NCBI GenBank assembly: GCA_964016885.1
Contig: OZ024743.1
Location: 192,389,655-192,453,654, forward strand
Origin: Eledone cirrhosa
Lineage: Eukaryota; Mollusca; Cephalopoda; Octopoda; Eledonidae
Direction of reading: 5' to 3'
Length of the DNA: 64,000 nucleotides
Made by a program: the position numbers and the translations under genes. Below are positions 1-64,000 of the stretch, one piece after another. The notes beneath the pieces were generated by a model that did not search any database, had not been told where the DNA came from, and saw only the letters and a program-made list of their open reading frames with translations. Numbering within the stretch: the first letter of the stretch is position 1; each line of letters begins with the position of its first letter.

Positions 1-632
1 AATAATTTTTGTGAAGCATCATAACATATAACATAACGAGGAAATAAGATCAATATGAAGCAAATTTGTAACATCTTGCATGAAACTGTACATTTGCAGC
101 TGTGGCAGATGAGGAATGTGGCTCTCAAGCAATTTGTGATGTATTCAGGCCTGTGTAACAAGCACAGGTCAAATGTGAAATGTAGGTCACCAAAGCTGGC
201 AGTAGGCCCAGTCCAGATGTATAATATAAACTCTAATAACTGGTAATAGCGGTCCAGGTCGGGTGTGAAATGTACAACACCAAAATTGGTAATAGGACAA
301 AGGTATAATATGAGCCCTCAAATCTAGTTAGATGTACAAAGAAGACACCCTTCACTGGTAGTGGACCCAAGACAGTCAAATAGTTCATTAAGTATTGTGG
401 GGCTAGGGAGCCAGAAATGCAGGGGAGCTAGAAGCGAAGAGGCGGTATTGCCAGAATTGAGGGCCAAGTGACATCATATCGGAAATGCAGGTAGGGTCTC
501 TCTCTTGGTCCACAGCAGAGTGTGGACTCTTTGATATGACTGGTACGAAGGAGTGTGTGGATTTTGCTGTTCTCTGGCCAGATACGAAACAGGTGAACAT
601 CACACAGGGAGGAGGGAAACCGGTCACTTCAA
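1..632. other. Intergenic, nothing recognised
   Basis: Mixed-composition sequence with short repeated phrases (GTGAAATGTA...ACCAAA at about 173, 262) hinting at an old tandem structure of about 90 bp. No gene seen. Confidence 0.5.
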
Positions 633-848
633 CCCTTTAGCATTTTCATTACTTTATATTTATTATTGTATTTTCACAGTAAAGGCTTTATCTCGCATAA
701 TTATCTCACATAATATCAACGATACAAGATTTTGATGTTACTTATTTTGAGAACAATACCATTAGTATGAGTAGCCGATTGTGGCTGGTTTGAACAGAAA
801 GGGGTGAGAGAATTCTGGCTGGATACGGCTGGTTTAAATGCTAAAGGG
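633..848. mobile_element. TTAA MITE, family A, copy 1
   Basis: CCCTTTAGCATTTTCATTAC to AAATGCTAAAGGG, preceded by TCAA (decayed TTAA) and followed by TTAA. The CCCTTT end and TTAA target point to piggyBac. Interior shared with copies 3-5: TTTTGAGAACAATACC. Confidence 0.82.
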
Positions 849-1743
849 TTAAACCTCTGGCCTACATGTACTACCCTACACTTCCTGTTAGTCAAACGTG
901 TGTCAAATCTGAAATAAAATTGTTGCGTCACACATCCATTTTGTTTTGAGACCGACAGATGCTAAGAAGATAATGATGGAATAAAAAGAAAGTTGACCAC
1001 TATGGGGATGGAACAGAGAACATTCACGTTATTAGCACAACACACATATCAACTGAGCTAACCAGCCTACATTGTTTTAACTTTCAAAATTAAGATGGGG
1101 CACACACACATACAAATATCAAAATATATATATGATCTGTGGAAAAAATGTTCAACCTTAAGTTGAGAAAAAAAATGATGTATTTGGTTGGATTCAATTG
1201 CTAATCACCTTCCTAATAGGTTCTGTGTGGGCGTCTTTATATATTCTACTAGTAACAATATATAAAGACACACACACACACACACACACACACAAGGCTG
1301 GACTTTTACCTGCTGTGTCTCTAAGCTAAATGAAATTTGAGACCCCTCTCTAAAAATATTCAGGTAAAAAATTTTAAATAATTATATATAATTATTCTCA
1401 CCAGGAAACAAATACACAAGTATCAGAACCGACATTTAGAATCAGCTGTCGAAATAGTGTGTAAAATTACAGAGCTCGTTATACCAACAGCATGCTTCAT
1501 TAACTGACAGAATCTAACAGTTTAACATAGCAACCCCATACCTTTCAGGTTTAAAACACGTTTGAATCAATTGTTTCTTTTCAGAAGAAAGTCTTGAAGA
1601 CGTAATGTGCTATACAGTTGTCAAAATATTTAAAAATTGTTGTCATTATTACTTTAATTTTTTAAATATTATTGTTAATGATAAAGAATAAATAATATAT
1701 ATCAATATATACATATCTATATACATTAATAATTGTTTCTACT

Positions 1744-1842
1744 TTTGGCACAAGGCCAGCAATTACCCAGTACATTACTGGTACATTATTTTATCGACCC
1801 CTTGAGGATGAAAGGCAAAGTTAACCTCGACGGGATAATATA
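1744..1842 (-). repeat. Octopus OR-like SINE 3' part
   Basis: Minus strand: CGAGGTTAACTTTGCCTTTC, ATCCTCAAGGGGTCGATAAA, AATTGCTGGCCTTGTGCC, the standard tail region of octopus OR SINEs. Truncated at the tRNA head. Confidence 0.7.
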
Positions 1843-1939
1843 TACATTAATAATAATATTCAATTAGTTTGCAATTATGCAAACAGCCTCTTTTAAGCCA
1901 TGTCAGTAGAATGAGCCCCTCATTCTTGCAAACAGAACT

Positions 1940-1993
1940 GCAGACACTAATGTTTCTGCAGACACTAATGTTTCTGCAGACACTAATGTTTCT
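1940..1993 (+). repeat. 18-bp tandem triplication
   Basis: CAGACACTAATGTTTCTG three times in perfect tandem. Confidence 0.92.
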
Positions 1994-2112
1994 GGCTGAT
2001 TACCCTTCATCAGTACAGTATACTGCCTACCTGACAACTGTCAGAGCTAGTGAAAATATGATATTTTCGAAAATATATAGTGACTGATATACATACATAA
2101 GAGATAAAGAGC

Positions 2113-2443
2113 CCCTTTGGTCACAAATGACCATGATGGGATTTTCACAGTGTAAATTTTCTCCGGGGTACAAGTTCGGGCAAGGTTGTTTGTGGAAGAC
2201 CAGCAGTTGCCCATGCATACCAGCCTCGCCTCTCCACGCCACCGATGATGTCCAAGGGAAAGTCAATGGCCGATACAGCTTGACACCAGTGACGTCGTAA
2301 CTCATTTCTGCAGCTGAGTAAACTGGAGCAATGTAAAATAAAGTGTCTTGCTCAAGGACGCAACGCATCACCGGGTCCGAGAATCAAACTCACAACCTTC
2401 TGTTTGCAAACCCAATGCTCTAACCACTAAGCCATGCACCTCC
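2113..2443 (-). repeat. tRNA-derived SINE, long form
   Basis: Minus-strand head GGAGGTGCATGGCTTAGTGG (A box) and GGTTGTGAGTTTGATTC (B box), then TGAGCAAGACACTTTATTTT, and a body with GACGTCACTGGTGTCAAGC down to ATCATGGTCATTTGTGACC. Not a working tRNA gene: no tRNA fold downstream. Confidence 0.72.
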
Positions 2444-2554
2444 ATATACATACATACATACATACATACATACATACATACATACATACATACATACATA
2501 CATACATACATACATACATACATACATACATACATACCATACCATACACACACA

Positions 2555-2618
<64 letters not shown>
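2443..2618 (+). repeat. (CATA)n, then (TA)n at LINE 3' end
   Basis: About 95 bp of (CATA)n and 60 bp of (TA)n separate a tRNA SINE from the LINE's (GATGAT)n tail. Confidence 0.95.
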
Positions 2619-2621
<3 letters not shown>

Positions 2622-3020
2622 TCATCATCATCATCATCCTCGTTTAACGTCCACTTTCCATGCAAGCATGGGTTAGACGGGAGTTGTCCCACTTGAGGCA
2701 AGGTTGGTCGGGTGACCGTGTCTCGCTCATATAGGACTATCTGGCAGGTTTTCTACGGCTGGATGCCCTTCCTAACACCAACCACATTTACAGTCTGGAA
2801 CTGGGAACTTTTTACTGTGTTACCTACACGGCCACATTACAGCGTGGACTGTGTGTTTTTTTCTCGTGACACCTACACGATCTCGATCTCGATCTCATTT
2901 ATCTCATTTATTTGGACTGGATGTTGTGGTACCAACTTTATAGAGAGAGGGTGGTGTTGGTGGGAGTGGGAGGATAGGGTAGGGATAGTGGATTGGGGTG
3001 TATATTTGGTTAAGAGGTGC

Positions 3021-3851
3021 CTACTGACTGTAGGTTTCGCTTTGTACATAGGCAAGGCGGGTCTTCTGTATTACTGCGTAGCGCCAAAGATCTCGGTCCA
3101 GTGACATTGTCTTAGAGAGGTGTAAGTGTGTAAGGTCGGAATTTGTCAGATCGTCCCAGGTTTTTCTGCGTCTACCTACTCCGTAACTACCATCAATTTT
3201 GATCGCCCTGCACTTTTTTATACAGCTGTCATCTTTCATGCGCATCACGTGGCTATACCAACGTAGTCTTCTCTCGAGTAAACAGCATCTGATCCCTCTT
3301 ATTCCTAATTTGTCACTTAGTTCATTTATGCTTTGCCGTTCACGTATATTGCTATTACACATCCGACGGAGCATGCATGCTTCGTTCCTTTCCAGTCTAC
3401 GCAGGTCCTCTGCATGCAATGCCCATGTCTCACTGCCATGTAGCATTGCTGTTCGTATACAAACATCATACAATCTGCCTTTCATTTTTAGAGAGAAACC
3501 TTTTGTGGCCAACAGCGGTATAAACTCTCTGAACTTTTTCCATCCCGTTCTGACTCTGGCTACTGTACTTTCAGAACACCCTCCACCCCTTCTAATTTCG
3601 TCACCCAGGTAACGGAAAGTGTCTACTATTTCTATAGAACCATCTGGGCAATAGAAGGGGCTAGTATCCTGTGGACACTTGCTACCTATTGCACCTGAGC
3701 ATCGGCCACATATAAAGTCTACGTTCTTAGATAATTTACCTGTGATCCCACTACATCTTTTATGTACCCATACTTTGCATTTGGGACATAAAATTAAATT
3801 TCTGCCTACTCCTTTCCTACACACTGAGCAAGGCCATTTCCCTGAGGGCAC
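3021..3851 (-). pseudogene. RTE LINE C-terminal region with PHD-like zinc cluster
   Basis: It continues the RT frame past the TAG at 3852-3854. The first 50 residues hold Cys/His spaced C-x2-C-x10-C-x2-C-x4-H-x2-C-x14-C-x2-C, the C4HC3 order of PHD fingers (CSVCRKG, CPKCKVWVHKRC, CGRC). Then comes the RTE hallmark FRYLGDEIRRGGGCSESTVA and the region GRLYDVCIRTAMLHGSETWA. The frame stops at about 3021. The same cluster is recognisable in the decayed copy at 36.2 kb, so it belongs to the LINE family and is not a private fusion. Confidence 0.85.
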
Positions 3852-3854
3852 CTA

Positions 3855-4919
3855 TGCCTTATTTTCCTTTCTACAAACTAGGACTTTAGTCTTAGACAAG
3901 TTAATTTTAAGGCCTTTTGATTCTAGGCCATGCTTCCATGTTTGGAATTTCTTTTCTAGTTCAGCCATTGATTCAGCTATGAGCGTTAGATCATCTGCGT
4001 ATAGGAGTTCCCATGGGCAGCCGGTCTTGAACTCCTCTGTTATAGCCTGAAGGGCAATAATAAATAGGAGGGGGCTAAGGACAGAGCCTTGGTGAACACC
4101 AACTTTTACACTAAATTCTTCACAATATTCATTGTTAATTCTAATCCTACTGACTGTTTCATTATACATAGCTTGTATAGCTCTCACAAGCCATTCATCT
4201 ACACCTAGTTTTCTAAGAGCCCACCAGATAATGGAGAGGTGGACTCTGTCAAATGCTTTTTCCAGGTCTACAAAAGCTAAGTAGAGGGGTTTACTTTTAA
4301 CTAGGTACTTCTCTTGTAGTTGTCGTACAAGGAAAAGAGCGTCTGTGGTACTTTTACCTGACACAAACCCAAACTGCATTTCATCTAGATCAATTCGCTC
4401 TCTGATTAGTTGCGCTATAACTCTTTCTGTGACCTTCATGACCTGGTCAATTAACTTAATGCCCCTATAGTTTCCTCTATCTAGAGCATCTCCTTTACCC
4501 TTGTAGCAGTTAATGATGATAATGCTACGCCAGTCTTTTGGTATGACCCCATTCTGTATTACTTGATTAACTATACGGATGACCATAGTATGTCCCACCA
4601 TTCCAGATGCCTTCAACATCTCAGCAACTATCTCCGAAGGCCCAGCTGCTTTGCCTGTCTTCATATCCTTGATTGCCTTACTTATTATACTACCTTTAAC
4701 TTGCACCGCTGGTCCTTCTATTGGATCGATTTGGGGCAGACTATCTTTTTCCCATTTATTCTCCTCATTTAATAGTCTCTCGTAGTGACACTTCCAGGCT
4801 ATCTTCTTATCAGCATCAGTGAGGGCAAGTACACCGTTATCATTATGGACACACTTCTCCTCGACAATATCACGGTTTTCCTTGACACATTGTCTAGCAA
4901 TCCTGAACACCTCGCGTTT
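3855..4919 (-). pseudogene. RTE LINE reverse transcriptase domain
   Basis: Reverse transcriptase palm and fingers. Motif A is AFVDLEKAFDRV, motif B GVHQGSVLSPLLFIIAL, motif C the catalytic LLYADDLTLIAES; a thumb segment follows. All three metal-binding aspartates are present. It is flanked by in-frame stops at 4920-4922 and 3852-3854. Similar proteins in animal genomes are often mis-annotated as craniofacial-development-protein-2-like. Confidence 0.93.
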
Positions 4920-5051
4920 TTAGTCCTCGCGTTGTAGAACATGCTTGAACTTTCTATTCTCTGCTTCCCTTTTTGCAAGGTACACTTGTCTCCCAGCTTT
5001 TCTCCTGGCCACTTGATAGTGTTCTCTACTTCCCCCATCCTGCCATACTTT

Positions 5052-5800
5052 TCAAGCCTGCTTTTTGGCCTTGATTGTCTCTTCTACCTTACTGTTCCAC
5101 CACCAAGTTACTCTCTTCCTGCCAATAGGTCTGCTCCAGCCACAGATTTCATCCGTTGCTTTCAGCAGGTTCACTTTCAAGAATTGCCACTGTTCCTCTA
5201 TATCGCACGTCTCTAATTGCTCTTCCTTATTGTCAAAGGCATCAAGTAATAAGCTTTTAAATTTGTCACTGGCTATGGGGTCCTTCAACTTCCATATTCT
5301 TCTCCTCAAGGTAGGCCTCCTCTGTCGTCGAGTACGTCTATTTCTGACTGTGAGGTCACTAACTACTAGGCTATGTTGGGAGGTGCATTCTTCACGGGGG
5401 AGGGATTTAGTGTTTACAACAGACACTTTGTCCCGTCTTCTAGTAAGGATATAATCTATCTGGCTGGCGTGTTCGCCTGATCTATAGGTGATCAAGTGGT
5501 TTTCACGTTTTTTGAAGTTTGTGTTACAGATAGTTAGGTTATTGGCGTCACAGAATTCCAGGATTCTGAAGCCTTCCTCATTTCTATTTCCAACCCCATA
5601 GCCTCCATGGATTCCATCATAGCCATCACTATGTTGTCCAACGTGGTCGTTTAGATCGCCAGCAATAATTAGGTAGTCGGTGTCGGTTATTTGGGAGGTA
5701 GTGTGCATTAGCGTCTCATAGAACCTGTTCTTTGTAACGTCAAGTAGACCAGATTGGGGTGCGTAAGCAGATATTATTGTCACAGTAGTTTTATTTAGAA

Positions 5801-5802
<2 letters not shown>
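5052..5802 (-). pseudogene. RTE LINE endonuclease domain (5' truncated)
   Basis: Exonuclease-endonuclease-phosphatase fold that nicks the target DNA for target-primed reverse transcription. Motifs visible in order: ISAYAPQSG, the Asp/Asn motif YLIIAGDLNDHVG, TYRSGEHASQIDYILTRR, and the catalytic-His region TSQHSLVVSDL. The first strands of the fold, including the usual N-terminal Asn and Glu motifs, are cut off at the (TA)n tract. The frame ends at a TGA (5052-5054) that looks like C-to-T decay of an arginine codon, then continues in the same frame into the RT. Confidence 0.9.

Positions 5803-5855
<53 letters not shown>
5803..5855 (+). repeat. (TA)n at LINE 5' truncation point
   Basis: About 50 bp of TA directly at the point where the endonuclease frame loses homology. 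Confidence 0.93.
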
Positions 5856-5856
<1 letters not shown>

Positions 5857-6433
5857 AATATAAATTTAGCGAGAATCGCATTTCGGCGGGTAGAAATTAG
5901 CGAAACGCAACTTCCATATTGTGCAGACAAGCGCTCCATCGATATGAAGAAGAAGATACGAGAGCTATAAACATAAGTTAAAATGGTCCTACACGCTGAG
6001 ACGATGGTTAAGAAGCCATTAACCACCATAGCAAAAAAGCGAACAAGCTAAACGGATCAAACAAAATGAGATATGATTGAAATATTTACCCAGACCCTCA
6101 GGGAAGATGGAATACTCCTAAATTGGGTTTCTGCAACACCTAAATCAATAATACTGTCTGCTTATAAAAAAATAAGCTTTTGGTATAAAGATCGAACAAG
6201 GCATCGCTTTCTCGACCGGTTTTTGTTCTTCTTGCGCCAGAATCTCGCAGGTTATGAAAGCACATGCGAGATTCTAAGGGGAGAAAACCCTTATTTTGGC
6301 CAGTGAATTCAGCATGTGTAGTTATTCCAAAAATTTGCAAAAACCGCAGAAAACGAATTGTTTTTTAAATAAAATTAAGCGATTAATCAGTCAATAGAAT
6401 TAACTAAAAGCCCCCAAAATAATTAACTGGTTA

Positions 6434-6716
<283 letters not shown>

Positions 6717-6765
6717 GTATATTAATTCAAAATATTAACAAAATAGATATTGTTGTGATCAATTA

Positions 6766-6840
6766 TATTTTATTATACATATTTCAGAGGTACTGAGTTA
6801 ACTTCAACAGTACATCCTCATCAGATAAAATAAGATGATG
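6766..6840 (-). ncRNA. Hammerhead-ribozyme-like core, left arm 3' end
   Basis: Minus-strand counterpart of 15652-15730. CTGATGA is at 6818-6824 and GAAA at 6782-6785. Stem II has one mismatch and one G-U closing pair. The stem I halves TATTTTAT and ATAAAATA are identical to the other arm. The core nucleotides are unchanged although the surrounding sequence differs by several percent. Confidence 0.6.
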
Positions 6841-8160
6841 CATGACATACCCTGACATAGTAGATGGTTAAGATTCAGTCATGGTAGTGAGTAATATATG
6901 ACAAAACTCAATATTTATACCTTAATATTGAGAACATGAGAAATATATATAATACATACAATAGAGAGGGTGGTGTAATATAGCTTAAAAAATACATGGC
7001 ATCAATATAACAGTTGAAAAATTTAAATTACTGAAGAAAGAGGAAAGAAAGGAAAGCATGGAGGTAGAAATAGCTGATGGGATAATATAGTTAGTAGGTG
7101 CCTCGAAAGACAAATGAGAGGTGATTAAAGAGAGAGAGAGAGACAAAGGGGAATAATTTATGTTCAAGCTTATAGACAATTAACCATACATACAATATAT
7201 ATCTAAACTTATTTGGTTGACCGTTAATATTCAAAATATTTAATTTAAGTTAGTTCAGAGTAATGAATAATATTTTAGGTTTTAAAAGTTAATAGGTATC
7301 TGTATTAATATTATAGTATACTATCAAGTTTAATTTCTAAAATTCAAATTTTATGAAAGTAAACTTTACCAAAATTATTTATAATATTGACAACAGTTTA
7401 TATAATATAATTTATAAAATAATTATAGTTATAATTATTAAAGAATTTATGATTAACAATTTGAGTGCCTAAAGGATCAACAGGCCTTATAATTAAACTT
7501 AAAGAGGTCTGAATTTTAAATTATATATATGTGTTAATCAAAAAATATACAAGGATTATATTGTCTAAAGACTTAAGGTGATAACTTTCAAATATACATA
7601 ACATAATACAATAATACAATATAGTAAATAAGTTACGGAAAATATTGTTAAAAAAATATTTTTAAAAATTAATGTTTCATATCAATTCTTGTAAAAGGAT
7701 CATTTAGTTGATATATACTATAAATATATAAGTCAAAACTACATGAGTCCTAAGGATAAGGGCTAGATACAAAATAAATATAAAAATAAAAAGTGAAAAA
7801 TAATGAATTGTTTGCGAAACTTAAAAATGCCCAATATTAAAAAAATATAGTTTAAAATGTAATAGGGTTTTAATATATAGTAGACAAAAGATACTTCTAA
7901 AATGTCCAGCGAGTGTGATAGAAAGAGGAGCTAAAGACTTGAAAAAGCCGAAGGTAATCTAAATTTAATTAAAATAAATTAAATTATATTAAATTAAGTA
8001 ATAATCATTATATAATTTCGAACATCCAGGAAATATCTAACACTTATAACAATAGAGAGTCATTTGAGTATCTAAATTATTTATAAATGTAACTACGAGT
8101 ATGTTATTACACTAGATAGACATATTTGTACAACTATATATAGAGAGTATTATAGGTTAA

Positions 8161-9593
8161 TCATAATCTATAAAGCTCAGTGTGTGGACATGCTCCTTTG
8201 TTATAGAAATCTACGATATAGAATTTCTTCAATTGAAATTTACAATTTAGTATTCGAAATAACTTCGATTGCGTCTTGGCACATCTAATTTTTTCAATTT
8301 CACCCACAATTACGCAAAAAATAGATAAAACTCAATATTTTACGATTTTTCTCTCTCATTTAAACTGCTAAATTCTTTCTACTACCATTCAAAATCTATA
8401 CAACTTCATACTTTCTGCTACTTTCTCTTTCCAAGCTTTTACTCTCTCATATCATCTGCCTACCTCTATCTACAACCCACACATTTTGCTACTTTCTCTT
8501 TTATACTTCAAACTTACTGATTTATTTACAAACGCATACAAACACACACTGACTTCAAATGATAAAAAAAACATTTAAAGCAATTAAACAACGTGCGTGA
8601 TTTATAACCACACTAACTTTTAGTTGCTCAATTATTACATTTCATACGAAACGACAATTATTCAAAAGCAAGAGATACATTTATTCAACAACAAGCGATA
8701 AATCTTTTTTAAAACCTCTCAACGAACGTGGATTCTTACAGACTTTGAGTCGAATCGGTTTGAAATTGTGCAAATGTATAAACATGGAACATGTGCACAC
8801 ACACAACAACAACAACAATCTGCCTTTTATAGATAATGATAAACAATAATATCCTCTATGAGATCACTAAACCTGCTAGAAACAGCAGCTAACTCTCCCC
8901 CATACCACACCCCTCCCTACTGTCTTAAATTTAGAAAACATATCTTCTATGAGGTCACTAAACCTGCTAGAAACCGCAGCTAACTCTCCCCCATATCACA
9001 CCACTCCCCACTGTCTTAAATTTAGAAAACACATATCCTCTATGAGGTTACTAAACCTGCTAGAAACAGCAGCTAACTCTCCCCCATATCACACCCCTCC
9101 CTACTGACTTAAATTTAGAAAATATATCTTCTATGAGGTCTCTAAACCTGCTAGAAACAGCAGCTAACTCTCCCCCATATCACACCACTCCCTACTGTCT
9201 TAAATTTAGAAAACATATCCTCTATGAGGTCACTAAACCTGCTAGAAACAACAGCTAACTCTCCCTCATATCACAACCCTCCCTACTGTCTTAAATTTAG
9301 AAAACACACAGACAACCATGCAGAACAACTCCATCGCAGCTCTGTTGTTCGGCTGGCATCGTCTACGCGCGTGTTGCGCAAGTACTGTGAAACAATAAAT
9401 TCCAACACTTTTTGCACAGAGATAATATCCAAAGGCGAAACTACAATTGTCACTGCTGGCGCAGCTCCTGCTTCCAGGTCTGCAATTCATTCACCCAGTG
9501 CCTAGCAGACAAAAAAGTGCTGCCATAAAATGGGTGGTGCAACCTAACTTTGATAACTTAATGACCCCGAGCAACGCCGGGCTTTAATGCTAG
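8161..9593 (+). mobile_element. Non-autonomous Helitron inserted in left Penelope-like copy
   Basis: It begins with TC (TCATAATCTATAAAG) directly after an A, and ends with CTAG directly before a T. A GC-rich hairpin (CCCGAGCAACGCCGGG, stem with a one-base bulge) lies about 10 nt before the 3' CTAG. These are the Helitron hallmarks: no TSD, AT target, 5' TC, 3' hairpin plus CTRR. The opposite arm has the empty site (AA/TGAAACGG at about 14216-14224, reverse strand), fixing both borders to the base. No Rep/helicase coding is visible, so it must be mobilised in trans. Confidence 0.88.
8849..9310 (+). repeat. ~91-bp tandem repeat inside the Helitron
   Basis: Five consecutive units of about 91-93 bp, each starting ATCYTCTATGAGGTCACTAA and ending near AAATTTAGAAAACACA. 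Differences between units are scattered substitutions. Internal minisatellites are common in non-autonomous Helitrons. Confidence 0.9.
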
Positions 9594-10079
9594 TGAAACG
9601 ATATACATTTAATAAATAAATAATTATAATCATTATTAGTAATGCTATAATTGTAATTTTACCTCCAGTTCAGTGGAGAGAGAGACCAATATTTGTCGAC
9701 TAGTATGGTTTGTTATATTTATACCTAGATATATATAAAAAATATATAAGTGCAAATCTAACTTTCTGAGTCGCCAAAACATACCCAAAATAAGTAAAAT
9801 ATGCAAATGCAGGAATGATCTACAGTTCAATTATAACCGGTAATTTTACAAGTTAAATATCCAAATTATATATTTAAAACAGAGACAGATAAATAAAGAT
9901 CCGAATCTAAATTATAAATATCTAAAATAATCCTAAGGTGTGCATATTTATCAAGTAAACAAGTTACCAAATAATATGTTTATATACCTAAACAGGATCC
10001 TTCATTCTAACATTAATTCTATCATAAATAAAGTATTATTAAAGTTTTATAAACTGCTATAACATTTTAGGTCCAACAG

Positions 10080-10510
10080 TTGATAAGAGACGTCAAAAAT
10101 TAAAGCCTGTTTGTTTAGTGTTTTTTCCTGACTTTTTGCGAGGCTTGGAATGTAGACAAAGCTTTATGAAGGCAGTTTGAGAATAATTCACTTTTTTCGT
10201 TAATTAAGTTTTCATAATTAGTAATTATTAATAGGGTCTCCTTTGTGCAGAGGTTGCAGTTAGTTGATATAGACGAGTTTGAGTATATTTTACTATTACA
10301 AAGCTTCGTCCAAAAAATCGAGTATTTTTAATTTTCGTCTTTTAATGACCATATAAGTTGTGATAAAGAAGTCGAAGACTTCCTATTAAAATTTGAAAAT
10401 GAGCATTTGTGATTCGCAAATCTCGATTTAAATGTCGAAGAAGTTGCCCATATGTAGTAGTATGTGTTGTTATTTGTTTTTACGGTGCATTTATACACCA
10501 AATTTCTATC
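10080..10510 (-). pseudogene. GIY-YIG endonuclease remnant (left copy)
   Basis: The minus strand here is the counterpart of 13258-13700 in the right arm, which reads CRNKPDCPLQNNCLDRNLVY, YNYIGATSSRFANHKCSF and SLSQLIWSLKDKN. The left copy keeps the same order but with frameshifts and stops. GIY-YIG nucleases cut target DNA during retrotransposition of Penelope-like elements. Confidence 0.7.
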
Positions 10511-10629
10511 CAGACAATTATTTTGCAGAGCGTTTATTTCTACAATTACATTTCGATTTATTATTATTTATATTAACACTATTATTAACAGCATTATGCT
10601 GATTTTGGTTTAGAATTCTACTATTTAGT

Positions 10630-11303
10630 TTAGCGATGTTTTGGGCCATATTCATAGTTGTAGAAAATATTAAATATGGAACGGTATTTATGTTGACTAG
10701 GGAAGGAATTATCTAAAGCCGTAAAGAATAGATTAGCTAGTAGTGTTCTTACTGCTACAGAAGCAGGGTGGGGGGACCATATAACTGATTTAGTTCTGGT
10801 TCTTTCCCCCGATTTATTCACAGTACAGGTGTTTGAATTAGAATTTTTAGAATTTTTAGAATTTCGTTTATATATGCCAGTCATATTATTATTATTTTTA
10901 TCAGGATTAAGACTCGGATTATTATTGTCTATATATTCTATATTATTTTTATAACCTGCCTTTCTTAGCGCATCATTGTAATATCCTGCTTTTTCATCAA
11001 ATATTGATTTATTGGCAGATATTCTATTTATGCGTTTCTGTACACTATTTACAATTGTATTTTTCACAGATTTAGGGTGATTAGAGTAATAACTAACGTA
11101 ATTTAAGTTTTCATTGGGCTTATGGAAAGGGTAATAAAAACCAGAGTTTAAGTTAAAGGTACATCAAGGAAATTAACTATTTAGGTACCACTTTCTACCT
11201 CTAATTTAAGGTCGTAATTTTTAAAGAATTCAATTATATTTTTCTTTACCTTATTTAGTTCTGTATTGTTGTGTTTAACAACCGTAAATAAAATATCGTC
11301 CCT
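10630..11303 (-). pseudogene. Penelope-like RT motif C to linker (left copy)
   Basis: Continuation of the left RT: YRDDILFTVV, then FFKNYDLKLEVESGT, a stop, NFLDV, a probable 1-nt deletion near 11155, then FYYPFHKPNENL and SVQKRINRISANKSIFDEK. The end block RTRTKSVIWSPHPASVAVRT corresponds to the segment that precedes the GIY-YIG domain in this family. An expanded Asn/Ser/Lys stretch (about 10840-10920) is partly missing from the right copy. Confidence 0.75.
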
Positions 11304-11306
11304 ATA

Positions 11307-11984
11307 TCAACCACCGGTAATCTCCGGCAGTTTTCTATTTATCATACTTAAGATGAACATCCCCAGAAGATCCATGATTTGCGCTGAGTCCGATGATCCC
11401 ATGGCAATGTCGAAGTTTCTATTTCTATCTGAGCGGGTCCAATACTCATTGTTGAAATTAATTAGAGTTCTTCTAGCAGTTAATATGATATCGATTTCAT
11501 CCGTAGTTAGATCTGTATGTTTGTAAGCGTAGGATAAAGCCTTATTTAGTAGGTTAGGCGTAATGGAAGAGTAATAGCTTGCTATGTCCATCTGGATGAA
11601 TTTAGGGTTTTTCTTATCATCTATATTTTTATACCAATCAATCACTTCGTTTGTATCTTTCCACAAGCTCAATTTAGACCTCAATTTCAAAATAGGTAGA
11701 ATTCTATCAATAATATTTTTACTGATTACTCCAATATCCGATTTGGATGGAGCAATCAGTCTAACTGGCAGGTGTTCCTCAAAGTTTCTTTTGTGATCTT
11801 TAAAATTGATCCTTGGCTGTCTATTAATAACTCTGTCTATTAATAACTCTGGAAAACCATTACTGTTGAGTGCTTCGAATCTATTGTAAAACTCATTCTT
11901 TGATTTATTCATTGAACTTTGTTTAACTTTTAAATATATAATAGTATACCCCCACATCTCCCCTCTTCCGACCAACCCAACCAC
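11307..11984 (-). pseudogene. Penelope-like RT, N-terminal and palm part (left copy)
   Basis: About 225 residues, ending at a TGA (11304-11306) where the sister copy has a leucine codon. Recognisable blocks: the LKDH-like NFKDHKRNFEEHLPVRLI, PSKSDIGVISK, motif A FIQMDIASYYSSITPNLL, and the motif-B-like DIAMGSSDSAQIMDLLG. Just after the stop, YRDDILFTVV is the catalytic motif C. This RT type recurs in cnidarian and molluscan genomes as uncharacterised proteins with a C-terminal GIY-YIG domain. I assign it to Penelope-like elements by that domain pairing. Confidence 0.8.
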
Positions 11985-12582
11985 GGATTACACACATTGG
12001 CCATCGTTCCCACCAATCAACTCCATCACAAGGAAAATATCCGGCATCTCACCATACCCTCTACGGAACTACCTTAGGAACTTACCCACATACATACACT
12101 CACAAACATTTTTTTCCCACCCGCCACCTACATCCACAATACGTATAAACACCACACACACACATATTTACACACTCAGCCTCCGGAATCCTCAGTCCAT
12201 GGGATGAATTTAGTAGAAGTAGTTCCACAACAGTTAGTTCACCATTACCGAGAACAATTGTTTCACCTTATTCAGATCATCAGTTCAGTTTAAATGAGGT
12301 TGTACGGAAAAGGAAAAACAACTGTACGAATATGCAAGATCAGAAACAGTCACTTCCCAAAGGGGGCGGGGGCGACCACGTTAGATCGGTGTTAGGGAGA
12401 CGACTGTGGATACTCGGAATAATAGATTATTCATGTTATTCAGTCCAGAATATTATAGATTGTTCATGTTAGTCAATCTGGAGCTTTGTAATTACGTAAT
12501 AGGTGTTTCCAGACGTGTGGACAATGCAAAAAAGTTCTTTCTTTGAATTTAGACAAGCGCTGTTACGTTATTTTCTCAGGAT
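11985..12582. other. Spacer between the two Penelope-like 5' ends
   Basis: About 600 bp, less AT-rich than the arms, not inverted-repeated. A plus-strand frame near 12200-12330 (LNEFSRSSSTTVSSPLPRTI) is open for some 40 codons but matches nothing I recognise. Perhaps the remaining 5' leader of one copy. Confidence 0.5.
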
Positions 12583-12594
12583 AAATTCATCCAG

Positions 12595-12990
12595 ATGGAC
12601 ATAACAAGCTATTACTCTTCCATTACGCCTAACCTACTAAGTAAGGCTTTATCATACGCTTACAAACATACAGATCTAACTACGGATGAAATTGATATCA
12701 TATTAACTGCTAGAAGAACTTTAATTAACTTCAACAATGAGTATTGGACCCGCTCAGATAAAAATAGAAACTTCGACATTACCATGAGATCATCTGACTC
12801 AGCGCAAATCACGGATCTTCTGGGGATTTTCATCTTAAATATGATAAACAGAAAACTGCCGGAGATTACCGGTGGTTTATATAGGGACGATATTTTATTT
12901 ACGGTTGTTAAACACAACAATATAGAACTAAATAGGGTAAAGAAAAATATAATTGAATTCTTTAAAAATTACGACCTGTACTGTGAATAA
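12595..12990 (+). pseudogene. Penelope-like RT palm fragment (right copy)
   Basis: Encodes MDITSYYSSITPNLLSKALS, ILTARRTLINFNNEYWTRSD, MRSSDSAQITDLLG and the intact motif C GGLYRDDILFTVVKHNN, then NIIEFFKNYD. It ends early where the 382-bp deletion joins it to the downstream linker out of frame. Confidence 0.8.
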
Positions 12991-13234
12991 ATCGGAGGAA
13001 AGAACCAGAACTAAATCAGTTATATGGTTTGCCCCCCTCCCTTCTTCTGTAGCAGTAAGAACACCAATAGCTAATCTATTTTTTAAAGCTTTAGATAGTT
13101 CATTCCTTAGTCAACATAAATACCACTCCATGTTTAACAGACACACATTTAAACTGTCTTATTCTACAACTATGAATATGGCCCAAAACATCGCTAAAAT
13201 AAACAGTATAATTCTAAACCAAAATCAACATTAA
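12953..13234 (+). pseudogene. Penelope-like linker block (right copy)
   Basis: From the deletion junction this frame encodes RTRTKSVIWFAPLPSSVAVR and HKYHSMFNRHTFKLSYSTTM, the conserved block ahead of the nuclease in this family. It stops at tandem stop codons near 13232. Confidence 0.7.
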
Positions 13235-13257
13235 TAATATTGTTAATATAAATAATA

Positions 13258-13700
13258 ATAAATCGAAATGTAATTGTAGAAATAAACCAGATTGCCCTCT
13301 GCAAAATAATTGTCTGGATAGAAATCTGGTGTATAAATGCACCGTAAAAACAAATAACAACACATACAACTACATAGGAGCAACTTCTTCGAGATTTGCG
13401 AACCACAAATGCTCATTTTCGAATTTTAATAGGAAGTCTTCGACTTCTTTATCACAACTTATATGGTCATTAAAAGACAAAAATTTAAAATACTCGATCT
13501 TTTAGACGAAGCTTTGTAATAGTAAAATATATACGAACTCATCCATATCAATTAACTGCGACCTCTGCACAAAGGAGACCCTATTAATAATTACTAATTA
13601 TGAAAACTTAATTAACAAAAAAAGTGAATTATTCTCAAACTGCCTTCATAAAGCTTTGTCTACATTCCAAATCTCGCAAAAAGTCAGGAAAAAACAGTAA
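13258..13700 (+). pseudogene. GIY-YIG endonuclease domain (right copy)
   Basis: Cys-rich lead CNCRNKPDCPLQNNCL, then VYKCTV, the GIY-YIG core NYIGATSSRFANHKCSF, and TSLSQLIWSLKDKNLKYSI. After a lesion near 13500 come CDLCTKETLLIITNYENLIN and LFSNCLHKALS. The YIG half of the motif is intact (NYIG). At least one stop/frameshift is present. Confidence 0.75.
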
Positions 13701-15651
13701 ACAATCAGGCCTTAATTTTTGACGTCTCTTATCAACTGTTGGGCCTAAAAAGTCATAACGGTTTATAAAACTTTAATAATGCTTTATCTTCTAATCATTT
13801 ATGATAGAATTAATGTTAGAATGAAGGATACTCTTTTGATAACTTGTTTATTTGATAAATATGCATACTTTATGATTTTTTTTTATATTTATAATTTTGA
13901 TTCAGATCTTTATTTATCTGTCTCTCTTTTAAATATATAGTTTGGATATTTAACTTGTAAATTTACTGATTATAATTGAACTGTGGATCATTCAGGCGTT
14001 TGCATATTTTACATATTTTACTCATTTTGAGTATGTTTTGGGGGACTCAGAAAGTTAGATTTGCATTTATTTTTTTATATATAGCTAGGTATAAATATAA
14101 CAAACGATAATAGCCGACAAATATTGGTCTATCTCTCCACTGAACTCGAGGTAAAACTACAATTATAGCATTACGAATAATGATTATAATTATTGTTTTT
14201 TATTAAATGTATACCGTTTCATTAATACCTATAATAATATCTCTATATAGTTGTACAAATATCTTCATCTAGTGTAATAACATAATCGTAGTTACATTTA
14301 TAAATAATTTAGACACTCAAATGACTGTATATTGTTATAAGTGTTTGATATTCCCTGGAAGTTCGAACTTGTATAATGATTTTTACTTAATATAATATAA
14401 TTTAATTTAACTTATTTTATTTTATTTTAATTAAATTTAGATTACCTTCGGCTGTTTCAAATATTTAGCTCCTCTTTATATCACATTCGCTAAAATATTT
14501 TAGATGTATCTTTTGTATACTATATTAAAACCCTATTACATTTATAATATATTTCTAATATTGGGCATCTTTAAGTTTCGCAAACAATTCATTTTCTTTT
14601 TTTTATTTGTATATTTATTTTGTGTCTAGCCCCTATCATTATGACTCATATAGTTTTGACTTATATGTTTATAGTATATATCAACTAAATGAAAATAATT
14701 GATATAAAACATCAATTCTTTAGCAATATTTTCTAACAATATATTTTTTTAACTATATATATATTTTTAATAATATTTTCAGTAACTCATTTACTATATT
14801 GTATTATTGTATTATATTATATATATATTTGAAAGGTATCACCTCAATTATAAACAAATAATAAACTATAATCCTTGTATTTTTTGATCAACAGATATAT
14901 ATAATTAAAAATTCGGTCTTCTTTAAGTTTAGTTATAAGGCCGGTTGATCCTTTAGGCACTCAAACTATTTAACAATAAATTCTTTAATAATTATAACTA
15001 TAATTATTTTATAAATTATATTATATAAACTGTTGTCAATATTATAAATAATTTTGGTAAAGATTTGGGGTTATATAAGCATTATATATCTTCTTTCTCG
15101 TGTTTCGTAAATCCTTTAAATTTGTTTTCATAAAATTTGAATTTTAGAAATTAAACATAATTATAATATTAATATAAATACCTATTAACTTTTAAAACCT
15201 AAAATATTATTCATTACTCTGAAATAACTTAAATTAAATATTTTGAAAATTAACGGCCAAATATAATATATTATATTAATTTGGATATGTGTTGCATATA
15301 TGGAAATCTGTATATAAACTTGAACATAAATTACTCCCCTTTGTCTCTCTCTCTCTTTAATCATCTTTCATCTGTTTTTTTCAAGCCACTTACTAAATAT
15401 ATTATCACATCGGCTGTTTCTTCCTTTATGCTTTCCTTTCCCTCCTCTTTCTCCAGTAGTTTTTAAACAAATTTTATAACTGTTATATTGATGCCATGTA
15501 TTTTTTTAAACTGTATTATACGCACCCTCTCTATTGTTTGTATTATGTTATCTCATGTTCTCAATATTAGGGTATAAATATTGAGTTTTGTCATATGTTA
15601 ATCACTACCATGACTGAATCTTAACCATCTACTATGTCAGGGTATATCATG

Positions 15652-15730
15652 CATCATCTTATTTTATCTGATGACGACGTACTGTTAAACTTAACTCAGT
15701 ACCTCTGAAATATGTATAATAAAATATAAT
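15652..15730 (+). ncRNA. Hammerhead-ribozyme-like core, right arm 3' end
   Basis: CTGATGA at 15668-15674, a 10-nt stem II with two mismatches (15675-15684 with 15697-15706), then GAAA at 15707-15710. Stem I can form 8 perfect pairs between TATTTTAT just before CTGATGA and ATAAAATA at 15719-15726. Stem III would be only 2 bp (TA-TG-TA), followed by TA as the UH cleavage dinucleotide. Minimal hammerheads with very short helix III are known from Penelope-like elements. Activity is inferred from the fold only. Confidence 0.6.
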
Positions 15731-15740
15731 TGATCACAAA

Positions 15741-16018
15741 TGTTGTATGGACTGTGAATCGAACTCACAACCTCATTGTTGTATGGACTGTTAAATTCGA
15801 TTTGTTCAATTTACACGTGCTCACACATTTGCATATGAATACGTGACCTGGGCAGTCAGTCAACGTTGGTATTAAAAACTCGATCACAGACTGCTACTTA
15901 CTTACTTTATGTTATTCTGCTACTGCGAGGAGGGGCGTTTTGGTTGTTTCGCAAATTACACAAATTATTTGATATAACTCGTTGTGTTTTCTCTGCGAGT
16001 ACCGAGAGGAATACAACA
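15741..16018 (+). repeat. 5' LTR of Ty3/gypsy element
   Basis: It starts TG and ends CA and differs from the 3' LTR at a handful of positions (about 1-2% by eye, including a small indel). An internal repeat of TTGTATGGACTGT occurs twice in the first 60 bp. Confidence 0.93.
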
Positions 16019-16125
16019 GAGTTTATTGGCGTCGCCGATAGGATTTACCTACATTGCCGATAGGATTTGCCTACATTGCCGATAGGATTTACCTACATTG
16101 CCGGGAAATTGTTTATCACAAAAAC
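16019..16125 (+). promoter_or_regulatory. Gypsy 5' leader with 25-bp triplication
   Basis: Eight bases after the LTR, TGGCGTCGCCGATAGGAT could be the primer-binding site, though I cannot name the tRNA. A unit of about 25 bp (GCCGATAGGATTTACCTACATT) follows three times. The first 18 bases after the LTR, plus the last 6 of the LTR, are also found inside gag at about 16271-16293. Confidence 0.5.
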
Positions 16126-16747
16126 ATGGCGGAACAACAAACAGCGGAGCTAATAAAGTTGTTTAGAGAACAGATGGAACAACAAATGCAACAACAGGAA
16201 CAACAAATGCAACAACACAAGAAAGATATGGACACTCTGATAAAACTGTTTGGTGCTCGAGATTCTGAACAACAGAGTTTATTGGCGTCGCCAGTTGCTT
16301 CGACACCAACAGCATTCATCCCACCATTTGCTGCTTTTGATTCAACAACAGAACTATGGCCTGATTACTGGTCAAGATTCTGCACGTTTGTGGCTGCTAA
16401 CGCTGTACCCGAGCAACGCATGGCACAAGTGCTCCTGACTAATCAGACGGCTGCTATCTACAAACAACTTGCAAATCTGGCTGCTCAACAAAATCCGCCT
16501 AAGAATATCAACAAGTTGACAATGGGCGAAATTGTTGACTTCATGAAAGAACAGTTCGACCCAAAACTTTTCATTGTGAGAGAAGGTTTCAAGTTCTGGA
16601 GTGACATGCAACGGAAGCCAGGCGAAACTCTCCAAGAGCTGGCAGCACGTATACGTCAGAATGCAGCTACCTGTGATTTTTCTTTGATCACAAATCCACA
16701 AGATGAAGCTCTAAGACAGATTTATATGTTCTGTCAATAATGAAGCT
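16126..16747 (+). pseudogene. Gypsy gag (capsid part), frameshifted
   Basis: The likely start is the ATG of MAEQQTAELIKLF at 16126; upstream in-frame codons belong to the leader repeats. A Gln-rich coiled-coil-like N-terminus (QMEQQMQQQEQQMQQHKK) precedes a capsid-like domain: FDSTTELWPDYWSRFCTFV, LTNQTAAIYKQLANLAAQQ, KPGETLQELAARIRQNAA. This resembles gag of other invertebrate Ty3/gypsy elements. A 1-nt indel near 16715 puts the stop at 16738-16740. The downstream frame resumes with the zinc knuckles. Confidence 0.88.
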
Positions 16748-17476
16748 GTGTTGAAGGCTATTTTCAAGATCAAGGATACAGAACTAGATTTCACCCGTGC
16801 TGTCCAAGTTGCCATCGGGACCGAAGACGCAGCAAAGGTTGCCAAGGAAACTGTTCACGGTTCCAAAACCAAGAAAGTCTACAAGGTCCAGCAGAACAAG
16901 AACAAGGGTCCTCGAAAGAACTATCAGCAGTCTTATTCCACAGACCAGGAGATGTGCTACCGATGTGGAAAGGCCCACGAAGCGACAGACTGCCCCTTCA
17001 AAGAAGCCAAATGTTATTTTTGTGACAGAAAGGGACATTTGCAAGCGGTGTGTAGAAAGAAACAACATCAGCAACGTAATCATCGCTCACAGAATTACGT
17101 GAAAAGAATCACGAAAGCTGAGCTAGTCAAAGCGATCCTTGGTGAAGTTCCCCACGATACTCATAGTTTGAAGGTGCCAATAACAATCCAGAACAGACTT
17201 TTCACAATGGAATTGGACACAGCTACTACAGGTAATTTTGTTTCCTTGTCAGTTTGGAAACAATTAGGAAAACCAAAGCTGCAAGATGTCAAACATCGGT
17301 TTGAATCTGCCAGCAAGCACGACCTGCCCGTTCTGGGAACTTTCATGGGCCAAACCAAGATCCAACGACCGGTAAACGGAATTCAATACCCTACATCGTC
17401 ACCAAGATCCCTGATCTTAATTTGCTGGGACGAAGCGCTATCCAGACTCTGGGAATTTCCGTGGACAATGCTCTAG
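16748..17476 (+). pseudogene. Gypsy nucleocapsid zinc knuckles and aspartic protease
   Basis: Two CCHC-type knuckles: CYRCGKAHEATDCP (C-x2-C-x4-H-x4-C) and CYFCDRKGHLQAVC. The retropepsin region reads FTMELDTATTGNFVSL, where the usual active-site DTG/DSG triad is DTA. A 1-nt loss near 17365 throws the end of the frame off; the true continuation is in the frame that opens at 17422. Confidence 0.85.
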
Positions 17477-18888
17477 GATTGAAAAGCATAGACAGCCAGG
17501 CCAAGAGTGAGGGTGCAGAAGTGATGCATCCAAAGATCTCAACTGAGCCCTATATTTCCATGCAACGAGATTGTCACATGTGTGATGAATTCCCAGATCT
17601 CTTCAAGCAAGAATTGGGATGTCTTAATGACTTCGAACTGGAAGTGAAGTTCAAGTCGGACGCGACACCGGTCTTTCACAAGGCACGCCCGGTCCCGTTT
17701 GCTCTTCGTGATGACCTGGCCAAAGGTTACGAAGAAGGCATCGCCAAAGGAATCTGGAAGCCAGTACAGTTCAACGAATACGGAACGCCAGTGGTACCGA
17801 TTCGTAAAGCACATACTTTAGGCAACCTGAAGCCCAAACTACGGATTTGTGGTGACTACTCTGTGGGAATTAACGACCAACTTGCAGATCATCGTCATCC
17901 AATGCCACTCCCAGAGGAACTGATGCAGAAGCTCGGAGGTGGATTCGGATACACAAAGATTGATCTTGCTGATGCCTATAATCAGATCAAGCTGGCTCCA
18001 GAAAGTCAACGCAGGCTTGCACTCAGCACTCACCGTGGGGTGCTCCTGCAGGAACGACTCCCTTTCGGAATCAAGTCAGCACCTGGTTACTTTCAGGAGA
18101 TCATGGAAAACCTGACTCAAGATCTACCTGGTGTGGCCGTCTTCCAGGCCGACATGCTCGTCAGTGGGAAAGATGCAAACGATCACCTGAACAACCTGAA
18201 GTGTCTGCTCACACGTCTGTGCGACAAAGGACTCGGATGTCGCCGTGACAAGTGCCAGTTTGCACTACCCAGTGTGGAATACCTTGGACACACCTTGTCG
18301 GCTGAAGGGATCGCGAAAGGATCCAAGGTCGAAGCAGTTTTAAAGATGCCACCTCCAACGAACGTCTCAAGCTTGAAGTCTTTCCTGGGTTCAATTCAGT
18401 TCTATGGAAAGTTTATCCCAAACCTGGCCAGCATGGCAGAGCCACTCTATTTCCTTACGAAAAAAACGACTACTTGGAAGTGGGGAGATGAAGAACAGTC
18501 AGCTTTCGATCAGTTGAAAAATGTGCTTTCATCGGATCGAGTTCTGATACACTTCGATCCAAACAAAACTTTGGGACTGACTTGCGACGCGTCAAACGTT
18601 GGTATTGGAGCAGTCCTGTTTCATCGCTATCCTGATGGAAGCGAGCGCCCAATATCCAATGTGTCCAAGACTCTTACTTCTGCACAGCGTAACTACGGCC
18701 AAATTCAAAAGGAAGCCCTGGCCATCATATTTGGCTTGCAGAAGTTCTATCAGTATCTGTACGGACATCAGTTTATACTCTTAACTGACCACAAGCCACT
18801 GACATCACTGTTCAGTCCGAGGAAAGGGACGCCACTTCTCGCTGCTAACCGACTAGCACGGTGGGCCCTGTGGGCTGAACCAGTTTGA
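17422..18888 (+). pseudogene. Gypsy reverse transcriptase-RNase H
   Basis: RT blocks: LRICGDYSVGIND, GYTKIDLADAYNQIKLAPES, RLPFGIKSAPGYFQEIM, and the catalytic block FQADMLVSG, where the first of the two expected aspartates is alanine. The thumb/connection follows (EYLGHTLSAEGI, LKSFLGSIQFYGKFIPNLAS). RNase H: LTCDASNVGIGAVLF, KEALAIIFGLQKFYQYLYG, LLTDHKPLTSLF. A one-base insertion near 18870 causes a premature end inside the conserved R-L-A-R-W-A-L segment. Confidence 0.9.
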
Positions 18889-20368
18889 CTACACCATCGA
18901 ATATCGGAAAACAGCGGATCATGGCAATGCAGATGCCTTCAGTCGCTTGCCATTTGGTAATGACATTGACTTTGACAGGAAGCAAAAAGGTGAAGACATG
19001 GACATGGTGTGCGCCATCAAAGCTCTCAGTCTTCAAGTCCAACCTATCGATTCTAACGTCCTCCGTCAAGAGGCAGGGAAAGATCCAGTGATATCTACAG
19101 TGATACGCTACGTCCGTGAAGGCTGGCCACCAAAGAATACTGAGATCAATGACGAAGTCAATAAGTTCCGGAAGTTATCGGATTCACTCAGTATCTGCCA
19201 TGGATCGAGAGTTGTTATTCCCCATAGCTTACAGCCAAAGATCCTCAATCTTCTGCATCTCGGACACTTTGGCATGGAGCGCATGAAACAATTGGCAAGA
19301 ACTGCTGTTTATTGGCCTGGTATCGATGCTGCTATAGAGAAAACCAGTCGACAATGTGATTCGTGTGGTGAACATCAAAACCAGCCATCCAAGTCTCCAG
19401 TTCACCCATGGATGTTACCTGAAAAGCCGTGGAGCCGCTTACACCTGGACCACGCAATAAATTTCATGGGCAGTAATTGGTTGGTGATCACGGATGCTTA
19501 TTCTAAGTATCCATGCATTCATCCTACGTCATCCACGTCCTCCAGAGCCACTTTAGATCTGCTTGAAGAAGACTTTGCGCACTTCGGATTTCCTCACACG
19601 CTAGTCACCGATAACGTACCAATTTTTATTTCTGAGGAGTTCCAGAGCTGGTGCAAAGAACGTGGGATCACGCACCTGACAGGGGCACCTTACCACCCAG
19701 CTACTAACGGAGCAGCGGAACGTTTGGTACAGACCTTCAAACAAGCTCTGAGGAAGACTTCTCTTCCGCCGAAGCGAGCACTTCAAGAGTTCTTGATGCA
19801 GTACCGGAGAACACCGACATCCAGTGGATTCTCTCCGAGTGAACTTTTGAATCACCGGCAGATACGGACAAGGATTGATTCTCTGCTGCCCTCGCCAGCA
19901 CACATCGCTCAAGGCAAGCAGTCTAAGGAAGCATATAAGTATCAGATGACTCCGGAATCGGCAGGTGTCGCTAAGGTTACCAGGCAGTACAATGCTGGAG
20001 ATCCTGTGTATGCACTGTACTACGGACCTCGCCGAGACAAAGATCCCCGATGGGTACCAGCAATCATTGAGAAGTCATTGGGTACTCGCTGCTTCAACGT
20101 TAAGGTCATACCTCATGGCCCGGTGTGGAGACGACACTGGGAACAGCTGCAACCGCGGTACACTACTGAGGAAGACAATGAACCTGGTGATGCAGTAGAC
20201 ACTGTTTTTGAATTTGCAACAGATCACCCGATGGAGATCTCGGAAATCGTGCCACTAACTCCAAGACAGACCAGACCCAAGACCTTGTTGCCCGTTCCAG
20301 AGTATGGACCAGACAATCGAAGACGGTCCAAGAGAACTCGTAAACCCCCAGAGAGACTTTGCTGTTGA
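18889..20368 (+). pseudogene. Gypsy integrase
   Basis: The frame continues the RNase H tail (ADAFSRLPF) past the frameshift. H2C2 zinc region: LLHLGHFGMERMKQLA, VYWPGID, QCDSCGEHQ. The catalytic core has Asp in LHLDHAINF, Asp-Asn in VTDNVPIFISEEF and Glu in NGAAERLVQTFKQAL, so the DDE triad is present. A C-terminal basic tail (RRRSKRTRKPPERLCC) ends at 20368. This domain is open for about 470 codons and is the best preserved part of the element. Confidence 0.9.
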
Positions 20369-20402
20369 TGCTTCTTTTGTCGCATCAATTTCGGTGGGGA
20401 GA

Positions 20403-20679
20403 TGTTGTATGGACTGTGAATCGAACTCACAACCTCATTGTTGTATGGACTGTTAAATTCGATTTGTTCAATTTACACGTGCTCACACATTTGCATATGA
20501 ATCACGTGACCTGGGCAGTCAGTCAACGTTGGTATTAAAAACTCGATCACAGACTGCTACTTACTTACTTTGTTATTCTGCTACTGCGAGGAGGAGCATT
20601 TTGGTTGTTTCGCAAATTACACAAATTATTTGATATAACTCGTTGTGTTTTCTCTGCGAGTACCGAGAGGAATACAACA
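20403..20679 (+). repeat. 3' LTR of Ty3/gypsy element
   Basis: Matches the 5' LTR over its whole length, preceded by the purine-rich tract at about 20392-20402. Confidence 0.93.
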
Positions 20680-20709
20680 ACAAGAATATCTATTTTGTTA
20701 ATATTTTGA

Positions 20710-20744
<35 letters not shown>

Positions 20745-20776
20745 GAATTTACTTTCGAGAATAGCTGTATACAGAT

Positions 20777-21292
20777 ATGTATTGGAATATCGTAATTCTA
20801 AAGAAATGTGGTATGTTTATAAATAAACATTTAGAAAGACGTAGCTATCCAAAAAACACCGGCGGCTGTCGCCACCTGGCGGTGTCCAGCAGAACAAAGT
20901 GGGACAATCGTCGATGCATTTCGAACTGAACAGCTTCTCATTAGAACGATTCCTCCCGCCCTTGCAACTGCTGGACTTTGAAAACAGGCGAGAAAATATA
21001 GTTTTCTCGTCTGTGTAAATGAGGGAATTAGTCTCATTTACATATGAAGCTGTATAAGATGAGAAAACTATATATTCTTGCCAGTTTTCAAAGTCTAGCA
21101 GTTGCAAGAGCGGGAGAGATCGTCCTGATCAGAACCAGTTTAGTTCGAAATGCATCAACAATTGTCCCCCTTACTTCTGCTGGAGACCACCAGGGGGCGA
21201 TAACCGCCGGTGTTTGTGCATAGCTACGGCCTTCTAAATGTTTATTTATAAACATACCATATTTCTTTAGAAATACGAAATTCCAATACATA
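20777..21292. mobile_element. Foldback (palindromic) element, ~250-bp arms
   Basis: The left arm (20777-about 21030) is the inverted complement of the right arm (about 21040-21292), roughly 85-90% by eye, around a short central spacer. The ends read ATGTATTGGAAT and ATTCCAATACAT. No coding potential. Transcripts could fold into a long hairpin. Confidence 0.85.
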
Positions 21293-21434
21293 AATATATG
21301 TCCTTGAGCAAGACACTTTATTTCACGTTGTTCCTTCTACCTGGAGTTGCGACCGATAGATAGTACTAGCAACTGAAAAGACCAACGGAAGCATTGTTTC
21401 CTCGGTCCGATTTGACGAAAGTCGATCGATCCTT

Positions 21435-21466
<32 letters not shown>

Positions 21467-21467
21467 T

Positions 21468-21503
<36 letters not shown>

Positions 21504-21509
<6 letters not shown>

Positions 21510-21798
21510 TGGGAACAAAGCATCAGTATTGCATCGTATACATATTTAATTACATATTACATATGTTTCGCTGCCAATCAGCTCGAGGATCGATCGAATA
21601 ATGTTCATTCCTGACTCTGGAATGGATGCATTTGGACGTGCATCTACATGTGAGAACACATATCTGAGAAACTTCCGATTCCAGAGTCGGGAACGAACAT
21701 TATTTGATTGTTCCCCGAGTTGATCGGCAATGAAACATATGTAATATATAATTAAATATGTATATGATGCAATACTGATTTTTCATTCCCATTTATTA
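21504..21798. mobile_element. Second palindromic element, ~120-bp arms
   Basis: Left arm 21504-21625 and right arm 21680-21798 are inverted complements with scattered mismatches. Shared segments include CAGTATTGCATC, ACATATTTAATTA and GACTCTGGAAT. It lies 200 bp from the previous foldback, separated by (TA)n tracts. Confidence 0.82.
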
Positions 21799-21879
21799 TT
21801 ATTGATGCTCTGCTCCCCAAGAGCATCGCGTGCTCATCTTGGCATACCACCTGTGAACAAAATTCAATTGCACCTCTAC

Positions 21880-22040
21880 TACCTATATATATGTATGTAT
21901 GTAAAAGGTAAACAGAAATAACAACACAATCGGTACAGTATATGGTTAACGCTTGAAATAGCAAGAAGAGGGTCTTAACGTTTCGGACGCTAGTCATTCA
22001 TCAGAAGAAAGAATGAGAAATTAGAAAGATTAAAGAGATG
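21880..22040 (-). ncRNA. Penelope-type pLTR fragment with hammerhead-like motif
   Basis: On the minus strand CTGATGA (21998-22004) is followed by a short GAC-TAGC-GTC hairpin and CGAAAC (GAAA at 21981-21984), the order of a minimal hammerhead core. No convincing stem I partner is seen, so this is probably a truncated remnant of a Penelope-like terminal repeat. Confidence 0.4.
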
Positions 22041-22474
22041 GGATACCAATTTAAAGTATCATAACAGATATTTATCATATATATTATAAATGTTATGATA
22101 CTTTAAATTAGTATATATCTGCTCCAAATTATTTATTTGTTGAGCTGCTTGTACTGTAACTGCTACATGACATCTCTTTCTAGCAAACACGATGTCCAGT
22201 CCTATTGATATCTGCCGTCACTGTTAAAAATTAATACACACCACGAGGTATGGATTGACTACTTCTCAGAACATGACAGATGTAAAGGTATTTCGTATTT
22301 TATTGGAAATTATAACAAGACAATTTCCTCTAACGATTAGTTCCGCGTCTTCTGGAACTATACCAAAATCAATAGTTGGTAATCGATTATCGATTGCTTA
22401 GATCGATTTTCAATATGGTTCTAGGGATTATGAAACAGCAGCCATAAGGAAAATAATAACTTTTTTCACCTTAA

Positions 22475-22590
22475 CCCTTTAACATTTAAACAAGCCGTAT
22501 CTGGCCAGAATTCTCTTACCTCCTTCTGTTCAAACCAGACAAACCTTTAAAATACAATAGCAAATATAGAGTAATGTAAATGCTAAAGGG
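22475..22590. mobile_element. TTAA MITE, family A, copy 2 (internally deleted)
   Basis: TTAA then CCCTTTAACATTT at the left; AAATGCTAAAGGG then TCAA at the right. About 100 bp of the usual 215 are missing. Confidence 0.78.
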
Positions 22591-22929
22591 TCAAAATTAT
22601 TATTTATGATGATCAAGTGTTGCTTATTTTCTACATTTGGATTCCTGCATTTCACACACACATGCACACGTGTGTGTAGCAAAATAATTACTGTGTTAAA
22701 TTTGTTAAGTTTATGAAAATGCAGTGTATCAACAACCTAAATTAAAAAAGCTATGATGACACCTAGTGGTATATTAAGCTCAACTTTCTCAGCTTCCTAT
22801 TCAGGTTTTGGACTTCTAAGAGCCACTGTCTGCTGTAACAGGCTGGTCACTACAACCACTTACATTGCCATGAGAGGCCATTGCCACAATCTGCATCTCC
22901 AAATTTACACACACACACACTCTCTCTCC

Positions 22930-23060
22930 TCTCATGGGAGTATGGTTTCTATAGCTGGATGCCCTTCATAACACCAACCTATGTACAGCATGCAATGAAA
23001 GTATGGTTTCTACAGCTCGATGTCCTTCCTAACACCGACCACTTTACAGCATGTAGAGGG
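22930..23060 (-). repeat. SINE fragment, internally duplicated
   Basis: Two adjacent copies of the module GGTTTCTAYAGCTGGATGCC, CTTCCTAACACCAACC, the most frequent SINE/LINE-3'UTR segment in this window. Confidence 0.7.
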
Positions 23061-23289
23061 AGTATCGTCAGATTTGATAAAAACAATCATAATACATTGT
23101 CTTTTGCATGGAGTAACAAGGAATGTGTTAAAAAAAATATATTGCAGTTTCCATCTAATGCTATAAAAACTGATGATGAGCCTGTGACCTGTCCATATCC
23201 CAAGACCCCAAAGAGCGTCCAAAAGGGAGCAAACATTAACAATTGGCAACTGTAAAAAAACTAGTGTTACTGGTTAGATTTAGTCAGGG

Positions 23290-24250
23290 TTTCCTCAACA
23301 AAGTTCCATGGCTCTGGTACCATAGATTTGGATAAAGGATGGAAACTTCATTATTCAGATGTGGTTCCTGACATGATTGCACAAACAGGAGTGAGAATAC
23401 TCAAAAGTTCCTGGCTGTTGGAATGTATCCCCTGGAAAGGAAGGATGCCTCTTGAAGCTTTGGGTGAAAGAAAGGTCTCTGTGGGTGGTGTAAGTTCTTG
23501 TGTCAAACAGAAAGTCCAAATACTGATCCTTCCTTGATGAATTCACTGCAGCATTAGATGGTTAAGACCATGGACATTTATGAATATCTTCTAATGGAAG
23601 ACTTTAATGCATATGTTGATACTGATTACCTGACATGGAAGAAATGACAATCCCAATCTTAATGTGAATGAAGAGACCTTATTAGACTTCTGTTTTAGTA
23701 ATGTGCTCTCTATTATGAGCACCTTCCAGTGCAAAGACAATCATGGTATAAGGGAAATTGGGGCAGAGATCAGTAATGGATATTTTTTTATTGTTTCTGA
23801 TCTCTTCGATTCTGTGCTAGAAGTTTGTGTTAAGAGAGGGCTGAGTTTTCAACTGATCTTATTATCTGCAGCTTGAGACTACCTAAAGTCAAGAAAACCT
23901 AAAAAACTGGCAGGTTCAGGTCAACCTACAACATAAAGAGGGACGTGCGAGGGACTAAGTGATGAGGTCAGAACCAGGTATGTGGATACTATTGCATACA
24001 AATTCAGAGAACTCCCTCAACAACCTAAGGACGTTGAAATGGAGTGGAGACTGTTCAGCTTGGCAGTTTCTGCTTCAGCTGTTAAATGCTGCGAGTGAAA
24101 GTGACTTGGTGTGGTAGTGGGTGTCAGGAGGAGCCCCTGGTTCAATGAGGTGGTTAAAAATGTCATCTGATTAAAGACAGAGGATTAAAGCAGGTGTAAG
24201 ATTTGCAGTAGAGGCAGTAAAGGTGTCCAAGGTTAAAACATAGGAAGACT
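23290..24250 (+). pseudogene. Decayed LINE endonuclease region
   Basis: Scattered frames resemble LINE endonucleases: KGWKLHYSDVVPDMIAQTGV, an MEDFNAYVDTD segment in the place of the usual GDFNAHVG, LLDFCFSNVLSIMSTFQCKD, and VLEVCVKRG. Several stops and shifts separate them. This family differs from the RTE at 2.6 kb. Flanks: SINE pieces on the left, the pyrimidine tract on the right. Confidence 0.6.
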
Positions 24251-24286
24251 TTAGGGTTAAACTGGAATCTGACTTTAGATCCTCCC

Positions 24287-25640
24287 CTTCTGTTCACCTC
24301 TTTAACCCCTCTTTCCTGTGCTTCATCCCCTCCATGCTTTTCCTAATTTTCTTGCGCCCCATTTTTTCCCTGCTTTTCTTTTTTTTCACTGCCCCCCCCC
24401 CCCTCCCCTGCTCTCCTTGCTCTCTTATTTCTCTCTGTCCTTTCTCCCCTTTTTTCCTTGACCTCCTTGGTCTCATTTTTCTCCATGCTCTCATTGCTCT
24501 CCTTTTCCCCTTGCTCACAATTTTCTCCTGGCTTTCCTTTCTCACTCTTCCTTTCTCCTTCCTCACTCTTCTTTTTCCTGATTTCCCCCCTCTCTTTCCT
24601 GGCTTTATCATCTTTCCCACTTTCTCTCTGCTCTCCTTGCTCTCATTTTTCACTCTGCTCTCATTTTTCTCTTTGCTCTCCTTTTTCTCCCTGCCTTCCT
24701 TTTTCTCTATGTTCGTCTTTTTCTACTCTCTCTCCTTTTTCTCCCCCTCCATTGCTCTACTTGCTCTCCTAATATGCTTTGCTCTCCTTTTTTTCCCTGT
24801 TCTCCTTGCTCTCTTTGCTCACTTTGCACTCTCAGGCCTTCTTTCAACCTCCTCCTTCTTCATCCCCTTCCTCCCTTTCATTCCTTCCTCCTTCCAATAC
24901 TCCTCTTCTTTGGTGATGATGGTGGTGGTGGTGGTGGTGGTAGTGGTGATGTGGGGGTGTGGCTGTTGATGATGGTGGTGGGGCGTTGATATCTTCACTT
25001 CGTTTGTTTTTTTCGTCTTTTTTTTTAGGGCGAAGGTAGGGAGCTCTTTCTTTTTTTTCACTCTGACAGTTTTCTGCCCTTCAGTGTCATCACACGCTTT
25101 GCCTATTGCACGATATCAGGAAGGGGCATGCTTTCCACTGGTATTGATGGCGCTGTTGATGGTAGAGATAGTGTTTCTATTGTTGGTGTTGCTGGTGCTG
25201 GTAGTTTTGCCACCACTGCAACCTCATTCTCCCTCATGTTCCCTCTTTTCCATTATTTCTCCTCTTCCTCCCTTCCGCATTCTCCTCACTTACCCCCCTT
25301 TCACCCTCTCTTTCCCCATCTTTATCCCTTTGCAACTATTTCTCCCTTTCCTAACATTCTTCCTCTTCCTCACTCTCCTGATTTTCCTCCCTCATATTTT
25401 CCCATTCTCCCTCTTCCCATCTCTTTCCTCGTCTTTCTAACTATTTGATGCTTTCCTTCCTTTTCTTCCTCTTTCCTGCCCGTTACCTCATTTTTCCTAT
25501 TCTTTATCCCTATCTCGTTTTGTCTTTATCTCCTCTCTTTCTCTCTCTTTACCTCTACTTTACCCTATTCTTTCACCTCTCTGCCCTCTCCTTACCCCTA
25601 TGCCTTCCATTTCTCCACTTCTGCCACCGAGTACCCAGTG
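24287..25640. repeat. Pyrimidine-rich low-complexity tract
   Basis: Over about 1.35 kb the plus strand is overwhelmingly C and T (CTCTCCTTTTTCTCCCTGCT-like units), broken only by a (GGT)n stretch at about 24917-24975 and a short mixed region to 25195. Long open frames here are composition artefacts. Mirror-symmetric pyrimidine runs could form H-DNA. Confidence 0.85.
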
Positions 25641-26399
25641 GTTGTGGTTAAATCAGGTGGCAGACTAAGTCTACCACAGTACAACAGGATTTGAACTCAA
25701 AATCCAAAGAGTTAGAACAACTACCAGAAATCACATCTGACACTCTAACAATTCTGCTAATACATCACTACTAGACTTCTACTCTATTCATTGCTTGGGG
25801 AAACCTGAAATGTAATGTTGACGTTGGTGTTATTTGAACTCATAGTATAGAGATCTGGCACAAACAAATATAAAGGAAATTAATTTGAAGTTCTAATGAT
25901 TCCACCATTTTTGTCTTAATAAATATTAACCATATTGATCTCCCCAGTTTGGGAAAGTATTCAAAAGTCATGTGTCCTGCCACTGACTTAATGTAATATT
26001 GTAATATTGCTAATATTAACATGTTCTTTAAATGTTAAATTACTGATATTATATTTAAAGAGTTCTTCATTATTAACCTCAATGACATGTTCAAACTTTG
26101 TTCTTTTAGTCACTATAACTACATAATTATTATCTAAAATACTCTGCATTTAAATGAGCATGCATATTTCATTTTGTATGCTTAAGTGTAATCCAATCTG
26201 GTGTATGATGTCCCTTTTATTTAGTCTGATCACTATGCTTGCCAAGTTAAATATACATATGTGCAAATATTAGTGGTACAGGCATGTGTAGCTTAGAATT
26301 TTGCTTTGCAACCACATGGCTTTGGGTTCAATTTCACTGCATAGCACCATGAGCAACTGTAATGTACATTTATACTGTCTTGAGTTAGCTTCTTCTTCT

Positions 26400-26690
26400 T
26401 TTCGTATCTTTGAAGCATGTGGTTATATGACAGTTTCCCATTTCTTTACACAGTCCTTTGCATTATTATTAAATTCTGTGAGATCTTTTAAACTGCACTG
26501 GTTGGGTAGTAGAGGGCAAACAAGGCAGTGTTGCATTGTATGGTCCTCCTCTCCGCATTCGCAGATGGTTGGGCCGGTCTTGTAGCCCCATCTGGCCATA
26601 GCAGCTTTCGATCGCCCCATTCCTGTTCTCAGATGGTTGAGTGTCTTCCACCGGACCCATGGTGCTTCTGAGGGTTAGCTATTGTGTTGT
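26400..26690 (-). pseudogene. LINE C-terminal fragment (RNase H-linked zinc motif)
   Basis: The minus strand encodes MARWGYKTGPTICECGEEDH followed by TMQHCLVCPLL. This is the conserved tail of jockey-like LINE polyproteins (C-x-C, H, C spacing after an RNase H domain). It is 5'-truncated and only about 90 codons remain. Confidence 0.65.
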
Positions 26691-26738
26691 GAGTGAAATT
26701 TGGTAGGTAGACAAAACTGTGTAGGAGCCAATTGTGTG

Positions 26739-26769
<31 letters not shown>

Positions 26770-26782
26770 AGTAATAATCTTT

Positions 26783-26982
26783 ATCATCATCTTCGTTTAA
26801 CATCCATTTTTCATGCTAGCATGGGTAGGACAGGCTGTCCCATTGTGAGATCAGGTTGGAGGACCATGTTTCGCTCACACAGAACTGATTTTTGCTTGGC
26901 TTCTACAGCTGGATGTCCTTCCTAACACTAACCACATTTATACTGTGTGCTGGGTGCTTTTTGTTGTGATGATGATGATATA
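26783..26982 (-). repeat. SINE (GATGAT-tailed) copy
   Basis: On the minus strand it ends in the ACCCATGCTAGCATG motif and a GATGATAAAGATT tail beside a (TA)n tract. Internal module: GGAAGGACATCCAGCTGTAG. Confidence 0.8.
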
Positions 26983-27034
26983 TGTAAGGACAATGAATTG
27001 GACAAAATGCTTTGTGGTATTTTTTCTGGCTCTC

Positions 27035-27140
27035 TGTGCTCTGAGTTCAAATCCTACTGAGGTCGACTTTGTCTTTTGTCCTTCTGAGATTGATAAAAAA
27101 GAACCAGTCCAGGACTGGGGTTGATTCTGTAGTGACCTGC
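27035..27140 (+). repeat. Octopus OR-like SINE
   Basis: GAGTTCAAATCCTACTGAGG (B box), TCGACTTTGTCTTTTGTCCT, GATTGATAAAAAAGAACCAG, ACTGGGGTTGATTC. Similar pieces at 25680-25840 (minus), 47230-47345 (plus) and 61420-61525 (minus). Confidence 0.7.
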
Positions 27141-27977
27141 ATTCTGATGGCTCTTGAATACATTCTCCATACGTTGTTTGGCTCAGTTCAGCCAATCGCT
27201 ATCAGCGTAAGAGAATGTATTTCAACTTCCGTCGAAAGGGAAAAATTCTCGCTTCGCTTCAAAAATCTCCCTCTTTGAATCTCGTCACCAGAAGGTAAAC
27301 ATCTCTTGATTTTGCTCAACAAACTTTCCAAAATGTAGCTATCGAACAATTACCGCACCATGGCTTCTAATTTCAGTCACCGGTCTGCGTATTCTTTTAC
27401 AGCATCTTAATTTGTTTTATTTCATTTCTTATGACATGTCTTAACAGCTAACTCAACTTCTCATCTTTGAAAATAAATTATATATCAAAAAACGTTGTAA
27501 TGCCTTATGATGATATTTTCCACAACATTCCCTTGGACAGCTTCAGTTACTCTCTGTGATACAATACACAAACAATACATACATTCTCAACAATACATAC
27601 AGTATATCATCTATTAACTCTCTCAATTAACTCACAACCAAAATACACATTCTAAATTGGTGAACATCCTACAAAAATACCTATTTCAAAAATTCTTTCT
27701 CTGTATTTTTCCTTCTTCTTCTCTTTCTCTGGGAGAAATAAACTGTGTTCATACTTGGAGGATGGGCTCCACTAGGCTTTAAAAATACCCCAAACAGCAC
27801 CCCTATGACTCCATACATGCCTTGTTTATGGATTTTGTTATTTACTAGGACATGTGTTTTGATGCATAGAATCAATAATATTACTGTAATTCATTGTTTT
27901 GTTGGGCTTCTGCTACTGATTGAATTTCAAGCTTCTTAAAAGTAGTATCTATGTAATAGTTGTCCACATAAATTTAA

Positions 27978-28184
27978 CTTTAAACCAGCCATAACTAACC
28001 AAAATTCTCTCACCTCTTTCTGTGCAAACTGGCCATAACTGGCCTACTGAAGTTAAGGTATTGTTCTCAAAATAAATAACATCAAAATCTCATAGATTCA
28101 ATATTATGTGAGATAATTGTGTGAGATAAAGTGTTTACTGTGAAAATACAATAGTAAATATAGAGTAATGTAAATGCTAAAGGG
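27978..28184. mobile_element. TTAA MITE, family A, copy 3
   Basis: The left end is altered (TTAACTTTAAACCAGCC); the right end is AAATGCTAAAGGG plus TTAA. Confidence 0.78.
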
Positions 28185-28207
28185 TTAAAAATATGGTCTA
28201 AAAGATT

Positions 28208-28272
28208 TGAGTAAAGGAGCAAATGTAAAATTTATAAGAACTCTTATAAATTTTACACTTGCTCTTTTACTC
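28208..28272. repeat. Short perfect-type hairpin, 32-bp arms
   Basis: TGAGTAAAGGAGCAAATGTA plus AAATTTATAAGA is followed after one base by its inverted complement with two or three mismatches. Confidence 0.85.
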
Positions 28273-29300
28273 GTTTCCATCAAACTTAACTAACCAGCTT
28301 AATGCAATCAATTTATATCTCATAATAACTGTATATTATCATAGGAAATACATCTATGCGTATGCCAGTACCTACTGTAATACTATTCATATGGCTGATA
28401 CCTGCTCAGCATGTTTTGCATCACAACTCTCCAATCAGATTATTTTCATATTTATGATTAAAGTTACATTCATCACAGGAGTGTTATGGTACAGTATATC
28501 AATGCTCTATTTTCATTTATAATTATACAAATTTAGACAGTGAGGTTGGCTAGTGTTTCCCCACCAGAGTTGTTTCTCAAACATGTTTCTCACCATGTAA
28601 ACAGATATTGAGACAAGTGGTGACATGTGTTTATAGTATTTGGAAATAAAGAAAATATAAAGGTTGCAGGCTTGCAGCACATCTTGTGCATATGTTTTAG
28701 TAATGATGTAGCACCCATCAACAGATGTGTAGTGCTCAGTATTATATGGTAATTCCGCTATATGTACCAAGCATTCCAGCTATAGGGTAGACTACAATAA
28801 GGTAGGCATATGGTTGGGTAAATTTTTAGTTTCAGACGTGTTTGCAATAATATAAATTTGCCTTAAATTCTTGACAATTTTGTAAGTGTTATTTCTATAT
28901 ACAGGGTGATACCTTGACCCACAAATGGTGACCTGTTATCCACGAAATATTAGGATTGAGTTTATCCGAGGTCTAGGGAGAATTCCAGATTTTTGGGGCC
29001 AAAAATAAGGAGTCAACTTTTACATGAGATTAACTATTACTCAAGTATATATGGTATTCATAAATTTTTCCTTACACAAATGAGCCAAAAAACAACCCAC
29101 AAAAAATACAATAGCCCTGCTACACAAAATTAAAATGAAAACCACAACAGAAAAACCTTCTGTACCAGAAACATTTCAACGGAAATCATAGCCCACACAG
29201 TATCACGATACAATAGATAATGCTCCCTTACACAACCCTAACCAATGATTAAATACAATGAGCCTGCAAGTCTAACCCCTAATTAGCAGGGTAGATGGCC
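28273..29300. other. Intergenic, no gene seen
   Basis: AT-rich unique-looking sequence between a hairpin and a MITE. ORFs here are short and lack family motifs. The same applies to 25840-26300, 27300-27970 and 29880-30270. Confidence 0.5.
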
Positions 29301-29304
29301 TTAA

Positions 29305-29509
29305 CCCTTTAGTAAAACTGGCCGTATCCGGCTAGAATTCTCTCACCTTTTTCTATTCAAACCGACTGTAACCAGCCACTCACCTTGATGTTAAGGTATT
29401 GTTCTCAAAATAAATGATATCAAAATCTCATAGATGCGATATTATGTGAGATAAAGCCATTTCCATGAAAATGTAATGGTAAATAGAGAGTAATGTAAAT
29501 GCTAAAGGG
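29305..29509. mobile_element. TTAA MITE, family A, copy 4
   Basis: TTAA on both sides; CCCTTTAGTAAAACTGG and TAAATGCTAAAGGG ends. Confidence 0.85.
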
Positions 29510-29659
29510 TTAAAATACTTTTGTTGTTAAAAATATTTTGCTTCAAAAAGGTTTGAAACTAAGGATGGCTGAGTATTAGTCTGTAATTAATATATCTTTC
29601 TTACTTGATACTCTATTTTTACAGAGTGAAAGAGGTAGTATATAGTATTCATGCTTTAA

Positions 29660-29869
29660 CCCTTTAATGTTCAAACCGGCCAAAATTCTCTACCTCTTTC
29701 CGTTGAAACTGGCTGTAACTGGTCGCTCAAACTGATATTAAGGTATTGTTCTCAAAATAAATACTTTCAAAATCTCATAGATTCGATATTATGTGAGATA
29801 ATTATGTGAGGTAAAGCCTTTACCATGAAAATATAATAGTATATATAAAATAATGTGAATGCTAAAGGG
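29660..29869. mobile_element. TTAA MITE, family A, copy 5
   Basis: TTAA at 29656-29659 and 29870-29873; CCCTTTAATGTTC and GAATGCTAAAGGG ends. Only 150 bp from copy 4 and in the same orientation. Confidence 0.85.
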
Positions 29870-30274
29870 TTAACCCAAAATAATTTACAGTATGAAGTTG
29901 CAGCATTCAACTAGGAATTCAGTTACATCAGTTCTGGCTTGTTTGAGGTTTATGTATTGATTTACACTGCTTGCCTAATTAGCATACATGGTTGATGTAT
30001 TTGTATTGAATTTTAATACAAACTAAGTAAAAGCTGTGAATCGTATAGATGCATATGGAAACATTAGCATATATATGACGTTTCATATTTATTTAGTATA
30101 ATGACTAAAGGAACAGCTTCGTTTTCTTACAATACATAACATGTAATAATCTTTTACTTAAGATTCCTGCAGTTTCTCCCACCAAGCTATGAAATCAATC
30201 ACATACAGATTTTCAAGGACTCCTTAAAAATAGATATGATGTAGAAACCTATGTATACATGTTACATATATACC

Positions 30275-30432
30275 ATCATCACCATTTTCCATCTATTTTC
30301 CATGCTTGCATATGTTAAACAGGTTGACGAGTCAGATGATCATGTCAAGTTCATACATAACCATTCTGGCATGGTTTCTACAACTGGATGCCCTTCTTAA
30401 TGCCAATCACTTAACAATATGGCTTGGGAGCA
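30275..30432 (-). repeat. SINE copy that seeds a minisatellite
   Basis: The standard SINE modules run into the 48-bp tandem array beginning at about 30430. Confidence 0.75.
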
Positions 30433-31195
30433 TTTTACCTTGGCACTAGCACTACCACTTTACAGAGTAGGCAGGGTGCATTTTACCTTGGCACTAGCAC
30501 TACCACTTTACAGAGTAGGCAGGGTGCATTTTATCTTGACACTAGCACTACCACTTTACAGAGTAGGCTGGGTGCATTTTATCTTGGCACTAGCACTACC
30601 ACTTTACAGAGTAGGCAGGGTGCATTTTACCTTGGCACTAGCACTACCACTTTACAGAGTAGGCAGGGTGCATTTTACCTTGGCACTAGACTACCACTTT
30701 ACAGAGTAGGCAGGGTGCATTTTACCTTGGCACTAGCACTACCACTTTACAGAGTAGGCAGGGTGCATTTTACCTTGACACTAGCACTACCACTTTACAG
30801 AGTAGGCAGGGTGTGTTTTATCTTGACACTAGCACTACCACTTTACAGAGTAGGCTGGATGCATTTTATCTTGGCACTAACCTTACCACTTTACAGAGTA
30901 GGCAGGGTGCATTTTACCTTGGCACTAGCACTACCACTTTACAAAGTAGGCTGGATGCATTTTATCTTGGCACTAACCTTACCACTTTACAGAGTAGGCA
31001 GAGTGCATTTTACCTTAGCACTACCACTTTACAGAGTAGGCTGGGTGCATTTTACCTTGGCACTACCACTTTACAGAGTAGACAGAGTGCATTTTACCTT
31101 GGCACTAGCACTACCACTTTACAGAGTAGACAGGGTGCATTTTATCTTGGCACTAGTACTACCACTTTACAGAGTAGGTTGAGTGCATTTTATTT
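30430..31195 (+). repeat. 48-bp minisatellite derived from SINE
   Basis: About 16 units of TTTTACCTTGGCACTAGCAC, TACCACTTTACAGAGTAGGC, AGGGTGCA. Since 48 is a multiple of 3, frames stay open (up to about 250 codons), but the repeat is non-coding by origin. The unit is the SINE segment that elsewhere lies once beside GGATGCCCTTCCTAAC. Confidence 0.92.
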
Positions 31196-31356
31196 ATGAA
31201 ACACACATAGTTTCAAAAATGCAAACGTGATTTAGGCAGTGTATTTCTTTAATATTTATTTTTATTTTCCTAGCATGGGCGTAGTTGAACATATCATCAT
31301 CATTATTTAACTTGTTTTCCATGCTTGGATGGGATTGATATGTATCACATTCACAG

Positions 31357-31400
<44 letters not shown>

Positions 31401-31408
<8 letters not shown>

Positions 31409-31564
31409 CACTTACAACAGTGACATATACAGGTACTTAAGTTTCGTTGGGTTCTTTATCCGAACTCATTCAGCCTGACATAAGAAAAAAAAAAGCTGAA
31501 TGAGTTAGAATAAACAACCCAACGAAACTTAAGTACCTGCATATGTAACTGTTGTGATTATATA
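31401..31564. mobile_element. Hairpin MITE
   Basis: Arms of about 75 bp (31403-31475 and 31490-31562) are near-perfect inverted complements sharing AGGTACTTAAGTTTCGTTGG. It lies inside (TA)n sequence. Confidence 0.85.
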
Positions 31565-31607
31565 TAACTCATCCTACAGACTGATGTATATATATATATA
31601 TATATAT

Positions 31608-31715
31608 ATATCATCATTTCCATTTAGCGTCAATTCTTCCATGCTTGCATGGGTTAGACGGGTCGTCCATGCCAAGGAGCAAGTTTGGCCATGGTTGGCC
31701 TTACTCTGGTGAGGA
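31608..31715 (-). repeat. SINE fragment
   Basis: The tail ATCATCATTTCC joins the (TA)n tract at 31587-31607, then GCTTGCATGGGTTAGACGGG. Truncated at another (TA)n. Confidence 0.7.
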
Positions 31716-32139
31716 CTATATATATATATATATATATATTTATTATAAAAACAGATTAAAGTTTAAGCAAAGAATCGCTGTTTTCACCCTTAACGGGATT
31801 TTAGTCTTCACATTTATTATTACTATATATATAAATATATATATATATATACATATATAAATGTATAGTTTAATAAATAAACAGAGAACAAAAAACAGAA
31901 AAACGAATAGGCAGTACAAATGATATTAGTATTAGTTTCACGCTTGATATTTATATAAATATATATATAAGGAAAAAAGATGAAATCAAAAATGCAACTG
32001 GAGTCTTTTTTTTTTAAATATATTTATTTGGTACCTTAACCGGTTTCGCAGTTCTTGTGCTTTTCAAAAGTAGAATTGAGATGGAGGGTTTGTGGTTTTT
32101 CTCACATCTGGTTGGTGTTCGAATGTTACTTCTGTTTTA

Positions 32140-32970
32140 TATGGAAAAGAGTGGCTCGAAATGCTAGATTTTTAGAAAAGTAATTTGGTTGGTTGATGAC
32201 TGTCATGTGAATAAGTATAATAAATTTCGCGCCAGTTCGCATTACAAAGTTCTTATTATATTTGCTTTCAAAAAAAGGGGGCTCAGATTGTTTTTTCATA
32301 TATGAGTGAAATTTGGTTGGTTGATGCAGTCACAACAATAAGCACATCAGCTTTCGTGCCAGTTTGTGTTTGAATTTCTTTTTACTTAAAAAAAGTGGCT
32401 CACAAAGGATTTTTTTATAAATGTAATTTGATTGGTTATAAATGAAATTATGACTGTCACGTGAACAAGTACATTAAATGTCGCACCTGTATTTTGGAAT
32501 TTCTTTTGTAGCCATTTAGAGAATTTTGTGCCAAACAAAAGATAATGGTCAAGAAAAACGGGATGGGGAGAATTGTTCTGGTGTCAAAATTCAGACTTTC
32601 TATTGAAATAAAGAAAGTAGAGATATGTATGTTTATTTGTGTGCTGGGGTGTGTGTGTGTAGGAAGATGATTCTATGAGTAGAAATGGGGGAGGGAGTTG
32701 TGTATGGGTGTTATATGTGTGTGTATGTGTGTGTGGGAGTATGGTTAGCATGTTAAGATGGAGAGAATATATATTTGTGTGTGTGTAGGAAAATGATTCC
32801 GTTAGTAGAAATGGGGGAGGGAGTTATGTGTGTGTGGGGGGTATGGTTAGCATGTTAAGGTGTTAGAGTATTAACGTATATTAAGGTTTATTTAGCTCTG
32901 GTTTTTATTTTCGAATATAGGTGTTATGTGTGTGTTTGGATGGTTAGCATGTTATGGTGTTGACATAATG
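32140..32970 (-). repeat. Tandem duplications in Penelope-like 3' region
   Basis: Three diverged units of about 125 bp (32145-32515; shared GTAATTTGGTTGGTTGATG and TTTCGCGCCAGTT). Then come two copies of a GTGTGTGTAGGAARATGATTC unit (32655-32870) and two copies of the ORF end (32880-32925 and 32950-33000). Confidence 0.7.
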
Positions 32971-32974
32971 TATA

Positions 32975-33568
32975 TTAAACTATATTTAATGCTGGTCTAT
33001 ATTTTTGAATAAACATATTTTCCTTATTTATTCGTATTTGTTCTGTTGTATTGTCAGCGCAAAGATAAAATGGGAAGACTTGGAATTTGGGTGTCTTATT
33101 ACTTGCGCATATATCTAGATGTGCACTGAGTGGTATCTGTCTTTTGGTAGGGTCTCGTAATTGTTGGCGATGAATTGTCATTCTGTTTCTGAGTGTGAGT
33201 TTAGTTTGTCCTATATTATCTTCATTGCAACCTTTACATTTAATGGCATAAATTAAATTTTTTGATGAGCAAATGAAGTGATTTTTTACAACAAAATTTT
33301 GTCCTGATTGAAATGTATACATGTTGCCTTCAATGAGGTGAGTGCAAGTACCATAATTAGAGCGACCACATTTTTTGACAGTTGGTTGTGGGTTTGTGGT
33401 AGGTAATTTGGCATTGGTGAGTAATGTTTTAATGATTTCGGTTGTCTTTTGCTTTTGATTATTTTGTGTTTCAAGGGCTTTTTTCATTCTTGGGTCTTGT
33501 TTCAATAGTGGGATGTTCTTGTGAATAATGTTGTAGGCTTCCGCATTTCTTGGGTTGTGTGTTGAGAT
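32975..33568 (-). pseudogene. Penelope-like GIY-YIG endonuclease C-terminus
   Basis: It encodes THNPRNAEAYNIIHKNIPLL up to the SINE boundary, then CGRSNYGTCTHLI, FVVKNHFICSSKNLIYAIKC, KGCNEDNIGQTKLTLRNRM, PLSAHLDICA and FQVFPFYLC. The GIY-YIG core reads IYA...NIG (Y to N in the second half); the downstream Arg and His of the fold are present. It ends at 32975. The frame is open from the SINE to the stop. Confidence 0.85.
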
Positions 33569-33817
33569 ATCATCATCATCATCACCGTTTTACGTCCGTT
33601 CTTCCACGCTAGCATGGGTTAGACGGGTTGTCCTGTTGTGGGCAGTGTCTGGTCGGCTGACCATGCCTTGCTCATATAGGAACTGATTTGGCTTGATTTC
33701 TACAGCTGGATGCCCTTCCTAACACCAACCTCATTTACAGTGAGTGCTGGGTGCTTTTTCGTGGCACCTACACGTCCACTTTACAGTGTGGGCTGGGTGC
33801 TTTTTGGACGTACCTTG
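33569..33817 (-). repeat. SINE inserted in the Penelope-like ORF
   Basis: GATGAT tail at 33569-33586, CCATGCTAGCGTGGAAGAAC, GGAAGGGCATCCAGCTGTAG, and a duplicated AAAAAGCACCC module at the far end. No clear target duplication. Confidence 0.85.
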
Positions 33818-33829
33818 AATTTGTTTCTG

Positions 33830-34072
33830 TTTTCGTAATTCATCAATGCCTATTGCTTTAGCCCTTTCTATTCCATTATTTGTTAGTAATGGTGGGTACT
33901 GTCTTTCGAGCTGAATTTCCTTTAATTCGTGAAGTCTTTTATTTTGCGTTTCATAATTGGAGACAATTGTGCAACATTCGAACACCAACCAGATGTGAGA
34001 AAAACCACAAACCCTCCATCTCAACTCTACTTTTGAAAAGCACAAGAACTGCGAAACCGGTAAAGGAACCAA
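33830..34072 (-). pseudogene. Penelope-like ORF segment upstream of SINE
   Basis: It encodes LKEIQLERQYPPLLTNNGIE, then RAKAIGIDELRKQKQIQ, and is cut by the SINE. The 5' part lies in the inverted terminal repeat. It joins the GIY-YIG segment across the SINE. Confidence 0.6.
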
Positions 34073-34139
34073 ATAAATATATTTTTAAAAAAAGACTCTA
34101 GTTGCATTTTCGATTTCATCTTTTTTCCTTATACTTTCA

Positions 34140-34189
34140 CTTGTGTAGGACACCTCATTTTTTTTCATTTTGTAAAAAAACCTCACTTT

Positions 34190-34228
<39 letters not shown>

Positions 34229-35255
34229 TTGTCCTTTCAAGAAAATAGAGATATTTTTGTGTCATAAATATAAACTAAAAACCTTTTCAATTTACATCCT
34301 TTTATTATTATTATTTTTTTTTTTTTACTAGTTTCCAACTGCAATACAACTTAGAAAAATTTCAGTCAATCATATTGACCTCAATACTTTTTTTTTTCAA
34401 GTCTGATATTTGTTTTATCAATCACTTTTTGTCAAACCACTAAGTTACAGGACATAAATGCAAAGACAAATTATAAACATGAACACACACACATAGAGAG
34501 ACACAAATACACATACATAACCATCTTGCAGTTGTCATTTTCCAAATTTCACTCACAAGCTATTGATCAACCTGAGGTTATAGTATATGCCACTTGCCCA
34601 AATAGATGAATGAAAAAATTAATTTTTTTTCTTTCATCTTTCTTTTTACAACACTTTCAAAATCTGTCACTTCTCTCATAAATGTCTAAATCAAGAACGA
34701 AATTTCAGTTTTAAGTTTAAAAATGAATATGTACAATGTGAATAAAATAAAGTTGAATATACAATGAAATTAGATTTTTTAAAATGCAAGTCAAGCTGTC
34801 TGCAAATTAGACACACCCACACACACATGAATGTATACATACATATACACTTGCCATATTATGATTATTGGTATATATACACTTTATGCAAAGCACTCCC
34901 CTTAGGCATTTTCACCATACACCTTATAAACACACATCATCATTTTATCATTTCATTCTCCATTCCAAAATCTACATCTGACAACTCTTTATCTAACCAA
35001 CTTGCTAAGTGTATATGCTTCACTGAAGAGATCTAACAAGACTGAAACATATCTGTTGTTTTCACTAAGTTGGCTTCTATAAATTATTTCAAAAGACTTG
35101 GACCAGATCAGGCTATAGAAGTTTACTCCCCTGCTAACTTTTCATCACCTGAAATAGTCTCAGTTGATTGAAGATTTTTTTACAACCCCTCATATTCAGA
35201 TTGGGAAACTATTTCTATATATACATACATTTATATATTATACATACACATATAA
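34140..35255. other. Intergenic, no gene seen
   Basis: AT-rich with a (TA)n/(TG)n tract at 34190-34230 and long T runs. No conserved coding, splice pattern or repeat border was recognised. Confidence 0.5.
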
Positions 35256-35260
35256 ATGTA

Positions 35261-35539
35261 CAGTGGAACCTCTGAACACCTCTCATCACAAACAAATCAG
35301 TTCAGGAACAATTTTTCTGAATATAAAACGTCTTGGGTGACGAACGGTGTCTCGAGTAATGAACAAGCTGGGAATATCGGAGGGAATGTGTCACTTGCTA
35401 TGTAGTTAGTTATTATGGTGATATCTATCTGTCTCTCTCACTATATTTCTCTCTTAACATTTCATATGGGAAAAATAGTTTCTGTTTATGAACATTTTGG
35501 GTGACAAACAGCCTTCAGGATTGAATTCAGGTTCCACAG
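35261..35539. mobile_element. pogo/Tigger-like MITE
   Basis: Flanked by TA on both sides. Ends are CAGTGGAACCT and AGGTTCCACAG, one mismatch in 11 bp. The interior has the GACGAACGGTGTCTCGAGTA-type sequence of pogo-class MITEs. No transposase. Confidence 0.7.
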
Positions 35540-35554
35540 TATATACAAACATTG

Positions 35555-35945
35555 AAAGGCTGGAGAGAAATGAAGTGGGCATACTTTGATGGATGTGAAA
35601 TGTTAATGTGTGTGAATGAGAAAGTATGGATAAACTAAGATAGAAAATGGATATAAGAAGAATCAGATGTAGAATGCTAGAGAGGAGACTACGATGGTAT
35701 GGTATGTGATGTGCATGGATGATGATCACTGAGTGAAGAAGTGTCATGAAATCCCAGTGGAAGGAAGCCACAGTAGAGGAAGACGAAGGAAAACTGGGCA
35801 AATGTCGTGAGAGATGATCTCATATTGCTGAAGCCCACAGAGGAGATGATAAAGGAACGCAACAAGTGGAGAGATACTGTACTAAGAAGGACCAGTCCAA
35901 CCCATGCAAGTGTGGAACAGCAAACATAAAGTGATGATGATGATA
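35555..35945 (+). mobile_element. RTE-like LINE 3' fragment (second family)
   Basis: Plus strand, 5'-truncated. Traces of RLERNE, ERRLRWYG and the VERYCTKKD segment lead into AACCCATGCAAGTGTGGAAC and a GATGATGATG tail. Frames are broken. Confidence 0.7.
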
Positions 35946-36099
35946 ATACAAACATATCATCGTTTTGCACCCTTTTTCTGTGTTGTCACATTCTGAAATT
36001 TAAAAAGACTGATGACCGCATATGGCTCATACAGGACTAGAACTGTTTCATTCAAAAGAAATAATCAGGAGGCTATATATATATGGCTGACTGAATACA

Positions 36100-37393
36100 A
36101 ACATATCAGATTTGAGTCAACACAAGAGCTGAAGGCGGCATCAGCAAAGCAAAGACTAAAGTTCTAGTAAGTAGAGAGAAAAACAGGGCTCAGATTCCCT
36201 CAGGGAAATAGCTTTGATCAGTGTGCAGGAAAGGAGCGAGTATAATTCCATCCTGTCTCAAATGCAAAAACTATGGGTACACAAGAGATGTAGTGGGATC
36301 TTAGGAAGGCTAGCAAAAAAACATAGGTTTTAAATGTGGTTGATGCACAGGAGCAGTAAGCAGCAAAAGCTCACACGAAACAAGCCCTATAAAATGCTCA
36401 GAGGGTTCCATAGAAGTAGTTGATAGCTTCTGTTACCTGGGTGACCAAATTAGCAATGGAGGTTGCTTTTCTGAAAGTACAGTAGCCAAAATGAAAGCAG
36501 ACTGTATGACACTTGTGTATAAATAGCAATGTTGCAGGGAAATGAAACCTGGGCACTCTATGCAGAAGCCCTATGAAGATTGGAGAGAAATGAAGCTTGC
36601 ACGCTCCAATGGATGTATAATAGTAGTATGAATGAACAGCAAAGTGTCAATTATCTGGAGAAACTAGGCATAAGAGGGGTCAGATGCAGTGTACAGGAGA
36701 GGAGATTGCAGTAGTTTGGACATGTAATGCATATGGAGGGTGACAGTTGTATAAATAGGTGTAGAGCACACAAAGCCAACACAAACTATGGAAGAGGAAG
36801 GCCTAGGAAAGCTTGGGATGAAATGATAAAAGCTGACCTTGCCCAATTAAACCTCACAAAGGGATGACACAGGATCAAGGTCTCTGGCGGCATACTGTAC
36901 TACAGAAGACCCACCTTCCAATGTGAATAAAATGAAATGAAACATGTAAAAGACACACTCTCCTCTTCGACCCTCACTATTCACTCTCCCCAGTCTTAAT
37001 ACCCTTCCCACACCAGCTAAATATCCTACACACCTACATGTCAAACTTGATTACCCGTGCCACCCAACACTTACCCCTGATACACCTCATCAGCCAAACC
37101 CACGCATACAAGCATGTAAGCTGGACACGCTCAACATCTGATATCCTACAATGCTGTTGACAGGACAAAAAGCACTAAGTCCACTCTCTATGCTGATCCA
37201 GTGCCACAACAAAAAGCCCCCTGTTCATATTTTAACATGGGGTTTGCATTAGAATGGGCATCCAGCTGTAGAAACCAAGCCAAAATACAGATCTGTATGA
37301 GTAAGACTGATCTCCTGAGCTGAATTGTCTCATAAATGTGCCAACCCATCTGACCCATGGAAGTGTGGAAAACTAGATATAAAATGATGATAT
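36100..37393 (+). mobile_element. Decayed RTE LINE 3' half with SINE-like 3' UTR
   Basis: Same family as the element at 2.6 kb. It shows the end of the RT (KTKVLVSREKNRAQIPSGK), remnants of the PHD-like cluster, IEVVDSFCYLGDQISNGGCF, then a GRGRPRKAWDEM segment, a divergent UTR, the GGGCATCCAGCTGTAGAAAC module and a GATGAT tail. Many stops. Confidence 0.8.
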
Positions 37394-37539
37394 TTATATA
37401 TATACATATATTTATTTATTGCTCTTCCACTCTGCACAATCTGGAGGGGGATGAGCAGAATTGGACCTTGAAACCTTGGGTAGCACTTTTATTTCCATGT
37501 ATGAACATAAATAATATAATATGTAGATATTTAAATATA

Positions 37540-37619
37540 TACATACATGCATGCATGTGTGTGTGTGTATATATATATATACATATATATATACATACAC
37601 ACATACATGTATATACGTA

Positions 37620-37664
<45 letters not shown>

Positions 37665-37696
37665 TCATATATATGTACATACATATATATATACAT
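37540..37696 (+). repeat. (TG)n/(TA)n/(TACA)n compound microsatellite
   Basis: Abuts the GATGAT tail of the LINE at 37697. Frames rich in Tyr-Ile are artefacts. Confidence 0.93.
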
Positions 37697-38262
37697 ATCA
37701 TCATCATCGTTTAACGTCCATCTTCCACGCTCGCATGGGTTTGGACGGGAGTTTTCCCACTTGAGGCAAGAGTGGTTGTCTTGCTCATATAGGACTGTCT
37801 GGCGGGTTTTCTACGGCTGGATGCCCTTCCTAACACCAACCACATTTACAGTGTGGAACTGGGGGGTTTTTACCGTGTTACCTACACGGCCACATTACAG
37901 CGTGGACTGTGTGTTTCTTTTGTCGTGACACCTACACGACCTCATTTGTTTCGGGCTGGATGTTGTGGTACCAACATAACTTTACATTGAAAGGGGTGGT
38001 GTGGATGGGGTGGGGGTAGTGGGACGGGGGTGTATTTTGTTAGAGGTGCCTACTGACTGTAGTAGGTTTCACTTTGCACTTAGGTAAGGAGGGTCTTCTC
38101 TATTACTGTGTAGCGCCAAAGATCTCGGTCCAGTGACCTTGTCTTGGAGAGGTGTGTGTGAGGTCGGAATTTATCAAGTTGTCCCAGGTTTTTCTGGGTC
38201 TGCCTACTCCGTGGCTACCGTCTATTTTTATTGCCCTGCACTTTTTTATACAGCTGTCGTTA
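37697..38262 (-). mobile_element. RTE LINE 3' fragment, severely 5'-truncated
   Basis: Minus strand. Begins in the CIKKCRAIKIDGSHGVGRPR codons and runs through the whole 3' UTR to a GATGATGATGAT tail. About 90% like 2618-3230. (TA)n sequence on both sides, as for the first copy. It lies downstream of PHTF. Confidence 0.88.
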
Positions 38263-38480
38263 CATATATATGTATATATACACATACACACACACATATA
38301 TACATGGCATTCAGCTAAATCTTGCTTTTTCTCTAGGGTTTCTCACATTTTCGTTGTGCAAGAAAAAACAAAAAAAAATTATAATGGGAGTGGAAAAGGC
38401 AGTGAAATACTATAAATATAGTCTTATTTTACAGAATCTGACTCTCAATGTGTCATTTCTAACTGTCTTTTTGCATTTAA

Positions 38481-38735
38481 CTCTTAACATCCTGTATTGA
38501 TTTACCAGAACATTTCTACAAAAGAATGTTTTTAACTGAACATTTATAGTATCTTTACCTGTGAACAAATCTTGGTGAAACATTGCAGTATTAGAGTAAA
38601 ATCTTTTATTTTTAATGTGATGCAGTCAGTGCTTTGCACAAATCTTCTAGACTGCATCCAACAGTCATAGTGCAGCTTTGTACTTTTCCAAAATGTCTTG
38701 CTAATGTGGATTTGTGAAGTACAGGATGTTAAGAG
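38481..38735. mobile_element. TTAA MITE, family C
   Basis: Bounded by TTAA. Ends are CTCTTAACATCCTGTA and TACAGGATGTTAAGAG, giving 16-bp inverted repeats. Relatives at 43620-43987 and 56069-56287. Confidence 0.8.
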
Positions 38736-38889
38736 TAAACACTTCTCACTTCTATTTGCCTGACACTTCAGGAGTAGTCACTGTACATTGCAAACAGTGG
38801 CATTTACAATATATAAATAAATATAATAAATAAATAAATAGATGAATAAATAAAAAAGGTATATTTTAATAAATTAAGTGTTTTCTAGG

Positions 38890-39800
38890 TCCTCTATTTT
38901 GCAAGTGCTAGACAGACTTGCAAAAACTTGGTGCACAAAATAAGTTGGTAAAATTTTCTTTTGGGGCACAGAACTATTTCATTTGGTAAACTGAGGTCCT
39001 TTTATCGGGCCTTAGTGTACATAATTATTTCAGTTGGTATATTGAGGTCCTTTTAGAGTATTGGGCCACATCAGTAATTAATTTGGTATACTAAGGTCCT
39101 CCTTTAGGCTTTGGTACACAGAAGTGCTTCAAATGGTCTATTGAGGTCCACATTTGTGCATTGGTGCACAAATTAAGTTGTTAAAAAGCAGCTTTTGGGG
39201 CCTTTGGTGCACAGAATTAATTCTATTGCTATATTGAGGTCTACTTTTGGGCATTGGAGCACAGAATTAACTCAGTTGGTAAATGGAGGTTCTCTTTTGA
39301 GTCTTGGTGCACAGATGTAATTCAGTAAATATATGAAGGTGCACTTTTGTGTATTATTGCACAGAATTAATCAGCTGATATGCTTAGGTCCTGTTTTGGG
39401 AACTTGGGACACAGAAGTAATTCAGTTGGTATACTGAGGTCCTATTCTAGGCTTTGGTTCATAGAACAAGTTGGTAAATTGAAGTCCTCTTTTGGTGTTT
39501 TTGTGCACAGAATTAATTCAGTTCATATATTGAGGTCCTCTTTTAAGTATTAGGGCACAGAAGCAATTCCGTTAGTATATTGAGGTCTACTTTTGGACAT
39601 TGGTGCACAGAATAAATTCAGTTGGTAAACAGATGGTCCTCTTTTGGGCCTTGGTGCACAGAAGTACTTCAGTTGGTATATAGAAGTCCATTATGGATCC
39701 TTGGTGCGGAGAATTAATTCTGTTGGTTTATTGAGGTCCTCTTTTGGGCATTGGTGCACAGAATAAATTCAGTTGATAAATTGAAGTCCTCTTCAATGAC
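38890..39800 (-). repeat. 48-bp minisatellite in PHTF 3' flank/UTR
   Basis: About 18 diverged units of roughly 48-50 bp, starting about 10 nt downstream of the PHTF stop. Each unit reads (plus strand) TTGGTGCACAGAATTAATTC, AGTTGGTATATTGAGGTCC, TCTTTTGGGC. GAATTAATTC is palindromic. I see no AATAAA on the minus strand inside the array. The nearest candidates are ATTAAA at about 38864-38869 and AATAAA at about 38604, so the 3' UTR may run through the whole array. Confidence 0.8.
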
Positions 39801-39809
39801 ATGTTGTCA

Positions 39810-60418
<20,609 letters not shown>

Positions 60419-60644
60419 CTGAAAAAATATAGAAAAAATAAATCATATTACATAATCATAAAATGTAGGATATGTAGAACAAATGGAAAGTTGTAATATT
60501 TAAGCCTATTCCAAGGGTATAAGGAATGTAGCAATAAAATATTTCCAACTGAGGAAGAGTGCTGAATTTGCATATATAAACACAAACATGCATTAATTGG
60601 AGATGTATATAGTGTACACGTGGAGTCTAAGTCTAAAGTCTGTC

Positions 60645-60920
60645 TTAAGCCAGAAGGCTCGTTAAGCTGGAACTTATCCCAGTTTCATGGTGTGAAGCAA
60701 CTGAGAGTACAAGACTCCCCCACTGGACAGGACGCCAGTCGCATCGCAGGGTTAAACTCCCAGTTATTGCTGGTACTCATTTTCAGCTGAGTATACTGGA
60801 GCAACGTGAAATGAAGTGTTTTACTCAAGAACACAACACACAACCCAGCCCAGGAATCGAACCCATGACATTATGATCGTAAGTACAACACCCTTACCAC
60901 AAGGCCGCACGCCTCCACTA
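60645..60920 (-). repeat. tRNA-derived SINE, long form
   Basis: Minus strand: GGAGGCGTGCGGCCTTGTGG (A box), GGGTTCGATTCCTGGG (near-perfect B box), then the GAGTAAAACACTTCATTTCA segment. Best-preserved head in the window. Located upstream of the first visible PHTF exon. Confidence 0.72.
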
Positions 60921-61004
60921 TATGTGTAGACAACTTCAGAATGTAAAAACAATGCACCCATAGATATGAATTAACCATATATCTCTTCTGAGATCATCAT
61001 CATC

Positions 61005-61160
61005 ATCATTTTACATGTTATTCCATGCTTCCAAGGGTTGGACGAGTCCTCAGTACAGCATATCTCCATTTATCATGTCCCTTTATTATCTCCTCCGTGA
61101 GCTTTAGCAGTCTAAGATCAGCTCTCACCATTTCCATCCAGATCTTCTTCTTCTTACTCT
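61005..61160 (-). repeat. RTE-like LINE 3' tail, second family
   Basis: Plus-strand ATCATCATCATCATTTTACA, CAGTACAGCATATCTCCATT, TCTAAGATCAGCTCTCACCA: the reverse of the LINE tails at 35.7 and 58.4 kb. Confidence 0.7.
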
Positions 61161-61559
61161 ACTGCAGCTTCCTCAAGAGAATAAATCCCAGATAAAGTAG
61201 TTGGCTTGATATAATCTACTAAAACACTTGAATATGGCTGCAAACCAATGGCTGACTTGGCAGCATGTACAGTGCTTTCATCGTGGATTTTAAGTGCTTA
61301 TGTAGTTGTGAGCAGAACCCAACACCCTCTAAACCTACTCACAGTTGATTCAGCAGAATATCCAAGATGCTACAGCTGGAAGGGGAGGAGGCTGCACTAG
61401 GCTCACACTTTCTTGACTGACACCAAAAGGATAAAAAGCAAAGTAGATCTCAGCATTTGAACTGAGAGCACAGAAAACTGAAACAAATATTCTATGCTCT
61501 AATGTCTGCCAAAATAAATATCAAATATGTGTGCATGTGTATATATATATATATATATA

Positions 61560-62115
61560 TAACTGACTGGCACAGCAGTGTCATTGTAAATTGCTACAAG
61601 GACAAAAGAGATGCTCTAGAGAGAAGTAATTTCAAAGCAGCATCAAATTGATAAACCTGGTCATGAAAGTTACTGAAACAGTTACCGTGCAACTAATTAA
61701 AGACAGAAACAAGTTAGATGAGACGCTGTTTGACTTTATGTCAGGTAAAGGTACTGTTGATGCCTTCTTCCTAGTGAGGCAACAGCAGAATTACTTGAGT
61801 AAACCTCTGTATCTGGCTTTTGCAGATTTGGAGAAGGCCTTTGGGAGGGGACCTCACTCTGCAAGAAAGCTAGATGTAGGTAAATAGCTCATGAGGGCTG
61901 TGTAAGCCATGTAAAAAGGTCAACCAGCAAGATGAGAGTTGGCCATAGTTACTGTGATGTATTTGAAGTGCATGTGGGGGTCCACCAGGGTTTATTCTTC
62001 AGTCCATTTCCGTTTACCATTGTCCTTCAGCTCATAACTGAGGAGTTTAAAATTGGAAAAAGATTCTTCTAACTAATGCAAGCATGTAAAAGCGGATGTA
62101 AAACAATGATGATGA
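61560..62115 (+). mobile_element. RTE LINE fragment with RT remnants, internally deleted
   Basis: NCYKDKRDALERSN, LIKDRNKLDETLFDFMSGKG, LYLAFADLEKAFGRG (motif A), then VGVHQGL (motif B) on another frame. It jumps directly to the AAGCATGTAAAAGCGGATG tail and (GATGAT)n. The catalytic YADD block and the C-terminal domain have been lost in the jump. Confidence 0.78.
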
Positions 62116-62224
62116 TGTGTGTATGTGTGTTTGTGTGTGTATTATATATGTACTAAAATCTTTTTCAACACGCAGATGCATATCTGTATATGTGTGTGCA
62201 TGTGCATATGCATACATTTATATG

Positions 62225-62370
62225 TATGAGTATATAAATATAAATACGCAAACACAGACACACTTACAAAAATACACACTCAGACATACATTCACACAAA
62301 TACACAAACATTCACACAAGCACACACACACATACACAAACATTTACACAAACACACACTCACACAAAGC
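62225..62370 (+). repeat. (ACAC/ACAAAC)-type degenerate microsatellite
   Basis: Irregular CACACAAACATTCACACAA-like units, purine/pyrimidine alternating. Confidence 0.85.
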
Positions 62371-62544
62371 GTAGCAAATGGAACGCCAGCTGCTATTTTG
62401 CTATAGTTTTTTCCCCATCCCTTTTCTTCCTTTCACACACACATAAATTCACACAAACATACACACACAAACATGCTGTGACAGATGGAAGTCACTCAAA
62501 TTTATATATAGATATATAAATGCAATGAAATATTTTTTTTAAAT

Positions 62545-62975
62545 GAAGGGTAGACTGTATGATGCCTGTGTACGAACTACAATGTTACATGGCAGTGAAA
62601 CATGGGATGTAAAGTGATTGGTGATAGGAAGGGCATCCTGGTGTAGAAAACCTGTCAGACAAAGGGTTGGGAAGACCCTCCAGTCATGTCAATGACCTGA
62701 CAACCTCCATAGTGTTGGTGATTTACATGATAAACACACCCAGTACACACTGTAAAGTGGTTCGTGATAGGAAGGACATCCAGCCATAGAAATGATGCCA
62801 AACAAAGGGTTGGGAAGACACTCAATTGTGTCAAAGCCTCTCTTGTGTCAAACCTCTCCTGAGCACTGGATGGACCATGAAACCGTACATAAGTGAGACA
62901 CAGATCCCTGGCTTGCTTGGGAGATCAGTGGCTTTGTGGGAAAAGCAGACGTTAAAACAACAATAATGATGATGA
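62545..62975 (+). mobile_element. RTE LINE 3' fragment with internal duplication
   Basis: GRLYDACVRTTMLHGSETW is joined to two copies of a GTGATAGGAAGGRCATCC...AAACAAAGGGTTGGGAAGAC block, then a GATGATGAT tail. Confidence 0.7.
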
Positions 62976-63178
62976 TTACTAAATCAGGGACAAATTATTG
63001 AACAGTCATCAAATGCTATTAAACTATTAATGAAATCATTATTATTTGCAGTTAAACAATAAATGAAGTACATAAGTTTTTATACATAGACTAACATAAT
63101 CTACAGAGTAAATCTAGATTTTAAGTAAAACTTTATCTTTCAATGATAAGCTACAAAAACAAAATTGAGAAGAACGAA

Positions 63179-63434
63179 CCCCTCTGATACCATACAGTCT
63201 GACACTGCACTTGATTCTACAATACAAAGCTGCTTGTTTTAAAGTGTTCATAATTATATTAAAATTTTCCATCATAATTTTATGTAAGAACTTTGTTAAG
63301 TTATGCTCCGAACAACTTAAAAACGAAAAACTTATTTTACTATATCCTCCCACCCACCAAAATAGTTCATTATTTTCAAAATTTATTGAAAATCATATGC
63401 AGTGTATTTCATTAGAAATATGGTAACTAAATGA
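63179..63434. mobile_element. TTAA MITE, family B
   Basis: CCCCTCTGATACCATACAGT to GAAATATGGTAACTAAATGA. It shares the TTAA at 63435-63438 with the next copy. Confidence 0.75.
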
Positions 63435-63438
63435 TTAA

Positions 63439-63675
63439 CCCTTTTAATATGGAACAAGCTGAAACTGCCTCTGGTTCTATGATAAAACAAACAAAAAGAT
63501 AAATGCGTATATATTTATCTTAAACCCCTCCACCATAAGTTTATGTAAAATTAAATTATGTTCCAAACACCAGCTTAATAAAGTTATTTATATTACTAAA
63601 CCCCTCCAAATTCTTGATTATTTTCTAAATTAATTGAAAGTTATAGGCAGTATATTTCATTAGAATGAAAAGGTT
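63439..63675. mobile_element. TTAA MITE, family B, adjacent copy
   Basis: CCCTTTTAATATGGAACAAG to TTCATTAGAATGAAAAGG. It abuts the preceding copy through a single TTAA. Confidence 0.75.
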
Positions 63676-64000
63676 ACAGTGACTTTTATGTACCTATAAA
63701 CAATTCTGTTCATACAAAATATTCTCATTCTGCATAAACTAATACACACATGCAAACTTGTCATAAAATATGTGACGATAATTTCTAAATGATTTTTGCT
63801 TTCATTTTTTGTTCCTAAATTGTCTTTTTTTTTTAAACAAAAATGAAATTAAGAAATGCAAACCTACCATGAATGAGTTTACCTTCATATTTAAGACATT
63901 TATGTTAACTTAAATATATACATATATATCTCAAAAGTGTTACTGACTAACTAACAAAAAATAAAAAAAAGAAACAAAACAATTCAGGAAATGGTGATAG

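Follow-up and report, generated by a model that had tools for sequence, protein, structure and literature searches.

Among the closest described systems for the elements studied here are endonuclease-bearing Penelope elements from Adineta vaga, such as Pen2a_Av (PMC3846280). In the sections of that paper used here, one of the inverted pLTRs of Adineta Penelope-like elements (PLEs) optionally carries the tail, and Pen1 elements have captured spacers. For PAc, a Poseidon element of Anolis carolinensis, the sections used describe an enzyme with which both target strands are cleaved and extended (PMC11167929). We analysed a 64,000-nucleotide stretch of the Eledone cirrhosa genome (the window) in which two PLE copies lie in opposite orientation. 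When the window was compared with itself by blastn, inverted arms of one PLE were found to flank a 0.6 kb spacer. This agrees with the original prediction, which had also correctly identified the reverse transcriptase (RT) and GIY-YIG parts pointing outward, and a Helitron interrupting one arm and a gypsy element the other. The features are as follows.

6712..6721: left target-site duplication of arm A, TAATAGTATA, exact 10-mer
6719..11823, minus strand: arm A, PLE copy with RT and GIY-YIG parts, 3′ end at left
6774..6824, minus strand: hammerhead-ribozyme-like motif of arm A from a descriptor search, predicted cleavage at 6774
8161..9593, plus strand: Helitron in arm A, TC...CTAG ends, inserted A^T
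11824..11838, plus strand: head-to-head junction of arm A, 16-bp tandem duplication TCTATTAATAACTCTG
11838..11936, plus strand: inverted terminal tail of the PLE, matching the tail module at 87% and forming the minor arm of insertion A
11939..11948: right target-site duplication of arm A, TAATAGTATA, exact 10-mer
11949..12193, plus strand: spacer repeat 1, a dispersed repeat of ~250 bp with 40 scored genome matches including itself
12191..12581, plus strand: spacer repeat 2, interrupted by arm B, other copies extending beyond the breakpoint
12582..15739, plus strand: arm B, PLE copy, 5′-truncated at KFIQMDI, with an internal deletion of ~0.36 kb
15668..15718, plus strand: hammerhead-ribozyme-like motif of arm B from a descriptor search
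15740..20679, plus strand: gypsy-type LTR element in arm B, LTRs at 15740-16018 and 20402-20679
20680..20713, plus strand: arm B 3′ terminus GAATTAATAT, without tail, followed by (TA)n

The family carries an RT and a GIY-YIG domain, a pseudo-LTR (pLTR), a hammerhead-like motif and a tail, and is a new member of the endonuclease-bearing PLEs. A search with the RT piece of one copy (L025) returned 299 homologues, and the YRDD motif was invariant in 36 aligned sequences. The RT model (pLDDT 83.8) gave retron and DRT RTs, telomerase and a group II intron RT as its best Foldseek matches. Pfam assigned no family to seven of eight element pieces, RT pieces included, and one sub-threshold irrelevant match to the eighth; five of six homologues likewise had none, and the sixth a single sub-threshold match. 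Among the 120 homologues listed, many carry the precomputed Pfam label PF26215 and a single one PF00078. A PDB sequence search returned one irrelevant match (E 0.8) for the RT piece and none for the endonuclease piece. The GIY-YIG endonuclease lies downstream of the RT. In L025 and L029 the 3′ segment, terminus and tail precede the N-terminal ORF region, and the same 3′ segment recurs at the 3′ end, giving pLTRs in a (partial) tandem arrangement. Of this upstream part the window retains just the arm A tail, and neither arm is full-length.

Hammerhead-bearing PLEs described by Cervera and de la Pena in 2014 reportedly have the hammerhead inside the pLTR, with a short helix III. A candidate motif of this kind was predicted in the pLTR of both arms and in 18 further family matches. 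The descriptor matched 22 times in 246 kb of sequence from 21 sources, compared with 2 times in 2.46 Mb of shuffled sequence, the family matches not being independent of one another. These counts come from a corrected descriptor; its first form, with the closing pair misplaced, gave one match, outside the family. The family appears to share with the hammerhead-bearing PLEs a hammerhead-like motif in the pLTR and a short helix III, yet Rfam models did not recognize the motif: neither the window nor five loci gave a hammerhead match, and most low-E entries came from microRNA models hitting TA-rich or palindromic repeats.

Three pairs of blocks make up the inverted arms: 11209-11604 with 12582-12977 (396 bp, 95.7%), 9591-10903 with 12906-14224, and 6753-8172 with 14210-15739. 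Mismatch between the arms, put by the original prediction at ~5-6% for the parts compared by eye, is not uniform: the 396-bp RT piece has 4.3% and 0 gap openings, the middle 7.2% and 13, and the 3′ part 8.4% and 30. The ~0.36 kb missing from arm B lies between the RT and endonuclease parts, and is kept in arm A and many other copies. Including the gypsy element, arm B occupies 12582-20713 on the plus strand. We take 8161-9593 to be a Helitron from its TC 5′ end, its CTAG 3′ end and its position between an A and a T, with no duplicated target. Its boundary is exact, arm B keeping the empty A^T site. The gypsy-element ORFs in arm B were named from their motifs, and the two LTRs agree at all but 2 of 277 aligned bases.

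Arm A had been correctly recognized as an inverted arm, but it does not end at 11606 as predicted; it runs on to 11823 and is followed by the inverted tail, so that the insertion spans 6719-11936. Its 5′ truncation falls inside the ORF, at RQPRINF. The short target-site duplication characteristic of PLEs is found in arm A only, where the final 2-3 bases of the left TAATAGTATA copy are ambiguous with the element end. A third, unrelated occurrence of the 10-mer was found in the window at 29834. Among 200,000 random pairs of window positions, 28 shared a 10-mer with more than two kinds of base, and 45 shared any 10-mer. Of 88 candidate genome places 40 were scored, and among these the window is the sole one to span the arm A 5′ junction; matches at the remaining 39 start at query base 30-38, on the arm A body side or no more than 8 bases from it. 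The terminus of the arm A tail was also recovered by motif search. The arm A insertion is complete, with 10 bp of target duplicated, and is head-to-head on a small scale, its minor arm measuring 0.1 kb.

The 5′ end of arm B is truncated into an unrelated repeat. No target duplication could be demonstrated for arm B, since (TA)n borders it on the right and the repeat that it interrupts is not taken up again within the window; the insertion therefore also lost target DNA, at the time or afterwards. The spacer consists of two foreign repeats joined to each other. Matches to spacer repeat 1, other than itself, show 89-94% identity among the 40 scored, and L025 has this repeat between other flanks. 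Spacer repeat 2 continues past 12581 in all seven other copies aligned, in L046 for only ~40 bases. Its continuation is absent from the rest of the window, where just 18-21 bp chance matches were found.

In the multiple alignment the arms are 91.2% identical (8.8% mismatch) over 2568 columns. The best relative of arm B is L021 (96.3%), arm A ranking 22nd of 23; for arm A it is L038 (93.6%), arm B ranking 10th of 23. In the tree, arm A clusters with L038/L039 (100/100) and arm B is placed elsewhere, backbone support beside it being low (45/62). The arm pairs of L036 and L028 were taken as same-event controls: their arms are sisters, with 98.8% identity over 961 columns (95.5/98) and 99.9% over 2127 columns (100/100), respectively. 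In a 0.3-kb tree the arms of L023/L031/L034, which abut directly, likewise do not group as sisters. Non-sister arms alone are thus insufficient, and the case for two events rests also on the target duplication of arm A.

Taken together, these results give a probability of about 0.92 that the pair represents two independent insertions of one endonuclease-bearing PLE family, ~0.6 kb apart and in opposite orientation. The different closest relatives of the arms, the target duplication and 5′ junction belonging to arm A itself, and a spacer of two unrelated repeats all support this. The original prediction had taken the outermost bases shared by the arms (~30 bp, at 6719-6747 and 20680-20713) to bear on the choice between two insertions and an inverted duplication. 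These bases are silent on duplication, being the ordinary 3′ end of the element, because copies lying in different flanks terminate at this same GAATTAATAT, an outcome that the original prediction had named as arguing for two separate insertions. An inverted duplication of a single insertion, afterwards invaded by the Helitron and the gypsy element, would account for the shared family, opposite orientation, small distance and matching termini, but is very improbable: the arms are not mutual closest relatives, arm A is closed by its own target duplication and inverted tail whereas arm B has no tail, the spacer repeats are not mirrored, and arm B begins 218 bp of RT-coding sequence further inside than arm A.

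Only slightly less improbable is a single composite event in which both target strands were primed, two template RNAs were used and host DNA was captured in between, for which the Adineta Pen1 spacers offer a model. Head-to-head insertions do occur in this family, and the abutting arms of L023/L031/L034 may derive from different templates. Against such an event, the arm A target duplication at 11939-11948 already closes that insertion ahead of the spacer, which is made of two joined repeats rather than one captured piece, and the tip branches of the arms differ about twofold (0.047 for arm A and 0.021 for arm B). Should all 1530 first-look candidates be copies, 0.78 same-family pairs less than 1 kb apart would be expected genome-wide; with 500 copies the expectation falls to 0.08 and with 55 to 0.001, which makes chance proximity of two insertions plausible, not compelling.

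In this reading arm A, of the L038/L039 sub-lineage, inserted at (TG)n-TAATAGTATA, generating the 10-bp duplication, as a cDNA of ~3.7 kb (Helitron excluded) whose 5′ end is joined to that of a second cDNA of ~0.1 kb. Arm B, from another sub-lineage and 5′-truncated, joined a different repeat via a 3-base overlap, and the Helitron and gypsy element both entered afterwards. The sub-lineages, termini, junctions, arm A target duplication and later insertions are all shown by the sequences. Arm A is probably the older. By analogy with the Anolis PLE in vitro (PMC11167929), we infer target-primed reverse transcription and, for head-to-head cases, priming on both target strands. The pair is an ordinary neighbourhood of insertions, not a mirrored duplication, and illustrates that two invaded insertions can mimic a multi-kilobase inverted duplication.

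The genome holds many copies of the family, and single insertions are often head-to-head, with both 3′ ends outward. Seven such events have both of their ends in view, and in six exactly one end has a tail: L023/L031/L034 (one count), L025, L035, L036, the main copy of L037, and arm A. The seventh, a 0.3-kb piece right of the L037 main copy (5930-6270), has an inverted tail on its left; at its right end a hairpin insertion of ~0.1 kb follows the terminus, and then a seemingly diverged tail. This piece probably breaks the one-tail rule. L038 and L049, each with one end out of view, were excluded, and L024, L026, L030 and L040, without an intact terminus, stand outside the count. L027, also excluded, has a possible 5′ arm with ~10 bases of inverted tail.

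A tentative and rather doubtful explanation is a two-ended asymmetric reaction, in which each strand of the break would prime its own cDNA, usually one from the no-tail and the other from the tail start site, and sometimes on two different RNAs, the 5′ ends being joined by microhomology; plain 5′-truncated insertions would then be one-ended and use the no-tail site. Its odds are lowered by the L037 5930-6270 piece, by the optional tail remarked on in Adineta and by the lack of a strand difference in PAc. In the literature searched, which covers the PLE field partly and includes sections of PMC3846280, PMC11167929 and PMC12910113, we found no tails counted per head-to-head insertion. Such counts would provide a genomic test between separate priming of both strands, as suggested by the two-strand activity of PAc, and self-priming of inverted arms.

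Compared with the described systems, as far as the sections used extend, the Eledone cirrhosa family has a tail of ~0.1 kb as against 31 bp in Adineta vaga (PMC3846280). Self-priming was inferred in Adineta from palindromic junctions (PMC3846280), whereas the arms of L023/L031/L034 and of L036 meet at unequal truncation points. In its features the family resembles PAc, with a hammerhead-like motif and AT-rich targets, and as in PAc the tail lies between two reverse-transcription start sites (PMC11167929). PAc uses the same start sites on top and bottom strands in vitro (PMC11167929); in the genomic head-to-head insertions described here, by contrast, the tail is one-ended in six of seven.

Comparison of the window with itself recovered the inverted arms of the Penelope-like element (PLE) as three paired pieces, so the arms proposed in the original prediction are real. 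Identities were computed per piece, and both inserted elements, Helitron and gypsy, fall between pieces. The arms read outward in opposite directions, arm A on the minus and arm B on the plus strand, and are separated by a spacer made of two unrelated repeats.

Inverted matches between the arms, and the spacer repeats
6719-6747 (-) with 20680-20713 (+), outermost ~30 bp common to both arms
6753-8172 (-) with 14210-15739 (+), arm piece, 91.6% identity
9591-10903 (-) with 12906-14224 (+), arm piece, 92.8% identity
11209-11604 (-) with 12582-12977 (+), arm piece of 396 bp, 95.7% identity
11949-12193, spacer repeat 1, 40 scored matches (self-match counted), 89-94% identity outside the self-match
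12191-12581, spacer repeat 2, 41 matches including itself

The Helitron (8161-9593) ends in TC and CTAG, and its empty A^T site is visible in arm B. The gypsy insertion in arm B is recent, as its LTRs differ at just 2 of 277 aligned bases. Between the reverse transcriptase (RT) and the endonuclease, ~0.36 kb present in arm A and in many other copies is missing from arm B. Elsewhere in the window, an open frame at 5052-6047 (minus strand) resembles in its motif, and may be, a non-LTR retrotransposon endonuclease, and a tandem array with a period of ~48 bp (30408-31202) has kin at 40105-40538 and 57483-57875.

The window pair arose by two separate insertions of an element of known type; two other transposons invaded them afterwards. 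When both arms were aligned with 22 copies or arms from other genomic loci (24 sequences), they were 91.2% identical over 2568 columns. Arm A ranked only 22nd of 23 among the partners of arm B, whose nearest relatives were L021 (96.3%), L024 and L036; arm B ranked 10th of 23 for arm A, which was closest to L038 (93.6%) and L039 (93.5%). The maximum-likelihood tree agreed with this ranking, grouping arm A with L038 and L039 at 100/100 and placing arm B outside that clade, with weak support (45/62) at the node adjoining arm B. Tip branches of 0.047 (arm A) and 0.021 (arm B) are consistent with arm A being the older. Two presumed same-event pairs served as controls, and in both the arms were sisters: the head-to-head arms of L036 (8-bp overlap, 98.8% identical) and the tail-to-tail arms of L028 (99.9% identical). 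The abutting arms of L038 were likewise sisters (90/94) in a 0.3-kb tree. The sister test is not simple to apply, however, because the abutting arms of L023, L031 and L034 were non-sisters in that tree. Chance neighbours within 1 kb are expected 0.78 times genome-wide if all 1530 candidates are copies, 0.08 times for 500 and 0.001 times for 55.

Arm A is closed on both sides. Its 5' end (11823) joins a 0.1 kb inverted terminal module, or tail (11838-11936), via a 16-bp tandem duplication, and past the tail TAATAGTATA (11939-11948) repeats the 10 bases of the arm's other end (6712-6721). This 10-mer also occurs at 29834; drawing 200,000 pairs of window positions at random gave 28 that shared a 10-mer of more than two base kinds and 45 that shared any 10-mer. 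Of the 88 candidates for a query spanning the arm A junction, 40 were scored, and among these the window alone matched it at full length. The remaining 39 matches started at query base 30-38, on or at most 8 bases from the body side, and L049 is a separate insertion whose junction is similar to that of arm A yet different.

Arm B meets spacer repeat 2 with an ATA overlap. In 7 of 7 aligned copies this repeat runs beyond the point where arm B starts (in L046 for only ~40 bases), and the lost continuation was looked for in the window and not found. Arm B therefore has no clean target duplication, and its insertion was probably accompanied by a target deletion. Directly to its right lie long MITE-like palindromes (20769-21299 and 21502-21799) with arms 85-89% complementary.

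The window pair itself is of little interest; the part worth following is the tendency of the family's tail. Intact termini were found at two points only, GAATTAATAT (no tail) or the tail end TTTTAAATA, mostly adjoining TA repeats. Plain insertions with both sides visible were tail-less in five of five cases (L021, L022, L032, L033 and arm B), as were L029 and L039, though their 5' side reads N. In contrast, exactly one tail was present in six of seven head-to-head events with both ends in view: L023 (L031 and L034 lie close by, have its junction and are counted with it as one event), L025, L035, L036, L037 and arm A. The seventh, a small event at L037 5930-6270, apparently has two. Tail-to-tail pairs (L027 6877-6988 and L028 5453-5581) are joined via short (TA)n at 3' ends that carry no tail; the near-identical L028 arms presumably mark one event, or a duplication, of very recent date. 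L027 (minus strand, 7150) and L021 (minus strand, 7863) also contain hammerhead-like motifs that share the core and the short helix III but differ in stem II, perhaps from adjoining PLE families.

The minor arm of head-to-head insertions ranges from ~0.1 kb (arm A, L025, L037) to ~1.6 kb (L036, 5147-6733, with 6114-6501 unmatched). Junctions overlap by 4 bp in L023, 8 bp in L036 and 1-2 bp in L037 and L025; the arm A junction holds a short duplication, and in L035 and L038 BLAST assigned 20 and 68 bp to neither arm. L023, L031 and L034 are three copies of one head-to-head insertion lying within 0.12 Mb (contig C2, 310.76-310.89 Mb), which suggests local amplification. Their left and right arms diverge by 6.7-9.7%, somewhat more than arms of the same side (left arms 4.1-4.7% among themselves, right arms 5.5-5.8% versus L023), and the 0.3-kb tree left them ungrouped. 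This hints that the two arms may derive from two templates, although the stretch is short and the arms of an old insertion would diverge too.

Priming from both sides of the target would account for the outward 3' ends, the asymmetric 5' truncation and the microhomology, a mechanism that we infer ourselves from genome structure in seven events. The sections of the Anolis PLE paper on its protein describe cleavage and extension of both target strands, with reverse transcription beginning at two sites bounding the tail (PMC11167929). Speaking against an asymmetric form of two-sided priming, the two strands did not differ in start site in that study (PMC11167929). The passages on inverted junctions in the Adineta paper prefer self-priming as the source of inverted arms because those junctions contain palindromes (PMC3846280), but self-priming would seem a poorer match for L023 and L036, whose junctions are unequal. 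An optional tail on one of the inverted pseudo-LTRs was already noted in Adineta in the same passages (PMC3846280).
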